In this document: positions 1-64,000 of the stretch, piece by piece
Layout of the letters: each line of letters begins with the position of its first letter
How positions within the stretch are numbered: the stretch's first letter is position 1
Program-made: the position numbers and the translations under genes
The notes under the pieces: generated by a model
The model's input: the letters and a program-made list of their open reading frames with translations, nothing else
What the model was told of the DNA's origin: nothing
Database searches by the model: none
Source of the DNA: Pedobacter ginsenosidimutans
GTDB taxonomy: Bacteria; Bacteroidota; Bacteroidia; Sphingobacteriales; Sphingobacteriaceae
NCBI RefSeq assembly: GCF_001442625.1
Contig: NZ_LMZQ01000003.1
Location: 248,001 to 312,000 of the forward strand
Reading direction: 5' to 3'
Length of the DNA: 64,000 nt

Positions 1-720
1 TTAATCAGGTATTTTACACCAACATCGGAAGTTCCTATTTGTGGCCACGCTACAATTGCCGCGATGTACGCAAAAGCTATTGAATATAATTTAGACGCTT
101 GTATTTTGAGATACAAAACTAAGGTTGGCACGCTGCCTTTTGAGATCGTCAAAAAAAATGAGGATTACCAAATTATAATGACCCAAGGTAAATTTGAACT
201 CAGCCCGATATTCGATCCCGCTACCACTCAACAAATATTATCAGCGCTAGGACTTCATTATAATGATATTGATGAAAGATGCCCGGTCCAGATTGCTTCT
301 ACAGGACATTCAAAAGTGATGATCGGGATAAAAAGCAGAGAAAAGCTGAACAATCTTACCCCTGATTACAATAGTTTGATCGGTCTAAGTAAACAGATTA
401 ATTGTAATGGTTATTTTGTATTCACATTTGACTCGGATGATGATGACGTATTAACATATGGAAGAATGTTTGCCCCTGCGATCGGAATAAATGAAGATCC
501 GGTTACTGGTAATGCAAATGGACCTTTAGGCGGATATCTTATACAAAATAAAATCGTCGATTTTAAGGATAACCTCTTCGAATTCAATGGTAAACAAGGA
601 GAAAAGATAAACAGGCTCGGAATGATAAGCGTTAGTGTCGGAATTGAAAATGGTCTACCATCGCTAATTAAGATAAAAGGCAACGCTACGGTGGTATTTA
701 AAACTGAAATTAAAATATAA
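1..720 (+). CDS. PhzF family isomerase, 5' end outside window
   Basis: The reading frame is open from base 1, so the gene starts upstream of the window; 239 residues are visible and roughly 50-60 are missing compared with the usual length near 290. The first visible residues contain RYFTPTSEVPICGHAT, the typical segment after the catalytic glutamate of PhzF-like proteins, and EDPVTGNANGPLGGYL near residue 165 is the second family signature. Known members isomerise or epimerise small metabolites with a diaminopimelate-epimerase fold; the substrate here cannot be read from sequence. The catalytic Glu motif lies in the missing part. An ATG at 64 exists but is internal, because the conserved GHAT motif precedes it. 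Cytoplasmic; family call is firm, function open. Confidence 0.9.
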   Translation, partial: LIRYFTPTSEVPICGHATIAAMYAKAIEYNLDACILRYKTKVGTLPFEIVKKNEDYQIIMTQGKFELSPIFDPATTQQILSALGLHYNDIDERCPVQIASTGHSKVMIGIKSREKLNNLTPDYNSLIGLSKQINCNGYFVFTFDSDDDDVLTYGRMFAPAIGINEDPVTGNANGPLGGYLIQNKIVDFKDNLFEFNGKQGEKINRLGMISVSVGIENGLPSLIKIKGNATVVFKTEIKI

Positions 721-776
721 CAATTAACCAAAGGCTTTAAACATTTCAGCATAAATTTCACCTACCCGCTAAATGC

Positions 777-805
777 AAAAAACCCACAAATTCGCTGCGG
801 GTTTT
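777..805 (-). terminator. Terminator-like hairpin after tRNA 3' fragment
   Basis: AAAACCC and GGGTTTT form the stem. It lies just beyond a short tRNA-Asn 3'-end fragment, in the same relation as the hairpins behind the other two tRNA copies. It could also end the PhzF transcript on the plus strand. Confidence 0.45.
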
Positions 806-806
806 G

Positions 807-820
807 CTCCCTCTGCTGGC
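807..820 (-). pseudogene. tRNA-Asn 3' acceptor fragment
   Basis: Fourteen bases match the discriminator, 3' acceptor strand and start of the T arm of the intact tRNA-Asn at 1309-1382, then similarity stops. It is followed on the minus strand by a terminator-like hairpin, as is the intact gene. Read as the most degraded copy of the local tRNA array. Confidence 0.5.
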
Positions 821-871
821 CCCCCTTCGTCTGCGCTCAGGATAAACTTCTCACCCAGCAGGAGTGTAAGC

Positions 872-903
872 AAAAAAGCCTTACAACATTGTTGTAAGGC
901 TTT
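872..903 (-). terminator. Rho-independent terminator
   Basis: AAGCCTTACAAC pairs perfectly with GTTGTAAGGCTT around a 3-base loop, followed on the minus strand by six T. It would end transcription running through the degenerate tRNA copy and the GIY-YIG gene. Confidence 0.8.
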
Positions 904-911
904 CAAATCTG

Positions 912-985
912 CTCCCTCTGCTGGGCTCGAACCAGCGACCCTCTGATTAATCCCGATGTATCGGGACTCTAACCAGCTGAGCTAA
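912..985 (-). pseudogene. tRNA-Asn pseudogene with replaced anticodon arm
   Basis: The T arm, 3' acceptor strand and D arm are nearly identical to the intact tRNA-Asn. The ten bases that make the 5' side of the anticodon stem and part of the loop are replaced by TCCCGATACATCGGGA, an almost perfect palindrome, and the 5' acceptor strand is lost (GTGAATTAGC instead of TCCTTCTTAGC). It cannot fold as a tRNA. Its 5' part doubles as the last codons of the GIY-YIG gene at 947-1258. Confidence 0.75.
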
Positions 986-1258
986 TTCACTCAAATCATT
1001 AATTTCTAAAACAATTTTTTCAATTATTAATCGGCTCTTTGTTTTTTTAACCGTTTTCTCAACCTTCATAGCGAAACCACGGTTCTTTCCTAAAGCAATA
1101 GATTTCTTCAAAATCCATGGACGGTGTTTTGAAGTATAGGTTGTTCTTTCGCTATTATTATGCTCATATAGTCGTTTTTCGGCATCTTCTGTGTAGCCAA
1201 CATAATACTTATCAGAAGAACTGGAATATAAAATATATAAGTAAAACATAAAAAACAT
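947..1258 (-). CDS. GIY-YIG endonuclease-domain protein ending in tRNA sequence
   Basis: A 103-residue single-domain GIY-YIG nuclease: YLYILYSS followed by YYVGYT supplies the GIY-YIG-like strand pair, then R29 and HNN, the TYTSKHRPW segment, and a C-terminal EKIV helix. Length fits the small UPF0213/YhbQ-like group. What is odd is the tail: the last dozen residues (ELAQLVRVPIHRD) are encoded by the D arm and replaced anticodon arm of a degenerate tRNA-Asn, and the stop codon also lies there. The gene sits between the terminator of the intact tRNA-Asn and this pseudo-tRNA, all on the minus strand. The nuclease may be mobile or act on tRNA genes; that is inference. No start-codon ambiguity beyond MFFMFYLY, where the second Met (1249) is also possible. 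Confidence 0.75.
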   Translation of the reverse strand: MFFMFYLYILYSSSSDKYYVGYTEDAEKRLYEHNNSERTTYTSKHRPWILKKSIALGKNRGFAMKVEKTVKKTKSRLIIEKIVLEINDLSELAQLVRVPIHRD

Positions 1259-1268
1259 TAAAACAAGA

Positions 1269-1294
1269 AAGCCCTACCAGACATGGTAAGGCTT
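1269..1294 (-). terminator. tRNA-Asn terminator hairpin
   Basis: AAGCC-CTACCA pairs with TGGTA-AGGCTT with one bulge, directly downstream of the intact tRNA-Asn on the minus strand. Its stem is related in sequence to the hairpin at 872-903, suggesting the tRNA and terminator were duplicated together. Confidence 0.6.
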
Positions 1295-1308
1295 ATTCTT
1301 TGAAATTG

Positions 1309-1382
1309 CTCCCTCTGCTGGGCTCGAACCAGCGACCCTCTGATTAACAGTCAGATGCTCTAACCAGCTGAGCTAAGAAGGA
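1309..1382 (-). tRNA. tRNA-Asn (anticodon GTT)
   Basis: Seventy-four bases fold into a complete cloverleaf: seven acceptor pairs (one G-T), D arm AGCTCAGCTGGTTAGAGC, anticodon stem TCTGA/TCAGA around loop CTGTTAA with GTT anticodon, and T arm with GGTTCGAGCC. Discriminator is G at 1309; no CCA is encoded. It is the only intact member of a four-copy array between 807 and 1497. Confidence 0.95.
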
Positions 1383-1443
1383 ATATTTATTTATTCTGGT
1401 TGTGTTTTCATTAATATCGATCAAAATCCTTTGATCTTTTCTT

Positions 1444-1497
1444 ACCCTCTGATTAATCCCGACGCATCGGGACTCTAACCAGCTGAGCTAAGAAGGA
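1444..1497 (-). pseudogene. tRNA-Asn 5' fragment with replaced anticodon arm
   Basis: This copy keeps the 5' acceptor strand (TCCTTCT) and D arm but lacks T arm and 3' acceptor. Its anticodon-arm bases are replaced by TCCCGATGCGTCGGGA, the same type of palindrome as in the pseudo-tRNA at 912-985 with two differences. The two copies are complementary halves of one altered tRNA gene, separated by the intact tRNA and the GIY-YIG gene. Confidence 0.7.
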
Positions 1498-1641
1498 GTA
1501 CTGGTCGTTTCCTAAAACGAGGTTCTTTGCACTATACAGCACACATACCCTTGTTCGTTTTGGGAATGCAATATTAGGGCTTTTAAATTATTTATGCAAT
1601 ATTTGCAGTGAAAAATTTTAAAAAAAAATTAACACATAGAT

Positions 1642-2562
1642 ATGAGCCTGATAATCATAGGTACTGTAGCTTTTGATGCTATTGAAACTCCTTTCGGAAA
1701 AACAGATAAAATTGTAGGTGGAGCAGCAACTTACGCAAGTTTAGCGGCTTCCTACTTTTATAATAAAGCAAAAATCGTAGCAGTGGTGGGTGATGATTTT
1801 CATCAATCAGACATTAACACCTTCACCACACACGGTATTGATACCGAAGGACTACAGATTAAAGCAGGTGAAAAATCATTTTTCTGGTCAGGAAAATACC
1901 ATAACGACATGAACAGCCGCGATACTTTAATTACGGAACTGAATGTACTGGAAAATTTCGACCCGATTATTCCAGAGAGCTATCAAGACTGCGAATACCT
2001 GATGTTAGGAAACCTAACCCCACAGGTGCAGCAAACGGTAATTAAACGCCTTAAAAACCGTCCGAAATTAATCGTAATGGACACCATGAACTTCTGGATG
2101 GACATTATGATGGATGATTTATTGGAAACCATTAAAATGGTAGATGTATTAACGATTAATGATGCCGAAGCGCGTCAGTTATCGGGCGAATACTCGCTGG
2201 TTAAAGCTGCTAAAAAAATCCTTGCCATGGGGCCAAAATATTTGATCATTAAAAAAGGTGAACATGGTGCATTGTTATTCCATGAAGATCAGATTTTCTC
2301 AGCTCCGGCTTTGCCTTTGGCAGAAGTATTTGATCCAACTGGTGCCGGCGATACTTTCGCAGGAGGCTTTATCGGTTATTTGGCTAAAGTGGGTACAATT
2401 AACTTCAATAACATGAAAAACGCGATCATTTATGGCTCTGCACTGGCTTCTTTCTGCGTAGAGAAATTTGGGACAGAAAGGTTATTAAATTTAACCGATG
2501 AAGAAGTTGCAGCAAGAATTCAGGAATTTGTAAGCTTAAGTGCGTTTACGATAGAAGTTTAA
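1642..2562 (+). CDS. PfkB family carbohydrate/nucleoside kinase
   Basis: A 306-residue ribokinase-fold kinase transferring phosphate from ATP to a sugar or nucleoside hydroxyl in the cytoplasm. It opens with LIIIGTVAFDAIETPFG and the GGAATYAS segment that corresponds to the first PfkB signature, and carries the second signature DPTGAGDTFAGG near residues 231-242, with the catalytic base Asp at about 237. Length matches the family. The exact substrate cannot be told. It stands alone: a tRNA array lies upstream and a palindromic repeat directly downstream. ATG start at 1642 follows an A-rich leader. Gene-level function beyond kinase is unassigned. Confidence 0.9.
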   Translation: MSLIIIGTVAFDAIETPFGKTDKIVGGAATYASLAASYFYNKAKIVAVVGDDFHQSDINTFTTHGIDTEGLQIKAGEKSFFWSGKYHNDMNSRDTLITELNVLENFDPIIPESYQDCEYLMLGNLTPQVQQTVIKRLKNRPKLIVMDTMNFWMDIMMDDLLETIKMVDVLTINDAEARQLSGEYSLVKAAKKILAMGPKYLIIKKGEHGALLFHEDQIFSAPALPLAEVFDPTGAGDTFAGGFIGYLAKVGTINFNNMKNAIIYGSALASFCVEKFGTERLLNLTDEEVAARIQEFVSLSAFTIEV

Positions 2563-2574
2563 AATAAATTAATT

Positions 2575-2633
2575 TGTCATCCTGAGCTTGTCGAAGGACT
2601 TAACACAGTTGTTTCGACAGGCTCAACATGACA
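2575..2633. repeat. REP-like palindrome (TGTCATCCTGAGC family)
   Basis: TGTCATCCTGAGCTTGTCGA on the left pairs with TTTCGACAGGCTCAACATGACA on the right around a short loop. The same ends recur at least ten times in the window, always between genes. It sits 12 bases after the PfkB stop codon. Confidence 0.85.
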
Positions 2634-2692
2634 TATCTTAATATTAATCGCGCCGTATAAATCTTTACACCGAATAATCGACGTTGCCAAAA

Positions 2693-2935
2693 TCAATTTG
2701 GTGCAGCCAATATGGCTATCGGTATAAATTTCTCAAAAACAGCTTCAGTATGGGGTGCATCAGGCAGTTCGTCTGTTAAATCCTGTCCGGCCCAGTGTTC
2801 ATAATGTTTACCGTTCCGCCACAGCCTGCTATCGGTCATATCGTAGATCAAACCTTTATAAGCCACCCATATTTGAGGTTTATCCTGTCCGTTGCGTAAA
2901 GCGAGTTGCTGTTTGGTATAGCTGGGTAAATCCAT
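2693..2935 (-). CDS. Cytochrome b5-like heme-binding domain protein
   Basis: An 80-residue protein that is just one cytochrome b5-like domain. It begins with YTKQQLALRNGQDKPQIWVAYKG, then has the YDMTDSRLWRNGKHYEHWAGQDLT block, in which the His of KHYEHWAG is the expected axial heme ligand, and ends in the PHTEAVFEKF segment with a second candidate His. Bacterial relatives of this short form are soluble proteins of unknown partner, probably in electron transfer or heme binding. There is no signal peptide. It is flanked by palindromic repeats on both sides, so it is probably monocistronic. Domain call is good; role is open. Confidence 0.85.
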   Translation of the reverse strand: MDLPSYTKQQLALRNGQDKPQIWVAYKGLIYDMTDSRLWRNGKHYEHWAGQDLTDELPDAPHTEAVFEKFIPIAILAAPN

Positions 2936-2970
2936 TTAATTAATTTCGGGTTGAAGATAATTAAAAAAGA

Positions 2971-3043
2971 TTGTCATTCGACTATGCTCAGGGTGACATC
3001 TTTTAAAGGCGCCATTGTCAGTCTGAGCGGAATAGACGACAAT
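2971..3043. repeat. Pair of short REP-like palindromes
   Basis: Two adjacent palindromes: TTGTCATTCGACTATGCTCA followed by GGGTGACAT, and ATTGTCAGTCTGAGCGG followed by AATAGACGACAAT. Both are degenerate versions of the TGTCATCCTGAGC family. Confidence 0.55.
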
Positions 3044-3205
3044 ATGCTGAGGTTATAAGCGTAATTTATTTTAGGAGTTGCGGGTTCAAAAACGCTATTT
3101 ATAAATCTGGTGATAAACAAAAAGGTTTTTACCATATGAGAAATATAAGTGCCATATAAGCTTACATTTTCTTCAATGCCTTATATGGTTGATTAGTTAT
3201 TCTTT

Positions 3206-3466
3206 TGAAGCCCAAGGTCGCTACAGAACACCAAGTTTCAACCCGTTTTCCACTTTTACGCTTCGCTGCCTCGTACCTCGTTGCTGCAGGGTAATGCTTC
3301 AACCGGGGCTAGATGGCCACAGTAGTATTTCATTTGTACGGCTGCATGGTGCACAAACCCCTGTTCTTAAACCCGATTGCAATGAAAAGCCCAAAGCGCA
3401 GCGAGGACTTGTAATGGAAAGCGGGACTGAACCCTGCCAAGAGCTACTGAACATTCGTTTCCAAAA
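3206..3466 (+). repeat. Dispersed ~260-bp element, copy A
   Basis: This block aligns over its length with the reverse complement of 18699-18962, including CGCTTCGCTGCCTCGTACCT, CTTCAACCGGGGCTA, AAACCCGATTGCAATGAAAA and GGAAAGCGGGACTG. It fills most of the gene-free stretch 2936-3483 and stops 18 bases before the lycopene cyclase stop codon. A 108-codon open frame inside it is a by-product of the repeat. No transposase or tRNA-like fold was recognised. Confidence 0.75.
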
Positions 3467-3483
3467 AAATAAACAATTTTATT

Positions 3484-4173
3484 TTAGGCCTGGCTTTTAC
3501 CACCCTTGCTTTTAAAAACTTCGTACAGGTAAATATTCATCAACAACAAGCCCATTAAATAAAAATGATCTTCGAAAGGGATAGTACCTACTCTAAAACC
3601 AAGGTTTTGCTTGTCATTATACATCACCACAGGTATAGAAGTTAAAAATCCATTAACGATATAAAAAGGAATAAGTGAAACCAGATAAGCCCTGTAGAAC
3701 TTGTACATAAACCTGAACGCGACATTTACATACTCTACATAAGCCAGCACCATAAATAAAAAGCCAAAATTGATCAGTGTGTACCACCTGTTATAACCAA
3801 AAAATAAAATAGCCACACAAAGCCCTAAAAACAAATTACTTAGTGCCAGGCTATATTTTTGCAGATCATTTTTGGGAAAGTAGGCATTCAAACATTCGTA
3901 AATAAACACACAGGCGTAAGGAACCGTTAAAAAGAATAAAATCTCTTCTAATGGTAGCCCCAAAAGATTTATCCCAATAAGGTAATCGGGATTAAAAGAC
4001 CATACGTTAAGTTTGGTAAACAGGACATCCCAAATTAAAAATACCAGACCTGTAATTAATATCGAAGGCAGTACAAACTTCCATTTGCTAAAAAAATGAA
4101 CCTTTTTATCGAATGATAAAACTAAGGGGAAGAAGATTACGGCAAGATTGATAAGTAGATAGGTATAATTCAT
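3484..4173 (-). CDS. crtYcd: Lycopene cyclase, CrtYcd-type membrane protein
   Basis: A 229-residue integral membrane protein with six or seven hydrophobic segments, the length expected for the fused heterodimeric (CrtYc-CrtYd) lycopene cyclase of Bacteroidota. The PLEEILFF motif at residues 74-81 and the second acidic motif PFEDHFY at 199-205 are the two conserved acidic patches of this family, thought to act in cyclisation of lycopene ends to beta-ionone rings. It lies one base downstream of a secreted protein gene at 4175-4705, so the two are co-transcribed. crtI and crtZ nearby support a zeaxanthin-type carotenoid pathway. Copy A of a dispersed repeat lies directly downstream. Confidence 0.85.
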   Translation of the reverse strand: MNYTYLLINLAVIFFPLVLSFDKKVHFFSKWKFVLPSILITGLVFLIWDVLFTKLNVWSFNPDYLIGINLLGLPLEEILFFLTVPYACVFIYECLNAYFPKNDLQKYSLALSNLFLGLCVAILFFGYNRWYTLINFGFLFMVLAYVEYVNVAFRFMYKFYRAYLVSLIPFYIVNGFLTSIPVVMYNDKQNLGFRVGTIPFEDHFYLMGLLLMNIYLYEVFKSKGGKSQA

Positions 4174-4174
4174 C

Positions 4175-4705
4175 CTAGAGGTGTTTTGTCAAAACTTTAA
4201 CTTCTGCTGGCGTACATTTTTTACTGTCGATCATAAATTTAGCTACGTTTTTAATCAATTCGCGATCGGCAAGACCAAAATTTTCATTCCGATAATGTTT
4301 AACGATCTCTTTTTTATCCTGAGCTAAATCTTTACTGAATCCGAGGAAGGAAGGTGTATAAAATTCAATCGAAAACCGCATAAAACGGATTTCCATATTT
4401 TCCTTATCCATATCAATTGCTTTTTGCATGGTTTTGAGCGATCGGCTTACATACTTGATCTTATTATATGGATTCCATGAGTGCTTGGCCTTAAGCGCCT
4501 CCAACGTTCCGGTGTAACCCGTAATTAACGCAGTTTTATTGGGGAGTTTGTTCAGTTTGGTAAACAACGAATCGGTTAGCTTCGGGTTTTCTACCGCTTT
4601 AACCATATTCGTTTTTAATATCGCAATTTCCTGGGTAGATAACTGGGCGTAAGTAATATGGCTTGCTGCAAATAGCAGAAAAAATATAATTCGTAATTTA
4701 ATCAT
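4175..4705 (-). CDS. Secreted protein of unknown function beside lycopene cyclase
   Basis: A 176-residue protein with an N-terminal signal peptide (MIKLRIIFFLLFAASHITYA, cleavage before QLS) and an otherwise helical, lysine-rich mature part with no motif I recognise. The frame can be extended upstream to a TTG at 4717, but the ATG at 4705 gives a clean signal peptide and the upstream codon overlaps a -7 promoter box, so 4705 is preferred. The stop is one base from the lycopene cyclase start, implying one transcript. A periplasmic partner in the carotenoid locus is possible by context only. Confidence 0.75.
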   Translation of the reverse strand: MIKLRIIFFLLFAASHITYAQLSTQEIAILKTNMVKAVENPKLTDSLFTKLNKLPNKTALITGYTGTLEALKAKHSWNPYNKIKYVSRSLKTMQKAIDMDKENMEIRFMRFSIEFYTPSFLGFSKDLAQDKKEIVKHYRNENFGLADRELIKNVAKFMIDSKKCTPAEVKVLTKHL

Positions 4706-4714
4706 GAGTTTGGG

Positions 4715-4722
4715 CAAAGGTA
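4715..4722 (-). promoter_or_regulatory. Candidate -7 box TACCTTTG
   Basis: The minus strand reads TACCTTTG, a perfect match to the Bacteroidota -7 consensus TAnnTTTG. No clear TTTG lies 19 bases upstream. Transcription would start within a few bases of the ATG at 4705, giving a leaderless or nearly leaderless message. Confidence 0.4.
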
Positions 4723-4749
4723 AGAAAAGCTAAGCGCATTTGCTCCCAC

Positions 4750-4876
4750 TGTCATCCTGAGTGCAACGAAGGATCTCTAACCGATGAAATACTGAACCTA
4801 AACCACTACCTCAAAGCCGTTGATTTATTTCAACCAGTGTTAACAAATAACAGATTCTTCACTGCGTTCAGAATGG
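4750..4876. repeat. 127-bp REP element, first of a direct pair
   Basis: Left end TGTCATCCTGAGTGCAACGA and right end AGATTCTTCACTGCGTTCAG match, in the same order and spacing, the element at 5049-5176. The last few bases of the right end are missing and a GIY-YIG gene fragment continues directly from that point. Confidence 0.75.
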
Positions 4877-5022
4877 TTTATTTTGAGCGGTTTGAACACA
4901 TTGAATATGCTATTGAACGCGAAAAAGAAATAAAAGGCTGGACAAGAGCAAAAAAGAATGCGTTAATTGAATTTGAAAACAAAAATTGGGATTTTCTTAA
5001 TGATATGATTGTTGAAGAATAA
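4837..5022 (+). pseudogene. GIY-YIG nuclease, 3' fragment only
   Basis: From about 4876 the frame encodes VYFERFEHIEYAIEREKEIK, then GWTRAKKNALIE and NWDFLND, which is the C-terminal half of UPF0213-type GIY-YIG nucleases. The GIY and YIG strands and the catalytic Arg are absent. The first dozen codons (NNRFFTAFRMV) come from the right arm of the adjoining REP element, not from a nuclease gene. The frame is open for 61 codons, but the protein cannot be an active GIY-YIG enzyme. The fragment is enclosed by two direct REP copies about 173 bp apart, which suggests deletion or recombination between repeats. Treated as a broken gene. Confidence 0.75.
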
Positions 5023-5048
5023 ATCTTTTGTTGATCTTGGCGCCATAG

Positions 5049-5176
5049 TGTCATCCTGAGTATAGCGAAGGATCTCCAATCGATAGAATATAAAACCCAA
5101 ACCTCCGATCAAACCAAGCTCCTATAAAGACTACCTCCAATACAAAGAAAGATTCTTCACTACGTTCAGAATGACA
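5049..5176. repeat. 128-bp REP element, second of a direct pair
   Basis: Begins TGTCATCCTGAGTATAGCGA and ends GATTCTTCACTACGTTCAGA then ATGACA. It aligns with 4750-4876 over the whole length, loop included (CGATAGAATATAAAACC vs CGATGAAATACTGAACC). It ends 58 bases before crtI. Confidence 0.8.
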
Positions 5177-5234
5177 ACCAAACAGAATGACAAAAAACAA
5201 AAACAAAACGCAATAAAATTCCTTTATTTACACC

Positions 5235-6716
5235 ATGGAGAAAAAACCCAGGGTTACCATTATTGGTGCTGGCTTTGCAGGTTTGGCTGCTGCAGCTTTA
5301 TTGGCTAAAGATGGTTGCGATGTTACGGTGATCGAAAAAAATGAAATGGCCGGTGGCAGGGCCAGAACCTGGCAAAAAGACGGTTTCGTTTTCGACATGG
5401 GCCCCAGCTGGTATTGGATGCCGGATGTTTTTGAAAACTATTACAAGATCTTTAATAAAACCGCTTCCGATTTTTATGAGCTTAAAAGATTAAGTCCTTC
5501 TTACCGCATTTATTTTGGTAAACAGGACACTATTGATGTTCCTGCAACATTAGATGATTTATATGCTTTATTTGAAAAGCTAGAGCCAGGAAGCAGTAAA
5601 AACCTAAAACATTTTCTTGATCAGGCCAAATATAAATACAATGTGGGCATGAACGAATATGTTTTTAAGCCCTCGCACAGTGTAATGGAATATTTCGACC
5701 CCAGATTGGCTGTTAGCGGAATCAAATTGCAGCTTTTAGGCAATATGCGGAAACATGTTTACCAGTTATTCAAGAATGAGCGTTTGAGGAAACTTTTAGA
5801 ATTCCCGGTTTTATTTTTAGGCGCTACGCCTCAAAACACGCCTGCTTTATACAGCTTGATGAACTATGCCGATCTCGTTTTAGGCACCTGGTACCCAATG
5901 GGCGGCATGCACAAGATTGTGACTGCTATGCAACAAATAGCCGAAAGTGAGGGTGTAAAATTTATTTTCGATACCGAGGTAACCAAAATAGAAGTTAAAA
6001 ATAATATTGCAGAGGCAGTAATTACCAATAAAGGCAGTTTTAAAAGCGATTTTGTGGTGGGCAATGCCGATTATCACCATATTGATCAGCATCTTTTTGA
6101 TAAACCTTACCGCAATTACAGTAAAAAGTATTGGGACAAAAGAACCATGGCTCCTTCCTGTCTTTTGTTTTATATCGGTCTAAATAAAAAACTAGACAAT
6201 GTATTACACCACAACTTATTCTTTGATGAGGATTTCGATCAACATGCTGAAGAAATCTATACCAATCCACAATGGCCATCAAAACCTCTATTTTATGCAT
6301 GCTGTCCTTCGATTACCGATCCAACCGTAGCACCGGAGGGTTGCGAGAACCTTTTCTTTTTAATTCCACTTGCCCCCGATTTAGCAGATAGCGAAAGTAA
6401 AAGGGAAGAATACTTTAATTTATTGATCGAACGCTTTAAAGATTTAACCGGAAACGATATTGGCGAAAATATTTTGTTTAAGCGCAGTTATGCCATGAAC
6501 GATTTTGTAGCAGATTACCATGCCTTTAAAGGAAATGCGTATGGATTAGCAAACACTTTGAAACAGACGGCATTTTTAAAACCAAAGATGAAAAGTAAGG
6601 TAACAAATTTTTTATATACCGGACAATTAACCGTTCCAGGGCCTGGTGTACCGCCTGCAATCATCTCTGGGCAAGTGGTAGCAAAAGAAATAAAAAAAAA
6701 GTTAAAAAAAGCTTGA
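5235..6716 (+). CDS. crtI: Phytoene desaturase CrtI
   Basis: A 493-residue FAD-dependent desaturase that converts phytoene stepwise to lycopene at the membrane. The N-terminal dinucleotide fold GAGFAGLAAA lies at residues 11-20, followed by GGRARTWQKDGFVFDMGPSW, and the C-terminal carotenoid-desaturase signature GQLTVPGPGVPPAIISG near 463-479 closes the FAD site. Length is typical. The product would feed the lycopene cyclase encoded 1 kb away on the other strand. Phytoene synthase (crtB), usually beside crtI in this group, is not in the window. The start ATG at 5235 follows an A-rich leader downstream of a REP element. A promoter begins right at the stop codon and drives a likely small RNA. 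Confidence 0.95.
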   Translation: MEKKPRVTIIGAGFAGLAAAALLAKDGCDVTVIEKNEMAGGRARTWQKDGFVFDMGPSWYWMPDVFENYYKIFNKTASDFYELKRLSPSYRIYFGKQDTIDVPATLDDLYALFEKLEPGSSKNLKHFLDQAKYKYNVGMNEYVFKPSHSVMEYFDPRLAVSGIKLQLLGNMRKHVYQLFKNERLRKLLEFPVLFLGATPQNTPALYSLMNYADLVLGTWYPMGGMHKIVTAMQQIAESEGVKFIFDTEVTKIEVKNNIAEAVITNKGSFKSDFVVGNADYHHIDQHLFDKPYRNYSKKYWDKRTMAPSCLLFYIGLNKKLDNVLHHNLFFDEDFDQHAEEIYTNPQWPSKPLFYACCPSITDPTVAPEGCENLFFLIPLAPDLADSESKREEYFNLLIERFKDLTGNDIGENILFKRSYAMNDFVADYHAFKGNAYGLANTLKQTAFLKPKMKSKVTNFLYTGQLTVPGPGVPPAIISGQVVAKEIKKKLKKA

Positions 6717-6742
6717 CAAATTTAAAATTTCCCTTATCTTTA
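6712..6742 (+). promoter_or_regulatory. Promoter CTTG-N19-TATCTTTA
   Basis: CTTG at 6712-6715, exactly 19 bases, then TATCTTTA at 6735-6742: close to the Bacteroidota consensus TTTG-N19-TAnnTTTG. It overlaps the crtI stop codon and reads away from it into a stretch with no open frame that ends in a strong terminator. Confidence 0.6.
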
Positions 6743-6748
6743 TAACCA

Positions 6749-6912
6749 CAAAACAAAAACACTGCAATAAAGCTTCAAAACACATAATCGTTCGGGGTTT
6801 GCATTTGTTTCGAAATAAGAGAGAAGGCGAATTGTTGAAAGAAAAAATAAGAATCAACTAACCAAATATATGATAAGCAAAAAGGCCTGAATTTTCAGGC
6901 CTTTTGCTTTTT
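6749..6912 (+). ncRNA. Candidate small RNA downstream of crtI
   Basis: The promoter at 6712-6742 predicts a start near 6749; a strong terminator ends near 6912. The ~160 bases between hold no convincing open frame (the longest lacks an ATG). They include short complementary stretches such as GTTCGGGGTTTGC. No known RNA family (6S, tmRNA, SRP RNA) was recognised. A 3'-UTR-derived or independent sRNA of the crtI locus is the simplest reading. Confidence 0.45.
6877..6912 (+). terminator. Strong Rho-independent terminator
   Basis: GCAAAAAGGCCTGAA pairs with TTCAGGCCTTTTGC, followed by TTTTT. It ends the candidate small RNA and any crtI readthrough. Confidence 0.85.
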
Positions 6913-7010
6913 ACAGCACTTCTGGTTTCCAATTGCCTCAAAAGTAGAAAACTCAACCTTATTCATTGCCTCCAAGTACTTAACCGATATTAATTTCGAC
7001 AACTATAAAT

Positions 7011-7043
7011 AAAAAAAGCTCTGGTAAATATACCAGAGCTTTT
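7011..7043 (-). terminator. Terminator of the ECF sigma gene
   Basis: AAAAGCTCTGGTA pairs with TACCAGAGCTTTT and is followed on the minus strand by a run of seven T. It lies 48 bases beyond the sigma-factor stop codon. Confidence 0.85.
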
Positions 7044-7090
7044 GGTTAAAATGTTCTTCAACGGGAATTTGAGAATAATCCAATTAACGC

Positions 7091-7621
7091 TTACATCACT
7101 TCTGATGTTGCAATTTCTTTAGAATAGGTTTTTAAATATTTTTTAAGAATACCTCTCGCTACGTGGATACGCGTTTTTACTGTTCCAATCGGAATAGCTA
7201 ACATATCTGCAATTTCGTGATACTTATATCCTTCAAAATAACGGATAAAAGGCACATAATACTCTTCAGGTAATTGCGAAAGGGCTTTATCAATATCACC
7301 CAAGACAAATTTACTCTCTGCCTGATTTTTAGTTGCACTATATGAAAGATTTGCAGAAGAAATATCTTCGCTCTGGGTAATTAAAGTATTTGTTTTCACC
7401 AATCGGCGATAGTTGTTAATGAAAGTATTTTTCATGATGGTAAACAACCAACCTTTTAAATTCGTACCTTCTTTAAACTTATTGTAATAAGTGATCGCTT
7501 TCAGCATGGTATCCTGAACCAAATCATTTGCGTCTTCTGCGTCTTTAGTAAAATTTAAAGCATAAGATCTAAGCGATACCGAGTGATGATTAACCAGATG
7601 ATTGAATTCAAATTTTGTCAT
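7091..7621 (-). CDS. ECF-type RNA polymerase sigma factor
   Basis: A 176-residue sigma-70 family protein with only regions 2 and 4. Region 2 shows DANDLVQDTMLKAITYYNKF and GWLFTIMKNTFINNYRR; region 4 shows LPEEYYVPFIRYFEGYKYHE and IPIGTVKTRIHVARGILKK, a helix-turn-helix for the -35 region. The frame runs upstream to 7699, but a -7 promoter box at 7685-7692 lies in that extension and MTKFEFNHLV is the normal beginning of these sigma factors, so the ATG at 7621 is chosen. No anti-sigma gene is adjacent. ECF factors of this kind often accompany carotenoid loci in Bacteroidota, so a role in crt expression is possible but inferred. Confidence 0.9.
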   Translation of the reverse strand: MTKFEFNHLVNHHSVSLRSYALNFTKDAEDANDLVQDTMLKAITYYNKFKEGTNLKGWLFTIMKNTFINNYRRLVKTNTLITQSEDISSANLSYSATKNQAESKFVLGDIDKALSQLPEEYYVPFIRYFEGYKYHEIADMLAIPIGTVKTRIHVARGILKKYLKTYSKEIATSEVM

Positions 7622-7684
7622 GATATTTAGCTTTAGGTAGATAAAAAAAACAAATGAATTATTGTTCGTTCGCATAAACCTAAA

Positions 7685-7692
7685 CAAACTTA
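7685..7692 (-). promoter_or_regulatory. -7 box TAAGTTTG of the sigma gene
   Basis: Perfect match to TAnnTTTG on the minus strand, about 64 bases upstream of the chosen ATG at 7621. The -33 position reads ACCA and is not a match. Confidence 0.4.
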
Positions 7693-7751
7693 GTACCAAA
7701 ATTTTCTGGCATGGTGTTAAAAGCGTGCAACTACATAAAGGCAGGCTTTCG

Positions 7752-8768
7752 TCACAGAATATTTACTTCTCTTTCTAAAGTGACTCCAAAAGTAGACTTT
7801 ACACTGTCTATAATCTGTTCAGAAAAATTATACACTTCTGTGCCAGTCGCATGTCCGTGGTTAACTAAAACCAAAGCCTGGTTTTTCCAGGTACCTGTTT
7901 GGCCAAGCACTTTACCCTTCCAGCCACATTGTTCAATTAACCATCCGGCGGCCAATTTAATTTTATCATCAGCTGTAGGATAGTGTACTACATCGGGGTG
8001 TTTCGCCACAATATCAGCAAATTCATATTTTTCGATCACCGGATTTTTAAAGAAACTACCTGCGTTACCAATAGTAGACGGATCGGGCAGTTTGCTTACG
8101 CGGATATGTGATACAGCGGCAGAAACATCGGCAATATCCGGGTTTTCGATCCCTCTGTTCAGCAACTCGGTTTCAATGGCACCATAGGAGGTATTAATTT
8201 TCGCTTCCGTCGATAAACGGAAAGTAACGGATGTAATAATGTACTGGCCCTTCAACTCACCTTTGAAAATACTTTCGCGGTAACCGAAGTGGCAATCATC
8301 ATAAGCAAAGGTTTTGATTTTTCCGGTTTTGATCTCAAAAGCGCTACAGCTTTCGAAAACATCTTTGAGCTCTACCCCATAAGCACCAATATTCTGTATT
8401 GGCGATGCACCCACCGTACCAGGGATCAGGCTTAAATTTTCTACACCTGCAAAATGATGCCCAACACAGTAGTTCACAAAATCGTTCCATACTTCACCAG
8501 CACCGGCTGTTACCAACACTTTATCATCAATCATTTCGGATTTGATGCCTTTGATGCTGATTTTAACAACTAATCCCTTATAATCCTGAGTAAATAACAC
8601 ATTACTTCCCCCACCTATAACCAAGAGCTTTTGAGATTTTACGATCTCGTTTTTAAATAGCCTGGCTAAATCTGCTTCAGAAAATATCTCGGCAAAGTAG
8701 CTTGCCCTAACATCGATACCAAACGAATTATATGGTTTTAACGAAATATTTTCCTGGATTTGAAGCAT
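7752..8768 (-). CDS. murB: UDP-N-acetylenolpyruvoylglucosamine reductase MurB
   Basis: A 338-residue FAD enzyme that reduces UDP-GlcNAc-enolpyruvate to UDP-MurNAc with NADPH in peptidoglycan precursor synthesis. FAD-binding motif GGGSNVLF lies near residues 52-59 and the GTVGASPIQNIGAYG segment near 118-132. NAGSFFKNP around 237-245 carries the catalytic Ser, and SYGAIETEL shows the type I (E. coli-like) substrate loop. Length fits the long type I form. It stands as a single gene on the minus strand; a -7 box lies 21 bases upstream of the ATG. Confidence 0.96.
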   Translation of the reverse strand: MLQIQENISLKPYNSFGIDVRASYFAEIFSEADLARLFKNEIVKSQKLLVIGGGSNVLFTQDYKGLVVKISIKGIKSEMIDDKVLVTAGAGEVWNDFVNYCVGHHFAGVENLSLIPGTVGASPIQNIGAYGVELKDVFESCSAFEIKTGKIKTFAYDDCHFGYRESIFKGELKGQYIITSVTFRLSTEAKINTSYGAIETELLNRGIENPDIADVSAAVSHIRVSKLPDPSTIGNAGSFFKNPVIEKYEFADIVAKHPDVVHYPTADDKIKLAAGWLIEQCGWKGKVLGQTGTWKNQALVLVNHGHATGTEVYNFSEQIIDSVKSTFGVTLEREVNIL

Positions 8769-8788
8769 ATTGATTCTGGGTTATGCTG

Positions 8789-8796
8789 CAAAAGTA
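8789..8796 (-). promoter_or_regulatory. -7 box TACTTTTG of murB
   Basis: Perfect TAnnTTTG match on the minus strand; predicted start near 8782 leaves a leader of about 14 bases before the murB ATG. No -33 match. Confidence 0.4.
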
Positions 8797-8841
8797 AAAT
8801 AAAAAGACTTTATATTAATAATTGATTGGTTGTATACCTGA

Positions 8842-9981
8842 CTATTCAAAAATTTTGGCCAGTTTATTTTTTAGATTAATGTGAAAATCATTACCCTCAC
8901 CATCATAACGGCCCGCTATTTTACCTTCTTTATCTATTAAAATGAATGTTGGATAAGCCGGAATATTGTATTGTATGACTAAATCGTCACCCTTGGTGCT
9001 TTTGCTTGCATCCATAAGTAAAATATGCTTCCATAAGCCAGTACGGTCATCCACAATTGCTTTTTGCCAAAGTTTACGATCATGATCTGTTGCAATACTT
9101 ACGATTTCAAGCCCTTTGCTTTTATATTTTTTATACATTTCGATCAAATCAGGACTCAGGGCCCTACAATGCACACACCAGGTTCCCCAAAAATCCAGGA
9201 GTACATATTTTTTAGACTTAAATTCGGCAAGGCTGATCATTTTTCCATTGGCTAGCTTTGCAGAAAAACCGGGAGCTGGTTGCCCTATTTTACTTGTTTC
9301 TTCATGATCTAGTTCTTTATAAATGAACCTTCCCCATGCGCTATTTAACACTGGCCCTGAAAAACTCCGATAATAAAACTGAACAGAATCTTTAGGTAAA
9401 GATCTGCTTAAAGAACTTAACAAATATGGGCTTAAGTAAGAATTTGGATTGTTTCTGATAAAAGCTAAACTATTTTTTTCTGCCACTTTAAATAGCCTTG
9501 ATCTTTCTGCATAATTTAGACTAAGATTAGCTTTCAGCGAATCAAAGCTGCCCCTTTCCTTAATCGCCTTATTTAAATCATCAATTTTATCAAGTACCTC
9601 GTCATATGCCTTTTTAAGTCTAATCTTATCCCAGTCAGTTTGAGTTAGCGATCCTAGCAATTCTGCTTTAAAAAACTTGCCGCTAAGTATGTTTAACTTC
9701 AGGTTACCAGGTTCTAAAAATAAACGAACAGACTGAGGCCCCTCCATTATATTGGTTTTTCCATGTTTAAAACTAGCCAAACTAGGTTCACTTAAATAAC
9801 CACTAAACTTAAAGGAACCGTCCTTTACAAATGCAGAATCTTTATTCCCACGATATTCAAGTATAATTTTTTCTCCATCTTTTAAATCGGTTTTGCCTGA
9901 TAGATTAAATCTTGAAGCATTATTTTGAGCAAAGCCCTTTAGACTTAGCATTGCAAAAATTAAAGCGAAACATATTTTCAT
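8842..9981 (-). CDS. TlpA-like thioredoxin with N-terminal DUF4369 region
   Basis: A 379-residue exported protein. A signal peptide (MKICFALIFAMLSLKGFA) precedes a beta-rich DUF4369-like region (about 25-110), a helical linker and a TlpA/AhpC-type thioredoxin domain from about 235. The redox motif WCVHC is at residues 268-272 and the cis-proline strand IPAYPTFILID near 340. Such proteins act in the periplasm as disulfide reductases, often for cytochrome c maturation or stress. It is the third gene of a minus-strand run crtZ, lipoprotein, this gene (gaps 10 and 44 bases), so it may be transcribed with crtZ. Confidence 0.9.
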   Translation of the reverse strand: MKICFALIFAMLSLKGFAQNNASRFNLSGKTDLKDGEKIILEYRGNKDSAFVKDGSFKFSGYLSEPSLASFKHGKTNIMEGPQSVRLFLEPGNLKLNILSGKFFKAELLGSLTQTDWDKIRLKKAYDEVLDKIDDLNKAIKERGSFDSLKANLSLNYAERSRLFKVAEKNSLAFIRNNPNSYLSPYLLSSLSRSLPKDSVQFYYRSFSGPVLNSAWGRFIYKELDHEETSKIGQPAPGFSAKLANGKMISLAEFKSKKYVLLDFWGTWCVHCRALSPDLIEMYKKYKSKGLEIVSIATDHDRKLWQKAIVDDRTGLWKHILLMDASKSTKGDDLVIQYNIPAYPTFILIDKEGKIAGRYDGEGNDFHINLKNKLAKIFE

Positions 9982-10025
9982 GAGAGACGATTAAAATTAG
10001 GTCAGTACATTATTGAAGTTAATAT

Positions 10026-10475
10026 TTATTCTACAACCTTCGTAATTCCCCTATTGAATTTGAAACTCAACTCTTTAGACTTTCCATCTTCTGATTTGAC
10101 TCTCGAAAGTTTCCAGCCAACGAAAGTGGGTTTGGTTTTGGCCAGTTCCAACAAACGGTATCTTTCTTTGGTGAGTTTTGCACTGATCAACCCTACACTA
10201 TCCGACTCCGCCTGACTCAAGTGTTCTATCTGACTCTCTAAGGCAGCTAAAGTATCATCTAACTCATTTCCCTTTTTGATGCTGTCGGTATAAGCTTTTG
10301 GCGAAATATTGTAAAGGCTATCTAATTTTGAACCGTCAAAATCCAAATCCTGATTACTGTTTTCGTATTTAGCTTCTACAAGCGCAATAGCACGGTCTTT
10401 ATCTGTTTTTTTATGGCATGAATATAAGGCTAAGCAAATAATTCCGAAAAGAATAAATAGGTAATAATTTTTCAT
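10026..10475 (-). CDS. Lipoprotein of unknown function downstream of crtZ
   Basis: A 149-residue protein with a lipoprotein signal: hydrophobic helix and lipobox ALYSC with the acylated Cys at residue 20. The mature part is helical and charged (DTLAALESQIEHLSQAESD) followed by a short beta-rich end containing FVGWKLSR. I do not recognise a family. It starts ten bases after the crtZ stop codon and is followed 44 bases on by the TlpA-like gene, so it belongs to the same transcript. Confidence 0.8.
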   Translation of the reverse strand: MKNYYLFILFGIICLALYSCHKKTDKDRAIALVEAKYENSNQDLDFDGSKLDSLYNISPKAYTDSIKKGNELDDTLAALESQIEHLSQAESDSVGLISAKLTKERYRLLELAKTKPTFVGWKLSRVKSEDGKSKELSFKFNRGITKVVE

Positions 10476-10485
10476 ATCATGTAAT

Positions 10486-10914
10486 TTAGTTTTTTAATAC
10501 CGTTTTCCTTACAAATAATAACCCAAAAGCCTTGCCTTCTTTTTTGCCCCTATTTTTATGATGGATCTTATGCGCCTTCCGTACCGCCTGCAAATAGGTG
10601 TTGTTGCTTTTAAAAGTTTTAAACCGCTGGTGCACAAACCAATCATGCACTACGAAATAGATCATGCCATATAAGGTAATACCTAATCCGATAAAAAATC
10701 TATAACCAAAATTATGGCGATCGATATACATTAAATACAGAGACAGGGCAGCAAATAACGCGGCAAACAGATCATTCCATTCGAAAAATGATTTTGCTTT
10801 TTGATGGTGGCTTTTATGCAAAAACCATAGTGGCCCATGGAATAAATACTTGTGTATAAACCACGACAAACACTCCATTGCTATAATGGTAAACAATACA
10901 ATAAATATGTTCAT
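10486..10914 (-). CDS. crtZ: Beta-carotene hydroxylase CrtZ
   Basis: A 142-residue membrane di-iron hydroxylase that adds 3-hydroxyl groups to beta-carotene, giving zeaxanthin. The histidine clusters are all present: HKYLFHG, LHKSHHQK, VVHDWFVHQR and AHKIHHKNRG, set between four hydrophobic segments. The frame extends to a TTG at 10926 but the ATG at 10914 gives the usual N-terminus and lies 27 bases after the predicted transcription start. It heads a three-gene run with a lipoprotein and a TlpA-like protein. Together with crtI and the lycopene cyclase it indicates a zeaxanthin-type pigment. Confidence 0.92.
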   Translation of the reverse strand: MNIFIVLFTIIAMECLSWFIHKYLFHGPLWFLHKSHHQKAKSFFEWNDLFAALFAALSLYLMYIDRHNFGYRFFIGLGITLYGMIYFVVHDWFVHQRFKTFKSNNTYLQAVRKAHKIHHKNRGKKEGKAFGLLFVRKTVLKN

Positions 10915-10947
10915 TAATGCTGACAAATCTTCTAAACGATTGGTTTG

Positions 10948-10977
10948 TAAAGATATATAAACAGCGCGAGAAACAAA
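10948..10977 (-). promoter_or_regulatory. crtZ promoter TTTG-N18-TATCTTTA
   Basis: On the minus strand TTTG (10974-10977) is followed after 18 bases by TATCTTTA (10948-10955). The -7 box is identical to that of the small-RNA promoter after crtI at 6735-6742, which hints at shared regulation of the carotenoid genes. Confidence 0.55.
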
Positions 10978-11025
10978 ATTATGTCATAATATTGTAAGCT
11001 TAATGCGCTTTTCAACAAACCTTTC

Positions 11026-11076
11026 ATGACTAATCATTTTTTAGCACTATTTTTGACTAAAATATTAAAAAAGTCA
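11026..11076. promoter_or_regulatory. Candidate TetR operators
   Basis: ATGACTAATCAT (11026-11037) is nearly palindromic, and TGACT (11054-11058) and AGTCA (11072-11076) form a 23-bp imperfect palindrome with a 13-base AT-rich centre, 18 bases before the tetR start. Location and the shared TGACTAA core suggest autoregulation; not proven. Confidence 0.35.
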
Positions 11077-11093
11077 GAAAGTAGAAAAGTAAA

Positions 11094-11705
11094 ATGATTG
11101 TAGCCGATAAAAAGAGAGAGCAAATTATTGATGGCGCTATAAAACGTTTTATCCATTTTGGTATTGGTAAAACCACAATGAACGATATAGCAGAAGATCT
11201 TTCCGTTTCCAAACCATCGCTTTATTATTATTTCCCGGATAAGAAGCATTTAATTATTGGAGTAATAGAAAGGGTATTTAACGACTTCTTTGAGTTGATC
11301 AAAAAGAAATACAATCCAGATCAGCCTTTGGAAGACATCCTTTTTAGCACCATAGAAGTGAGGAATACTTTTTTCCAAAAATATTACATGTTAAGGATTA
11401 CGGAAGGTATTCCTGACCTGTTAAACGATGATGTGATAAAAGGCAAATTACAGGCCCTTAAAGGCTCCGAGAAAGAATTCTTTGCAGAAATTTTTAGTCA
11501 GGCAAAAACAAAAGGAGAAATAGAGCACGATGACACTGCCCACGTTGCGGAACTTTATCTGGAAAGTTTGATGGGCCTTTGTACCATGTGCATTATGGAA
11601 ACAGGCAAAGATCTTTTCCCTGATAAAAAAGCATTTAATAGAATGACGCTGAAGCAAAAGAACCTCACTACCATATTTGTAAGGGGTTTAAGGTGCACAG
11701 ACTAA
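11094..11705 (+). CDS. TetR/AcrR family transcriptional regulator
   Basis: A 203-residue repressor-type regulator. The N-terminal helix-turn-helix is clear: QIIDGAIKRFIHFGIGKTTM then NDIAEDLSVSKPSLYYYFPDK (about residues 8-50). The C-terminal two thirds is helical and would bind a ligand; it contains no motif that names one. Upstream palindromes of TGACT type may be its operators. The gene is followed 89 bases on by a TolC/MFP/RND set on the same strand, the usual arrangement of a local efflux repressor. Start ATG at 11094. Confidence 0.92.
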   Translation: MIVADKKREQIIDGAIKRFIHFGIGKTTMNDIAEDLSVSKPSLYYYFPDKKHLIIGVIERVFNDFFELIKKKYNPDQPLEDILFSTIEVRNTFFQKYYMLRITEGIPDLLNDDVIKGKLQALKGSEKEFFAEIFSQAKTKGEIEHDDTAHVAELYLESLMGLCTMCIMETGKDLFPDKKAFNRMTLKQKNLTTIFVRGLRCTD

Positions 11706-11794
11706 ATACAGTGGCACAAAAGGACTAAAACCGCCTTTACACCATTAAGAAAACTTAAATAGATAAGAACCCAAAAACAAAAAAACAATACATT

Positions 11795-13135
11795 ATGCTT
11801 AGAGTAAAAATGGTAAGGTTAATGCTCATACTGCTAATCGGCTCGGTTTTACCGCAGCTGGTGCTTGCACAGCAGCAAGTTACCTTAAAAGATGCGCTAA
11901 CCTACGCGCTCCAAAACAACACCAAGATTCGAAACTCGAAACTGGATATTGAAGGCGGAAGATACAAGGTGGAGGAAGTTAGGGCGCAGGCCTTACCTCA
12001 AATTACAGGAAATGTTGGTTTAACTTATAATCCTATTATCGGCCAACTGGTTGCTAATTTCGGCGGACAAACGCAGGCGATCAAATTAGGCCAGAACTGG
12101 AATTCGACTGCAGGTGTTCAGCTTTCGCAACAATTATTCAACCAACAGGTTTTTACTGGCTTACAGGCTGCTAGATCGAGTGAGGAATATTACAACCTTA
12201 CTTCAAAATTAACAGAAGAGCAGATTATCGAGCTGGTGGCCAACAATTACTACCAGGTTTTGGTAAACAGACAGCAGTTAAACGTAATTGATACCAATAT
12301 TAAAAATGTTAAAATTGTAGAAAAAATTGTTTCAAACCAGTTTAAAAATGGTTTAGCCAGAAAAATCGATGTTGACAGGATCAATGTAAACCTAACTAAC
12401 CTGAATACACAACGCGAGCAGGTGATCAATGCCATTACCCAATTAGAGAATCAGTTAAAATTTTCGATGGGTATGCCGGTTTCTACGCCGATCAGCTTAC
12501 CATTTACCGAATTAACAGAGGTAACTACTTTACCTGTATTTACAGACTCTATCGATCTGGCAAACAGAACAGAGGTTAAACTTTTGGATAACCAGGATAA
12601 ACTTTTATCACTGCAAAGAAAGGCATACGTTGCCGAATATTATCCATCATTGGCTTTAACGGGTAATTATACCTACTCGAGTCAAAGTGATGGTTTCGAT
12701 TTCCTAAAATCTAATGCCGCTGCAATCGGATATGGCGCATCGGCAGTTGGTCTGACTTTAAAAGTGCCAATTTTTAATGGTTTTTTAACACGTTCAAAAA
12801 TCCGCCAGGCAGATGTTGATATTAAGAAAGCAAGAGAGAGCAGAAAAGAATCTGTAAACTCGTTAAACCTGGCTTATGAGAACGCAAAAATCCAATTGCG
12901 CAACAACATCAACACCATTAAATCGCAACGTAAAAACGCAGATTTAGCGCAGGAAATTTACAAAAGCACACAAAACAATTATAACAATGGCTTAGCTTCT
13001 TTAACCGATCTTCTGGATACAGAAAATGCACTTACTGAGGCACAGAACAGCTATACACAGGCTTTATTGAATTATAAAATAGCCGAAATACAATTAATCA
13101 AATCAAACGGGAATATTAAATCGCTAGTACAATAG
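11795..13135 (+). CDS. TolC family outer membrane efflux protein
   Basis: A 446-residue outer-membrane channel of the TolC/OEP type. A signal peptide ending VLAQQ precedes two repeats of the coiled-coil OEP domain: the first begins LKDALTYALQNNTKIRNSKL, the second NRTEVKLLDNQDKLLSLQRK and ends in ENALTEAQNSYTQALLNYKI. It provides the exit duct for the RND pump encoded downstream. The stop codon is two bases before the start of the membrane fusion protein, so translation is probably coupled. Substrate is unknown. Confidence 0.93.
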   Translation: MLRVKMVRLMLILLIGSVLPQLVLAQQQVTLKDALTYALQNNTKIRNSKLDIEGGRYKVEEVRAQALPQITGNVGLTYNPIIGQLVANFGGQTQAIKLGQNWNSTAGVQLSQQLFNQQVFTGLQAARSSEEYYNLTSKLTEEQIIELVANNYYQVLVNRQQLNVIDTNIKNVKIVEKIVSNQFKNGLARKIDVDRINVNLTNLNTQREQVINAITQLENQLKFSMGMPVSTPISLPFTELTEVTTLPVFTDSIDLANRTEVKLLDNQDKLLSLQRKAYVAEYYPSLALTGNYTYSSQSDGFDFLKSNAAAIGYGASAVGLTLKVPIFNGFLTRSKIRQADVDIKKARESRKESVNSLNLAYENAKIQLRNNINTIKSQRKNADLAQEIYKSTQNNYNNGLASLTDLLDTENALTEAQNSYTQALLNYKIAEIQLIKSNGNIKSLVQ

Positions 13136-13137
13136 AA

Positions 13138-14205
13138 ATGAAAAGAGTAATTACCATAATTATCGTAGTTGTTGTTGCCCTTGGTGCAATAGCTTATGTT
13201 TTAAGCAACAATAAAAAGAAGAACGAAGAAAAAACTGCTTTCATTGCTAAAGGTGGTGGCGCTGTTGCCGTTCGGGTTGCTCAGGTAGAGAGAAAAGCTG
13301 TGAATTTAGATTTCAGTGCAAACGGAAACTTTATCCCTAAACAAGAACTTAACTTCTTATCAGAAAATGCAGGTCGTGTTACAGCTATTTATGTTGATGA
13401 GGGTGACCGCGTAAGCAAAGGCCAGGTTTTAGCCCGTGTTGATGCTGAAATTATCAATACAGACAGAGAAACTGCCGAAGCTAACTACCAGAATGCAGTA
13501 AGAGATGAGGCCAGATACCAAAGCTCATTCTCAACTGGCGGTGTTACGCAACAACAGTTAGATCAGGCTAAACTGGCAACAAGAAATGCTAAACTGCGTT
13601 TACAGGCTTCGCAACGTAAATTAAGTGATGCAAATATTAAATCACCAATCAACGGTATCGTAAACAAAAGATACATTGAAGTAGGTGCATTTGTAAATAC
13701 TCAAGGTACACAGATGTTCGAACTGGTTGATGTTTCTAAATTAAAACTGAAAGTTAATGTGAACGAATCGCAGGTAGCCAACCTTAAAATCGGCGATCAG
13801 ATCGACATTAAATCTTCTGTTTTCCCAACTGATAATTTCTCTGGAAAAGTAACCTTCATCGCTGCTAAAGCTGATGCAACCTTAAACTTCCCAATTGAAA
13901 TTGAAGTAGAGAACAGTCACAAAAACACTTTAAAAGCGGGTATGTACGGAACTGCAATATTCAAGTTCCCTAAACAGGCGCCAAGCATCCTTATTCCGCG
14001 CACTTCATTTGTAGGTAGTGTGAGCAGTAACCAGGTTTTTGTGTTGGATAAATCTAACAATACTGCTAAAACCCGTAATGTGGTAGCTGGCCGTATTTTA
14101 GGAGACAATGTTGAAATCCTTGATGGCTTAAAAGAAGGTGAAACTGTAATCACCAGCGGGCAGATTAACTTAACCGAAGGTACTCAGGTGAGTATTGTAA
14201 AATAG
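13138..14205 (+). CDS. Efflux RND periplasmic adaptor (MFP) subunit
   Basis: A 355-residue HlyD/AcrA-like adaptor. It has an N-terminal membrane anchor (ITIIIVVVVALGAIAYVLS), a lipoyl-type half motif AGRVTAIYVDEGDRVSKGQV around residues 78-97, an alpha-hairpin with ANYQNAVRDEARYQ, the second lipoyl half IKSPINGIVNKRYIEVGAFV, then beta-barrel and membrane-proximal domains. It links the inner-membrane RND pump to TolC. It lies 2 bases after the TolC gene; 106 bases containing a half REP element separate it from the pump gene. Confidence 0.93.
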   Translation: MKRVITIIIVVVVALGAIAYVLSNNKKKNEEKTAFIAKGGGAVAVRVAQVERKAVNLDFSANGNFIPKQELNFLSENAGRVTAIYVDEGDRVSKGQVLARVDAEIINTDRETAEANYQNAVRDEARYQSSFSTGGVTQQQLDQAKLATRNAKLRLQASQRKLSDANIKSPINGIVNKRYIEVGAFVNTQGTQMFELVDVSKLKLKVNVNESQVANLKIGDQIDIKSSVFPTDNFSGKVTFIAAKADATLNFPIEIEVENSHKNTLKAGMYGTAIFKFPKQAPSILIPRTSFVGSVSSNQVFVLDKSNNTAKTRNVVAGRILGDNVEILDGLKEGETVITSGQINLTEGTQVSIVK

Positions 14206-14233
14206 TCCGATTGGCAGTTATCAGTCTACAGTT

Positions 14234-14279
14234 TGTCATCCTGAGCCAGCTTGCACTGAGCGAAGTCGAAGTGAAGGGA
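14234..14279. repeat. Half REP element inside efflux operon
   Basis: TGTCATCCTGAGCCAGC followed by TTGCACTGAGCGAAGTCGAA matches only the left arm of the REP family. It lies between the MFP and RND genes, the only sizeable gap in the operon. Confidence 0.6.
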
Positions 14280-14311
14280 CAATATTTACTCAATTGCAAT
14301 AAATAATTAAA

Positions 14312-17300
14312 ATGAAGATAACAGATATATCTATAAAAAGGCCTTCGCTGGTTATTGTGGTGTTTACCGCACTTACCCTGCTTGGGCTATTAAGTTACTT
14401 TTCGTTGGGTTATGAATTACTTCCAAAATTCTCTAACAACGTAGTATCTATTTCGACCATCTACCCTGGTGCTTCACCAAACGAGGTTGAAAACACCGTA
14501 ACCAAAAAGATCGAGGATGCGGTATCATCGATGGAAAACATCAAAAAAATCAACTCTGTATCGTTTGAGAGTTTATCTACAGTTACCATCACCTTAACTG
14601 ATGCAGCAAACATCGATATTTCCTTAAATGATGCACAAAGAAAGGTAAATGCCATTCTTTCTGATTTGCCTGAGGATGTAAAAACACCATCATTGAGTAA
14701 ATTCTCTTTGGATGATTTACCGGTAATTACCATGTCGGCATCAGCCAATATGGATGATATTACCTTTTACGATTTAATTGATAAACGTATTGCCCCGGTA
14801 ATTTCGAGGGTGAGCGGTATTGCTCAGGTTAACCTGGTTGGTGGTTCGGAACGCGAAATTCAGGTTTCGTTAAATGCTGATAAACTACAAGGTTATAACC
14901 TTTCAGTTCCGCAGGTGCAGCAATTAATTTTAAGTTCTAACTTAGATTTCCCTACAGGAAGTGTTAAAACCCAAAACCAGGATGTATTGATCCGTTTATC
15001 GGGTAAATACAGAAGTATGGAAGAGTTGAGAAACCTGGTTTTAACCACTACTAAAGATGGGGCACAGATCCGTTTAGGTGACGTTGCCGACGTTCAGGAT
15101 TCGCAAAAAGAAACTGAAAAACTGGCACGTATCGATCGTAAAGCATCTATTGCCATCCAGATCATTAAACAAAGTGATGCAAATGCGGTAGAAGTAAGTA
15201 AAGGTGTACATGCCATTATTGCCAAATTAAAAACTGAATACGCAGCAAATAAATTAGACATCAGAATTGTTAACGATAGTTCGATCTTTACCTTAGAATC
15301 GGCCGATGCGGTAATCCACGATTTAATCCTGGCGGTTATCCTGGTGGCTTTCGTAATGCTTTTCTTCTTGCACAGTTTACGTAACGCGTTAATTGTAATG
15401 GTATCGATTCCGGTTTCGTTAATCGCTACCTTTATCGGGATCAGCTTATTCGGTTTTACCTTAAACTTAATGTCGTTATTAGGCCTATCGCTCGTGGTAG
15501 GTATCCTGGTAGATGATGCGATTGTGGTACTGGAAAATATCCAGCGACATATGGAGATGGGTAAAAACAAGGTAAGAGCAGCATCTGATGCAACAAGAGA
15601 AATTGGTTTTACCGTAGTATCTATTACTTTCGTAATTGTGGTAGTGTTCTTCCCGATCGCGGTAAGTACAGGCTTGGTATCGAACATCTTACGTCAGTTC
15701 TGTATTGTGGTAATTATTGCAACGTTACTTTCGTTAGTAGCTTCATTTACCATTGTACCACTTATCTTCTCTCGTTTTGGTAAGTTAGAACGTATTGAAG
15801 GCAAAAACCTATTTGGGCGTTTCATTCTTTGGTTCGAAAAACAATTAAAGAAATTTACCCTTTGGATTACCAGCATTTTAACATGGTCATTAAACCACAA
15901 AGCTCTAACATTAGTTATGGTTGTGGTGATGTTCTTAAGTTCGTGCGGTTTACTAGTTGGTGGTTTTATCGGATCGGAATTCTTCCCTAAATCAGATAAG
16001 GGTGAGTTCCTGGTGCAGTTAGAGTTACCAAAAGATGCTTCTTTAGAGCAAACTAACTTTTTAACACAAAAAGCTGAAGCTTTCTTAGATAAACAACCAG
16101 AAATTACACAGTTAATTACTACAGTTGGGCAATCTACCGGTGATTTTGGTGGTACACAGGCTACAGCCTATAAATCGGAGATTAATGTTAAGCTTGTTGA
16201 ACGCGATCAACGTGAAGGTGTTTCTTCGGATATTTTCGCAACGAAAATGAGCCGCGCACTGGCTAAAGAATTAATTGGAGCAAAAGTTAAAACCGTTCCG
16301 ATCAGTATTTTGGGTATTGCAGAAAACGCGCCGATCCAATTGGTGGTAATGGGTTCTGATTTAGATAGTGCTTTGAAGTATGCTGAAGGTGCTCAAAAAG
16401 TGCTTGCCGCTATCCCTGGTGCTACAGAAATTAAATTATCGGTAGAAAAGGGAACTCCTGAGATTAACGTTCAGGTAGACCGCGATAAGATGTCTGCAGT
16501 TGGCTTAACTTTACAAACTGTAGGCTCAACGATGCAAACAGCGTTTGCGGGCAATACCGATGGCAAATACCGTAAAGGTGAGTACGAGTATGATATCAAT
16601 ATCCAGTATCAAAACTTCAACCGCCAGAACATTGACGACGTACGTAACCTGATTTTTGTAAACAGCGATGGTAAACAGATCAAGTTATCACAGTTTGCAA
16701 CCATTACAGAAGGTTCGGGTCCGAGTCAGTTAGAGCGTTTAAACAAATCTACTTCGGTATCAGTTAAAGCACAATCAATCGGTAGACCAACAGGAACCGT
16801 GGTTGCTGAATTTCAGGCGAAACTGGAAGAGTTGCAAAAAAATGGCAAACTTAAAGCCCCAATTGGCGTAAGTTACAGCTGGGCGGGTGATCAGGAAAAT
16901 CAGAGCGAAGGTTTTGGTACTTTAGGTATCGCCTTATTGGCTTCGATCATTTTGGTTTACCTGATTATGGTTGCGCTTTATGATAGTTTTATCTATCCAT
17001 TGGTGGTAATGTTCTCGCTGCCTTTAGCGGTAATCGGGGCATTGTTAGCACTGGCTTTAACCAACAACTCTATCGGTATCTTCACCATTTTAGGTTTGAT
17101 TATGTTGATGGGTCTGGTAGCGAAAAACGCGATTATCCTCGTCGATTTTACCAACCACTTAAAGGCTGAAGGTAAAGAGACTAAAGAAGCGCTTGTTTTG
17201 GCCAACCACGCACGTTTACGACCAATCTTGATGACAACCATCGCCATGGTATTCGGTATGCTTCCAATTGCATTGGCAAGCGGTGCAGGTGCCGAATGGA

Positions 17301-17506
17301 AAAATGGTTTGGCCTGGGTTATTGTAGGTGGATTAACCAGTTCGTTATTCTTAACATTAATTGTGGTGCCAGTGGTATACTTAATATTCGATAGAATGTT
17401 AGAACGTCTTGGTTTCAACAAAAAAGGAAAAACAATCGATGAGTTAATGGTAGAACCATACGATCATAAAGATGTGAACGAATACGATTTAGATCACGGA
17501 CATTAA
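14312..17506 (+). CDS. RND family efflux pump, HAE1/AcrB-type inner membrane subunit
   Basis: A 1064-residue proton-driven transporter with the internal duplication typical of the family: TM1 at residues 12-30, a large periplasmic loop, TM2-6, a second loop and TM8-12. TM4 carries VVGILVDDAIVVLEN, whose paired Asp residues form the proton relay, and the second half contains LMGLVAKNAIILVDF with the relay Lys-Asn. Periplasmic motifs such as IYPGASPNEVENTVTKKIED are standard for the HAE1 group. It forms a tripartite pump with the TolC and adaptor genes upstream; the TetR gene is the likely regulator. Substrate unknown, probably hydrophobic compounds. A terminator follows 27 bases on. Confidence 0.96.
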   Translation: MKITDISIKRPSLVIVVFTALTLLGLLSYFSLGYELLPKFSNNVVSISTIYPGASPNEVENTVTKKIEDAVSSMENIKKINSVSFESLSTVTITLTDAANIDISLNDAQRKVNAILSDLPEDVKTPSLSKFSLDDLPVITMSASANMDDITFYDLIDKRIAPVISRVSGIAQVNLVGGSEREIQVSLNADKLQGYNLSVPQVQQLILSSNLDFPTGSVKTQNQDVLIRLSGKYRSMEELRNLVLTTTKDGAQIRLGDVADVQDSQKETEKLARIDRKASIAIQIIKQSDANAVEVSKGVHAIIAKLKTEYAANKLDIRIVNDSSIFTLESADAVIHDLILAVILVAFVMLFFLHSLRNALIVMVSIPVSLIATFIGISLFGFTLNLMSLLGLSLVVGILVDDAIVVLENIQRHMEMGKNKVRAASDATREIGFTVVSITFVIVVVFFPIAVSTGLVSNILRQFCIVVIIATLLSLVASFTIVPLIFSRFGKLERIEGKNLFGRFILWFEKQLKKFTLWITSILTWSLNHKALTLVMVVVMFLSSCGLLVGGFIGSEFFPKSDKGEFLVQLELPKDASLEQTNFLTQKAEAFLDKQPEITQLITTVGQSTGDFGGTQATAYKSEINVKLVERDQREGVSSDIFATKMSRALAKELIGAKVKTVPISILGIAENAPIQLVVMGSDLDSALKYAEGAQKVLAAIPGATEIKLSVEKGTPEINVQVDRDKMSAVGLTLQTVGSTMQTAFAGNTDGKYRKGEYEYDINIQYQNFNRQNIDDVRNLIFVNSDGKQIKLSQFATITEGSGPSQLERLNKSTSVSVKAQSIGRPTGTVVAEFQAKLEELQKNGKLKAPIGVSYSWAGDQENQSEGFGTLGIALLASIILVYLIMVALYDSFIYPLVVMFSLPLAVIGALLALALTNNSIGIFTILGLIMLMGLVAKNAIILVDFTNHLKAEGKETKEALVLANHARLRPILMTTIAMVFGMLPIALASGAGAEWKNGLAWVIVGGLTSSLFLTLIVVPVVYLIFDRMLERLGFNKKGKTIDELMVEPYDHKDVNEYDLDHGH

Positions 17507-17532
17507 TAAACATCCAGATTAACAATCAATTT

Positions 17533-17560
17533 AGCCCCGACCCCAAATCGGGGCTTTTTT
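17533..17560 (+). terminator. Terminator of the efflux operon
   Basis: AGCCCCGA pairs with TCGGGGCT around CCCCAAA, followed by six T. Confidence 0.85.
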
Positions 17561-17570
17561 GTGGATTTTG

Positions 17571-17606
17571 TTTTTAGCCACGGAAGCACAGAAAACACGG
17601 AAAATT
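17571..17606. repeat. Short dispersed repeat, GCCACGGAAGCACAG type
   Basis: GCCACGGAAGCACAGAAAAC followed by ACGGAAAATTT recurs in reverse orientation at 44282-44312 and 49674-49700. It has no coding potential and is a known kind of small intergenic repeat in this group by recollection. Confidence 0.45.
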
Positions 17607-17681
17607 TATCCGAAAAGAGGCATCCAATCGATTTCGATAAATGAAATGTCAAAACTTTCGCGCACGGATAATTCCTCACAC

Positions 17682-17708
17682 CGTGGTTCGTGTCCCGCGA
17701 ACCATTTT
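17682..17708. repeat. Short hairpin GGTTCGTGTCCCGCGAACC
   Basis: GGTTCG and CGAACC form a compact stem. A related hairpin, GGTTCGTGTCTTCACGAACC, occurs at about 35998-36017 between the two CocE genes. Confidence 0.45.
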
Positions 17709-17750
17709 ATTTTCACCGCCGATACTTAGAAATTTTGATGCCCAGATAAT

Positions 17751-17794
17751 TATACAATGTTGTCTTCAAACAAATTATGCAGCAACATTGTATA
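17751..17794 (+). promoter_or_regulatory. 5' leader hairpin before the 17804 gene
   Basis: TATACAATGTTG (17751-17762) and CAACATTGTATA (17783-17794) are a perfect 12-bp inverted repeat with a 20-base loop, ending nine bases before the ATG at 17804. In RNA this would occlude the region just upstream of the start codon; in DNA it could bind a dimeric regulator. Confidence 0.45.
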
Positions 17795-17803
17795 TTAGGC
17801 ATT

Positions 17804-18607
17804 ATGTTTAAAATCATTTTTAGCCTATTTCTGATCTGCACTACCCTCTTAGTAAAAGCTCAACACCCTCCTGTTTTTCCGGCGATGACGACAGATTCGA
17901 GCTCCGTTAAGGTTTACAACTTAGATATCACGCTGGTAAAGTACAGCTATAAACCTAATGGTATTAAATTTTTAGTTGTACATGACAATGAAGATACTGG
18001 TGTAAAAGCAGGCTTTGATTATATCCGCTGGAGCGGCGGCGAGCTCATCGACAGTCAATACGGTGGTGTAAGAGATTATTATTTCACCTATATGGATGAT
18101 CAATATCGTATAGACCCCAATGCCATTTATACCGAAGTAGGTGTAAATACAAGATTAAAAAAAGATCTTTTCAGCTCCAACGAAGTTGAAAAAACAATAC
18201 TTAATGCGGGCAAACAAATTGTCGATTTTTACGATCCAAAAGCCACAGGTTATTTTTTAACACTACATAACAATGCCGATGGTGGCTTTGGTATTTCCTC
18301 TTATTTGCCGGGTTACGATTTAGCCAGCACCGCCGATTCGGTTTACATCAACTTCCAGATGGATGGCGACGATCTTGTTTACGTAACCGAGCCAAGGCTG
18401 TTCAGCAGCTTAAAAAAGGCCAATGTGAATGTAATTCTTCAATCTAAATTTGTTTCTAATGATGGCTCTCTATCGGTTTATGCCATGCAAAATAAAATTC
18501 CGTATATCAATGTAGAAGTGCAGCATGGGCATCAGGACGAAAATCTAAGGTTAATCGAACTAGCCATCGCAGCCCTAAAAGAACATGGATTGGTGAAGAA
18601 AGAGTAG
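17804..18607 (+). CDS. Secreted protein, possible amidase-like hydrolase, unknown function
   Basis: A 267-residue exported protein with signal peptide MFKIIFSLFLICTTLLVKAQ. An in-frame ATG nine codons upstream lies in a hairpin arm and would weaken the signal peptide, so 17804 is preferred. Conserved-looking polar motifs are VVHDNEDTGVKAG near residue 49, DPNAIYTEVG near 105, LTLHNNADGGFG near 155 and a late IEVEVQHGH-like stretch (NVEVQHGH). The order H..E.., HNN, E..H resembles zinc amidases or desuccinylases, but no family is recognised with certainty. It stands alone downstream of the efflux operon. Confidence 0.7.
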   Translation: MFKIIFSLFLICTTLLVKAQHPPVFPAMTTDSSSVKVYNLDITLVKYSYKPNGIKFLVVHDNEDTGVKAGFDYIRWSGGELIDSQYGGVRDYYFTYMDDQYRIDPNAIYTEVGVNTRLKKDLFSSNEVEKTILNAGKQIVDFYDPKATGYFLTLHNNADGGFGISSYLPGYDLASTADSVYINFQMDGDDLVYVTEPRLFSSLKKANVNVILQSKFVSNDGSLSVYAMQNKIPYINVEVQHGHQDENLRLIELAIAALKEHGLVKKE

Positions 18608-18698
18608 GTTACTAAGCGTTTTCATAGCTATCCTTACTAAATTTTGATATTTATGTACAGGTAGCGCACTCCAAATGAAATAATGGTTTTAAAATTAG

Positions 18699-18962
18699 GA
18701 AATGATTGGCCTGCGGTTCTTGGAGGGCAACAGTCCCGCTTTCCATTACAAGTCCTCGCTACGCTATGGGCTTTTCATTGCAATCGGGTTTAGGAACAAA
18801 GGTTGGTGCACCTTGCAACCCGACAAATAAAAAACTGCCCTGACCCTTTAGCCCCGGTTGAAGCGTTACCCTGCAGCAACGAGGTACGAGGCAGCGAAGC
18901 GTATAAGCATAAAACGGGAAGGAACTTTCTTCAATGTACAGGCGCTGCGCTCCAAATGATAA
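18699..18962 (-). repeat. Dispersed ~260-bp element, copy B
   Basis: Reverse complement of copy A at 3206-3466 with conserved blocks throughout, for example GTACCTCGTTGCTGCAGGGT, TTCAACCGGGGCTAAAGGG and GGAAAGCGGGACTG. It fills most of the gene-free stretch 18608-19038. Open frames on both strands within it (69 and 68 codons) are repeat-derived. The copies differ in the central ~40 bases. Confidence 0.75.
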
Positions 18963-19038
18963 ATACATTTTTATTTAAAAATGAAAGCCTTGCTATGCCA
19001 CTCTGTTGATCAATTCAAATCTTTAAGCCCATCACAGT

Positions 19039-20244
19039 TTAATTTATCGCTTTTATTTTTGTGATCAGGAAAGTAATCAGCAAACCAAAAACAGAAATTA
19101 TTCCGAAAGAATAACGCAGGCTTGATAGTTGCGAAACATAGCCTATTAATGGCGGGCCAAACAGAAATGCGAAATAACCGATACTCGAAACCATGGTTAT
19201 CGCTTTACCAGCAGGCACTTTTTTATTGTTACCAGCTATGCTGTATACCATTGGTACGATACTCGAAACACCCAGGCCAATAAGCATAAAACCAAAAATA
19301 GCGACAATTAAGTTTGGAAATATTACCGCAAGCGCCATACCTATCGATATAATGGCTCCGCTGATCTGCAGGAGGTTTTTCCGCCCGAATTTACCGATTA
19401 AAAACACCCCTAAAAACCTTCCGCTTGCCATCATAAACATAAACGATGCATAACCAATAATTGCCTTATTATGAGGTAATTTCACAACATCTTCGAAATA
19501 AATAGCACTCCAATCGAACATTGTTCCTTCGGTCGCCATACTGCAAAATGCGATAACACCCAATAATACTAAAATGCCTTGCGGCATAGTAAAGAACTTT
19601 GTTTTCTCTACTACAGCATCTGGTTTATTATAGCTCAGCAACTTTTTCCAGTTAAGTGTAACATTGCTTAAGGATATCAGTGCAACAATCCAAAAATGGG
19701 TATACATGCCTAGTTTAAGGTTAACCAAACCGAGCGCTATTAATGCCCCTGTTAAATTCCCGATACTCCAGGCTCCATGAAAAGAACTCATAATAGGCTT
19801 GCCATAATAGTTTTCGCCCGCAACGCCCTGTGTATTTAAGGCGATGTTACAAAGATTACCCGTGATGCCAAATAAAACCAAAAAAGCTGCTAATTGCCAA
19901 CCAGTAGTAGCCAATGCTAAAAAAGTTAATGCTATTGCATAAAGCGGTGCAGTTGCCACAAGCATTTTTTTACTACCGAAATGAGTGGTCAATTTTGCTG
20001 AAAAAAACATCGTGATAATCTGTCCTGCAGGTAAAGCAAAAAGAATGGAGCCTAATTCTGCATCGTTTAAACCCATTGAAGCTTTAAAAGTTGGAATCCT
20101 ACTGGCCCAACTTGCAAAACAGACCCCTTGCATAAAGTAAAAGGCAGATATGGCAAATCGTACTTGTTTCGGAGAGCTTTGCGCTAATACAGGTTTATCT
20201 TCTTGTTTACTTAAAATTTCCTGTCCTTGCGTGCTTTCTTCCAA
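19039..20244 (-). CDS. MFS transporter
   Basis: A 401-residue major facilitator with about 12 membrane segments after a 28-residue hydrophilic N-terminus. GSILFALPAGQIITMFFSAK, then LTTHFGSKKML matches the loop 2-3 motif, and the second half shows GRFLGVFLIGKFGRKNLLQ. The overall pattern is like the YbjJ-type group (SFHGAWSIGNLTGA). Start codon is TTG at 20244: an in-frame stop lies four codons upstream and the next ATG is inside the first membrane helix. It follows tenA by 110 bases on the same strand, so a role in thiamin precursor transport is possible from context but not shown. No terminator seen between. Confidence 0.88.
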   Translation of the reverse strand: MEESTQGQEILSKQEDKPVLAQSSPKQVRFAISAFYFMQGVCFASWASRIPTFKASMGLNDAELGSILFALPAGQIITMFFSAKLTTHFGSKKMLVATAPLYAIALTFLALATTGWQLAAFLVLFGITGNLCNIALNTQGVAGENYYGKPIMSSFHGAWSIGNLTGALIALGLVNLKLGMYTHFWIVALISLSNVTLNWKKLLSYNKPDAVVEKTKFFTMPQGILVLLGVIAFCSMATEGTMFDWSAIYFEDVVKLPHNKAIIGYASFMFMMASGRFLGVFLIGKFGRKNLLQISGAIISIGMALAVIFPNLIVAIFGFMLIGLGVSSIVPMVYSIAGNNKKVPAGKAITMVSSIGYFAFLFGPPLIGYVSQLSSLRYSFGIISVFGLLITFLITKIKAIN

Positions 20245-20354
20245 AATGATGTTTTAAATTATAGATTGAACTACAAAGTTCTTTAAATCTATTGGAAATA
20301 CCGACAAGTTTTTAACATTTTATCAAAATATTTACACCTTATGGGGTTAAAATC

Positions 20355-21008
20355 TTAGATTTTCCATTTTTCCAGTTCATATGCGCTATCCCAAAACATC
20401 CATTCTAAACGTGTTGCCATTTCGAAAGCAGCTAGCATTTTTTGTTGAGTTGAGGCATTAGCTTGCGATGCCAGTTGATCGGTAATATCAATCGCTTTTT
20501 CTACCGCAACAGCAAACTCAACACCTGCATACATATCGATCCACCTTTTGTAAGGATTCTGGTCGCCATCTTGTTGCGCGAAAATATGATCACCAACGGC
20601 TTTATAAATCCAGAAACATGGTAAAACAGCTGCTACTGCAATTTCTACATTGGCATATGCAGCCTGACTAAGGATATAATTGGTATACAAAAGTGTAGAT
20701 GGAGTGGGCTGCACTTCGTTAGCTAGGCCAAATTCTACAAAATAACTTTCATGCAAACTACGCTCGGCAAAAATCGCACCTGTAGAAAACCCGGCAAAAG
20801 CCATCACCAAATCTGCATCTTGCATACGGCTACTAATGGTGCTTAAGGTTCTGCCAAACTCCAAAAGGTAATAGGCATCTTGTGCCAAATAAAAGATAAA
20901 TTTTTCTATAGGCAGCGTGCCACTACTTAATTCGGTATTAAATGGCATTGCTAAAATCTTGGCATAAATGGGTTGTACCCTTTCCCAGGCCTGTGCGCTC
21001 CATTTCAT
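20355..21008 (-). CDS. tenA: TenA family aminopyrimidine aminohydrolase (thiaminase II)
   Basis: A 217-residue all-helical TenA protein that hydrolyses aminopyrimidine breakdown products of thiamin to HMP for salvage. Family residues are seen in YLAQDAYYLLEF (the Asp near 44), AVLPCFWIYKAVGD (catalytic Cys near 130) and the late RLEWMFWDSAY containing the catalytic Glu. Its ATG overlaps the TGA of thiD by four bases (ATGA), so the two are translationally coupled and share the upstream TPP riboswitch. Its product HMP is the substrate of ThiD, which explains the pairing. Confidence 0.93.
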   Translation of the reverse strand: MKWSAQAWERVQPIYAKILAMPFNTELSSGTLPIEKFIFYLAQDAYYLLEFGRTLSTISSRMQDADLVMAFAGFSTGAIFAERSLHESYFVEFGLANEVQPTPSTLLYTNYILSQAAYANVEIAVAAVLPCFWIYKAVGDHIFAQQDGDQNPYKRWIDMYAGVEFAVAVEKAIDITDQLASQANASTQQKMLAAFEMATRLEWMFWDSAYELEKWKI

Positions 21009-21838
21009 TGGATAATTAATTTTAAAGGTTCGAAAAAGTGGTTTAACGGGCCATTACCCCTGCCAGTTTTTACCTCGCTACCAGTTTGTAAGGCCTGACT
21101 GATGTAGTTTTTGGCATTTTTAATTGCGATAAGTAAAGTGTTACCCTTGGCCATTTCAGCGGCTATAGCGGATGAAAGCGTACAACCCGTTCCATGTAGA
21201 TTTTTAGAAGCAATAAAGGCACTTTCCAATATAACAGGAACATCGTTTCCAGAAATAAAAACATCGTAAATGATTGGGCCGATTAAATGTCCTCCTTTTA
21301 TTAAAACGGCTTTTGCACCCTTCTTGATGATTTTTCTACCTGCAGCAATCATATCATCAAGGTTATGAACCTCCTGCCCCGAAAGGATAATGGCCTCGTC
21401 TATATTTGGGGTAACCAATGTTACCAAGGGAAATAGTTTTCCAACTAACTGGGTTACGGTATCAGGTTCGATTAACCGATCGCCACTGGTGGCTACCATA
21501 ACAGGATCTAAAATCACGGGGACATATTGACTATAAGTTTTTAATTCATTTTCGATTACCTGCACCACTTCTGCACGATTAATCATTCCGATTTTAATAG
21601 CAACGGGCACTATATCCTCTAATACTGCCTGTAACTGATCTTTAATCATTTCTGCTGGAATGCCATGCACAGACCGCACCCCCATTGTATTCTGCGCTGT
21701 TACAGCTGTGATTACCGATGTACCAAAACAGCCCAAGGCAGAAAAGGTTTTTAAATCGGCCTGGATGCCCGCACCGCCTCCACTATCTGAGCCGGCTATT
21801 GTTAATACATTAATATAATTCATTGCTAAAGACTTCAT
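21005..21838 (-). CDS. thiD: Hydroxymethylpyrimidine/phosphomethylpyrimidine kinase ThiD
   Basis: A 277-residue ribokinase-fold enzyme phosphorylating HMP and HMP-P in thiamin synthesis. Signatures are [18 protein letters not shown] at residues 14-31, [23 protein letters not shown] and the anion-hole motif [18 protein letters not shown] near 232-249. Translation may start at the ATG at 21838 or at a second ATG five codons later (21823), which would match the commonest family N-terminus; the first has the more A-rich leader. A TPP riboswitch lies 70 bases upstream, and tenA overlaps the 3' end. Confidence 0.95.
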
Positions 21839-21865
21839 TTTTGTTGTACAACTTCAGGAGTCTTC

Positions 21866-21882
21866 AAATGCAGTATGCATTT
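21866..21882 (-). promoter_or_regulatory. Hairpin between riboswitch and thiD
   Basis: AAATGCA-GTA-TGCATTT is a perfect 7-bp inverted repeat in the leader between the TPP aptamer and thiD. It may be part of the expression platform, though no T run follows, so control of translation is more likely than termination. Confidence 0.35.
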
Positions 21883-21907
21883 ATGCAATTATAGCAGACA
21901 AACTAAT

Positions 21908-22059
21908 TTCCTACGCCGGCATTATCCGGATCAGGTTCATTTGAGGTTGATGGTTGGAGGGTTTTAAGGCTGAAGGACATTACCCTCTACCTTTTTACCT
22001 TCTACCTTTAACCTCAAAATGGGTATGTTCTCAGCCAACTTATTTGAAGGCACCCCTAA
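21908..22059 (-). promoter_or_regulatory. TPP riboswitch (THI element)
   Basis: On the minus strand all conserved TPP-aptamer blocks appear in order: GGGGTGCC (22049-22056), CTGAGA (22029-22034), ATACCC (22021-22026), GAACCTGATCCGG (21927-21939), then AATGCCGGCGTAGG. About 80 bases between ATACCC and GAACCTGAT form an extended P3 arm closed by TTTGAGGTT/AACCTCAAA. It precedes thiD-tenA, so the operon should be repressed by thiamin pyrophosphate. Confidence 0.95.
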
Positions 22060-22126
22060 AGTTTTATTTTGTTTGCAATATAGGGCTTAATCTTGAAAAA
22101 ATAAAAGTATACATTCATGCGTTAAT

Positions 22127-22250
22127 TGTCATCTCGACTGTAGCGCAGTCCCGAACTTTCGGGAGAGAGATCTTCTAAAGAAGATTGATGTATCGCCTTT
22201 CGTAGATTTCGCCACCGATGAAAAACCGGCGGGCTTCAGTCGAAATGACA
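22127..22250. repeat. Long REP-like palindrome
   Basis: Left end TGTCATCTCGACTGTAGCGC and right end GGCTTCAGTCGAAATGACA are complementary; the loop holds a CCCGAACTTTCGGG hairpin and AGATCTTCTAAAGAAGAT. Lies between the riboswitch and the convergent-side lipoprotein terminator. Confidence 0.75.
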
Positions 22251-22263
22251 ACAAGAGAAAAAC

Positions 22264-22290
22264 AAAAACCCCGATTTTACATCGGGGCTA
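22264..22290 (-). terminator. Terminator of the 22322-23869 gene
   Basis: AGCCCCGAT pairs with ATCGGGG(T) around GTAAA, with T-rich sequence following on the minus strand. It lies 32 bases after the stop codon. Confidence 0.75.
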
Positions 22291-22321
22291 AAACATAATA
22301 ATTAATAAAGGGATAGAAAGA

Positions 22322-23869
22322 CTATATTTTATCGGGCTGATAGAACCGAACGGTACCATCTGCCTCGTTTGACACAATTAACAAACTTCTTCCATTGGGG
22401 CTATCTTTTGGTTTAACAAACAGTAAACCTTCAGGAGCATCGCCTGTAGAGAATAGTTGAACAAATTTTGGTGAGGCTGGTATAGTTACATCATAAACAG
22501 CAATCATATCTGCACGTTCCATGCCAATAAAAGCCAAGGTTTGGCCATTTACCTGCGCAACGGTTACACTTTCCACCTCTACGCCTTTATTATCAGACCG
22601 GTCATCATCATATTTACCTGCATCAATTACATGTTGCTCTAAATCTTTACCAATGTTGGCTACCAAAGCTCCTGTATTTGCGTTAATAATACTAACAGAT
22701 CTTCCACCTGTGGAGTACAATTCCTGATACACTTTATTGGTACCAACCATGGTATAACCAGCGGTATTTGTTACCGTAAGCCTACCTAAATTAGCATCTA
22801 ACTGTAGCGTTGCTGCATTAGGAAATTTAACCAGGTCTAATACAAGATCTTTTACACGCACCTCTTCTTTTGCATCTTTTGGTGTATAATCTTGTCTGGT
22901 ATCGCCTTCATTGGCCAAGGCTAAATAGGCAGTACCACCAGCCGTAAAATATGAGATTGCATCTGGCAGATAAAAAGCCTTGATTGGCCATGTACTTAAG
23001 ACTTTTTTATTGTCTTTATCGCTTACATCAAAAGCATTGTCGGCCAGACTGATATCTCTAGTGCCTAAGGGATTGATTTTGGTAATGCTTCCGCCAACGA
23101 TATCTACTTCGGCAACACCATTGTTCTCCTGCAAGGTAATGTATGCTTTTTTAGAATCAGCGCTTACTGCAATATATTCTGGTTCGATATCTTGTGTAAA
23201 ACTCGCATTTAAACCATAAATTCTGAATCCACCCGCAAGCAAAGTTACTTTTTGTGATTCAAAAGCAGCGAAATCTAATGTTTTTACAGAATAGTTGTCT
23301 TTGATGTTAATAATCGAAATGGTTCCTTTAGGATCAACAGTATATGCAAGGTTTGGTTCACCTTCGTTAGCCGATAAAATATAGTTTCCATCAGGACTGA
23401 AAGTTACCATATCGGGCATGGCACCTACGGTAATTTTTTTTACTTCTTCTAAAGTAGATGTTTTTAATATCACTACATCACCATTTCCCTGCTTATCTGC
23501 GCCATCTAAAGCGATTGCTAATAAACCATTACTTACTGCCACGCTATTGATACCAGCGTTATTGGGGTATAATAAGGTTTTCAATTTTGTAACGGTTGGA
23601 TATTTACTCATATCAACTACATCAACCTTGGTTCCGCCATCGTTACTTACCACAAACAATTGCTTGGTCAAGGGATCGTAAGCTGAAATTTCTGAAGCAA
23701 ATTCTCCACCTAAATCAATGGAAGCAGTTTCTTTAAAGCTGTCGATTTTTTCAGGAACGATAGCTTCCATCGGAGGATCTACAATCGGATCATCAGTTGG
23801 ATCTTTCTTGCAGGCAGTAAATGCCAATGAAGCAATAAGGATTGCACCAAATAGTTTTTTACAGTTCAT
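22322..23869 (-). CDS. Choice-of-anchor-I type beta-propeller lipoprotein
   Basis: A 515-residue surface or periplasmic lipoprotein: signal helix, lipobox FTAC with acylated Cys at residue 20, then a KKDPTDDP spacer. The rest is beta-propeller-like, with repeated blades such as LFVVSNDGGTKVDVVDMS, VTFSPDGNYILSANEGEP, YIAVSADSKKAYITLQEN and the closing GDAPEGLLFV...SNEADGTVRFY. This pattern fits the choice-of-anchor I family, related by fold to alkaline phosphatase-associated or esterase-like propellers; biochemical role is not established. Single gene with a -7 box upstream and a terminator downstream. Confidence 0.85.
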   Translation of the reverse strand: MNCKKLFGAILIASLAFTACKKDPTDDPIVDPPMEAIVPEKIDSFKETASIDLGGEFASEISAYDPLTKQLFVVSNDGGTKVDVVDMSKYPTVTKLKTLLYPNNAGINSVAVSNGLLAIALDGADKQGNGDVVILKTSTLEEVKKITVGAMPDMVTFSPDGNYILSANEGEPNLAYTVDPKGTISIINIKDNYSVKTLDFAAFESQKVTLLAGGFRIYGLNASFTQDIEPEYIAVSADSKKAYITLQENNGVAEVDIVGGSITKINPLGTRDISLADNAFDVSDKDNKKVLSTWPIKAFYLPDAISYFTAGGTAYLALANEGDTRQDYTPKDAKEEVRVKDLVLDLVKFPNAATLQLDANLGRLTVTNTAGYTMVGTNKVYQELYSTGGRSVSIINANTGALVANIGKDLEQHVIDAGKYDDDRSDNKGVEVESVTVAQVNGQTLAFIGMERADMIAVYDVTIPASPKFVQLFSTGDAPEGLLFVKPKDSPNGRSLLIVSNEADGTVRFYQPDKI

Positions 23870-23890
23870 GGTTTTTTAATATCTGAATCG

Positions 23891-23898
23891 CAAAAATA
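23891..23898 (-). promoter_or_regulatory. -7 box TATTTTTG
   Basis: Perfect TAnnTTTG on the minus strand, 22 bases upstream of the ATG at 23869; predicted leader about 15 bases. No -33 match. Confidence 0.35.
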
Positions 23899-24003
23899 GC
23901 CGCACATAATGCTAATTTTAGGCGCTATTTGTTATCATTTTATTAAGAAAATATAAAGACCAAAGCAAAAAGAGTAAAGGAGAAAGAATAAAGCGAAACC
24001 CGT

Positions 24004-24136
24004 CGTCATCTCGACTGGAACGCAGTGGAATGTTCCAAAGGAACTCCTTCGGAGGAGAGATCTATCTATACAGATTTAGCTCCGCTGAGCCTTCGGGTTC
24101 TCGACTTCGCTGCACCCGATAGCTATCGGGTCCGCT
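24004..24136. repeat. Composite REP element with CCCGATAGCTATCGGG core
   Basis: Outer arms CGTCATCTCGACTGG and CCGCTCGAAATGACG pair. Inside lie several nested palindromes: GGAATGTTCC, CTCCTTCGGAG and CCCGATAGCTATCGGG. The last is the same type as the palindrome that replaces the anticodon arm in the tRNA-Asn pseudogenes. It fills most of the 375-base gap between two minus-strand genes. Confidence 0.8.
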
Positions 24137-24152
24137 CGAAATGACGGTAGAA

Positions 24153-24180
24153 GCGCTAAAACAAAAAATCCCGGCACAAA
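24153..24180 (-). terminator. Terminator of lpdA
   Basis: AATCCCGGTA pairs with TGCCGGGATT around TTTG, followed on the minus strand by six T; 65 bases after the lpdA stop. Confidence 0.85.
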
Positions 24181-24200
24181 TACCGGGATTGCTAATCATT

Positions 24201-24236
24201 TTAAAAACAGATACTGAACCAAGTTCAGTATGACAG
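24201..24236. repeat. REP right-arm remnant
   Basis: ACTGAACCAAGTTCAGTATGACA is a self-complementary right end of the REP family, directly behind the lpdA stop codon. Confidence 0.5.
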
Positions 24237-24244
24237 CTTAATAA

Positions 24245-25651
24245 TTAAATATGTATCGCTCTATTATCAGTTGCGGCAAGCGCAGCTTCTTTTAACGCTT
24301 CAGTATAAGTTGGATGCGCATGGCAGGTACGTGCAATATCTTCTGCAGATGCACGAAATTCCATTGCGATAACTGCTTCTGCAATCATATCCGCTGCACG
24401 CGGGCCAATCATGTGTACACCTAAAACTTCATCAGTAGCAGCATCAGCCAAAACTTTAATGAAACCATCGGTATCCATACTCGCCTTTGCACGTCCACTG
24501 GCTTTGAAAGGAAATGAGCCTGCTTTATATTTTATGCCTTTTTCTTTTAACTGCTCTTCGGTTAAACCTACAGAAGCAACTTCCGGCCAGGTATAAACCA
24601 CGCCAGGGATTAAGTTATAATTGATATGTGGTTTCTGACCAGCAATTGTTTCGGCAACATAAGTGCCTTCATCTTCTGCTTTATGTGCCAACATGGCGCC
24701 AGTAATTACATCACCAATAGCATAAACACCTTTAACCGAAGTTTCTAAATGCTCGTTAACCGGGATTTTTTTTCCTCTTTCTTCAACAGTAATACCGATT
24801 TTATCTAAACCTAAACCTTCGCTATAAGCCGTACGACCAACAGCAACAATACAATAATCTGCCTCTAAAGAAATTGATTCGCCTTTAGGAGTATCAGCCG
24901 TAACGGTTACCGTTTTACCTTTAGTGGTGGCCCCAGTAACTTTGTGGCCCATGTAAAACTCCATGCCTAAAGTTTTCTTTAACACACGTTGAAGTTCTTT
25001 ACCCAAACCAGCATCCATGGTACCGATGATAGATGGTAAAAACTCAACAACAGATACTTTTGTACCTAAGCGGGCGTATACCGAACCTAACTCTAAACCA
25101 ATTACACCACCACCGATTACCACCATCGTTTTTGGCACTTCTTTAATATTTAAAGCCTCGGTTGAGGTAATAATGCGTTTTTTATCGATTGGCAAAAATG
25201 GTAAAGCTGTTGGTTTAGAACCTGTAGCAATGATTACGTTTTTAGCAGTTAAGGTTTCTGTAGAACCATCGGCTTTAGTTACCAGAATGGTATTTTTATC
25301 TACAAAAGAGCCAACACCTTCGAAAGAATCGATTTTATTTTTCTTGAACAAATAAGTGATACCAGCTGTATTTTGGGCAACAACATCGTCTTTACGGGCG
25401 ATCATTTGTTTCATATCAACCTTTAAATCTTTTAAGTTGATACCATGGGTAGTGAAGGTGTGAGCAGCGTTGTGAAAATGCTCTGAAGAATCTAATAAAG
25501 CCTTAGATGGAATACAACCTACATTTAAGCAAGTACCTCCAAAAGTTTTATATTTTTCAACAACTGCAGTTTTTAAACCTAACTGAGCACAACGGATTGC
25601 GCCTACATAACCGCCCGGCCCTGAACCGATAACAACGACATCGTATTGCAT
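24245..25651 (-). CDS. lpdA: Dihydrolipoyl dehydrogenase
   Basis: A 468-residue flavoprotein disulfide reductase that reoxidises dihydrolipoyl groups of 2-oxoacid dehydrogenase complexes with NAD. FAD fold GSGPGG at 9-14, redox-active cysteines C41 and C46 in GGTCLNVGC, the NAD-binding GGGVIGLELGS, and the catalytic His-Glu pair in HAHPTYTEA (H446, E451). An in-frame TTG nine codons upstream exists, but it lies inside a perfect -7 box (TACATTTG at 25676-25683), so the ATG at 25651 is the start. No E1/E2 genes adjoin. Confidence 0.96.
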   Translation of the reverse strand: MQYDVVVIGSGPGGYVGAIRCAQLGLKTAVVEKYKTFGGTCLNVGCIPSKALLDSSEHFHNAAHTFTTHGINLKDLKVDMKQMIARKDDVVAQNTAGITYLFKKNKIDSFEGVGSFVDKNTILVTKADGSTETLTAKNVIIATGSKPTALPFLPIDKKRIITSTEALNIKEVPKTMVVIGGGVIGLELGSVYARLGTKVSVVEFLPSIIGTMDAGLGKELQRVLKKTLGMEFYMGHKVTGATTKGKTVTVTADTPKGESISLEADYCIVAVGRTAYSEGLGLDKIGITVEERGKKIPVNEHLETSVKGVYAIGDVITGAMLAHKAEDEGTYVAETIAGQKPHINYNLIPGVVYTWPEVASVGLTEEQLKEKGIKYKAGSFPFKASGRAKASMDTDGFIKVLADAATDEVLGVHMIGPRAADMIAEAVIAMEFRASAEDIARTCHAHPTYTEALKEAALAATDNRAIHI

Positions 25652-25675
25652 AATTTTTTGAGAATTTTGATTAGC

Positions 25676-25706
25676 CAAATGTAGGGAAAAAGGCGGAAAG
25701 CTGAAA
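25676..25706 (-). promoter_or_regulatory. lpdA promoter TTTC-N19-TACATTTG
   Basis: TTTC (25703-25706), exactly 19 bases, then TACATTTG (25676-25683) on the minus strand: one mismatch from the full Bacteroidota consensus. Predicted leader is about 18 bases. Confidence 0.6.
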
Positions 25707-25963
25707 GTCGATTAGGGAATAGAAATCGCTTTATTAGTCATTGGTTTATAAGTTATTGGCTTATGGCGCTAGCTTATGGTTCGATATTGAGGCCTAATAG
25801 GGTAATGCTGCAAAAGTTCAAAAGTCCATAGGTTGATGAGCGTATAAAAACATTTTACTTTAAGACTATAAAATGTTTTGATCTAACTCAAACAAACCTA
25901 ATGGACTAATGAACCCCAAAGGCCATTATCAATAGACTAATGACCAGTGAATTAATGAACCAA
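25707..25963. other. Gene-free stretch with degenerate short repeats and one hairpin
   Basis: No gene is seen. It holds repeated short words of the kind GACTAATGACC and AATGAACC, which also occur at 29190-29236, and a terminator hairpin at 25847-25879. Confidence 0.5.
25847..25879 (-). terminator. AT-rich terminator-like hairpin
   Basis: AAAACATTTTA and TAAAATGTTTT form a perfect 11-bp stem with T-rich flank on the minus strand, 85 bases beyond the lipoprotein stop at 25964. Confidence 0.5.
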
Positions 25964-26362
25964 CTATAACCCCCAAGATGCTGATGCGCTTAAAATTGCA
26001 CCGCTAGATGTGCCTTCTCTTTTTAACTCTCCATCTACATAAATCTGTGCTTTGAGCGTAGAATTTGCGTTGGCACCTATGGCATTTGCAGCAATGTTTA
26101 TAGAAATGGTTCCTGCTGGCACCGTAATTTCCTGACTTGTCCAGGTAGTTCCACTAAGGCTCGTTGCGGTGGTAATCTGCGAATCGTAGCCGTAAACTAC
26201 AGTACTAATGTTGCTTCCTGCCGATGCTTCGAGTTTAAAAACTACCTTGTGTGAAGATTTTGATGGCGACTCGCCCTCATCTTTTTTACACGACATTAAA
26301 CCTGTAAACAACACTAAGGCAAAAAAAGAAAGTACAAATGTTTTAATTTTGATGTTTTTCAT
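25964..26362 (-). CDS. Small beta-rich lipoprotein of unknown function
   Basis: A 132-residue lipoprotein with lipobox GLMSC (acylated Cys 25) and KKDEGESPSKSS spacer. The mature domain of about 95 residues alternates beta strands (HKVVFKLEAS, STVVYGYDSQ, SINIAANAIG, LKAQIYVDGELKREG), consistent with a single immunoglobulin-like or MmpS-like fold; VYVDGE-type strands in such proteins are common. Function unknown. It is divergent from the histidine kinase gene, sharing a 146-base intergenic region with a 16-bp palindrome. Confidence 0.75.
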   Translation of the reverse strand: MKNIKIKTFVLSFFALVLFTGLMSCKKDEGESPSKSSHKVVFKLEASAGSNISTVVYGYDSQITTATSLSGTTWTSQEITVPAGTISINIAANAIGANANSTLKAQIYVDGELKREGTSSGAILSASASWGL

Positions 26363-26441
26363 AATTAGATTTAAAAAATAGAACTACAAATTAACAAATG
26401 AACATTTTGCTTTACAATAACCAGATAGTACCATTTTTTTC

Positions 26442-26457
26442 TACCTGATTTCAGGTA
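26442..26457. promoter_or_regulatory. Palindrome TACCTGATTTCAGGTA
   Basis: Perfect 7-bp arms TACCTGA/TCAGGTA around TT, in the divergent region between the lipoprotein and the two-component operon and 52 bases before the kinase ATG. A candidate dimeric-regulator site, perhaps for the adjacent response regulator. Confidence 0.4.
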
Positions 26458-26508
26458 TATTACTAGTTTAATTTCTGGTTAAGAAATAAAGCGTGCATTT
26501 TTAGTTTA

Positions 26509-28524
26509 ATGAGAAATTATATCATCTTTCTGGCATTACTGATTTTCTATTCGCTGAATAGCCTAGCGCAGCTGCAAACGGCCGACCAACAATATACGGA
26601 TAGCCTAAATCGCATCTTAAATGGAAGCTCGCGCGATAGTGTTAAAGCGGAGGTGGGTTTTAAACTAACTGATTTCTGGGTAGATCATGATAGTACCAAA
26701 GCAGTATTGTATTTGAAAAAGGCAAGAACCTGGAGCACAAAGTATCCTTTGCTTGTGGCCAGATCATATTGGTACGAAGCTTTGATCTACCAGGACCGGA
26801 ATTATGCAAAGGCTGAAAAACTACTTATCCATGCCGATTCGTTATTGAGCAAGTTTAATACAAAGGGCGTTTATCGGTTAAGGTCGATGGTATGGCATAA
26901 CTACGCCTTAATTCAACAGCATAAAGATGATCTGAAAGCAACGATTAATATATTGATCAACCGTGTTTTACCACTTTCTAAAAAAGCTGGAGACAAAGAG
27001 CTTTTAGGCACCGAATACCTCTCGATCGGAACGGTATTTACAAACCTTGGCCAATACGAAAAAGCAACACCATACCTGCAACAAGGCCTAAATGCATTAA
27101 AAGACACATCTCCTAATAAATATTACCTGCTGGTTAATGCATACCTAACCACAGCAGGAAACTATTACCACTTAAAAAACCATCAACTCACCAAAAAACA
27201 TCTCGACCTTGCCAAAACAATTTTGGATAAATCAGACCATGTTGTTACAGGCTACCCGATGGCAATATTTTGGCTCGACTATTACAAAAGCACTACGCGC
27301 TATTTTATTAACACCAAACAATATCCCCTTGCTCTTTTAGATGCAGATAAAGCCATTAAACTGGCCGAAAAGCTGAACGACAATTATTCTTTGCAGGAAG
27401 TAATATTTGAGAAATACAGAATCCTTTTTAAACAGAAAAATTTTGCCCTGGCTAAAAAAACATTACTTCAAATTATCGATCAGCCAGAAATAAATACATT
27501 AGCAACAAATAAGGTCAAAATGACCGAAGCGCTTGCAGAAGTAAGCTATGCTAACGGCGACATTAAAGAGGCTTACAATTGGATAAAAAAGAGCAAAGCA
27601 TTAAGCGACAGCCTAAATGAAAGTAAACTAAAAGAAGATATTAATGCACTAGAAATTAAATATAAAAATGCAGAGAACCAGAAAAAAATAGCCAGTTTAA
27701 ATACAGAAAAGAAACAAAATGCATTAATCATTAAGAACAATAAAAAAACAAATTTGCTATTAATCGCAGCATCTTTTTTTCTTTTAATCAGTGTAATTCT
27801 TTTATACTTTTACTTTAGAGGCTATAAAAAGCTTGCAGAGCAAAGAACAATAAATTATAAACAGAAAGTGGCTGAGCTACAACAAAAACAGCAATTGGAA
27901 ATTAGCAAAGCCATGCTCAATGCTGAAGAAAAAGAAAGGAACAGGGTAGCACAGGATTTACATGATGGCTTGGGTGGAATGTTATCGGGTTTAAAAATTA
28001 ATTTATCCAACTGGGCAAAACACAGGGAAATGCAATTGCATGATGTAGAACTACAGAGAATCGTTAATCAGCTGGATAATTCAGTTACCGAATTAAGGCA
28101 CATTGCCCGGAATATGATGCCACAAACGTTATTAAAATTCGGATTGGAAACGGCATTAAAAGACCTGGCAGAATCGGCGATGAGCAAGCATATGCATATC
28201 GATTTTCAAGCACTGAATATCTCTAAACATATTGCACTTGAAGAACAGATAATCATTTACAGGATTGTACAGGAAATACTCACCAATACACTAAAACATG
28301 CTCAGGCATCGGAAGTAGTTTTACAGTGCAGCGAAAATAAAAACCGATTTTATATTACGGTTGAAGATGATGGAATTGGCTTTAATACCTCAACCTATAA
28401 AAAAGGATTAGGAATAGAAAACATTAAAAATAGAATAGCCTACCTTAAAGGCACTTTCGAAATCGACTCGCATCCTGGCAATGGTACAACTATAAATATA
28501 GAAATCCCCATCAGTTATGAGTAA
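26509..28524 (+). CDS. TPR sensor histidine kinase (HisKA_3 type)
   Basis: A 671-residue sensor. Signal peptide (to about 20), then a periplasmic array of TPR-like helical repeats (about 30-370, e.g. EYLSIGTVFTNLGQYEKATP), a coiled-coil, one membrane helix at about 414-436, a second coiled-coil with EEKERNRVAQDLHDGLGG where H485 is the phosphorylated His, and a C-terminal ATPase domain (EILTNTLKHA N box, DDGIGF near 620, GLGIENIKNR). Architecture is that of NarX/DesK-like kinases common in Bacteroidota. Its last eight bases overlap the response regulator gene, its certain partner. The signal is unknown. Confidence 0.95.
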   Translation: MRNYIIFLALLIFYSLNSLAQLQTADQQYTDSLNRILNGSSRDSVKAEVGFKLTDFWVDHDSTKAVLYLKKARTWSTKYPLLVARSYWYEALIYQDRNYAKAEKLLIHADSLLSKFNTKGVYRLRSMVWHNYALIQQHKDDLKATINILINRVLPLSKKAGDKELLGTEYLSIGTVFTNLGQYEKATPYLQQGLNALKDTSPNKYYLLVNAYLTTAGNYYHLKNHQLTKKHLDLAKTILDKSDHVVTGYPMAIFWLDYYKSTTRYFINTKQYPLALLDADKAIKLAEKLNDNYSLQEVIFEKYRILFKQKNFALAKKTLLQIIDQPEINTLATNKVKMTEALAEVSYANGDIKEAYNWIKKSKALSDSLNESKLKEDINALEIKYKNAENQKKIASLNTEKKQNALIIKNNKKTNLLLIAASFFLLISVILLYFYFRGYKKLAEQRTINYKQKVAELQQKQQLEISKAMLNAEEKERNRVAQDLHDGLGGMLSGLKINLSNWAKHREMQLHDVELQRIVNQLDNSVTELRHIARNMMPQTLLKFGLETALKDLAESAMSKHMHIDFQALNISKHIALEEQIIIYRIVQEILTNTLKHAQASEVVLQCSENKNRFYITVEDDGIGFNTSTYKKGLGIENIKNRIAYLKGTFEIDSHPGNGTTINIEIPISYE

Positions 28525-29149
28525 TATCATTAAATTAGCTGTTGTTGATGACCATCCGATTGTTATACAAGGAATTGTTTCCTTAATCAACAACCTTGAA
28601 AATATGTATGTAGTAGGCAGTTTTCAGTCAGGTAGCGCATTAATTTCCTTTTTAAACAACAACGAAATCGATATTATACTGCTCGATATTATGTTACCTG
28701 ATGGTAATGGTATTGAATTATGCGCACAAGTTAAAAAGTTATCGCCAAAAACGGTCGTTATTGCCATTAGCAACCATACCGAAAGAAGTATCATCATGCA
28801 GATTTTGCAAAATGGGGCAAGTGGTTACATTTTAAAAAATGCTTCTGTAGAGGAGCTAAAAAACGGCATAGAAACTGCGCTTAGAGGAGAACTGGCCTTT
28901 AGCAGAGAAGTTATAGAGATTATTGCCAAACCTTCTGTAAATGACTTAAAAGGGCGGCCAAAATTCACCAAACGCGAAAAACAGATCCTTCAATTAATTG
29001 CACAGGGAAAAACGACCGCCGGCATAGCGGATGAGCTTTTTCTAAGTCCGCTAACAGTAGAAACGCACCGCCGTAATATGATGCAAAAATTAGATGTTAA
29101 AAATTCTATCGAATTGATCAATATCGCTACCGAACAGTTGCTAATTTAG
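28517..29149 (+). CDS. NarL/LuxR family response regulator
   Basis: A 210-residue two-component regulator. Receiver domain with acidic pair VVDDHP near 10-14, phospho-acceptor D57 in ILLDIMLPDG, the Thr/Ser switch in VVIAISNH and Lys in GYILKNAS. C-terminal GerE-type helix-turn-helix: LTKREKQIL-like TKREKQILQLIAQGKTTAGI, ADELFLSPLTVETHRRNM. It overlaps the kinase gene by eight bases (ATG within its end), so they are one operon. Target genes are unknown; the upstream palindrome at 26442-26457 is a candidate site. Confidence 0.95.
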   Translation: MSNIIKLAVVDDHPIVIQGIVSLINNLENMYVVGSFQSGSALISFLNNNEIDIILLDIMLPDGNGIELCAQVKKLSPKTVVIAISNHTERSIIMQILQNGASGYILKNASVEELKNGIETALRGELAFSREVIEIIAKPSVNDLKGRPKFTKREKQILQLIAQGKTTAGIADELFLSPLTVETHRRNMMQKLDVKNSIELINIATEQLLI

Positions 29150-29243
29150 TTTGGAGCTGGGAGTTTGGCGTAGCCTACTCTATTAAACAATCAGCGCTTA
29201 GCAATGAGCCATAAACTATCAACCATTGACCAATGAACCCCTC

Positions 29244-29600
29244 TTAAATCTCTTGCCCAAAAGTGAGTAAATTACTGTCTGGATCAAGCATTGCAAACTC
29301 TTTCTGCCCCCATGGTTTTGTTTGTAAGCTTCCGTTGGGATGAATGCTTTGTTTAGTTTCGAGCATAGATTTGTACAGCCCATCAATATCGTTTGTACGG
29401 ATATAAACCTGGCCGTAATTTTCTTTCGGATCAAGTGTTTCAAACAGAAAAAAGTGAATCTGGACCTGATCCTTTTGTACCATCAGGTAATCTTTAAAAT
29501 CTGCACTTCCAATATCTTTAAAACCTAATTTATTCACATAAAAATCTCTGGTGATTGCTTTATCACGCATGGGAAGTTTTGGATTGATATCTGTTAACAT
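29244..29600 (-). CDS. VOC family (glyoxalase/bleomycin-resistance fold) protein
   Basis: A 118-residue single vicinal-oxygen-chelate protein. It begins with the typical first strand and helix (NPKLPMRDKAITRDFYVNKLGF), has YLMVQKDQVQIHFFLFET where the His may be a metal ligand, and ends with the second module GQKEFAMLDPDSNLLTFGQ, in which the Glu of KEFAMLDPDGN-type motifs is conserved. Resembles BRP-type antibiotic-binding proteins, but substrate cannot be inferred. It lies 63 bases downstream of the Crp-like regulator on the same strand, possibly co-transcribed. Confidence 0.88.
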   Translation of the reverse strand: MLTDINPKLPMRDKAITRDFYVNKLGFKDIGSADFKDYLMVQKDQVQIHFFLFETLDPKENYGQVYIRTNDIDGLYKSMLETKQSIHPNGSLQTKPWGQKEFAMLDPDSNLLTFGQEI

Positions 29601-29663
29601 ATTTTTTTTATTTCAAAAATCGGTATTTTTCCGAAAAGCTGCACTTGATCCAAATCAGGAAAT

Positions 29664-30215
29664 TCAATGATTTGCCCTTACCCTACTCAATGTTTCAGGG
29701 GCAATCTTAAGGTATGAAGCAATCATTTTGACTGGAAAAACCTGTACAATTAGCGGCTTGACATTTTTGATGTAATTATATTTTTGCGCAGGACTTAATG
29801 CATTGTCGAAAAGGTAAGTCCGGTGATTAGCTTGGTCAAAAATTCTTCCCAGGTTTAAGAAAGACTGCGACCCGGCAATCAGACCATGCAGGTTACTTAA
29901 ACTCAATTCAATAACTTCAGCATCCTCAAATGCTTTAATGGTGGTGCCTGATGGCTTTTGTTCAATCAAGCTTGGGTGATTGTACATCCATTCTTTTGGC
30001 AGGTGCAGATCGATAATCGTTTCTGTTAAATCGTTATCCTGAAATTGAAAAAATGATCCCGATAAAATGAAATAAACAGATTGACAGATTTCACCTGGCT
30101 GCAAGAGCATATCATTTTTGCTAAATATTTTTCGCACCGTCTTTTCCTCAAAAAGAAGCAGGTCATAAGGTGAAAATGACCCGACACTAGCTAAAATTTC
30201 CTGGGCTGACATCAT
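29664..30215 (-). CDS. Crp/Fnr family transcriptional regulator
   Basis: A 183-residue regulator with an N-terminal cyclic-nucleotide-binding-like beta-roll (about 25-115: FSKNDMLLQPGEICQSVYFI, LSGSFFQF) and a short C-terminal winged helix (KMIASYLKIAPETLSRVR). The cAMP-contact residues of true CRP are not evident. This compact Crp type is common in Bacteroidota, where members react to redox or stress. It starts 38 bases after the DUF2306 gene and precedes the VOC gene, all on the minus strand, so these may be one unit. Start at the first of two adjacent ATGs. Confidence 0.88.
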   Translation of the reverse strand: MMSAQEILASVGSFSPYDLLLFEEKTVRKIFSKNDMLLQPGEICQSVYFILSGSFFQFQDNDLTETIIDLHLPKEWMYNHPSLIEQKPSGTTIKAFEDAEVIELSLSNLHGLIAGSQSFLNLGRIFDQANHRTYLFDNALSPAQKYNYIKNVKPLIVQVFPVKMIASYLKIAPETLSRVRANH

Positions 30216-30253
30216 AAACTAAATTATTACAGAGGATGGAGGGTCAAAATAAC

Positions 30254-30862
30254 TTATTGATTAGCCGTTTTTCTGATGATTAAATAGGCAACAATTAAAT
30301 TCGGAATCCAGCATAACCAGGCAACAACCAGGTAAGCCTTTGAAAAATCGTTATAAACCATTGTCAAAATAGGTAGCCAAATCCTCAATGTTACAGCAGC
30401 AAAACAAGCCGCATAACTATAAACCATCATTTTTTGATGCTTTTCAATTTCTGTGCGTTTGATGTGTAAATAAGCCCTTAAAGTAGTGTAAAACCAAATG
30501 ATGCCTAAACAAATAAATCCAGTGGAAGAAACCCATCCTCCTGTTGCAAAAAAGCCAATATAAATACCCGCTAATGCACTGAGCAATACAGCGATCACAT
30601 AAACTTTACCTAGTTTTCGGTGAAGTGCCATGCGCCTATTTCTTATTTTCGGACTAAACTGCGTCCAACCGATAAATAAAGCGATTCCTCCGAAAATGAT
30701 ATGCACATAAAAACCAATGTTCCAGAAAGTATTGGTCAACAATTCAACCGACTTTGAATTTAACAATCCAAATTTCCTATCCATTAAAAAGTAAATCATT
30801 GGGTAGAGCCCAATCAACAATGCGAAGGTTGCAAATAAAATCCATAATCCTTTTTTAACCAT
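30254..30862 (-). CDS. DUF2306 membrane protein
   Basis: A 202-residue integral membrane protein with about six hydrophobic segments. The conserved elements of DUF2306 are present: HIIFGGIALFIGWTQF, RNRRMALHRKLGKVYV with its basic-His loop, and EIEKHQKMMVYSYAACFAAV. The His-rich loops recall heme-binding membrane proteins, but no function is established. It is the first of a possible minus-strand group DUF2306, Crp-like, VOC with small gaps. Confidence 0.88.
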   Translation of the reverse strand: MVKKGLWILFATFALLIGLYPMIYFLMDRKFGLLNSKSVELLTNTFWNIGFYVHIIFGGIALFIGWTQFSPKIRNRRMALHRKLGKVYVIAVLLSALAGIYIGFFATGGWVSSTGFICLGIIWFYTTLRAYLHIKRTEIEKHQKMMVYSYAACFAAVTLRIWLPILTMVYNDFSKAYLVVAWLCWIPNLIVAYLIIRKTANQ

Positions 30863-30906
30863 ACAAAGTTCTATTGCTTTATACTAAGCTAGTTAATTTT
30901 CAAGAA

Positions 30907-31572
30907 CTAAATCAATTCCTTTTGCAGCATAAATTCTCTGGCATTTGCAAAGCTGAGGAACAATTCGTCGGCTATTTTTAATTTTTGATGTGCCCGTACA
31001 TTACTCTGAATGGCGTAACAGGTAATGCCCGCAGCCAACGCAGATTTAACCCCATTTAAAGTATCTTCAAAAACAAGGCACTCATTTTTTTCAAAACCCA
31101 ATCGCTCAACACAAAGATTATAACTTTCGGGATCAGGCTTAGATTTACTTACATCTGTTCGGGTAATAAACAAACTGAAATACTTAGCCAGACCGTTCCG
31201 CTCAAAAACGGCTTCAACATCAATTTTAGGACTAGCCGTAACCACAGCCAGAGTAAGCCCTTTTTCGTAAGCAAACTTGATAAATTCTAATGCAAAGGGC
31301 ATCAACTGAATATCAGTTGTTCTAAAGCCATCAAAAGTTATCTTTTCTCTTCTACTGATAAAACCTTCTAACTCTTCTTCAATTTTATACCTGTCTATTA
31401 TAGTTTTTGCATTCTTAGGCAAAGGGATTCCAGCGTAATTTGTTAACCAATCCTTAAAATCCAGCGCAACTTCGTATTCAGACAAAAACTTATTCCAACA
31501 ATCGAAATGAAACTTCTCAGAATCAATTAATGTACCATCTAAATCAAACAGTAATGCTTTTATTTTACTCAT
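30907..31572 (-). CDS. HAD superfamily phosphatase (beta-phosphoglucomutase-like)
   Basis: A 221-residue HAD hydrolase with C1 helical cap. Motif I DLDGTLID gives the nucleophile D10 and acid D12, motif II TASPK near 120, Lys in SKPDPESY and motif IV VFEDTLNGVKSALAAG. The cap sequence and overall length match beta-phosphoglucomutase/phosphatase-like members; whether it is a mutase or phosphatase cannot be told. Substrate unknown. Begins 25 bases after the esterase-like lipoprotein gene on the same strand. Confidence 0.9.
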   Translation of the reverse strand: MSKIKALLFDLDGTLIDSEKFHFDCWNKFLSEYEVALDFKDWLTNYAGIPLPKNAKTIIDRYKIEEELEGFISRREKITFDGFRTTDIQLMPFALEFIKFAYEKGLTLAVVTASPKIDVEAVFERNGLAKYFSLFITRTDVSKSKPDPESYNLCVERLGFEKNECLVFEDTLNGVKSALAAGITCYAIQSNVRAHQKLKIADELFLSFANAREFMLQKELI

Positions 31573-31597
31573 TATAAATTTTTAACAGGAACGATTC

Positions 31598-32758
31598 TTA
31601 GGGAATGATCTCAAATAAGAAAAATTGTTGTACCTGAGATTTACCGAAATTATTATCTACACAAAAAATTAACGATTGATGTCCGTTTGGCAATTTTGGC
31701 CCAAAGGTTATGCCTTCAAAATTATCGATATGCTGGTTTAAGGAATCAAAATCGAAAAGCAATTTTTTGGTTAATGGCTTTGGTGGATTTTGTACAAAGG
31801 AGCTATTATTGATTTCATTTTCAGCACCCCGTAAATCAACCAAATAAAGTTTCAAAAAGGTATGATCATCGTGCCCTTTTGCCCAGGCCCTTTCCATTAC
31901 CAAAAGCGTATCATTATTAATGGCTAGTATTTCAGAAATTCCATTTACATTCCAATCGTTTTCAACGGTAGGCTTAACTGGCATTGCACCCAGATTATAA
32001 GCATACTGGGCAATATTTTTTTTTGCAGCTACATCAAACTTTAAAATCCGTGTTAAGGCTTTATTATATTCAAAAGCAGCCTGAGGTCCATCCTGATAAA
32101 GTGGTTCTTCTAAACTGGCATACAATGTTTTGTACTGATCGGCATAAGTTAAACCTTCAAACAAAGCATTTTTGCGTGGCCCGCTTTCGGTCTTTGTAAA
32201 ATGAAAGCCCTTAGGCATTGGGATGGTATCCAGAAACTTTCCATCTGTAGAAATAAAGGTTAAGCTGGGCTGAACTATCGTAGTATCACCATCCTTAAAC
32301 AACCTTTCTCCCTCACTGCTCCAAAGTAATTGTTTGGTTAAGGGATTATAACGAACCGATTCGCCATCAGGCTTTACAGTTTTATCACTTCCGTATTTAG
32401 GGTATGGTTTTCCATTTTCCTGTAAGATATAAGTAACACCAGTTACCCGAACGGTATCGATCTTATTTTCTTTAATATCAATCTGTGCAGTATAAATCCT
32501 CGCCGGACTATGCTGTGATGGATCATCACTGATCATGTAATACTCGTTTTGCTTTACATCGTAATCAATCCCCGATAAACCACCAACAACCGTATTTTGG
32601 AAAATTGGATTTAAGGGCATAATGTATTCATCCAGAAACTTTACTGATGAAATATTGGTTTCATTTTGCTTAACCGCAGCATACTTAGTTGCAGAACAAG
32701 ATGAGAGCACAATACCAAGAACTGAATAAACAAAGAAGAGCTGCGATACAGGTTTCAA
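31598..32758 (-). CDS. Esterase-like phytase-family lipoprotein
   Basis: A 386-residue lipoprotein of the esterase-like activity of phytase family. A short signal helix ends in lipobox VLSSC (Cys 21). The mature part is propeller-like: GGLSGIDYDVKQNEYYMISD, GESVRYNPLTKQLLWSSEGE, ALFEGLTYADQYKTLYASLE and NFEGITFGPKLPNGHQSLIF are typical blades, with E in DGESVR and FEGLT recurrent. Start is TTG at 32758, since no ATG precedes the signal helix and no alternative lies inside. It probably acts in the periplasm or at the cell surface on phosphate esters, but activity is inferred from family only. Confidence 0.85.
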   Translation of the reverse strand: MKPVSQLFFVYSVLGIVLSSCSATKYAAVKQNETNISSVKFLDEYIMPLNPIFQNTVVGGLSGIDYDVKQNEYYMISDDPSQHSPARIYTAQIDIKENKIDTVRVTGVTYILQENGKPYPKYGSDKTVKPDGESVRYNPLTKQLLWSSEGERLFKDGDTTIVQPSLTFISTDGKFLDTIPMPKGFHFTKTESGPRKNALFEGLTYADQYKTLYASLEEPLYQDGPQAAFEYNKALTRILKFDVAAKKNIAQYAYNLGAMPVKPTVENDWNVNGISEILAINNDTLLVMERAWAKGHDDHTFLKLYLVDLRGAENEINNSSFVQNPPKPLTKKLLFDFDSLNQHIDNFEGITFGPKLPNGHQSLIFCVDNNFGKSQVQQFFLFEIIP

Positions 32759-32954
32759 ATCGAAATGTTTAGGACGTAAAAATATAGAATTTTTGCTGCA
32801 AAAAGTCCATCATTAAGAGATTGAGAACATTAAGAAGATAGACCTCTTTCTTACAGATATTAAACAATACTGTCGGATGGTAACAGCCAACTGCACATCT
32901 ATTAGAATTATAAGTGGTGTCAGATGTTACCATCTGACACTGCTAAAACTAAGA

Positions 32955-33791
32955 TTAAAACAACTTACCAATTACGCGGTAAGTAATATTTGTTCCATCT
33001 ACTATTTCTTCATAATAAACATCATCGGGCGAAACAAAATACTTTTCGTTTTTAATGGTTACTTCTCTGCAACCTTCTGGCAGTTGATTTATAATATCGC
33101 CTATATTATGCGTATCAACCGGACCATCAGTTGTGTTTAAAATACCGTCTTTTCCGGCCACAACATATACAGTTTTACCATCAGCATTTTCTTTTTGGGT
33201 ATAATAAACACCTTTGTATTCGTAATAATCAACCCCATTAATGGTTACCTGATTTGCATCCGATGGTAAATTCGGAACTTCAGCACCAACTGGTGGGGTT
33301 ACCACTTCGTATTGACTGTTGTTTTGCTGATAGAACAATCCACCAGAATAATAAAACTGGGTAGGACCATACCAGAACGGATAATAGCCATAAGGCAATA
33401 CACCAATCCTGAAACCTAAAAACGGTCTGTAAAAATTATAATAGCTATAATACGGCCTGTAATAAGGCCTTCCATAGCCCGGGCGATAACCATAACCTGG
33501 CCTACCATATCCTAAACCTGGGCGATAACCTGGTCTGTTATAACTGTAATTAGGTCTTAGTGGCCGACCGCCGTTACCCGGTACATAACTACCTCTACCT
33601 GGCGCATGCATGGATGGTTGTCTGGAAATAGAACCACCGCCTCTAGATGGGCTTATCGAACCAGATCTACCACCTCCGAAAGAACCTCCACTCCTACTTG
33701 GCCGCTGTGCAGAAACGCTTTCAATACTCAAGGTTGCAATCATCGCTGCTGCAGCGAAAACAACCAATCCTTTATTTAATAACCTATTCAT
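32955..33791 (-). CDS. Secreted Gly/Tyr/Arg-rich protein with DUF6515-like repeats
   Basis: A 278-residue exported protein. Signal peptide (cleavage near SVSAQ), then a low-complexity region rich in Ser-Gly-Arg followed by Tyr-Gly-Arg-Pro repeats (GYRPGYGRPYYRPYYSYY), a hydrophobic GVLPYGYYPFWYG segment and two or three copies of a small beta unit ending in INGVDYYEYKGVYYTQKEN, IKNEKYFVSPDDVYYEEI. These terminal units match the DUF6515 type. Likely cell-envelope associated; function unknown. Downstream a short hairpin-like TCAGATGGTAACA pair lies at 32874-32935. Confidence 0.8.
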   Translation of the reverse strand: MNRLLNKGLVVFAAAAMIATLSIESVSAQRPSRSGGSFGGGRSGSISPSRGGGSISRQPSMHAPGRGSYVPGNGGRPLRPNYSYNRPGYRPGLGYGRPGYGYRPGYGRPYYRPYYSYYNFYRPFLGFRIGVLPYGYYPFWYGPTQFYYSGGLFYQQNNSQYEVVTPPVGAEVPNLPSDANQVTINGVDYYEYKGVYYTQKENADGKTVYVVAGKDGILNTTDGPVDTHNIGDIINQLPEGCREVTIKNEKYFVSPDDVYYEEIVDGTNITYRVIGKLF

Positions 33792-34031
33792 TATTTTGTG
33801 TTTATGTCGATTATATATATGACGGTGAAAATTCCTAAAAGATTATCCCTTAACAATATTTAACTAAATTTTGATAAAATAATGACGAAGGGAAGGTTTT
33901 AATGGCAAAATACATTACATATCTATCATTTTACACCATTACATCTTTGCTAACAAACCTTTTACGGGCTATTTTTTCTAATCAATCACTAATCACCTAT
34001 ATTTAAATTTTATTCCTAAAAACTAGCTTAA

Positions 34032-35903
34032 ATGAACCTTACAAGAATTTTCAGCCTTTTATTTTGTCTGTTTATTTCTAATGAATTAATAGCCCAGCAA
34101 ACCGATTCGGCATATGTTAGAGAAAACTACACCAAAATAGAACGCCAGATCCCCATGCGCGACGGGGTTAAACTCTTCACTTCCATTTATATACCCAAAA
34201 ATCAAACCAAAAAATATCCATTTTTAATTAACCGCACGCCCTATACCGTTGCGCCTTATGGCGAAGATAAATATAAGCTGAGTTTGGGGAATTTTCCGGC
34301 GATGATGCGTGAGGGATTCATTTTTGTATATCAGGATGTGAGGGGCCGATGGATGAGTGAGGGCACTTTTGCCGATATCCGCCCTCAACTGGTTGGAAAA
34401 AAATCTAAAACAGCTATTGATGAAAGTACAGATACCTACGACACTATCGATTGGTTAGTTAAAAACGTGAAAGGCAACAATGGTAATGCAGGCATTTATG
34501 GCATTTCGTACCCTGGTTTTTATTCTACTACTTCATTGCCAAATGCACATCCTGCACTAAAAGCTGTCTCACCTCAGGCGCCAGTTACCGATTGGTTTAT
34601 GGGTGATGATTTTCACCACCGCGGTACATTATTTTTAATGGATGCTTTCAGCTTTATGGGAAATTTTGGTGTACCTAGACCTAAACCGATAACACCAGAT
34701 AAAGGACCTAAAGGTTTTCAGTTTCCTATCCAAGACAATTATCGCTTTTATTTAGAAGCAGGATCGGTTAAAAACTTAAAAGACAGATACTTTGCAGACA
34801 GCATTAAATTCTGGAACGATTTATTTAAACACCCGAATCTGGATACCTTCTGGAAAGCACGTTTAATTACGCCGCATTTAACCAATGTAAAACCCGCAGT
34901 GATGGTGGTGGGCGGCTTTTTCGATGCCGAAGATGCCTATGGAACTTTTGACACCTACAAAGCAATTGAGAAACAGAATCCTGGCGCCAATAATATCCTG
35001 GTTGCAGGCCCCTGGTTCCATGGCGGCTGGGTACGTAGTGATGGTTCTTATTTTGGCGATATCTCTTTCGGCAAAACCACCAGTATCGACTACCAGGAGC
35101 AATACGAACTGCCTTTCTTTAAACATTATTTAAAAGGTGAAGGCGATTTTAATGCAGCAGAAGCGAATATTTTTGTAACGGGAAGTAACGAATGGAAAAA
35201 GTTCAAAACATGGCCACCACAAGAGGTAGAAAACAAAAACCTTTATTTACAACCTAATGGAAAGCTCAGCTTCGAAAAAGTGGGCAGAACCGATAGCTGG
35301 GATGAATATGTGAGCGATCCGAATAATCCTGTACCTTACCAGGATGGCATTCAGGCCAAACGTACCCGTGAGTACATGATCGATGATCAGCGTTTTGCTG
35401 CCCGCCGTCCGGATGTAAAAACTTATCAAACTGATGCTTTAACACAAGATATTACCTTAACCGGTTCTGTTTTGGCCAACCTGGTGGTTTCGACTACTGG
35501 AACAGATGCCGATTATGTAGTTAAACTGATTGATGTTTATCCAGAAGATGCACCAAATCCAGAACCAAACCCTAAAAACCTGATTATGGGTGGTTACGAA
35601 ATGCTGGTGCGCGGAGAAATTATGCGTGGAAAATACCGCAACAGTTTCGAAAAACCTGAGCCTTTTGTTCCAGGTGCCATCACAAAAGTAAATTACCCTT
35701 TGCCCGATGTGGCGCATACCTTTAAAAAAGGCCATAAAATTATGATCCAGATTCAAAACTCATGGTTCCCTTTAGCCGATCGCAATCCGCAGAAATTTAT
35801 GGATATTTATCTGGCCGAGCCACAGGATTTTCAGAAAGCAACACATAAAATTTATCATGATGTGCACAACAGCTCATTTATTACTGTTTCGGTGTTGAAA
35901 TAA
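34032..35903 (+). CDS. CocE/NonD family hydrolase 1 (S15-like)
   Basis: A 623-residue exported alpha/beta hydrolase of the X-prolyl-dipeptidyl peptidase / cocaine-esterase family. Signal peptide to about 22, then the catalytic domain with GISYPGF (nucleophile S159), D298 in GGFFDAED and H330 in GPWFHGGW, a helical cap, and the C-terminal jelly-roll X-Pro domain (DITLTGSVLANLVVSTTGTD). Likely a periplasmic or secreted peptidase or glutaryl/ester acylase. A close paralogue follows at once, and an M1 metallopeptidase after that, all on the plus strand. Catalytic triad intact. Confidence 0.93.
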   Translation: MNLTRIFSLLFCLFISNELIAQQTDSAYVRENYTKIERQIPMRDGVKLFTSIYIPKNQTKKYPFLINRTPYTVAPYGEDKYKLSLGNFPAMMREGFIFVYQDVRGRWMSEGTFADIRPQLVGKKSKTAIDESTDTYDTIDWLVKNVKGNNGNAGIYGISYPGFYSTTSLPNAHPALKAVSPQAPVTDWFMGDDFHHRGTLFLMDAFSFMGNFGVPRPKPITPDKGPKGFQFPIQDNYRFYLEAGSVKNLKDRYFADSIKFWNDLFKHPNLDTFWKARLITPHLTNVKPAVMVVGGFFDAEDAYGTFDTYKAIEKQNPGANNILVAGPWFHGGWVRSDGSYFGDISFGKTTSIDYQEQYELPFFKHYLKGEGDFNAAEANIFVTGSNEWKKFKTWPPQEVENKNLYLQPNGKLSFEKVGRTDSWDEYVSDPNNPVPYQDGIQAKRTREYMIDDQRFAARRPDVKTYQTDALTQDITLTGSVLANLVVSTTGTDADYVVKLIDVYPEDAPNPEPNPKNLIMGGYEMLVRGEIMRGKYRNSFEKPEPFVPGAITKVNYPLPDVAHTFKKGHKIMIQIQNSWFPLADRNPQKFMDIYLAEPQDFQKATHKIYHDVHNSSFITVSVLK

Positions 35904-35921
35904 GGCTGAAAACTATGCCAC

Positions 35922-35970
35922 GCCCGTTTCTAACGAGCGTGTAATTGCAAATCGTTTTTAACGATTCACA
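35922..35970. repeat. Double-hairpin repeat after CocE gene 1
   Basis: GCCCGTTTCTAACGAGCG and AATCGTTTTTAACGATT form two adjacent hairpins. An almost identical pair follows the second CocE gene at 37941-37990, both about 15-20 bases after the stop codon. Confidence 0.7.
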
Positions 35971-36061
35971 AAACAACCTGAATATACCCATTGCCTTGGT
36001 TCGTGTCTTCACGAACCGAAAGCCTATTAAAATACCCGCTTTACTAACTTATTTATTCAAA

Positions 36062-37927
36062 ATGAAATACCTAAAACTGATCATCATCCTGCTCTCAGCC
36101 TCTTCTGCTTTTGCACAAAGCGATGCAGGATATCCAAAAGCCAATTACACCAAAAAAGAAGTTTATATCCCAATGCGCGATGGAACTAAACTTTTTACCG
36201 CCATCTACACACCTAAAGATGCAGCCAAGGATAAAAAATACCCAATGATCATGCAACGCACCTGCTATAGCATTGCCCCCTATGGTGAAGATAAATTTCC
36301 TGCAAAATTAGGCCCGTCAGAATTGATGATGAAAGAGGGCTATATTATGGTGTATCAGGATGTGCGCGGTCGCTGGAAAAGCGAAGGCACCTGGACCAAT
36401 ATGACCCCGGTAATCGACAATAAAAAGACCAAAAAAGATGTTGATGAGGGATCAGACACTTATGATACCATCGATTGGTTGGTTAAAAATGTAGCCAATA
36501 ACAATGGTAAAGTTGGCCAATGGGGAATTTCTTACCCAGGCTTTTACACCGCTGCAGGAATTTTAAGCAATCACCCTGCTTTAAAAGCCTCATCGCCACA
36601 AGCGCCAATTTCAGATTTCTTTTTTGATGATTTCCACCACAACGGATCATTTTTGCAAAGTTATTTCATGACTTTTCCGGTATTTGGCGTGCAGAAAACC
36701 GATACAACCTCTAAAGCCTGGTACAACAACCAGTTAATCCTTCCAAAAACAAAAGATGGTTATCAGTTTGCTTTAGATTTAGGCCCTTTAAGCAATGCAG
36801 ACAAATATTACAAGGATAATTTCTTCTGGCAAGAAACCGTTAACCACCCAAACTATGATGAGTTTTGGCAAAAACGTGGCTTATTAAAACACTATAACAC
36901 CATTAAACCTGCGGTAATGGTAGTTGGTGGATGGTACGATGCTGAAGATTTATCAGGCCCGCTAAACATTTATAAAACCATCGAAAAGAAAAACCCTAAT
37001 GCTTACAATACGATTGTGATGGGACCATTTGGGCATGGAAGATGGAGTCGCGAAACCGGTCATACCATGCATAGTAATGTGTATTTCGGTGATAGCATTG
37101 CAACATTCTATCAGAAAGAAATTGAAGCTAAATTCTTTAATCACTTTTTAAAAGGCAATGGCGATAAAAACTCTGGTCTGCCTGAAGCCTACATGTTCGA
37201 TACCGGTAAAAAACAATGGGAAACTTTTGCCAAATGGCCAACAGAAAAGACGACTAAACAAAAATTATACTTGGGTGCCGATGGCAAGCTCAGCATGACT
37301 GCGCCTGGTGCCGCTGGCTCAGTAAACTACATCAGCGATCCATTAAAGCCTGTTCCATATACCGAAGATTTAACCACAACATTGGGTTTTACGCCACACA
37401 ATTATATGAGCGAAGACCAACGTTTTGCAGGCAGAAGACCAGATGTGTTGGTGTATCAAACCGATGTATTGGATAACGATATTACTTTGGGAGGCGAAAT
37501 TATGTCGCACCTTAAAATTGCAACCACAGGTACCGATGCAGATTTTATCGTAAAACTGATCGATGTTTACCCTGCCGATGAACCTAACAACCCGTATATG
37601 TCAAACAAGAATATCATTTTGAGCAATTACTGGCAAATGGTACGTTCGGAAGTTATGCCTGCCCGCTTCCGCAATAGTTTCGAAAAACCTGAGGCCTTGG
37701 TAGCCAACCAGAAAACGGATGTGAACTTTCAGCTACAGGATGTACTACACACCTTCAAAAAAGGACACCGGATTATGATCCAGGTGCAGAGCACAGCATT
37801 CCCTTTATTTGCACGTAATCCACAAAAATTTGTAGAAAACCCATATAAAGCAACCGAAGCCGATTATATTAAAGCTACGCAAACTGTATTTAACGATAGT
37901 TTTATCGAAGTTGATGTGATAAAATAA
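36062..37927 (+). CDS. CocE/NonD family hydrolase 2 (S15-like)
   Basis: A 621-residue paralogue of the preceding gene with the same layout: signal peptide MKYLKLIIILLSASSAFA, catalytic S157 in GISYPGF, D293 in GGWYDAED, H325 in GPFGHGRW and the C-terminal jelly-roll domain. The frame extends to a TTG at 35945, but the extension crosses an intergenic double hairpin and GGTTCGTG hairpin, and the ATG at 36062 starts a clean signal peptide. The two proteins differ most in the cap region, so substrates may differ. Tandem duplication is the likely origin. Confidence 0.93.
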   Translation: MKYLKLIIILLSASSAFAQSDAGYPKANYTKKEVYIPMRDGTKLFTAIYTPKDAAKDKKYPMIMQRTCYSIAPYGEDKFPAKLGPSELMMKEGYIMVYQDVRGRWKSEGTWTNMTPVIDNKKTKKDVDEGSDTYDTIDWLVKNVANNNGKVGQWGISYPGFYTAAGILSNHPALKASSPQAPISDFFFDDFHHNGSFLQSYFMTFPVFGVQKTDTTSKAWYNNQLILPKTKDGYQFALDLGPLSNADKYYKDNFFWQETVNHPNYDEFWQKRGLLKHYNTIKPAVMVVGGWYDAEDLSGPLNIYKTIEKKNPNAYNTIVMGPFGHGRWSRETGHTMHSNVYFGDSIATFYQKEIEAKFFNHFLKGNGDKNSGLPEAYMFDTGKKQWETFAKWPTEKTTKQKLYLGADGKLSMTAPGAAGSVNYISDPLKPVPYTEDLTTTLGFTPHNYMSEDQRFAGRRPDVLVYQTDVLDNDITLGGEIMSHLKIATTGTDADFIVKLIDVYPADEPNNPYMSNKNIILSNYWQMVRSEVMPARFRNSFEKPEALVANQKTDVNFQLQDVLHTFKKGHRIMIQVQSTAFPLFARNPQKFVENPYKATEADYIKATQTVFNDSFIEVDVIK

Positions 37928-37940
37928 TTTGATAAGCTCT

Positions 37941-37990
37941 CGCTCGTTTCTAACGAGCGTGCAATTACCAATCGTTTTAAACGATCAACA
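37941..37990. repeat. Double-hairpin repeat after CocE gene 2
   Basis: CGCTCGTTTCTAACGAGCG (perfect 8-bp arms) followed by ATCGTTTTAAACGAT. Nearly identical to 35922-35970. Twelve bases later the M1 peptidase gene begins. Confidence 0.7.
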
Positions 37991-38001
37991 AACCAAAACA
38001 A

Positions 38002-39657
38002 ATGAAAAAATTACTATTCATTCTTACCACTGCCCTCAGCATTTCAACTTTACAAGCACAAATGCTCGGCAAAAACCAGGTAAATTCAAGGGCCGATAGC
38101 CTCCGCGGAACACTTACCCCGCTACGTACCTGTTACGATATCAATTATTACCACCTGGATGTGAAGATCGATATCGATCAAAAATCTGTTAGCGGCAGCA
38201 ATGAATTTGCTTTTACCGCCACACAGGATTTTACCAAATTACAGTTCGATCTTTTTGATAATTTAAAAGTTGATAAAGTGGTATATAAGGGTGCCGATTT
38301 ACCTTTTACCCGAGAATACAATGCGGTTTTTGTAACCTTCCCTAAAGCTGTAAAAAAAGGAAGCAAAGATAAATTTACTGTTTTCTATTCTGGTAATCCT
38401 ACTGTAGCCAAAACACCACCCTGGGATGGCGGTTTTATCTTCAAAAAAGATGAAGCCGGCAATCCTTTTGTTTCTGTGGCCTGCCAGGGTTTAGGTGCAA
38501 GTGTGTGGTGGCCGAATAAAGATCACCAGAGCGACGAGGTAGATAGTATGTTAATCAGCATTAGTGTTCCTAAAACTTTACAGGAAATATCTAATGGAAG
38601 ACTGAGAAATACTGTAGATAAACCCGATGGTTATAAACAATACAATTGGTTTGTCGCTAATCCCATCAACAATTACGATGTAACCTTTTACATTGGCAAA
38701 TATGCCCACTGGCAAGATAGTTATGATGGTGAAAACGGAAAACTCAGCATCGATTACTGGGCGCTGCAAACCGATAGCGCCAAAGCCCGCCCACATTGGG
38801 ATGCCGACGTTAAACCCATGTTAAAATGTTTCGAATATTGGTTTGGTCCTTACCCATGGTACAAAGACGGATACAAATTGGTTCAGGCACCACATTTAGG
38901 TATGGAACACCAAAGCGCAGTAGCTTATGGCAATCAATTTAAACCAGGTTATTTAGGCAAAGATTTAAGCGGTACCGGACATGGTTTAAAATGGGATTTC
39001 ATCACCATCCATGAGAGCGGCCACGAATGGTTTGGCAATAACATCACCTCGAAAGATATTGCCGATATGTGGATTCACGAAGGTTTCACCAATTATTCGG
39101 AGGTATTGTTTACCGAATGTACCGAGAACAAAGCGGCAGCAAACGAGTATGTAATCGGATTACAGAAAATTATCCAAAACGATATTCCGGTTATTGGCCC
39201 TTATGGTGTAAATAAAGAAGGTTCAGGCGATATGTATCCAAAAGGTGCAAATTTGATTAGTACCATCCGCCAGTTGATTAATAACGATGAAAAGTTCAGA
39301 CAGATTCTTCGCGGCCTAAGCAAAACATTTTACCATCAAACGGTAACCACTGCTCAGATCGAAAATTATATAGCCAAACAAAGCGGGCTTAAACTGGATA
39401 AAATTTTCGATCAGTATTTACGTTTTACCAAAATCCCTGTGTTAGAATATAAAATCAACAACGGCACTTTATCTTATCGCTGGACAACCGATGTTAAAGG
39501 TTTTGATATGCCTGTGCGCGTAACATTAAAAACAGGTGCTTACACCTTGATTAAACCTACAAACAATTGGAAAACAATTAAAGTAGATGCCAGCATAAAT
39601 GCAGATAACTTTAAACACGATCCGTTGTTTTACATCAATACAAAAAAGGGTAATTAA
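38002..39657 (+). CDS. M1 family zinc metallopeptidase
   Basis: A 551-residue exported aminopeptidase-like enzyme. Signal peptide ends near LQAQ; an N-terminal saddle domain precedes the thermolysin-like domain. Zinc motif HESGH at 337-341 with third ligand E360 in WIHEGFTNYSE, and the exopeptidase motif appears as GMEHQS near 300. At 551 residues it lacks the large C-terminal helical domain of PepN-like members, as usual for Bacteroidota M1 proteins. It follows two S15-like hydrolases in the same direction with gaps under 100 bases, suggesting joint peptide degradation in the periplasm. Confidence 0.93.
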   Translation: MKKLLFILTTALSISTLQAQMLGKNQVNSRADSLRGTLTPLRTCYDINYYHLDVKIDIDQKSVSGSNEFAFTATQDFTKLQFDLFDNLKVDKVVYKGADLPFTREYNAVFVTFPKAVKKGSKDKFTVFYSGNPTVAKTPPWDGGFIFKKDEAGNPFVSVACQGLGASVWWPNKDHQSDEVDSMLISISVPKTLQEISNGRLRNTVDKPDGYKQYNWFVANPINNYDVTFYIGKYAHWQDSYDGENGKLSIDYWALQTDSAKARPHWDADVKPMLKCFEYWFGPYPWYKDGYKLVQAPHLGMEHQSAVAYGNQFKPGYLGKDLSGTGHGLKWDFITIHESGHEWFGNNITSKDIADMWIHEGFTNYSEVLFTECTENKAAANEYVIGLQKIIQNDIPVIGPYGVNKEGSGDMYPKGANLISTIRQLINNDEKFRQILRGLSKTFYHQTVTTAQIENYIAKQSGLKLDKIFDQYLRFTKIPVLEYKINNGTLSYRWTTDVKGFDMPVRVTLKTGAYTLIKPTNNWKTIKVDASINADNFKHDPLFYINTKKGN

Positions 39658-39667
39658 ATCCCAGCAG

Positions 39668-39796
39668 CTATATCATAAATATAGAATTTGTCATCCTGAG
39701 CTTGTCGAAGGACTTAGTTAAATACGCTTTTATGTGTTTCGACAGGCTCAACATGACAAAATCGGAAGAGAAACTACCTTCATGATACAGCTTCAT
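39668..39796. repeat. Extended REP element, copy 1 of a direct pair
   Basis: The usual REP core (TGTCATCCTGAGCTTGTCGA at 39689 to CTCAACATGACA at 39758) is enclosed by an outer pair, TATCATAAATATAG on the left and ATGATACAGCTTCAT on the right. The same extended form occurs at 40760-40906, on the other side of the GIN-domain gene. Confidence 0.75.
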
Positions 39797-39920
39797 TTTT
39801 GAGCATGGCCGAATACCACTGATAAAGAGAATTAAATTTCATCTTATGCAACTTTTCAACAAAACCATCGTCTTATAAGAAAAAGCTCATTATTTATCTA
39901 AAAAAATAAAATCTATACCC

Positions 39921-40652
39921 ATGAAAAAAATATTTGCAATATTATTGGCATCCCTAACATTAACCTCTAGTATTAATGTAATTGCAAAAAATCAGATCAG
40001 CCACAACATTTCAAAAAATAATAGCGACGACAGAGAGGTAAAAAACTTCAACGGAGTTGCTGCAGCAGGCCCAATAAACGTAATTGTAACTTTGGGCAAT
40101 AGCGAAAGCTGCCGTTTAGAAGGCGATGCTGATGCATTGGCCTCAATTGTTACCGAAGTAAAAGGCAACGTTTTGGTTATCCGCCCGCAAACCAGTATTA
40201 CAAGCTGGACCAGAAAATACGAAGGAAAAAAAATCACGGCTTACGTAACAGCAAAAGAGTTGGCCAGCTTAACCGTAAGTGGTGATGGCAGCTTAAGCGT
40301 TAACGGAAAAATCAGCACAGGCAGCTTAACCACAACTGTAAGCGGTTCGGGAAGCATTAAAGCAACCGCTGATGTAGACAACTACAATGGTGTAATTAGC
40401 GGTTCTGGTGCAATAAACATTACAGGCAGCGCAGATCATGCTAAAGTGGTAATCAGCAGCTCAGGTACCTTTGCCGGTAAATCTTTTTCTACAAAAACTT
40501 TAACCAGTACCATCAGTGGTTCAGGAACCGTAAACATCGCCGTAAGCGAAAGCATTAGAGCGGTAATCAGCGGATCAGGAAGCGTAAATTATTCAGGCAA
40601 TCCAAGTGTCGATAAAACTGTTGTTGGCTCAGGTGGTGTAAGAAAGGTATAA
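39921..40652 (+). CDS. GIN-domain (DUF2807) exported protein
   Basis: A 243-residue protein with signal peptide (ending NVIAKN) and one DUF2807/GIN domain: FNGVAAAGPINVIVTLGNSE is the domain start, and the remainder is a right-handed beta-helix of repeated SGSGS turns (TTVSGSGSIKAT, GVISGSGAINIT, STISGSGTVNI, AVISGSGSVNYSG). Such proteins are cell-surface or periplasmic with unknown role, sometimes adhesin-like. Single gene with own terminator, lying between two direct copies of an extended REP element. Confidence 0.9.
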   Translation: MKKIFAILLASLTLTSSINVIAKNQISHNISKNNSDDREVKNFNGVAAAGPINVIVTLGNSESCRLEGDADALASIVTEVKGNVLVIRPQTSITSWTRKYEGKKITAYVTAKELASLTVSGDGSLSVNGKISTGSLTTTVSGSGSIKATADVDNYNGVISGSGAINITGSADHAKVVISSSGTFAGKSFSTKTLTSTISGSGTVNIAVSESIRAVISGSGSVNYSGNPSVDKTVVGSGGVRKV

Positions 40653-40673
40653 ATTAAACTCGTTTTAATAGAG

Positions 40674-40706
40674 AAACACCTGCAAGAAATTGTAGGTGTT
40701 TTTTTT
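40674..40706 (+). terminator. Terminator of the GIN-domain gene
   Basis: AAACACCTGCAA pairs with TTGTAGGTGTTT across GAAA, followed by a run of T; 22 bases after the stop codon. Confidence 0.9.
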
Positions 40707-40759
40707 ATGGAATTGGAGCTCATTTTTTAGCTCTATTTCCCAATGCGATCGTCAAGAGG

Positions 40760-40906
40760 TTGTATCATAAATATAGATTGTCATCCTGAGCTTGTCGAAG
40801 GACCTGTTTAAATGCTCCTCAAAGCGTTTCGACTACTTGTCCTGATTCTTCGGGAAGCTCAACGTGACAAGTTCGAATGGAATCACAACTTATGATACAG
40901 CTTCAT
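40760..40906. repeat. Extended REP element, copy 2 of a direct pair
   Basis: Outer TGTATCATAAATATAG and TTATGATACAGCTTCAT enclose a REP core (40779-40869) whose loop contains the partial palindrome CCTGATTCTTCGGG. Direct copy of 39668-39796. Confidence 0.75.
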
Positions 40907-40975
40907 CTTTTCTGCAAAAGATCCTCGGTCGGACAATGTGCTTTAACATCCTTTATTTTATGAAAAGTAGATCAT

Positions 40976-41100
40976 TCCTAGTATCAACTGTCAGTCCCGC
41001 TATCACTTCAAGTCCTCAACCCGATGCTAATTTAGTGTTGATTCATCGTTAAAGGATCGGGCATCCGGGCTTTCCATTTTATTGGGTTTACGCACTCAGG
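40976..41100 (-). repeat. Degenerate copy C of the ~260-bp dispersed element
   Basis: The minus strand carries AAACCCAATAAAATGGAAAG, GAGGACTTGAAGTGATAGCG and GGACTG, matching the 3' third of copies A and B. The 5' two thirds are absent. Together with the extended REP it fills the 570-base gap 40653-41223, which holds no gene. Confidence 0.55.
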
Positions 41101-41223
41101 CCAGCAAAGAAAACCTAACCGTTAACTAAAGAAATTCTAATTTAATGTGGTGTTAGGTTGTATTCATTTGTATATTTAAACCACTTTATAACAACAATAT
41201 TAGCTATTAAGAAACGTACAAGC

Positions 41224-42096
41224 ATGGGTTTATTCGACATATTTAAAAAGAAAAACATTGTAGAAGAAAATGAACAGATAGCAGAAAATGATCCATTGGA
41301 GAATTTCCCGGAACTGCTTACCACCAAGCTTTTATTCCTTGATAAACCCAACTTCGATAGCAATCAGATATTAACCGAGGTAAAAAAACATTTTGAAAAT
41401 GTTGAGCATTCTTTCTCAGAAAACAGTTTCATTTTTTCATTCTCCGATCACCCCATTCAATTTGCTGATGCAACAATTCCGGCACAGTGTACTATAATGA
41501 TACCTGATCAGGGCAAATCTGAGGTAGAACTTCCAGATGCCGCTTTTCAACAAAACTGGCATTGGGCTGAAGCCAATCAAACTGCAAAAAACTGCACTTA
41601 CGAAATATTGATAACTGATTTAATGTCGAGAACATTACCCTATAAAGAACGCTTAAATGTATTTATGGATTTCTTAGTTGCAGTGATCAAGGTAACTCAA
41701 CCAAATGCCATTTATTCAGCTCCAGGACAAAAAATTTTAAACCCTACCGATATCATTAACATTTGGGATACCGATAAAATACAAACATTATATGTACTTT
41801 GTAATGTACGGTTATACAATGCGGGCACCGATACAGGCCACAAAGAATTGCTGATGGATACCGTAGGTCTTCACACCATTGGATTACCAGATTTTCAAAT
41901 TCGATTCTCTGCAGCAGATGAAAATGAAGTCGCAAATTTATTATGGACATATGCTTACTATGCCTATGAATTTGGCGATATTATAGTTGACGGAAACACA
42001 CTTGAAGGATTAAAAACTGGCTCAAAATGGAAATGTGAGAAACAATTTTCACTTGTGGGGCCCGAAAGAATTGTGGTAAATGTAACGTCAGATTAA
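41224..42096 (+). CDS. DUF4261 domain protein
   Basis: A 290-residue cytoplasmic protein. After MGLFDIFKKKN, a charged start typical of such proteins, the DUF4261 domain spans the rest (PELLTTKLLFLDKPNFDSN, SFSDHPIQFADATIPAQCTI, HKELLMDTVGLHTIGLPDFQI, WKCEKQFSLVGPERIVVN). Function of this domain is unknown; it is often found near immunity-like or ankyrin genes in Bacteroidota. The frame can be read from a TTG at 41158, but the ATG at 41224 is preferred. An ankyrin gene follows after 38 bases. Confidence 0.88.
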   Translation: MGLFDIFKKKNIVEENEQIAENDPLENFPELLTTKLLFLDKPNFDSNQILTEVKKHFENVEHSFSENSFIFSFSDHPIQFADATIPAQCTIMIPDQGKSEVELPDAAFQQNWHWAEANQTAKNCTYEILITDLMSRTLPYKERLNVFMDFLVAVIKVTQPNAIYSAPGQKILNPTDIINIWDTDKIQTLYVLCNVRLYNAGTDTGHKELLMDTVGLHTIGLPDFQIRFSAADENEVANLLWTYAYYAYEFGDIIVDGNTLEGLKTGSKWKCEKQFSLVGPERIVVNVTSD

Positions 42097-42134
42097 GAAT
42101 CACAAAAATTTACTAATCATAAAAAAACACGCTT

Positions 42135-42599
42135 ATGAAAAAAGCATTACTAACACTCTTCGCTGTCTTTTCTATTTTTTTCCTAGCATCTGCACAAAAT
42201 AAAAACGACGAATTATATTTTGCAATCACAAAAAATAATACAGAAAAGACCGCCGCTCTTTTGAAAAATGGAGCCAAGGCCAGTTATATTAAATCAGTTG
42301 GGGCATGGATGAAAGTGAGTATGCTGATATCTGCAGTAAATAATAAAAACATCGATATCGTAAAGCTTTTACTCGAATATAAATTAGATGTAAACTGGAA
42401 GGATGGCTTTAATACCACAGCCTTGATGTATGCTGCAGCAAAAGGGAATCAAGACATGGTAGATTTATTACTAAATAACGGAGCCGACATTAATGCAAAT
42501 GATGGCACTGGCAACACAGTGCTTACTGCAGCAAAAGAAAGTAAGAATAGCGACCTTATTAAATATATTGAGGATAAACTTAAAGAGAAAATTAAATAG
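42135..42599 (+). CDS. Exported ankyrin-repeat protein
   Basis: A 154-residue protein with signal peptide (MKKALLTLFAVFSIFFLASAQ) and three ankyrin repeats: DELYFAITKNNTEKTAALLKNGA, then MLISAVNNKNIDIVKLLLEY and TALMYAAAKGNQDMVDLLLN followed by GADINAND. Ankyrin arrays mediate protein binding; a periplasmic partner is not known. It lies 38 bases after the DUF4261 gene and 30 before the DinB gene, so an operon DUF4261-Ank-DinB is possible. Confidence 0.88.
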   Translation: MKKALLTLFAVFSIFFLASAQNKNDELYFAITKNNTEKTAALLKNGAKASYIKSVGAWMKVSMLISAVNNKNIDIVKLLLEYKLDVNWKDGFNTTALMYAAAKGNQDMVDLLLNNGADINANDGTGNTVLTAAKESKNSDLIKYIEDKLKEKIK

Positions 42600-42629
42600 G
42601 TCATCAACATTTATACCTCCTTACCCTAT

Positions 42630-43082
42630 ATGCTTACCCAAACCTTAAAAACACTTTTTAACCGTGATTTAAACAGGCTAAAATCCGAAATCGGGTCGTA
42701 TAAAAACGAAGCGAACTTATGGATTATAGATAAAAGCATTGCAAACTCAGCTGGGAACCTTTGCCTGCATTTAATCGGAAACCTCAATACTTATATTGGT
42801 GCAACTTTAGGCGGCAGCAATTACATCCGCAACCGCGAATTGGAGTTTTCGTTAAAAGATGTTCCAAAACAGGAGCTCATCAACATAATTGAAGCAACTA
42901 TAATAGTGGTTAACGAAACGCTGGATAAAATAACCGAAAAACAGCTCAATAGCGAATACCCAACATTGGTATTTCAGGAGAAAACATCGACCGAATTCTT
43001 CCTGGTTCACCTTACCACACATTTAGCCTATCACTTAGGGCAGATCAATTACCACCGAAGATTATTGGATGACGAACTGTAG
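42630..43082 (+). CDS. DinB-like (DUF1572) four-helix protein
   Basis: A 150-residue all-helical protein of the DinB/YfiT superfamily. The metal-binding His triad is suggested by LCLHLIGN (first His), and HLTTHLAYHLGQINYHRR near the C-terminus, which is a typical DUF1572 ending. Relatives include bacillithiol transferases and hydrolases of unknown substrate. No signal peptide; cytoplasmic. Follows the ankyrin gene closely. Confidence 0.88.
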   Translation: MLTQTLKTLFNRDLNRLKSEIGSYKNEANLWIIDKSIANSAGNLCLHLIGNLNTYIGATLGGSNYIRNRELEFSLKDVPKQELINIIEATIIVVNETLDKITEKQLNSEYPTLVFQEKTSTEFFLVHLTTHLAYHLGQINYHRRLLDDEL

Positions 43083-43123
43083 CCAGATGCTGTGCGACCA
43101 GCGAAAAGAAATCTATGCTAGAT

Positions 43124-43172
43124 CGTCATTGCGAACAGAAGCATAGGACTGTGCGCAAGAGTGAAGCAATCT
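43124..43172. repeat. REP variant, CGTCATTGCGAAC type
   Basis: CGTCATTGCGAACAGAAGCA followed by GTGAAGCAATC. It shares its left end with the elements at 52043-52152 and 53471-53562. Confidence 0.55.
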
Positions 43173-43189
43173 TTTTATAAAATACATTA

Positions 43190-43411
43190 ATGAAAATAAC
43201 CAAAGCCGTCATATACCTAACCGTCCTATTATTGATTATTTCTACTTTAGCAACATTAAAACTAGAGGCTGCATCTGACGGTTTTGATCAATATGGTTTA
43301 CTTTTTACGATAGTTTTTCTGGAAAGTGCGATGATTGCTATCGGAATTTTGGTTTTAAACCGTTCAATCTGTTTTTGGATTTTTCATCCGCCTTTATTTG
43401 TGCCTATATAA
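43190..43411 (+). CDS. Small two-helix membrane protein, unknown
   Basis: A 73-residue open frame with two strong hydrophobic stretches (AVIYLTVLLLIISTLATL and LLFTIVFLESAMIAIGILVL) joined by an acidic loop. It has an ATG start and sits between a REP variant and a nucleotidyltransferase gene on the same strand. No family is recognised. The hydrophobic pattern and codon use look real, but its short length leaves doubt. Confidence 0.5.
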   Translation: MKITKAVIYLTVLLLIISTLATLKLEAASDGFDQYGLLFTIVFLESAMIAIGILVLNRSICFWIFHPPLFVPI

Positions 43412-43471
43412 TGGTTAGGCTTAAAAGTATATTTAGTGAAAAACAGCATTAAAATAGTATTTAAATTACCC

Positions 43472-44260
43472 ATGATACAACAAATCTTTGCCCAAAATGC
43501 AACCAAAATATTAGAAAGTGATGAATCTGTTATCGGTTTAGCCGTAGGTGGCTCCTGGCTCAGCAACGAAATCGACGAATTTTCAGACCTTGATCTCATT
43601 TTGGTTACCAAAGAAAAACGATCAACAGATAAATCGAAAATGCTGCAATATGCCAGCCTTCTTGGTAATTTAATTTCAGCCTTTACAGGAGAGCATGTTG
43701 GCGAACCGCGGGTATTGATCTGCCTTTACGATAAGCCATTGCTACATGTTGACATTAAGTTTTTAACCCTTGATGAATTTGCTTCAAGAGTAGAAAATCC
43801 TATACTATTAATCGACAGAGACAATCAATTACAGCAAATCCTCGATCAAACTGAAGCTAAATTTCCCTACCCAGATTATCAATGGATTGAAGACCGCTTT
43901 TGGACCTGGATGCATTATGCCCTCTTAAAAATCGGCAGAGGTGAGTATCTGGAAGCCTTAGATTTTTTCGGCTTTTTAAGGATGGTAGTGTTTGGTCCGC
44001 TTTTGCACATCAAAAACAAAAACCTACCACGGGGTGTGCGTAAAGTAGAATCGCAGCTCCCTGCCGAAGATTTTAACTTACTTAAAGGTACCATTGCCGA
44101 ATACAATAAGACATCTTTGATTACTGCGTTAGAAAATGCGATAGCGCTTTATAAAAACCTGAGAATTGATCTGTATACTGAAAACATCAAGCAGAACAAA
44201 AAGGCAGAAGATGCTGTAATGCAGTATTTAGCCAAAATAAAAGACAGCCGCTCAGAATGA
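43472..44260 (+). CDS. Nucleotidyltransferase-fold protein
   Basis: A 262-residue protein with an N-terminal Pol-beta type nucleotidyltransferase core: VIGLAVGGSWLSNEIDEFSD then LDLILV, equivalent to the G-S...D-x-D metal site, followed by a third Asp in LLHVDIKFLTLDEF. The C-terminal half is helical. This resembles aminoglycoside-adenylyltransferase-like or oxalurate-type small transferases, but the substrate is unknown. The frame opens at a GTG at 43436; the ATG at 43472 is a better start. Ends before a convergent outer-membrane gene. Confidence 0.82.
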   Translation: MIQQIFAQNATKILESDESVIGLAVGGSWLSNEIDEFSDLDLILVTKEKRSTDKSKMLQYASLLGNLISAFTGEHVGEPRVLICLYDKPLLHVDIKFLTLDEFASRVENPILLIDRDNQLQQILDQTEAKFPYPDYQWIEDRFWTWMHYALLKIGRGEYLEALDFFGFLRMVVFGPLLHIKNKNLPRGVRKVESQLPAEDFNLLKGTIAEYNKTSLITALENAIALYKNLRIDLYTENIKQNKKAEDAVMQYLAKIKDSRSE

Positions 44261-44281
44261 TAAACTAGAAATATTAATACT

Positions 44282-44312
44282 CTCCGTGTCTTCAGTGTTT
44301 CCGTGGCAATTT
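44282..44312. repeat. Short dispersed repeat, reverse of 17571-17606
   Basis: CTCCGTGTCTTCAGTGTTTC then CGTGGCAATTT is the reverse complement of the GCCACGGAAGCACAG repeat. Confidence 0.45.
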
Positions 44313-44328
44313 TAAATTGCCCCCAAAA

Positions 44329-44354
44329 CAAAAAAGGAGGCTTAAGCCTCCTCT
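44329..44354 (-). terminator. Terminator of the 44361 gene
   Basis: GAGGAGGCTTAAGCCTCC is a perfect palindrome followed on the minus strand by six T, seven bases after the stop codon. It may also end the convergent nucleotidyltransferase transcript. Confidence 0.85.
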
Positions 44355-44360
44355 TATATC

Positions 44361-45251
44361 TTAAAACTGAACCCCGATCAGCCACATATTTTCGATGTAG
44401 TTAATCTTCTGACTGGCCTTGTCGTATTCATCCCAGCCAGTGGTATGCACATTGGTTAAATTGGTAGCGCCGAACTTAGTGGTATTTTGTAAGTAAACAT
44501 TTTTCCACACATAAAACTTAAGTCCAATTTTTGCAGAAACACCATAACCCGAAATACTGAAGTGGTTGTTTCTGCCCTGTCCGAACAAACGTACATCTGA
44601 ACGTGGCACCATTAATCCTCCACCCAAGCCGGTTTCTAGGGTTAAGGAAGTATTGCCGCCCGGAGCCACCCAAATATCATCATAACGCTCAATTTCGATA
44701 TTTGCATAATTAAAACCATCAGTATGCTCGTAAGTTAACATGCTCTCTTTAACATTAATGCTTTGTCCGTTATAATCGCCTGCCAAATTACCTGTAGGTG
44801 TATTGGTTGGAGAAATATTTGGCCCGATGTGACCAGTGATCGCCACTGTTTGTGGGATGTCCATTACGTATTTCATATGATCCCAACCGATTGAGATACT
44901 GTAGTTATCTTTGATAAAATAACCTGCACGGATATTGTATTGCGGTACGGTGATAAGTCCGGGATTTAAATAATCCCAGCTCAATTTCGACTGTCTATCG
45001 TGTGCTACTACATCTTTTAAAGTAAAATCGTAGTTCGGGCCTTGAAACCTGATATCACTCTTCCCATACCACGAGCTGTTGTATCCCCAGTGAAAAAAGA
45101 AATCGCCTTTACGCGAAAAATTCCTTTTATGCTCAGGATTAAATAAACTTTTTGAGGTTGGGGTATGATCAGTTGAAGACTTCTGAATCTCTTGAGCCTG
45201 CATCCGCTTGCCAAACAAGAGTGCTAAAAATAGGATGGTAAATCTTTTCAC
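44361..45251 (-). CDS. Outer-membrane beta-barrel protein, unknown
   Basis: A 296-residue exported protein, probably a beta-barrel: alternating strands rich in aromatic residues (FFFHWGYNSSWYGKSDIRFQ, AGYFIKDNYSISIGWDHMKY, SAKIGLKFYVWKNVYLQN) and C-terminal aromatic WLIGVQF. The long open frame begins at 45398, but a GTG at 45251 begins a proper signal peptide (MKRFTILFLALLFGKRMQAQ), so this start is chosen. Family not recognised by name. It follows a DUF2490 gene on the same strand with an 85-base gap. Confidence 0.72.
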   Translation of the reverse strand: MKRFTILFLALLFGKRMQAQEIQKSSTDHTPTSKSLFNPEHKRNFSRKGDFFFHWGYNSSWYGKSDIRFQGPNYDFTLKDVVAHDRQSKLSWDYLNPGLITVPQYNIRAGYFIKDNYSISIGWDHMKYVMDIPQTVAITGHIGPNISPTNTPTGNLAGDYNGQSINVKESMLTYEHTDGFNYANIEIERYDDIWVAPGGNTSLTLETGLGGGLMVPRSDVRLFGQGRNNHFSISGYGVSAKIGLKFYVWKNVYLQNTTKFGATNLTNVHTTGWDEYDKASQKINYIENMWLIGVQF

Positions 45252-45336
45252 GCGGCAAATTGAGCAAAAAGACCAATCATTTACAACAGGTTTAACATTT
45301 TGTAAGAGTTGTTGTACAAAAAATGACTTTAAAACA

Positions 45337-46044
45337 TTAAAACCTTGTGTAAACAGCCAACTGAATAATGTTATTAACCGTATTGTTCGAAACACCATGG
45401 GTAGCCTGATTCATATAACCAGCTTCCAGATCAAACTGTTTCGAAAAACGGTAACCTGCAGCGAGATATAATCTGTTCTGATCGAAAACACTATTGTTAA
45501 TTTTATCCTTATTCTGAATATTCAAAAATACCTCGTTCTGCAAAGCCACAAATGGCCCTTTTGTAAACGTGGGCTGAACTTTTTGTAACGGTTGAATCAG
45601 CCTGAAGAAATAGCGGAAACGCTGTGAAAATACATCTTCACCCGTACGACCGATGAAACGTTGTTCTACCCTAAGCCTATGACTGGCAAAAACTGACTTT
45701 ATTTTGTGACTATAAATGTATTGCTCAAATATTCGGTGTTCGTGTGCAAATGAATTACCAGCAACCAGCGATTGTGACTGCGTTGTCTGCCATAAATATC
45801 CTAAGGCTACATTGTGCTTATTGTTAATAAAATATTGTAAGGCCGGGCGCACCAATGTATTCCTCAAATAACCCCAATCATCAGCCGAACGCAGTTGAAC
45901 ATCGAACTGTAAACCCCATTTATCATTAAATTTGGTGTTATTTAGAAACATAAACCAACCCGAATTTTGATGTTGGGTTTGCGCATAAAGCTTTCCAGAA
46001 GCCATGATGATGAGCACCACGGCAGACAATACTATTTTTTTCAT
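45337..46044 (-). CDS. DUF2490 outer-membrane protein
   Basis: A 235-residue exported protein of the DUF2490 family. Signal peptide (ending KLYAQ), then the domain start NSGWFMFLNNTKFNDKWGLQ, FDVQLRSADDWGY, RHRIF-type segment EHRIFEQY, RLRVEQRFIGR and a barrel-like end QLAVYTRF. Members are predicted outer-membrane barrels of unknown function. It stands divergent from the 46181 gene, with a near-perfect palindrome seven bases upstream of its ATG. Confidence 0.9.
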   Translation of the reverse strand: MKKIVLSAVVLIIMASGKLYAQTQHQNSGWFMFLNNTKFNDKWGLQFDVQLRSADDWGYLRNTLVRPALQYFINNKHNVALGYLWQTTQSQSLVAGNSFAHEHRIFEQYIYSHKIKSVFASHRLRVEQRFIGRTGEDVFSQRFRYFFRLIQPLQKVQPTFTKGPFVALQNEVFLNIQNKDKINNSVFDQNRLYLAAGYRFSKQFDLEAGYMNQATHGVSNNTVNNIIQLAVYTRF

Positions 46045-46050
46045 AAGAAG

Positions 46051-46069
46051 AGATAAACCGGTTTTATCT
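46051..46069. promoter_or_regulatory. Palindrome AGATAAACCGGTTTTATCT
   Basis: Near-perfect inverted repeat centred on CCGG, immediately upstream of the DUF2490 start codon in the divergent region. A candidate regulator site or a leader hairpin. Confidence 0.35.
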
Positions 46070-46150
46070 GTGTGGCGCTAAATTAATAGAAAATGGACAA
46101 AGCAAATAATTTAACTTTAAATTAATCCTCAAAAAAAGATGTTATACACT

Positions 46151-46158
46151 TATCTTTA
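46151..46158 (+). promoter_or_regulatory. -7 box TATCTTTA
   Basis: One mismatch from TAnnTTTG, 23 bases before the ATG at 46181; same box as upstream of crtZ and the small RNA. No -33 match. Confidence 0.3.
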
Positions 46159-46180
46159 AGTTTTATTCATTGAAAATCAT

Positions 46181-47506
46181 ATGCGTTTTCTTTTGGGAAT
46201 TTTGTTACTCATGATTTTGACCGGAGCAAAGGCTCAGAACTTTACGGGTACCTGGAATTTTAAGTATCGTCCTTATCCCACGGCTTTACCAATTAATGTG
46301 CAATTGAATATTGGCAAAGCAACTGAAAAGATGCTTTATCCAGCCAACTTAAAAATTACAAATGGTGATTTTATATTTAGTTATGAGCTCTTGCTTGTTC
46401 AAAAAAATAGTACACAACTGGGCATTGGTCGAAATAAATACCCGATAATAGAAACCCCTTTCAAAATTAAACAGTGGATGCCCTACCTAAATGGCGTACT
46501 TACGCTGGGTAAATCCAAAACCGGACAAGCACAATTGAGTTTGCAACGGATGTGGATCGATAACTTTGGGCTTTTTATGCGCGGTTTAGATGAGGGCGAT
46601 GAAATTTACGAAAGCTCAAAAGTAAATATGAGGGATCTATTATATCGCGAAAAGATTACCTTAATAAAAACAAATTCAACGCCATGGACAGATCCTCATA
46701 TTCCCCGGATAGTGGTTCCTACCGGGAAAAATAATATTTATTATGGCATTTACGATCCAATTACCACAAAAGATAGCGTTGTTACCCTGGCCATACAGGA
46801 TGAAGAGCTTATAGATGCAGATACCATAACACTGATTCAAAATGGCAGGATGATTTTAAACAAACATGCCATTGATGAGAAAAAATTTAGCCATAAGCTA
46901 CATTTAGATACAGGAATGAATACGCTTGCACTTTTTGCAGATAATTATGGTCGCAAGCCACCTAATACTGGAAATTTGATTGTTAAAACTAGCGAAAACA
47001 TGTATAGTTTTGATTTTTCAAACCGCTCAAACGCTTTTGCAACTTTTCTAGTGGCTAAGTTTTACAGGGCATATTCAAAACCTACCTTATCAGCTAATCA
47101 ATCCATAGGCAATAAACCTGTAGAAATACAAAAGAAAAAAATTGCTCCGGAAAAAACCATAGACAGAAACACCGATGTTATTGCAAATATGCAAGTTGAA
47201 AACAAGCGGATAGAACTTGAAATTTGGGACGGCCAGGTAGAAGATGGAGATAGTGTATCTTTAAAACTTAATGACGAATGGATCCATCAAAAAATTGCAG
47301 TTAAAAAAACATCCAAGCGGTTTTATCTAACATTGCAACCAGGCAAAAACACTTTATTGTTTCGAGCAGATAATTTAGGAAGTGTCCCACCAAATACAGC
47401 TGTGCTCTGCATTTATTATGGCGATAAAACACGGATAGTTTACCTGGATACAGATATGAAAAGAGATAATATTCTAAATATAGAATTTAGATCTAAACCG
47501 AATTAA
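46181..47506 (+). CDS. Exported protein with duplicated beta module, unknown
   Basis: A 441-residue secreted protein with signal peptide MRFLLGILLLMILTGAKAQ. The N-terminal domain (about 20-130) starts FTGTWNFKYRP and looks lipocalin-like. Two homologous beta modules follow: residues about 205-275 (IQDEELIDADTITLIQNGRM...TLALFADNYGRKPPNTGNL) and about 345-415 (IWDGQVEDGDSVSLKLNDEW...LLFRADNLGSVPPNTAVL), sharing the D-x-E-DGD/DAD start and the ADN.G..PPNTA end. A 60-residue linker rich in Lys-Ile separates them. Function unknown. Confidence 0.75.
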   Translation: MRFLLGILLLMILTGAKAQNFTGTWNFKYRPYPTALPINVQLNIGKATEKMLYPANLKITNGDFIFSYELLLVQKNSTQLGIGRNKYPIIETPFKIKQWMPYLNGVLTLGKSKTGQAQLSLQRMWIDNFGLFMRGLDEGDEIYESSKVNMRDLLYREKITLIKTNSTPWTDPHIPRIVVPTGKNNIYYGIYDPITTKDSVVTLAIQDEELIDADTITLIQNGRMILNKHAIDEKKFSHKLHLDTGMNTLALFADNYGRKPPNTGNLIVKTSENMYSFDFSNRSNAFATFLVAKFYRAYSKPTLSANQSIGNKPVEIQKKKIAPEKTIDRNTDVIANMQVENKRIELEIWDGQVEDGDSVSLKLNDEWIHQKIAVKKTSKRFYLTLQPGKNTLLFRADNLGSVPPNTAVLCIYYGDKTRIVYLDTDMKRDNILNIEFRSKPN

Positions 47507-47651
47507 ACAAATGTAAAAGCTTATTATTTAAAATTCATTTAACGTTAAACAATTAAAAATTTATCTTCGTTAAAGATTTGGGCATTACGGTATTTCCAAT
47601 ACCTTAAAAATTGCGCTTATTTTAACATTACAAAACGTAAATAGAACAAAA

Positions 47652-48845
47652 ATGATTATCGAACCTAGAATGAGGGGCTTTATCTGTTTAACCGCACACC
47701 CTGATGGTTGCGCTCAAAACGTAAAGAATCAAATTGAATATGTAAAATCTAAAGGAGCCATAGATGGTCCTAAAAAAGTATTGGTAATTGGGGCATCAAC
47801 TGGTTTCGGTTTAGCTTCGCGTATTGCTGCTGCTTATGGGTCTGACGCTTCTACAATTGGCGTATTTTTCGAAAAAGCACCTTCTGAAGGCAAAACTGCA
47901 TCACCAGGCTGGTACAATAGTGCAGCTTTTGAAAAAGAAGCCCATGCTGCTGGTTTATATGCAAAAAGCATTAATGGCGACGCATTCTCTAAAGAAATTA
48001 AAGAAAAAACGATTGAATTGATCAAAGCTGATCTTGGCCAGGTTGATTTAGTAATTTATAGCTTAGCATCACCAGTTAGGAAACATCCTGATACGGAAGT
48101 GCTTCACCGCTCTACCTTAAAACCTATCGGTGGAACTTACACCAATAAAACTGTCGATTTCCACACCGGTAATGTGACAGAGATTTCTATAGAACCTGCT
48201 ACCGAAGAAGATATTGCCAATACCGTTGCGGTAATGGGTGGCGAAGATTGGGCAATGTGGATTGATGCCTTAAAAGCAGAGAATCTACTTGCTGAAGGTG
48301 CAACTACAGTAGCTTATTCGTACATCGGTCCAGCTTTAACCGAGCCGGTATACCGCAAAGGAACCATTGGCAGAGCCAAAGATGATTTAGAAGCAACTGC
48401 TTTTAAAATCAGTGATAAATTGAAAGATATTGATGGCAAAGCTTATGTATCGGTTAATAAAGCATTGGTAACACAGGCAAGTTCTGCTATCCCGGTAATC
48501 CCTTTATATATTTCATTGTTGTACAAAGTAATGAAAGCAGAAGGTATCCATGAGGGTACAATTGAGCAGATCCAACGTTTATATGCAGATCGTTTATATA
48601 CCGGCAGCCCTGTTCCTGTTGATGAGAAAGGAAGAATCAGAATAGACGATTGGGAAATGCGTGAAGATATCCAGGCTAAAGTTGCAGAACTTTGGAAAGA
48701 AGCAACAACCGAAACTTTACCGGCAATAGGTGATTTACCAGGCTACAGATCTGATTTCTTAAGCTTATTCGGTTTCGAAATTGATAACGTTGATTATCAA
48801 AAAGACGCCCAGGAAGTGGTAGAAATTGAAGGTTTAGTAGATTAA
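47652..48845 (+). CDS. fabV: Trans-2-enoyl-CoA/ACP reductase FabV
   Basis: A 397-residue NADH-dependent enoyl reductase of the FabV/Ter type, reducing the trans-2 double bond in fatty-acid elongation. N-terminal MIIEPRMRGFICLTAHPDGC, the nucleotide fold VLVIGASTGFGLASRIAA near 44-61, SLASPVRKHP, and the active-site region AYSYIGPALTEPVYRKGTIG with the Tyr-x8-Lys arrangement all match. Length is normal. FabV enzymes are generally insensitive to triclosan compared with FabI; this is family knowledge. It is monocistronic with its own terminator. Confidence 0.96.
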   Translation: MIIEPRMRGFICLTAHPDGCAQNVKNQIEYVKSKGAIDGPKKVLVIGASTGFGLASRIAAAYGSDASTIGVFFEKAPSEGKTASPGWYNSAAFEKEAHAAGLYAKSINGDAFSKEIKEKTIELIKADLGQVDLVIYSLASPVRKHPDTEVLHRSTLKPIGGTYTNKTVDFHTGNVTEISIEPATEEDIANTVAVMGGEDWAMWIDALKAENLLAEGATTVAYSYIGPALTEPVYRKGTIGRAKDDLEATAFKISDKLKDIDGKAYVSVNKALVTQASSAIPVIPLYISLLYKVMKAEGIHEGTIEQIQRLYADRLYTGSPVPVDEKGRIRIDDWEMREDIQAKVAELWKEATTETLPAIGDLPGYRSDFLSLFGFEIDNVDYQKDAQEVVEIEGLVD

Positions 48846-48851
48846 TAAGAG

Positions 48852-48890
48852 CGTCATTTCGACTGAAGTGCAACGCAATGGAGAAATCTA
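48852..48890. repeat. REP left-arm remnant
   Basis: CGTCATTTCGACTGAAGTGC then AACGCAATGGAGAAATC matches the left half of the REP variants at 24004 and 59090; the right half is missing. Confidence 0.5.
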
Positions 48891-48919
48891 TTACCTTGCC
48901 TAAATAATACTATTACAAT

Positions 48920-48951
48920 AAAACGGCTGGCCCTATAGCCAGCCGTTTTTA
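48920..48951 (+). terminator. Terminator of fabV
   Basis: AAACGGCTGGC pairs with GCCAGCCGTTT around CCTATA, followed by T residues; 75 bases after the stop. Confidence 0.85.
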
Positions 48952-48963
48952 TACCCAACCTAT

Positions 48964-49503
48964 ATGAATTTCGATTTACAGCCTACATTAGCTAACGATT
49001 TAATTACCTTAGTTCCTTTAAAAGAAGAAAATTTTGAAGCCCTTTTTGCAGTAGCTTCCGATCCTTTGATTTGGGAGCAGCACCCCAACAAAGACCGTTA
49101 TAAAAGAGCGGTTTTCGAAAATTTCTTTAAAGGGGCTATAGAATCGAAGGGTGCTTTTATCGTTTATGAAAAAGAAAGCAACAAAATTGTGGGCAGTTCC
49201 AGATACTACGAATTAAATGAAACAGACCATTCAGTTGCCGTTGGCTATACTTTTATTGCCCGCGAGTTTTGGGGCAAGGGGCATAATAAAGCTTTAAAAA
49301 CTTTAATGTTTGATTATGCTTTTCAATTTGTAGATAAAGTAATTTTACATATCGGTGCTACTAATTTCCGTTCACAAAAAGCGGTAGAAAAATTAGGCGC
49401 CCTTAAAATCGCTGAATTAGAGGTAGCCTATTACGGTGAGCCCCTAAAATGGAATTTCGTTTATCAGATCGATAAAGATAAATGGGTAAATAAAGCATCT
49501 TAA
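48964..49503 (+). CDS. GNAT family N-acetyltransferase
   Basis: A 179-residue acetyltransferase of the RimJ/RimL-like group. The opening LQPTLANDLITLVPLKEENFEAL is typical; the acetyl-CoA pyrophosphate loop appears as FIAREFWGKGHNKALKTLM near 98-116 and the C-terminal helix as NFRSQKAVEKLGALKIAE. Target amine (protein N-terminus or small molecule) is unknown. Cytoplasmic, single gene between the fabV terminator and an inverted repeat. Confidence 0.92.
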   Translation: MNFDLQPTLANDLITLVPLKEENFEALFAVASDPLIWEQHPNKDRYKRAVFENFFKGAIESKGAFIVYEKESNKIVGSSRYYELNETDHSVAVGYTFIAREFWGKGHNKALKTLMFDYAFQFVDKVILHIGATNFRSQKAVEKLGALKIAELEVAYYGEPLKWNFVYQIDKDKWVNKAS

Positions 49504-49526
49504 AGTTTTAAGCACTCATATCACCA

Positions 49527-49660
49527 ATCGTCCTCGTTTGTCACAAAGTGATTCCTTTGGAATAACGAGGATGACTGAGATCCGCATTTGTAATGCATTA
49601 AACTATCCAATAGCGATAAATTCGCCTTTTCCTTCCATCCTCATTGCAAACGAGGACGAT
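49527..49660. repeat. Inverted repeat ATCGTCCTCGTTTG
   Basis: ATCGTCCTCGTTTG (49527-49540) and CAAACGAGGACGAT (49647-49660) are perfectly complementary 14-mers with 106 bases between; inner sequences AACGAGGATGACTGAGAT and CCATCCTCATTG add partial pairing. A REP-like class of its own. The open frames in this stretch are by-products. Confidence 0.7.
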
Positions 49661-49673
49661 GAAAGGATAAACC

Positions 49674-49700
49674 ATTCTGTGCCCTCCGTGGCAAATATTT
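49674..49700. repeat. Short dispersed repeat CCCTCCGTGGC
   Basis: TTCTGTGCCCTCCGTGGCAA, then ATATT: third copy of the GCCACGGA... repeat, reverse orientation relative to 17571. Confidence 0.4.
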
Positions 49701-49767
49701 TTATACTACACAAACCCAAATGACAAGAGCATAACCGAATAAAATCGTGTTTATGCTTTAGTATTGT

Positions 49768-49775
49768 TATCTTTG
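49768..49775 (+). promoter_or_regulatory. -7 box TATCTTTG of the cold-shock gene
   Basis: Perfect TAnnTTTG, 51 bases upstream of the ATG at 49826; predicted leader about 44 bases, longer than most here. No -33 match. Confidence 0.45.
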
Positions 49776-49825
49776 TATAATTCTCCATTCCACTCACCTT
49801 TCAAAACAAAACAATTAAATAAAAT

Positions 49826-50278
49826 ATGGCTAAATCTCAGGCAACATACAGTAAAAAAGAGAACGAAAAAAAACGATTAAAAAAACAAAAAGACAAACAA
49901 GAGAAAAAAGAAGAGCGTCAGGCTAATGCAAAAAAAGGTTTAGCGCTTGAAGATATGATGGCTTATGTTGATGAAAACGGAAACATCTCTTCTACTCCAC
50001 CAGATCCGAAGAAAAAGAAAGTAATTAATACAGAAGATATTCAGATCGGTATTTCAAGACAAGAGGACATCATCGATGAAAATCCTGTTAAAAAAGGAAC
50101 AGTTACTTTCTTTAACGACAGTAAAGGTTACGGTTTTATTAAAAACACTGAAACACAAGACAGTATTTTTGTTCACGCAAACGGTTTAATCACCCAGATT
50201 AAAGAAGGTGATAAAGTTACGTTCGAAGTAGAAATGGGTCAAAAAGGACCAACTGCTGTTAAAGTATCAAAGGTTTAA
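49826..50278 (+). CDS. Cold-shock domain protein with basic N-terminal extension
   Basis: A 150-residue RNA-binding protein. The first 40 residues are strongly basic and likely coiled or disordered (KKENEKKRLKKQKDKQEKKE), a middle region contains DENGNISSTPPDPKKKK, and the last 65 form a cold-shock domain: GTVTFFNDSKGYGFIKNTE with RNP1-like KGYGFI and RNP2-like SIFVHANGL. In other bacteria CSD proteins melt RNA structures; this extended form, in which the usual FxGFGFI is YGFI, is common in Bacteroidota. A single gene. Confidence 0.92.
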   Translation: MAKSQATYSKKENEKKRLKKQKDKQEKKEERQANAKKGLALEDMMAYVDENGNISSTPPDPKKKKVINTEDIQIGISRQEDIIDENPVKKGTVTFFNDSKGYGFIKNTETQDSIFVHANGLITQIKEGDKVTFEVEMGQKGPTAVKVSKV

Positions 50279-50460
50279 CAACCACAATTCAATTCTTTTT
50301 GCAATTCCTAATTGCAAAACATGATTAAAATTCTGCAGAAAACTCTGCTGCGCTAGGTTTTATAACCATTTATAATTCCGTCTATTTAAGCATAAAACCT
50401 TGCGCATAATTTTACTCTCTTTCTATTTATTTTAGAAAATCAGGTTTCAGTGTGCATGGC

Positions 50461-50540
50461 CCAATCCGGTCCCGCCACCGCTATTTTCCTCATTTTGCTG
50501 CGCTTTCATTCCGGGCTATCCGCTTTATCGGGTTTAGGTG
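50461..50540 (-). repeat. AGCGGGAC-family unit, copy D1
   Basis: The minus strand reads AAACCCGATAAAGCGGATAG, CCCGGAATGAAAGCGCAGC and then GGTGGCGGGACCGG, matching the 3' third of the dispersed ~260-bp element. Confidence 0.5.
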
Positions 50541-50691
50541 GCTAAAACAATAGCTTTTATGAACGGATGAAATACCTGAATGAATATTTGTACGATAAGA
50601 AGAACAATATTTTTCAGGTTAAAACTTATTCCTGTAGCAATTGCTAAGGTTTGATAGATCTTTTCTTGATAGCAGCATAATCCTTTGTTAA

Positions 50692-50757
50692 TAAACCCGA
50701 TAGCAGCGGCAGCCCCCGATTTTTCTTCGGGGCTAAAGTGTATAGCGGGACAGGTTT
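50692..50757 (+). repeat. AGCGGGAC-family unit, copy D2
   Basis: AAACCCGATAGCAGCGGCAG, a CCCCGATTTTTCTTCGGGG hairpin, then GTATAGCGGGACAGG on the plus strand, opposite to D1. Confidence 0.5.
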
Positions 50758-50866
50758 TGCCTTGAAATACTGACGCTCATTTCCAAAAAAATAAAAAAAA
50801 TGATAATCTCGGTGTGGAATTTGTGCATGGCTTACATCATTACAGTACACACAAAGAAAATAAATT

Positions 50867-51553
50867 ATGAAAAAGTTAATAGCACTTGCACTGGTTGCAT
50901 TTTTAGGATTATCATCAGCGATGGCTCAACAAGTAGATTTACGTAGAAAAATTAACGTTAGCGGAACCGCAGAAACAGAAGTAACACCAGATATTATTTA
51001 TATCGGTATTTCACTTAAAGAATACTTAAACGGAAAGAAAAAAGTAGACATTACCGAGTTAGAGAAACAATTATTTGCGGCGGTACAAAAAGCGGGCATT
51101 GCAAAAGAAAATTTAACCATCAGCAATTTAAGCAGCTGGAATTATGCTACAGAAAAAAAGAAAAATCCCGATTTCTTAGCCAGTAAACAATATCGTTTAA
51201 AAGTTAGCGATCTGAATAAGTTTAATGCAATATTAGAGTCGATAGATTCCAAAGGAATTGCCAATACGAATATTGAAAGCTACGATTATTCTAAAATTGA
51301 AACCATAAAAAAAGAGCTTAAAATTAAAGCTTTATTGGCAGCAAAAGAGAAAGCAGCTTATATGGTTGAGGCTTTAGGCGATAAATTAGGTGGTGTAATT
51401 GAGATACAAGATGGTGGAGACAATGTAATACAACCTGTTTACAGAAATTATGCAATGAAAGCTGAAATGGCTGATGCCGCTGGCGCTCCCGAAATCGATT
51501 TCAAAAAAATTAAGCTGAATTTCACAGTAAATGCCATTTTCGAGATCAAATAA
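50867..51553 (+). CDS. SIMPL-domain (DUF541) exported protein
   Basis: A 228-residue exported protein; signal peptide ends at SAMAQ. The SIMPL domain begins with INVSGTAETEVTPDIIYIGI, contains the helix with VQKAGIAKENLTISNL and the second half KIKALLAAKEKAAYMVEALG. Bacteroidota and proteobacterial homologues include oxidative-stress protective periplasmic proteins (BP26/OmpA-like), but a precise function is unknown. The gene is followed by a terminator and a small membrane protein gene. Confidence 0.9.
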   Translation: MKKLIALALVAFLGLSSAMAQQVDLRRKINVSGTAETEVTPDIIYIGISLKEYLNGKKKVDITELEKQLFAAVQKAGIAKENLTISNLSSWNYATEKKKNPDFLASKQYRLKVSDLNKFNAILESIDSKGIANTNIESYDYSKIETIKKELKIKALLAAKEKAAYMVEALGDKLGGVIEIQDGGDNVIQPVYRNYAMKAEMADAAGAPEIDFKKIKLNFTVNAIFEIK

Positions 51554-51582
51554 GATTTTTAACGGTTAAATCAATGCTTTTT

Positions 51583-51615
51583 AAAACCTACCAGAACATT
51601 TTGGTAGGTTTTTTG
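51583..51615 (+). terminator. Terminator of the SIMPL gene
   Basis: AAAACCTACCAGAA pairs with TTTTGGTAGGTTTT, followed by T; 30 bases after the stop codon. Confidence 0.85.
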
Positions 51616-51650
51616 TTACGTAGAGGTCGAACACTAAAAAATTAGATATT

Positions 51651-51965
51651 ATGAAAAAATTCATCTACACGTTAGCCTTGGTTTTCTCTCTAGGCATTAG
51701 TTTTAATTCAGCTCAGGCAGCTGATAAACCTGCGAAAAACCCAACAGAATTAACTGCAGAACAAGCAGTGAAACTGGAAAGAATTAAAACCCGTGTTGAA
51801 GAGATCAGAGACATGGACAAATCTAACTTAACAAGAGCAGAACGTAAAGCTTTACGTAGCGAGTTAAGAGAATTAAAAGGCCAGGCCCGTGCAGTTTCTG
51901 GAGGTGTTTACCTTTCAGTTGGTGCAATCATTATCATCATTTTATTGTTGATCTTGATTTTGTAA
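51651..51965 (+). CDS. Small exported membrane-tethered helical protein, unknown
   Basis: A 104-residue protein with signal peptide (cleavage after AQAA), a charged helical middle (EEIRDMDKSNLTRAERKALR, SELRELKGQARA) and a C-terminal hydrophobic helix of isoleucines and leucines (YLSVGAIIIIILLLILIL). The pattern recurs in Bacteroidota small proteins with SELRxLKxxAR but I know no function. Its own terminator follows. Confidence 0.75.
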   Translation: MKKFIYTLALVFSLGISFNSAQAADKPAKNPTELTAEQAVKLERIKTRVEEIRDMDKSNLTRAERKALRSELRELKGQARAVSGGVYLSVGAIIIIILLLILIL

Positions 51966-52000
51966 TCAATACCGCATTACATCTATCTATATAAAAAACA

Positions 52001-52031
52001 AAAAGCTTTGCAGCAATGCAAAGCTTTTTTT
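52001..52031 (+). terminator. Terminator of the 51651 gene
   Basis: AAAAGCTTTGCA pairs with TGCAAAGCTTTT around GCAA, followed by T; 36 bases after the stop. Confidence 0.88.
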
Positions 52032-52042
52032 ATGAGAAATAT

Positions 52043-52152
52043 CGTCATTGCGAGAAGGAACGACGAAGCAATCTCACCCTTTATAAAATTCTTAATTTGA
52101 TGCTTCATCATTGTTCTAGCGCATTAAGATTGCTTCGTACCTCGCAATGACG
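52043..52152. repeat. REP variant, CGTCATTGCGAG type, complete
   Basis: CGTCATTGCGAGAAGGAACG ... GATTGCTTCGTACCTCGCAA then TGACG: complementary ends about 110 bases apart. It lies just past the serS stop codon, between convergent transcripts. Confidence 0.8.
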
Positions 52153-52164
52153 ATTTATCTAAGA

Positions 52165-53436
52165 CTAATCAATAATATCAAAACCAGTATATTTCACTAA
52201 AGCCTCCGGAATTTTAATTCCGTTTTCGGTCTGGTAGTTTTCTAAAATAGATGCCACAATACGCGGTAATGCCAATGCGCTTCCATTTAATGAGTGCGCC
52301 AGTTGTGCCTTCCCTTCTTTTCCTTTAAAGCGTAATTTTAAACGGTTACTCTGATAAGTTTCGAAATTTGATACAGAAGAAACTTCTAACCAACGCTCTT
52401 GTGCAGCACTCCACACCTCCATGTCATAAGTCATGGCAGAAGTAAAGCCCATATCACCACCGCATAAACGCAACACGCGGTAATGCAATCCCAGCTCCTT
52501 CAATAAAGACTGAACATATTGGCTCATATCTTCTAAGGTTTCGTAAGATTTATCAGGATGCGTAATCTGCACCACTTCAACCTTATCAAACTGGTGTAAG
52601 CGGTTTAAACCACGTACGTGTGCTCCATATGAGCCCGCTTCTCTACGGAAACAAGGCGTATAAGCGGTATTTTTAATTGGAAGATCTTCTTCTTTAACAA
52701 TTACATCACGGTATAAATTGGTTACCGGAACTTCGGCTGTTGGGATTAAGTATAAATCATCAACAGTTGAATGATACATCTGTCCTTCTTTATCTGGTAA
52801 CTGTCCGGTGCCAAAACCCGAGGCCGCATTAACCAAATGAGGTACCTGCATTTCTTTATAACCTGCTTCAGTAGCATGATCTAAAAAGAAATTAATCAGG
52901 GCACGTTGTAACTTTGCTCCTTTTCCTTTATAAACCGGAAAACCAGCGCCAGTAATTTTTACACCCAATTCGAAATCGATAATATCATATTTCGCAGCCA
53001 ATTCCCAGTGCGGCAAAGCCTTATTTGGTAATTTAGCAGGCGCTCCATGCGTTAGAACAACTTCGTTTTCTTCCGCCGTAGATCCTTGCTTTACCAAATG
53101 ATATGGCAAATTAGGCAATTGAACAATTAAATTATGTTGAGCGGCTTCCAACTCATTTAATTTATCACTCAGGTTTTTGATATTTTCTTTATGAGAAGCC
53201 GTTTGTGCTTTAATCGCCTCGGCTTCTTCTTTTTTACCAGTACGCATTAAATCGCCAATTTGTTTGGCAGCTGCATTCGCTTCAGCAGAAATATTATCCA
53301 GGGAAGTTTGTGTAGAACGGCGGTCCTCATCAATTTTAATGATTTCATCTACCAGTTCTGGCTGTTTAAAATTACGGACACTTAAACGTTCTAAAACTTT
53401 CTCTCTATTTTCGCGGATATAGTTAACTTGCAGCAT
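52165..53436 (-). CDS. serS: Seryl-tRNA synthetase
   Basis: A 423-residue class II aminoacyl-tRNA synthetase charging tRNA-Ser. The N-terminal coiled-coil arm (residues about 30-100) binds the long variable arm of tRNA-Ser; class II motif 2 is seen as TPCFRREAGSYGAHVRGLNR LHQF and motif 3 as HSLNGSALALPRIVASILEN. Motif 1 lies in LQRALINFFLDHATEAGYKE. Length is normal for the bacterial enzyme. It is monocistronic and divergent from rsmI; a palindromic repeat occupies the region between. Confidence 0.97.
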   Translation of the reverse strand: MLQVNYIRENREKVLERLSVRNFKQPELVDEIIKIDEDRRSTQTSLDNISAEANAAAKQIGDLMRTGKKEEAEAIKAQTASHKENIKNLSDKLNELEAAQHNLIVQLPNLPYHLVKQGSTAEENEVVLTHGAPAKLPNKALPHWELAAKYDIIDFELGVKITGAGFPVYKGKGAKLQRALINFFLDHATEAGYKEMQVPHLVNAASGFGTGQLPDKEGQMYHSTVDDLYLIPTAEVPVTNLYRDVIVKEEDLPIKNTAYTPCFRREAGSYGAHVRGLNRLHQFDKVEVVQITHPDKSYETLEDMSQYVQSLLKELGLHYRVLRLCGGDMGFTSAMTYDMEVWSAAQERWLEVSSVSNFETYQSNRLKLRFKGKEGKAQLAHSLNGSALALPRIVASILENYQTENGIKIPEALVKYTGFDIID

Positions 53437-53452
53437 TATTTAATTTTTTAAG

Positions 53453-53460
53453 CAAAGATA
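53453..53460 (-). promoter_or_regulatory. -7 box TATCTTTG of serS
   Basis: Perfect TAnnTTTG on the minus strand, 17 bases before the serS ATG, giving a leader near 10 bases. The -33 position (GTTC) is inside the REP element and matches poorly. Confidence 0.4.
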
Positions 53461-53470
53461 ATAATTAAGT

Positions 53471-53562
53471 CGTCATTGCGAACGCAGTGCGGCAATCTCC
53501 CAACAAAAAGATTGCTTCATCGTTCCTCTCCGAGAAATCGGAGCCAGTTCTTGCAATGATGG
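53471..53562. repeat. REP variant between serS and rsmI
   Basis: CGTCATTGCGAACGCAGTGC on the left; AGCCAGTTCTTGCAATGATGG on the right, with an inner CTCCGAGAAATCGGAG hairpin. It fills most of the 138-base divergent promoter region. Confidence 0.75.
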
Positions 53563-53574
53563 ACACAGAAAAAT

Positions 53575-54288
53575 ATGGATGGCAAACTATTTCTCGTACC
53601 AACGCCCATAGGCAATTTGGAGGATATGACCTTTAGGGCAATCCGGATATTAAAAGAATGCGATTTAATCCTCGCCGAAGATACCCGTACCAGTGCCCCA
53701 ATGCTGAAACATTTTGGTATAGATAAAAGAGTTTTCTCGCACCATCAGCACAATGAACATAAGGCCACTTCCGAGATTATCAAGTTTTTAAACGAAGGAC
53801 AAAAAATTGCCCTAATATCTGATGCCGGAACTCCGGCTATTTCCGATCCTGGTTTTTTCCTGGTACGCGAAGCCATTAAAAATGATATTGCAGTAGAATG
53901 TTTACCTGGTGCAACAGCTTTTGTGCCTGCTTTGGTTAACTCAGGCCTACCTGCAGATGCGTTCTGTTTTGAAGGTTTTTTGCCGGTTAAAAAAGGCAGG
54001 CAGACAAAATTTAAAAAGTTAGCTGAAGAAGACCGCACCATTATACTTTATGAAAGTCCGCATCGTTTATTAAAAACTTTAGAGGAGTTTGCGCAGTATT
54101 TGGGTGCCGATAGGCAGGCCTCGGTAAGTAGAGAGCTCACCAAGATGTTCGAAGAAACGGTTCGTGGAACTTTGGTAGAAATAAAATCACATTTTGAAAA
54201 CAATACTTTAAAAGGAGAATTTGTAATTTGCATAGCGGGGAAACCCAACATTAAAAGCAAAAACAAATATGAAGATGCTGAAGATTAG
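53575..54288 (+). CDS. rsmI: 16S rRNA (cytidine(1402)-2'-O)-methyltransferase RsmI
   Basis: A 237-residue SAM-dependent tetrapyrrole-methylase-fold enzyme that methylates C1402 of 16S rRNA in the ribosomal decoding centre. It begins LFLVPTPIGNLEDMTFRAIR, with EDTRTSAPMLKHF, the SAM loop LISDAGTPAISDPGF and PGATAFVPALVNSGL, and ends with GEFVICIAG. Length is a little shorter than the E. coli protein because the C-terminal HTH domain is absent, as is usual in Bacteroidota. Cytoplasmic. The next gene follows after 38 bases. Confidence 0.95.
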   Translation: MDGKLFLVPTPIGNLEDMTFRAIRILKECDLILAEDTRTSAPMLKHFGIDKRVFSHHQHNEHKATSEIIKFLNEGQKIALISDAGTPAISDPGFFLVREAIKNDIAVECLPGATAFVPALVNSGLPADAFCFEGFLPVKKGRQTKFKKLAEEDRTIILYESPHRLLKTLEEFAQYLGADRQASVSRELTKMFEETVRGTLVEIKSHFENNTLKGEFVICIAGKPNIKSKNKYEDAED

Positions 54289-54326
54289 CATCAGAAAATA
54301 AACAACATACCAATTTTAAAAATATT

Positions 54327-54980
54327 ATGATTAGCATAGATAGATTTCTGAGTGACGAACAAGACCCAAAAGCGGTTGAAAAAGTTATTGGAAAATTAAA
54401 CGACCTTTTAACAGCAGGCGAAGAACTTTTATATTTAGCTGTACAGAAAAAACCAGCGGTAAACTTGTTACCAGATAGTATAGCAATTTCGAATAAGCGT
54501 ATTTTTTATTGCGAGCCAGGTAATTTAGGTTTAACCATGAACTTCAAAGATATTTCGTGGAAAAGCATTAAAGAGGTTTCATTTAAAGAAGAGTTTTTTG
54601 GTTCTAAATTTATCTGTGTACCACAACATGGCGAAAATATCGTAACCGAATTTATTCCGAAAGTACAGGCGCGTAAATTACATCAGGCTGCGAACCAGCA
54701 ATTGGATGAGTATAAGGAAATGCTCCGTCAGCAAAAACTGGAAGAAAACCGTGCAACGGCTTCCCCAATCAATTTAAATGCTCAACCTCTTGCCGAAATT
54801 CCTGCTTACGAACCAACTCCTGAGCCAGTACAACCCGTTATTCAAATAGCTGAAGTTGTAGAAGAGCCAGAAGACGAAACCACATTAAAATTACGCAAGC
54901 TTAAAACTTTGTACGATAAACACCTCATTACTCAGGAAGAATACGAAGCTAAAAAAGCAAATATTTTAGATAGTTTGTAA
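54327..54980 (+). CDS. PH-like domain plus SHOCT protein
   Basis: A 217-residue cytoplasmic protein. A bacterial pleckstrin-like region (residues 15-130) with LPDSIAISNKRIFYCEPGNL and EVSFKEEFFGSKF; then a Pro-Glu-rich linker and a C-terminal SHOCT motif, LRKLKTLYDKHLITQEEYEA KKANIL, a short helix pair common at protein ends. The molecular role is unknown, perhaps oligomerisation or membrane association. Immediately downstream lies a repeat-bounded GIY-YIG pseudogene. Confidence 0.85.
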   Translation: MISIDRFLSDEQDPKAVEKVIGKLNDLLTAGEELLYLAVQKKPAVNLLPDSIAISNKRIFYCEPGNLGLTMNFKDISWKSIKEVSFKEEFFGSKFICVPQHGENIVTEFIPKVQARKLHQAANQQLDEYKEMLRQQKLEENRATASPINLNAQPLAEIPAYEPTPEPVQPVIQIAEVVEEPEDETTLKLRKLKTLYDKHLITQEEYEAKKANILDSL

Positions 54981-54989
54981 GTAAAAGGC

Positions 54990-55019
54990 CGTCACCCTGA
55001 ATTTATTTCAGGGTCTTAA
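54990..55019. repeat. Left inverted half of the GIY-YIG-carrying REP
   Basis: CGTCACCCTGAATTTATTTC then AGGGTCTTAA is the left arm of a REP element. Its inverted partner is 55366-55393. The GIY-YIG gene lies between the arms, where a normal REP has only a loop. Confidence 0.75.
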
Positions 55020-55031
55020 TTGATGTAAAAG

Positions 55032-55325
55032 ATGGAAAGAGGCGGATGCGTTTATATATTAAGCAATTTTAAACATACAGTTCTTTATATTGGCGTAACA
55101 TCAGAATTGTATTTCAGGATTAAAGAACATAAAGATAAGTATTATCCTAATTCATTTTCTGCAAGATATAATTGCAATCTTTTGGTGTTTTTTGAACAAT
55201 TTGACAGTATTGAAGAAGCCATAATAAGAGAAAAGCAATTAAAGAATTAGAAAAGGTCATGGAAAATAACCTTAATAAATGAATTAAATCCTAACTGGGA
55301 TGATTTATTCTTAACACTTGAATAA
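55032..55325 (+). pseudogene. GIY-YIG endonuclease gene with one nonsense codon
   Basis: The 98-codon frame encodes a UPF0213-type GIY-YIG nuclease: VYILSNFKHTVLYIGVTSEL with GIY-equivalent VYI and YIGV, R and KEHKDKYY, and the C-terminal EAIIREKQLKN. At codon 73 (55248) TAG stands where the family has Trp (N-W-K-R), and the frame then continues cleanly as KRSWKITLINELNPNWDDLF to a stop at 55323. So a single TGG to TAG change would break an otherwise full gene; suppression or a sequencing error is not excluded. It lies between inverted halves of a REP element and seems to be that element's cargo. Confidence 0.8.
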
Positions 55326-55365
55326 CTGCTCCGCTCCTTTAAGCCCTTATAATAAAACAGCATTT

Positions 55366-55393
55366 AAGATGCTGAAATAAATTCAGCATGACG
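55366..55393. repeat. Right inverted half of the GIY-YIG-carrying REP
   Basis: AAGATGCTGAAATAAATTCA then GCATGACG is the reverse complement of the left arm at 54990-55019 in about 24 of 29 positions. Confidence 0.75.
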
Positions 55394-55409
55394 ATTTTAC
55401 CACTTAGTA

Positions 55410-57026
55410 ATGAAATCTAAACAAACCTACCTCCTCGCCCTCTTAAGTGCATTTTTACTTTGGCTAGCCTGGCCACCAATGCCTTTTACTACACCATTAT
55501 TACTGATTGGTTTGGTTCCTTTATTCATTGCACTCGATTCCATTTCATACAGTGCTAAAAAAAAGCAAGGAAAAAGAATTTTCTTGACTGCCGGCTTAAC
55601 ATTTTTGGTTTGGAATACAGCATCAATTTATTGGGTGTACAATGCTATAAGTGCGTATAATGGTACAGCAGTAGCCCTTCCAGTTTCTTTAATTCCTTAT
55701 GGATTAGGTGCGCTTTTAATGACTTTTGCTTTTTGGTTATACTATCGATTGGGCAAATACGTAAATAAAAAGATTGCGTACCTGGGCTTAATTGCCTTTT
55801 ATATCGCTTTAGAATATTTGCAGCAAACCTGGGATTTAGCCTTCCCCTGGATGACCTTAGGTAATGGTTTAGCAGGGATGCATCAGCTGGCGCAATGGTA
55901 TGATTATACTGGCGTTTACGGAGGTTCATTATGGATTTTAGTGAGTAATATCCTAGCTTTTGAAGCCTACAAGAAATTTAAATCACAAACAGGTTATTTA
56001 AGATTTAGAACCGCCGGAATCTGGGCTTTAATAGTGATTATTCCCATCGGCATTTCATTAACCAAATACTTTACTTCCGAACAGAAAGGGACACCAAGCA
56101 ATGTGGTGGTGGTTCAACCGAATATCGATCCTTATCAAAAACTGGAAAGTATACCGGTTTCTGAACAGCTCAAAATTTTAACACACCTTTCCGATTCGGT
56201 TGGGCAAAGCAATACAGAATATTTTATCTGGCCAGAAACAGCAATACCGAGCCGTGCCGACGAAGATCGGATCAGATCTAATCCTGATTTTTATGCCCTC
56301 CAAAGTTTCTTAAGCAAATACAAAAACGGAACACTGATTACTGGAATTGAAAGCATAAAAATCTACCAGACCAAAAAAACACTTTCAGCAAAGTACGATC
56401 CGCAAAGCAACCAGTATTGGGATAATTTTAACACGGCCATGCAAGTAGAAAACTCTGCAAATGTTCAGTTTTACCATAAATCTAAATTAGTACCAGGTGT
56501 AGAAAAAATGCCTTTCCCTAAAGTGTTTTCATTTTTAGACGGTGTTTTTGCTGAACTTGGTGGAGCTGTTGGTGGATGGGGCTGGCAGGAGAAACCAGGT
56601 GTACTTTATGCGCAGAGTGGAATTGGTGCGGCACCCGTAATTTGTTATGAAAGCCTATGGGGCGAATGGGTTGCTCAATCGGTTAAAGATGGGGCACAAT
56701 TTATTGCTATTATCACCAATGATGGCTGGTGGGGAAATACCTCAGGTAAAGACCAGCACATGATGTACGCCAAACTTAGGGCAATTGAAACCCACCGCGA
56801 TGTGGCCCGTTCTGCAAATACAGGCATTTCTTGTTTCATCAATCAACGTGGCGACGTAACGCAGAGCACCAAATGGTGGACGAGAACTGCAATAAAGGCC
56901 AACATTAACCTAAACGACGAGATTACCTTTTATGTAAAAAGCGGAGACATTATTGCGAAAATGTTGAGTGTTTTAGCAATTATCTTAGCCTTGATTATCC
57001 CTTATAGAAAATGGGTAAAAAAATAA
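55410..57026 (+). CDS. lnt: Apolipoprotein N-acyltransferase Lnt
   Basis: A 538-residue inner-membrane enzyme that adds the third acyl chain to the N-terminal Cys of lipoproteins. Six or so membrane segments (residues 5-220) lead to a periplasmic nitrilase domain: the catalytic triad is suggested by FIWPETAIPS (Glu), HKSKLVPGVEKMP (Lys) and APVICYESLWGEW (Cys). The C-terminal membrane helix closes it. The next gene is lspA 32 bases on, so two lipoprotein-maturation enzymes are co-transcribed. This fits the many lipoproteins in the window, including GldB. Confidence 0.95.
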   Translation: MKSKQTYLLALLSAFLLWLAWPPMPFTTPLLLIGLVPLFIALDSISYSAKKKQGKRIFLTAGLTFLVWNTASIYWVYNAISAYNGTAVALPVSLIPYGLGALLMTFAFWLYYRLGKYVNKKIAYLGLIAFYIALEYLQQTWDLAFPWMTLGNGLAGMHQLAQWYDYTGVYGGSLWILVSNILAFEAYKKFKSQTGYLRFRTAGIWALIVIIPIGISLTKYFTSEQKGTPSNVVVVQPNIDPYQKLESIPVSEQLKILTHLSDSVGQSNTEYFIWPETAIPSRADEDRIRSNPDFYALQSFLSKYKNGTLITGIESIKIYQTKKTLSAKYDPQSNQYWDNFNTAMQVENSANVQFYHKSKLVPGVEKMPFPKVFSFLDGVFAELGGAVGGWGWQEKPGVLYAQSGIGAAPVICYESLWGEWVAQSVKDGAQFIAIITNDGWWGNTSGKDQHMMYAKLRAIETHRDVARSANTGISCFINQRGDVTQSTKWWTRTAIKANINLNDEITFYVKSGDIIAKMLSVLAIILALIIPYRKWVKK

Positions 57027-57058
57027 AAACCCGTCTGTAAACTTCTAATTATAAAAAC

Positions 57059-57565
57059 ATGCAACAGTTTAAAAACCTCAGGTGGTCTGTTTTATTATTA
57101 CTGCTCACATTAAATTTTGGCTGCGATCAGATTTCTAAAAAAATTGTGCGTACCGAGATTAGCGATTACGAACATATCAGCATTATAAAAGACCGCTTTA
57201 CCTTAACCAAAGTAGAAAACAGTGGTGCATTTTTAAGTCTAGGCGATAATATGCCCTATATTTTTAGACTCATTATTCTAACAGGCTTGCCATTACTATT
57301 TTTGGGCTACGGATTATATTTCCTCTTTGCCAAACGCAATTTACCAATGAGTATGCAAATTGCTTTGTGTTTTCTGATAGGTGGCGGAATTGGCAACCTA
57401 TACGATCGGATTGTACACGGATCGGTTACCGATTTTATGCATATGGATTTTTACCTCTTCCAAACAGGTGTTTTCAATTTTGCTGACATTTCGATCATGA
57501 TTGGTGTAGGTATATTACTTTTCCAGTCGATTAGAAGTAATAGGCTAAAACAACAAATAGATTAG
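57059..57565 (+). CDS. lspA: Signal peptidase II (lipoprotein)
   Basis: A 168-residue membrane aspartyl protease that cleaves lipoprotein signal peptides. The two catalytic Asp residues are in IGGGIGNLYDRIVHG and VFNFADISIMIGVG; the first conserved block is LTKVENSGAFLSLG. Four membrane segments. Here the N-terminal motif reads CDQISKKIVR (D of NLGCDQxxK-type). It follows lnt by 32 bases and is likely the same transcript. Confidence 0.95.
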   Translation: MQQFKNLRWSVLLLLLTLNFGCDQISKKIVRTEISDYEHISIIKDRFTLTKVENSGAFLSLGDNMPYIFRLIILTGLPLLFLGYGLYFLFAKRNLPMSMQIALCFLIGGGIGNLYDRIVHGSVTDFMHMDFYLFQTGVFNFADISIMIGVGILLFQSIRSNRLKQQID

Positions 57566-57705
57566 GACAAAAACAAGATCAATGATAGCTAATTAAAAAT
57601 ACAAAAAAATATGCTTTATAAATACATATTTGTATTTTTTGTATTATATTTATTCATGTAATGCTCAATTACAGCTTATTACGATCTAAACCAAAAACCT
57701 AAACT

Positions 57706-58455
57706 ATGAAAAACCTATTAACAAAAACTGTGCTGATTGCATTGCTCTCAGTAGTAGTGATCTCGTGCTCGAAGAAAAATGAGATCACGACTGAACCGGA
57801 AAACGAAACCGTTCAAAACCAAAAAGTTCTTGCTTACATCAAAAATCTTGGATTTACAGATGCACAGATTGTAGAAAATGGCGATAATTACGTTGCAGAT
57901 GGTGATATCGTATTCAGTAAAAACATGGAAGTTCCTGCCGATAATGGAAAGCCGATAACCGAACAGTATTACAACGGAAATATTGTAACCAATAGCACTA
58001 ATATCCGCGTTAAAGTTGACCCTTCTATAAATGGGATGATCAGCGAAATCAATTCTGCGATCAACCAATGGAATACAGTACCTAATTCTAAAATCAAATT
58101 TGTGATTACAACAGGTACTATTTATGATATCCTAATTAAAGTAGATAATACAATTGGAAGTTCTACATGCGGACAGGCTTATTTATCAACTTCTAACGGT
58201 AAAGCTGGCAATACGGTTTGGATTAACCAGAATCTGATCCAAAACAATTCTTTCGCGCAGCGACAAAGAACCATAACACATGAATTTGGGCATACCATTT
58301 CATTTAAACACACTAACCAATCTACAACCATTAATGTTCCAGGGGTTGGAGGAACCGACGCATTATCATTAATGAACGGTGGACAATGTGGAAGTGGCGC
58401 GACTGTTTTATCAGCAAAGGATAAACAGGCTACCGCAGTATTATACCCTTTATAA
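57706..58455 (+). CDS. M57-type zinc metalloprotease lipoprotein
   Basis: A 249-residue lipoprotein (lipobox VVISC, Cys 21) with a zincin domain. The zinc motif is HEFGH at residues 192-196 followed by His at about 202 (HEFGHTISFKH). Such dual-action HEIGH/M57 proteases are typical of Bacteroidota and Cytophagales. The closing LSAKDKQATAVLYPL matches the family's usual end (Y.A...LYP). It is exported to the periplasm or surface. Own terminator downstream; single gene. Substrate is unknown. Confidence 0.88.
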   Translation: MKNLLTKTVLIALLSVVVISCSKKNEITTEPENETVQNQKVLAYIKNLGFTDAQIVENGDNYVADGDIVFSKNMEVPADNGKPITEQYYNGNIVTNSTNIRVKVDPSINGMISEINSAINQWNTVPNSKIKFVITTGTIYDILIKVDNTIGSSTCGQAYLSTSNGKAGNTVWINQNLIQNNSFAQRQRTITHEFGHTISFKHTNQSTTINVPGVGGTDALSLMNGGQCGSGATVLSAKDKQATAVLYPL

Positions 58456-58497
58456 TTAAAAATCAGATAAATAACCTAAAAAGATCGTAATGCAATG

Positions 58498-58530
58498 GAA
58501 GCTGTTTCTCTGAAGCAGCTTCTTTTTTTT
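58498..58530 (+). terminator. Terminator of the M57 gene
   Basis: GAAGCTG pairs with CAGCTTC around an 11-base loop, followed by eight T; 43 bases past the stop. Confidence 0.85.
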
Positions 58531-58605
58531 TAAACAATATTTTGAAATGATTTTAATACGAGGATTTCTTAACAAAGAATTGCCTCCTTTAAACAAACAT
58601 ATTTT

Positions 58606-58613
58606 TATCTTTA
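58606..58613 (+). promoter_or_regulatory. -7 box TATCTTTA of the OsmC gene
   Basis: One mismatch from TAnnTTTG; predicted start near 58620, 26 bases before the ATG. No -33 match at proper spacing. Confidence 0.35.
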
Positions 58614-58645
58614 GGTGTTAAACAATCTAAAAATAAAATCCAATC

Positions 58646-59062
58646 ATGAAAAGAAATGCAACAGCCGTATGGCAAGGTTCTATTAAAGAAGGTAATGGTA
58701 ACATCACTACACAAAGTACCACTTTAAATAATACTCAATATTCTTTTAATTCTCGCTTCGCAGAAGGCGTTGGCACAAATCCTGAAGAATTAATTGCTGC
58801 TGCGCATGCAGGCTGTTTTACAATGAAATTATCAGCTAACTTAACTGAAGCAGGATTTATAGCTGATAAATTGGAAACCAAATGCGAAATTAACCTGGAT
58901 CCATCTAAAGGTGAAATTGTAGAATCGCACTTAACGCTAACCGCTTCTGTTCCTGATTTAACACAAGAAAAATTTGATGAATTGGTAGCAGATGCAGAAA
59001 AAAACTGCCCAATCTCTAAATTATTAAACACAACGATTACCGTTGATGCGACTTTAGCGTAA
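58646..59062 (+). CDS. OsmC family peroxiredoxin
   Basis: A 138-residue OsmC/Ohr-type thiol peroxidase. The two catalytic cysteines are C57 in AAHAGCFTMKLS and C121 in NCPISKLL. The opening KRNATAVWQGSIKEGNG and the FNSRFAEGVGTNPEELIA segment mark it as OsmC rather than Ohr. It reduces organic hydroperoxides in the cytoplasm. Convergent with nadE; a REP variant lies between. Confidence 0.95.
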   Translation: MKRNATAVWQGSIKEGNGNITTQSTTLNNTQYSFNSRFAEGVGTNPEELIAAAHAGCFTMKLSANLTEAGFIADKLETKCEINLDPSKGEIVESHLTLTASVPDLTQEKFDELVADAEKNCPISKLLNTTITVDATLA

Positions 59063-59089
59063 AATGTGATGGCGGATCGGTAACAGATC

Positions 59090-59172
59090 TTCATTTCGAG
59101 CGGAGTGCAACGTAGTCGAGAAATCTGTCCCGATAGATCCCTCCATTCCGCTGCGCTTCAGTCGAGATGACG
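59090..59172. repeat. REP variant with TCCCGATAGATCC module
   Basis: TTCATTTCGAGCGGAGTGC on the left and CTTCAGTCGAGATGACG on the right. The centre contains TCCCGATAGATCC, related to the palindrome found in the tRNA-Asn pseudogenes. The following 59173-59302 is AT-rich with repeated CAATT/AACAATC words and no gene. Confidence 0.7.
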
Positions 59173-59302
59173 ACCAGTCTACAATTCACAGGTTAAACAA
59201 TTAACCAGTTAACCAACAAGTAAAAAGTTTTCAATTGGCAATTCACAATTTAACAATCTCAACAATTGAACAATCAAAATAACTTTTAAACCTTTCAACA
59301 AT

Positions 59303-60943
59303 CTAAGCCATATATTTCCCTACAATCGGCATTCTTCTGCCCATACCAAATGCTTTTGGCGATACCCTTAAAATAGGTGGTGTTTGATAACGCTTAAATT
59401 CGGCAACATTAACCATTTTCAGAATCCGCAGCACCAGTGCCTCATCAAAACCTTGAGCAATAATGGCTTTCGAGCCCTGTTTCTTTTCGATGTGCTGATA
59501 TAATATTTTATCAAGAATTTCATATTCAGGCAATGAATCAGAATCTTTTTGATCGGGTCTTAACTCTGCAGATGGTGGTTTAACAATAGTATTGATCGGA
59601 ATAATTTCCCTTTCTTTATTAATGTATCTCGCAAGCTCAAAAACCTGCATTTTATACACATCGCCAATTACCCCAATAGCACCGCACATATCACCGTATA
59701 AAGTACCATAACCAACAGCACACTCACTTTTGTTTGATGTATTCAATAAAATATAGCCAAACTTATTACTCATGGCCATATTAATAATTCCACGAATACG
59801 GGCCTGGATATTTTCTTCTGCAAGGTTAAAAGGCAGGCCCTTAAAAGCTGGTGCCAGTATATGATCGAAAGCTCCTGCAACCTCTTTAATTGGCACAATT
59901 TCGTGCATACAACCAATATTGTTAACCAAATCTAAAGCATCTTGAACGGAATGGTCAGAAGAGAATTTAGAAGGCATTAAAACGGCCATAACATTTTCAG
60001 GACCTAACGCGCGACAAGCCAAGGCGCAAACCACAGCGGAGTCGATCCCACCTGATAAGCCCAAAACGGCTTTACTGAAACCAGACTTCCTGAAATAATC
60101 CTTTATCCCTAGAATCAATGCATCGTGAATCTGCTCAACATCGGTTAATCTTTCCGATTGGGGATATTTATTACGCACATTTTCAACCTCTTCCAGATCA
60201 AAAACCTGAAGATCCTCTTCAAAATATTTCATTTCTGCTTTCATGGTTCCATCAGCATCGAAAACCAAAGAACCGCCATCAAAAATAATCTCAGTCTGCG
60301 CACCAACCTGGTTTACATAAAATACAGGCAGGTTATACTTTTTTGCATTATCCGCCAATACTTTAATGCGTTCATCATCATGGGTGTAAGAGAAAGGAGA
60401 TGCTGCAATATTAATCATTACATCAGGCTGCTCTTTAATCAGCTCATCCATTGGATTAGAAACATATAATGGATTATCATTGATATTCCACAGATCCTCG
60501 CAAATGGTGAGGGCAATTTTTTTACCCTTAAAATCGATACAGTTAAATTGTGTGGCAGGCTCGAAATAACGATACTCATCAAACACATCGTAGGTAGGCA
60601 GCAGTGATTTTTTAACCACCGCCTTAACTTTCCCTTCTTCGATAAAATAGGCTGCATTAAACAGATCTTTTCCCTGTAGTACTTCGTTTTTAATAGGTAG
60701 GCCTACAATACAGGCAATATCTGTACAATGCTTGGCAATCTCCTGAGCTGCAGTTTCGCACAATACAATAAACTCATCAAACTCCAAAAAATCTCTTGGG
60801 GGATAGCCACAAATAGCCAGCTCGGCAAAAACAACCAAATCTGCACCTTTATCTTTCGCCAATTGAATATTTTCGGTTATTTTTTTAGTGTTGGCCTCAA
60901 AGTTTCCGATATGGTAATTGAGTTGTGCTAGCGCTATTTTCAT
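59303..60943 (-). CDS. nadE: Glutamine-dependent NAD+ synthetase
   Basis: A 546-residue two-domain enzyme making NAD from deamido-NAD. The N-terminal nitrilase-type glutaminase has the catalytic Cys at 148 in LTICEDLW, with Glu in VFAELAICGYPPRD and Lys in KKSLLPTYDVFDE. The C-terminal ATP-pyrophosphatase has the P-loop SGGIDS at 297-302 and the later STEMAT-type segment NTSNKSECAVGYGT. Length fits the bacterial glutamine-dependent type. Single minus-strand gene; upstream are four short GTATCAAG direct repeats. Confidence 0.96.
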   Translation of the reverse strand: MKIALAQLNYHIGNFEANTKKITENIQLAKDKGADLVVFAELAICGYPPRDFLEFDEFIVLCETAAQEIAKHCTDIACIVGLPIKNEVLQGKDLFNAAYFIEEGKVKAVVKKSLLPTYDVFDEYRYFEPATQFNCIDFKGKKIALTICEDLWNINDNPLYVSNPMDELIKEQPDVMINIAASPFSYTHDDERIKVLADNAKKYNLPVFYVNQVGAQTEIIFDGGSLVFDADGTMKAEMKYFEEDLQVFDLEEVENVRNKYPQSERLTDVEQIHDALILGIKDYFRKSGFSKAVLGLSGGIDSAVVCALACRALGPENVMAVLMPSKFSSDHSVQDALDLVNNIGCMHEIVPIKEVAGAFDHILAPAFKGLPFNLAEENIQARIRGIINMAMSNKFGYILLNTSNKSECAVGYGTLYGDMCGAIGVIGDVYKMQVFELARYINKEREIIPINTIVKPPSAELRPDQKDSDSLPEYEILDKILYQHIEKKQGSKAIIAQGFDEALVLRILKMVNVAEFKRYQTPPILRVSPKAFGMGRRMPIVGKYMA

Positions 60944-60950
60944 GTTTAAT

Positions 60951-60993
60951 GTATCAAGGAGTGAGTATCAAGTAATGAGTATCAAGTATCAAG
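60951..60993. repeat. Four GTATCAAG direct repeats
   Basis: GTATCA(A)G occurs at 60951, 60965, 60979 and 60986 in the short gap between nadE and the next gene. No meaning is assigned; slippage-prone short repeats. Confidence 0.5.
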
Positions 60994-61006
60994 GGAAATA
61001 TCTCGA

Positions 61007-61681
61007 TTAAAAGAATACACCGAAATTAAGGGCCAAATAATGATTTCTAACATCTCTGGCTTTATCTGTTACAATATTAGTGAAACCGTTATTAAAAGTT
61101 AAACCTGCTACGATACTGGTATTGCCCGAAATATCAAATTCGCCACCACCACCGATGATTAATCCCGCACGATAAAGTTTAATGTTATCGGATACATTTA
61201 AATTATCGCCAACAACCGTTCCACCTGTTACAGCATCTTGTTTAGCACTGATGTTGATTGAATTAGACAATCCAAACTGACCATACCAACGTTTTCCGTC
61301 AGCCTTAACTGTTTTTAGTTTAATGGTTAAAGGCAAGTCTACATATTGTAATTTATATTTTAAATCGTAAGCTTTCGGTGCAGTGCTACTACTGGCGCTA
61401 TAATAAGGCAGAACATTCGCCTCTGTACTTTTACCATTTATCGAAGTGATGGTTAGCGCTGTAGAAAAACTATAATTCGGGGCAAAATTAAAATCACCGA
61501 TTAGGCCATAAGAAAAGCCCAAAGCTATTCCGTCTGTTTTTCCCTGCTCAGGCTTAATCCAACCAAAAGTCGGAGTAGCGGTTAAACCTAACCTAAAACC
61601 GTAATTGGTTAAAGGAGAATTTTGCGCCCATGCGCCAATACTCAAAAGAGACAAAATTAAAATGGTCGATATTCTTTTCAT
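61007..61681 (-). CDS. Outer-membrane beta-barrel (porin-like) protein
   Basis: A 224-residue exported protein with signal peptide MKRISTILILSLLSIGAWAQ, followed by an eight-stranded OmpA/porin-like barrel pattern (FRLGLTATPTFGWIKP, GFSYGLIGDFNF, NYSFSTALTITSING, LQYVDLPLTIKLK, YGQFGLSNSINI, GLIIGGGGEFDI, ending in HYLALNFGVFF with C-terminal Phe). This is the outer-membrane beta-barrel type common in Bacteroidota; pore function unknown. The reading frame continues upstream to 61738, but the ATG at 61681 gives the signal peptide. It is divergent from gldB. Confidence 0.85.
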   Translation of the reverse strand: MKRISTILILSLLSIGAWAQNSPLTNYGFRLGLTATPTFGWIKPEQGKTDGIALGFSYGLIGDFNFAPNYSFSTALTITSINGKSTEANVLPYYSASSSTAPKAYDLKYKLQYVDLPLTIKLKTVKADGKRWYGQFGLSNSINISAKQDAVTGGTVVGDNLNVSDNIKLYRAGLIIGGGGEFDISGNTSIVAGLTFNNGFTNIVTDKARDVRNHYLALNFGVFF

Positions 61682-61705
61682 GCTATAGGTGTTTATATAT
61701 ATTTG
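61675..61705 (+). promoter_or_regulatory. gldB promoter TTTT-N19-TATATTTG
   Basis: TTTT at 61675-61678, 19 bases, then TATATTTG at 61698-61705, one mismatch overall. The predicted start falls on or beside the gldB ATG at 61712, so the message may be leaderless. The -33 part lies inside the divergent porin-like gene's start. Confidence 0.5.
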
Positions 61706-61711
61706 TTGTAC

Positions 61712-62746
61712 ATGATGTATAACGTAAAACACTGGCAAATTTATCTAATTTTTCTTTTTGCCATCACATTTATTTCCTGCAGGCAAAGCAACAGGCCAGA
61801 TGTAAGCAATATACAGGTAAACATTAAAATCGAAAGATTTGATAACGAGCTATTTGCCGGAAAAAACAAAAACATTATTGACGTAGATAAACAGCTTGGT
61901 TCGAAATATGGTGTGTTTTATGACGATTTTATCCACCGGATTTTAGACAGCAAATATTCCAACACCGAATCGTTGACCAACCTGTACCGCGACCAGGCTT
62001 ATACCGATTTAAGCAAAGAAGTTGATAGTGTTTTTCCAAACTTAAAAGTGCAGGAAGAAGGATTAAGCGAGACTTTTAAATACATTAAATACTATTACCC
62101 GAAAGCGAAGATTCCAAAATTTATCTCTTTTGCTTCAGGTTTTGCTTACCAAATGCCAGTAGGCGATAACTATTTGGGTATTGGTTTGGATATGTTTTTG
62201 GGCAAAGACAGCAAATTTTATAAGGCCATTGTGCAAAGTGTGCCCTTATACCTATCGAGAAGGTTTACACCTGAATATATAGTGCCCCGTGTAGCCGAAA
62301 CATACGCCCACGAAGAACTTTTTGCAGAGCCTGACGACAATAGAACCCTGTTGTCTAAAATGATCTTCCAGGGAAAGGTTTTATATTTCTTAGATCAGGT
62401 TTTGCCTGAAAACTTAAGCGATTCTACCAAAATTGGATATACCAAACAACAAATAGACTGGGCACAAAATTTCGAAGGCGATATTTGGGCATATTTTTTG
62501 GAGAACAATTACCTGTATGAAACCGACTATCAAAAAATCCAGGTGTTTTTATCCGAAGGGCCTTTTACACCGGGTTTAGGTGAAAATAGAGATTCGGCAC
62601 CAAAATTGGGTGTATGGATGGGTTGGCAAATTGTAAGAAAATATATGAAAGAACACCCTGATGTTACTTTACAAAAATTAATGGCAGATAACGATGCACA
62701 GAGAATTTTAAATCAATCGAAGTATAAACCGAAACAACAGAGATAG
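61712..62746 (+). CDS. gldB: Gliding motility lipoprotein GldB
   Basis: A 344-residue lipoprotein: signal helix then lipobox FISC (Cys 23). The rest contains the GldB hallmark segments RPDVSNIQVNIKIERFDNEL, YGVFYDDFIHRIL, KFISFASGFAYQMPVGDNYLGIGLDMFLG and the C-terminal WMGWQIVRKYMKEHP. GldB is a core gliding/type IX secretion-associated lipoprotein in many Bacteroidota; its exact role is unresolved, and presence alone does not prove motility. The frame can be read from a TTG at 61703 but the ATG at 61712 (or 61715) is preferred. lnt and lspA nearby process such proteins. Confidence 0.93.
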   Translation: MMYNVKHWQIYLIFLFAITFISCRQSNRPDVSNIQVNIKIERFDNELFAGKNKNIIDVDKQLGSKYGVFYDDFIHRILDSKYSNTESLTNLYRDQAYTDLSKEVDSVFPNLKVQEEGLSETFKYIKYYYPKAKIPKFISFASGFAYQMPVGDNYLGIGLDMFLGKDSKFYKAIVQSVPLYLSRRFTPEYIVPRVAETYAHEELFAEPDDNRTLLSKMIFQGKVLYFLDQVLPENLSDSTKIGYTKQQIDWAQNFEGDIWAYFLENNYLYETDYQKIQVFLSEGPFTPGLGENRDSAPKLGVWMGWQIVRKYMKEHPDVTLQKLMADNDAQRILNQSKYKPKQQR

Positions 62747-62868
62747 TTTATCAGTTTGCGGTTTTTAGTTATCAGTTAAGTTCGCAGGCAAAACAATTTA
62801 ACAATACAACAATTAAGCAATAAAATCGATCAGTTGAAATTTTAAAGTAATCATCCCAAACTAAATCT

Positions 62869-63639
62869 ATGAAAGTTGGCATTGTATTATCAGGCGGAGG
62901 TATTAGGGGAATAGCACATTTAGGCGTTTTAAAAGCCTTTAGCAATTTGGGCATTACCTTTAGCCACATTAGCGGAACAAGTGCAGGAGCAATAGCCGGA
63001 GCCTTTTTTGCCGCTGGCATAGATCCGGAAGAAGGCTTAAATATTTTTCTTAAAACGAAACTGTGGCGCTTCGTACGCCCTGCAGTGGGTTCTCTGGGTT
63101 TAATCAATATCGAAAACACTTCTCTGATTTTAAAGGAATATTTTCCGGAAGATTCAATTGAGAAGCTAAAAATACCTTTAACCATTGCTGCTGTAAATTT
63201 TAGCGAAGGCCGATTGGTTTATTTTACAAAAGGACCGCTTATTAGGGCTATTCATGCCTCTAGCTGCATACCTGGTATTTTTAAACCCATTATGATTGAT
63301 GGCCAGATGTATGTGGATGGTGGCATTTTAAACAATTTCCCGGTCGAACCTTTAATGGATGACTGCGATTTCATTATAGGCTCGTCTTGTAATCACCTTA
63401 AACCAGTTGATAAAATTACTGGTATTACCAACTTAATGGGGCGTGCTGGTATAATGTCTATTAACCATGATATGGAAAGAAAAGCAAAATTCTGTAATGT
63501 ATTAATCGAGCCAAAAGGTTTAGGGGCTATTAGTACATTCGACATGAAACGTGCAGAAGATATTTATTGGCTGGCACACGAAGAAGCCTTGATTACGATT
63601 AAAAACAGCCCAACAATTTCTGAATTAATTACAAAATAA
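62869..63639 (+). CDS. Patatin-like phospholipase family protein
   Basis: A 256-residue cytoplasmic serine hydrolase. It has the oxyanion motif GGGIRG at residues 9-14, nucleophile S38 in GTSAG, and the catalytic Asp 150 in VDGGILNNFP: a complete Ser-Asp dyad. Short RssA/YlbK-like length without extra domains. Substrate lipids are unknown. It lies 122 bases after gldB on the same strand; whether they share a transcript is unclear. Confidence 0.93.
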   Translation: MKVGIVLSGGGIRGIAHLGVLKAFSNLGITFSHISGTSAGAIAGAFFAAGIDPEEGLNIFLKTKLWRFVRPAVGSLGLINIENTSLILKEYFPEDSIEKLKIPLTIAAVNFSEGRLVYFTKGPLIRAIHASSCIPGIFKPIMIDGQMYVDGGILNNFPVEPLMDDCDFIIGSSCNHLKPVDKITGITNLMGRAGIMSINHDMERKAKFCNVLIEPKGLGAISTFDMKRAEDIYWLAHEEALITIKNSPTISELITK

Positions 63640-63958
63640 CAACTGGGCTTGACTTGCCCATTTCTCACCGAACGTAATATTTAAACTACAATAAAATAGT
63701 TTATGTTAAACAAATAAATGAGTGTAAAAAATACACTTATGCAATAAAAATATTACAATTCTCTTGGTGTTGATATAATATTATTTTACTTTAGGATTAT
63801 ACTTTGCAAATGCAGAGGTAATTAAACCTAAATGTCTATCTATGTTTTTCAACCTGATTATTCTTTTTCAAAGAAGAAGAATTCCTGTTTTTACGATCTT
63901 CTAACTTGATTCCCAAGTCAAATACAGATCATTAATTTTTACCTAAAAAAACCTAAAC
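63640..63958. other. 319-base gene-free leader region
   Basis: No gene is seen. It is AT-rich, with a small inverted repeat GTGTAAAAAATACAC (63723-63737) and a possible promoter CTTGG then TACTTTAG near 63772-63796, which would give an unusually long leader for the gene starting at 63959. The -7 box is one base off consensus, so this is weak. Confidence 0.35.
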
Positions 63959-64000
63959 ATGAAATTCTTAAAATTAAATAAAACCCTATTAACGGCCCTG
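63959..64000 (+). CDS. Start of an exported protein, truncated by the window
   Basis: ATG at 63959 after an AAAAAACCTAAAC leader, followed by 13 codons encoding MKFLKLNKTLLTAL, the basic and hydrophobic start of a signal peptide. The gene continues outside the window, so its product cannot be named. Confidence 0.6.
   Translation, partial: MKFLKLNKTLLTAL

Follow-up and report, generated by a model that had tools for sequence, protein, structure and literature searches.

A probable REP-nuclease unit before lnt in Pedobacter ginsenosidimutans: a broken GIY-YIG gene between outward-facing CGTC-tagged repeats

Introduction

Why would a small nuclease gene lie between the two halves of one palindromic repeat? 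The locus that raises this question is part of a 64,000-nucleotide stretch of the Pedobacter ginsenosidimutans genome (contig NZ_LMZQ01000003.1, positions 248,001 to 312,000), here called the window. According to the available part of Di Nocera, De Gregorio and Rocco (2013, PMC3733652), bacterial REPs include two large super-families, and those with a CGTC tag make up one of them. The same text describes tags of CGTC or TGTC, stems of 8-9 bp, loops of 4-5 nt and an arrangement mostly as inverted dimers. Stem positions 1 and 2 are almost invariably A-T, and most of the short unpaired tails fit CCA. It reports these repeats as without association to transposase genes, and states that they 'apparently lack a dedicated transposase'.

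We propose that the feature is probably a decayed REP-nuclease unit, that is, a GIY-YIG gene within an outward pair of its own CGTC REPs, which the nuclease would have mobilised.

A GIY-YIG gene between two tagged hairpins

The unit spans positions 54990-55393 of the window on the forward strand and consists of a left REP of type A, a small GIY-YIG nuclease gene and a right REP of type B. To its left is a 217-aa ORF (54327-54980, forward strand) that presumably has a SHOCT-like C-terminus. To its right is a 538-aa ORF (55410-57026, forward strand), which the initial annotation called lnt and which we take to be this gene. The right neighbor is matched in all 119 genomes of the genus, and the end of the 217-aa ORF forms the left border in each of the 30 gaps before lnt that we read.

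The inverted arms are real and reach further than first annotated. They form a 37-nt pair (54990-55026 and 55357-55393) that is 84% complementary across a 330-nt spacer and ranks first among 20 inverted pairs reported window-wide at a spacing of up to 600. Each arm is also a hairpin on its own, in which CGTC stays unpaired and a stem of 8 bp closes a 5-nt loop. The folding z-scores are -5.71 and -6.47, and none of 200 shuffles folds equally well. The left REP (54990-55014, forward strand) has the stem ACCCTGAA/TTCAGGGT and the right REP (55369-55393, reverse strand) has the stem ATGCTGAA/TTCAGCAT. Paired changes distinguish the two stems, the loop is TTTAT in both, and both CGTC tags face outward. 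The arms are the two halves of a single REP dimer. For ordinary REPs of the window the initial annotation gave 10-90 bases between arms, and one example (52035-52160) has 86.

With CGTC-tagged REPs as described in the available part of PMC3733652, the arms share the CGTC/TGTC tag, the 8-bp stem opening with A-T and the 5-nt loop. The first stem pair is A-T in both arms, and the second is of the A-T type in the right arm only and C-G in the left. The tail is CTT in both arms, in contrast to the usual CCA. This is no excluding feature because most, not all, tails fit CCA in that part of the paper, and CCA tails are present in other arms that flank GIY-YIG genes (e.g., L022, L064 and L067). We conclude that the arms fit CGTC-tagged REPs in all but the tail and the left arm's second stem pair.

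The enclosed gene (55032-55325, forward strand) is broken by one in-frame TAG at 55248-55250, which leaves an open part of 72 aa. The initial annotation had noted this stop and placed it where the family has Trp, a remark that fits the relatives. The frame matches PF01541 with an E-value of 1.4e-11 for the 72 aa before the stop and 9.3e-14 when read through. The domain spans residues 5-78 of the 97-residue read-through frame, indicating a single-domain GIY-YIG protein. Searches of NCBIfam and PHROGs with the protein gave no match. The only two solved structures with a sequence match at E <= 0.01 are BH0048 (PDB: 1zg2, E = 2.7e-13) and EF2693 (PDB: 1ywl, E = 1.5e-10).

Repeats of the same type in the genome and genus

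In 464 kb of the genome, near copies with up to 5 mismatches number 11 for the type A arm and 18 for type B, two sets that overlap, compared with none in Markov sequence. An exact pattern of the A/B repeat type has 66 copies in the genome (27 forward, 39 reverse). Across the 119 genomes of the genus it has 0 to 294 copies, with at least one in 73, and the backwards control yields none in any of them, the window genome included. The genome also has dimers of these arms that enclose no gene, for example at 86461 and 192303 of C3:1-200000; the starts of their arms are separated by 36 and 40 nt, and the arms match with 0 to 2 mismatches. Where tagged hairpins of any kind are neighbors in the 464 kb, 20 pairs face outward, 4 face inward and 1 points in the same direction. 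Counted loosely, GTCA-tagged hairpins of every sort number 130 in these 464 kb against a Markov expectation of 112-153, which is not in excess. We dropped this measure, since a generic count within expectation leaves only the specific repeat types and the dimer arrangement as informative.

The genome also carries other palindromes. The commonest perfect 14-nt palindrome in the 464 kb is CCGATAGCTATCGG, with 12 copies (one at window position 24116) compared with 3 for the next, and by eye about 9 of the 12 lie in REP-like contexts. At window positions 52020-52175, 53440-53590, 23955-24250 and 39650-39835, whole intergenic palindromic cassettes differ between related species while the flanking gene ends stay alike, as if these gaps were slots for alternative repeats.

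Four GIY-YIG genes of the genome have four different repeat types beside them, which rules out one REP family for the whole window. The proposal in the initial annotation that the window's other REPs are the gene-free copies of this element would apply to the unit's own REP type only, since each of the other types accompanies a different GIY-YIG clade or clades.

Three other small GIY-YIG genes of this genome adjoin tRNA genes (Asn, Ser-gga and Leu-gag; the loci include L005 and L009). One lies in the window at 1031-1249 on the reverse strand, next to a tRNA-Asn (1308-1382, reverse strand) and a partial tRNA-Asn around 890-990. The partial copy carries a CCCGAT..ATCGGG insert similar to CCGATAGCTATCGG. 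By eye, these genes have a partial, altered tRNA copy nearby and no REP arms were noticed, and the units look aimed at tRNA genes.

Enclosure across phyla and within the genus

The gap before lnt holds various REP dimers in relatives, as it might if the gene merely sat by chance in a REP-rich gap. The enclosure was compared with random placements. From at least 547 relatives in genome contigs, the best 80 were taken and three near contig ends were dropped (L025, L051 and L081). The detector, which was defined after the arms of these same loci had been viewed, calls GTC followed by a perfect 5-bp stem starting with A, with tags outward and within 200 nt. The 77 loci come from several phyla, and in 42 of them it finds the gene flanked on each side by an outward CGTC-type hairpin, versus 5 of 2678 random placements in the same loci. 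No two-sided pair was detected in the remaining 35 loci, and 18 have a hairpin on neither side. Some two-sided matches look like chance (the right arms of L019 and L032 and the left arm of L034). The two-armed records are titled Bacteroidetes, Fibrobacter, Spartobacteria, Alpha-, Gamma- and Deltaproteobacteria, Clostridia, Roizmanbacteria, Treponema, Brocadiaceae, Omnitrophota, Dehalococcoidia and Mesoaciditogaceae, among others.

Within the genus, 92 genes were considered, 90 of them by rank or choice among the matches listed, plus the window genome's own. Hairpins occur on both sides within 250 nt in 37 of the 92, versus 10 of 927 random placements; 55 have no two-sided pair and 20 have no detected arm. 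Enclosure and repeat type thus recur across phyla and within genomes far above controls, and we regard chance as scarcely credible.

The arrangement varies in detail. In Azospirillum lipoferum, listed as a CGTC carrier in the available part of PMC3733652, a GIY-YIG gene lies between sufB and sufC with CGTC dimers on both sides. There and in Pedobacter genome G016, the gene stands between two complete dimers and not inside one. Eight loci from a plasmid collection have CGTC-type hairpins on both sides in three cases within 200 nt and in four within 260 nt. In a further feature of this set, L282 (Novosphingobium) has hairpins on both sides whose stem opens with G; L283 has a hairpin on one side only, and L285 and L287 on neither. 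In the Planktothrix agardhii plasmid p1 (L286), a GIY-YIG gene with TGTC-type repeats on both sides sits between an annotated gene for the type IIL restriction enzyme MmeI and the DISARM gene drmA. Extra arm copies are not significantly enriched around 41 cross-phylum loci (Wilcoxon p 0.26), whose flanks have 39 copies in 534 kb (13 of the 41 loci have any) versus 163 in 21.4 Mb of foreign flanks.

The same detector bears on a second explanation, in which HUH (Y1_Tnp/RAYT-like) transposases, the presumed movers of GTAG REPs, also mobilise the CGTC type and have GIY-YIG genes as mere bystanders. Y1_Tnp genes are indeed present in 67 of the 119 genomes, near the 68 of 119 with an A1-family GIY-YIG gene among the matches listed, and the window genome has 4 Y1_Tnp matches. 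Yet the best 30 Y1_Tnp loci of the genus, a control sample that the weaker matches of the window genome fall outside, have hairpins on both sides in no case and on one side in one. CGTC repeats are moreover not associated with transposase genes in the available part of PMC3733652. We consider this explanation very improbable. By eye, the Y1_Tnp genes of the genus (L288-L317) adjoin other repeats, some with GGTAG or GTTCCGTAGGAAC motifs, and these loci suggest that one genome can harbor RAYT-GTAG pairs alongside GIY-YIG-CGTC pairs.

Nuclease clades match repeat types

Related nucleases are accompanied by related repeats. Of the 92 genes in the genus, 72 have an arm detected on one side or both, and among these, protein and arm similarity correlate with a rho of 0.53, a value that none of 1000 permutations attains. 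With shuffling of arms confined to single genomes (21 genomes, 54 genes), again none of 1000 permutations reaches the observed value, and the null has a mean of 0.13 and a maximum of 0.34. Unsupervised protein and arm clusters share an adjusted mutual information of 0.57-0.80, versus at most 0.13 when permuted. The pairing has exceptions: with eight clusters, a single protein cluster contains two repeat types, and two of the repeat types are each divided between two protein clusters. Across phyla, the Mantel rho is 0.30 for 43 loci (0 of 2000 permutations).

Stem pairs 6-8 lie outside the detector criteria. Double changes at these pairs are paired in both arms in 13 of 16 cases across phyla and 18 of 20 in the genus. 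One-sided changes mostly break pairing, with pairing kept in both arms in 1 of 11 cases across phyla and 0 of 16 in the genus. The open GIY-YIG genes are under purifying selection, with dN/dS values of 0.035-0.192 (median 0.071) from 8 of 55 pairs, the other 47 being dropped for a dS that was undefined or not below 2.

History of the copy before lnt

The gene is present in the gap before lnt in 10 of the 119 genomes, and an eleventh (G061) has a fragment nearby. It is open and nearly full length in G076, G005, G035, G087 and G112, has an in-frame stop in the window genome, G019, G004 and G102, and gives a shortened match in G003. By eye, the same A and B arms surround all five open copies; the detector finds both arms in four of them, G112 having a degraded left arm. 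Pedobacter relatives therefore do carry intact GIY-YIG genes between these arms, for which the initial annotation had suggested a search. Neither result that would have refuted that annotation was seen: genes in relatives do lie between such arms, and a gene at lnt without repeats is not the universal state.

Among the 30 gaps before lnt that we read, four hold the gene and one, in G001, holds an A-B dimer without it, with 102 bp between the neighboring genes. In the remaining 25, inspection by eye shows different repeats of the CGTC or TGTC type in about 22. Three genomes that carry the gene at this site (G035, G087 and G112) are distant members of the genus, with Lnt identities of 70-72%. 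Because of their distance, the gene-less dimer of G001 is most simply read, from these sequences, as a loss of the gene. The window copy is an old resident of this gap.

Gene-less dimers, in the window genome and at the lnt site of G001, lend support to the annotated picture of an autonomous element with gene-less copies. The comparison of lnt loci with and without the element, which was suggested along with it, thus returned a gene-less dimer and no target duplication.

Signs of movement

The clade of the window gene, with repeats of the same type (CTGAA..TTCAG core), occupies about five sites including lnt. The A and B stems are not always identical among the repeats at these sites. The further sites are the gap upstream (G043 and G016), what we take to be a glycosidase-ferredoxin gap (G029 and G083), a position behind a presumably SRPBCC-like gene (G030, G040 and G048) and another place in G071. 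By eye, G003 and G099 have an empty glycosidase-ferredoxin gap; in G079, G076 and G062 a remnant or other repeats are seen there. Like units at different sites and empty sites are both seen, as in a mobile element. G114 has a tandem copy of a unit at a spacing of 511 (97% identity over the 300 nt compared), and in an array in G047 two units with the gene accompany several without it. A gene-less copy also lies beside a gene-bearing unit in G083 and, by eye, inner bases are common to both at both ends.

The mobility proposed in the initial annotation is thus supported by a second clade site that is empty in relatives, but by eye no target duplication, excision product or clean junction was found, and the flanks have diverged. 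None of nine gaps gave a readable insertion junction by eye when the window was aligned with five relatives. Palindromic gap fillers are often swapped wholesale between relatives.

A gene of the window's clade (identity at least 69%) is present in 21 genomes, in two of them as a partial match; the median number of exact repeat copies is 28 in these genomes, versus 1.5 in the other 98 (Mann-Whitney p 7e-6, a value that ignores relatedness). Among the matches listed, the median is 14 in 47 other genomes with some A1 gene and 0 in 51 without. Many copies also occur where a gene of the window's clade is absent (162 in G109, 92 in G001, 75 in G067, 74 in G009 and 68 in G093), or where no A1-family gene is found at E <= 1e-10 (53 in G117, 51 in G086 and 29 in G107). 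In G003 the gene is shortened, and the exact repeat pattern does not occur.

Genomes with repeats and no gene would also be expected if the REPs came first, were moved by something else and were then invaded by the gene in the manner of a homing endonuclease, with the arms serving as target and repair homology. GIY-YIG is a classic homing-endonuclease domain, and the inner bases common to gene-less and gene-bearing dimers would also follow from insertion into a dimer. The presence of the lnt-site gene in distant members of the genus, which makes G001 most simply a loss, argues against this order of events, and we hold it to be improbable.

A regulatory role of the nuclease

The nuclease could instead act as a regulator, either of the host or selfish, by cutting the repeats cognate to it when DNA is single-stranded, as incoming DNA is in transformation. 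The REPs would then be its marks, and no transposition would take place. Ssn nucleases, GIY-YIG proteins of Neisseria described in a 2025 paper, reportedly cut specific repeats only in single-stranded DNA and modulate transformation. This behavior would speak for the regulator, as does a chromosome-sized gonococcal record of the plasmid collection in which a GIY-YIG homolog has CGTC-type repeats (CGTCATTCCCGCGCAGGCGGGAATC-type) on both sides within 260 nt. Purifying selection on the open genes and the long residence of the gene at lnt point the same way. By itself, however, a regulator accounts neither for gene-bearing units with same-type repeats at several sites nor for tandem arrays. As the whole explanation we find it rather unlikely, but it is compatible with the REP-nuclease unit and both can hold.

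Discussion

The sequences show that the gene is enclosed, that nuclease clades and repeat types correspond, that the open genes are under selection, and that gene-less dimers exist in the window genome and at the lnt site of a relative. The multi-copy repeat paired with a nuclease clade is presumably its target. TnpA_REP acts on single-stranded copies of the REP that is cognate to it, and enzyme and repeat have coevolved (PMC8266576, available part); by analogy the nuclease may cause the movement of the REP-nuclease unit.

We speculate that movement would begin when the locus becomes single-stranded during replication, repair or DNA uptake. The nuclease would recognise the tag and hairpin of its own REP type and cut beside it. 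Cuts at both arms could then allow the stretch between the tags, with or without the gene, to be copied or re-inserted elsewhere. Gene-less dimers would be the non-autonomous copies and the gene-bearing unit their source. In the window genome the gene is broken, so its REPs would now be inert or reliant on another enzyme.

Because related nucleases in other bacteria each have a repeat type of their own, enzymes of this kind may well be the partner that a large class of bacterial repeats has seemed to lack. A tentative generalization, of which we are less confident than of the reading of this locus, is that small GIY-YIG nucleases could be the dedicated enzymes of CGTC-tagged REPs across bacteria. 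They would form a second REP-enzyme system, parallel to RAYT/GTAG and with an unrelated fold, in which each clade spreads its own dimers and gene-bearing dimers are the autonomous sources. If so, two unrelated nuclease folds came to pair with hairpin repeats. Genomes with several clades, such as this one, would then offer ready-made enzyme-repeat pairs with which to study the spread of such repeats and the recognition of a hairpin by a protein of only some 100 residues.

Among the titles and starts of abstracts listed in the literature searched, we found no report linking GIY-YIG genes with REPs. The term GIY is absent from the main text of PMC12306157 and PMC6006769, and PMC9465073 has a GIY-YIG gene and RayT within one gene list. 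The structural matches BH0048 (1zg2) and EF2693 (1ywl) are UPF0213 proteins listed as hypothetical and without a repeat association.

The closest parallel in organization is the REPtron, in which TnpA_REP (RAYT) goes with GTAG REPs (available parts of PMC8266576 and PMC3733652). Both systems combine a small nuclease gene with cognate hairpin repeats, and both bear signs of coevolution. REPtrons have an HUH (Y1) transposase and a GTAG tag, whereas the window unit has GIY-YIG and CGTC, and it is thus not a REPtron. With CGTC-tagged REPs, the repeats share inverted dimers, many copies and several types per genome; the available part of PMC3733652 reports no dedicated enzyme for them, whereas here GIY-YIG clades go with repeat types.

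The Ssn family, said to have been described in Nature Communications in 2025, reportedly comprises small GIY-YIG proteins with many homologs, each with its own repeated target sequence. The window protein is likewise a single-domain GIY-YIG protein, and the multi-copy repeat that goes with it may be its target. The Ssn study is said to be about cutting and transformation. It may cover part of the nuclease-repeat pairing, and if it reports flanking repeats, the pairing is already known. Even then, the link to CGTC-tagged REPs, the match within genomes of the genus and the evidence on distribution, loss and decay would be the contribution of this analysis.
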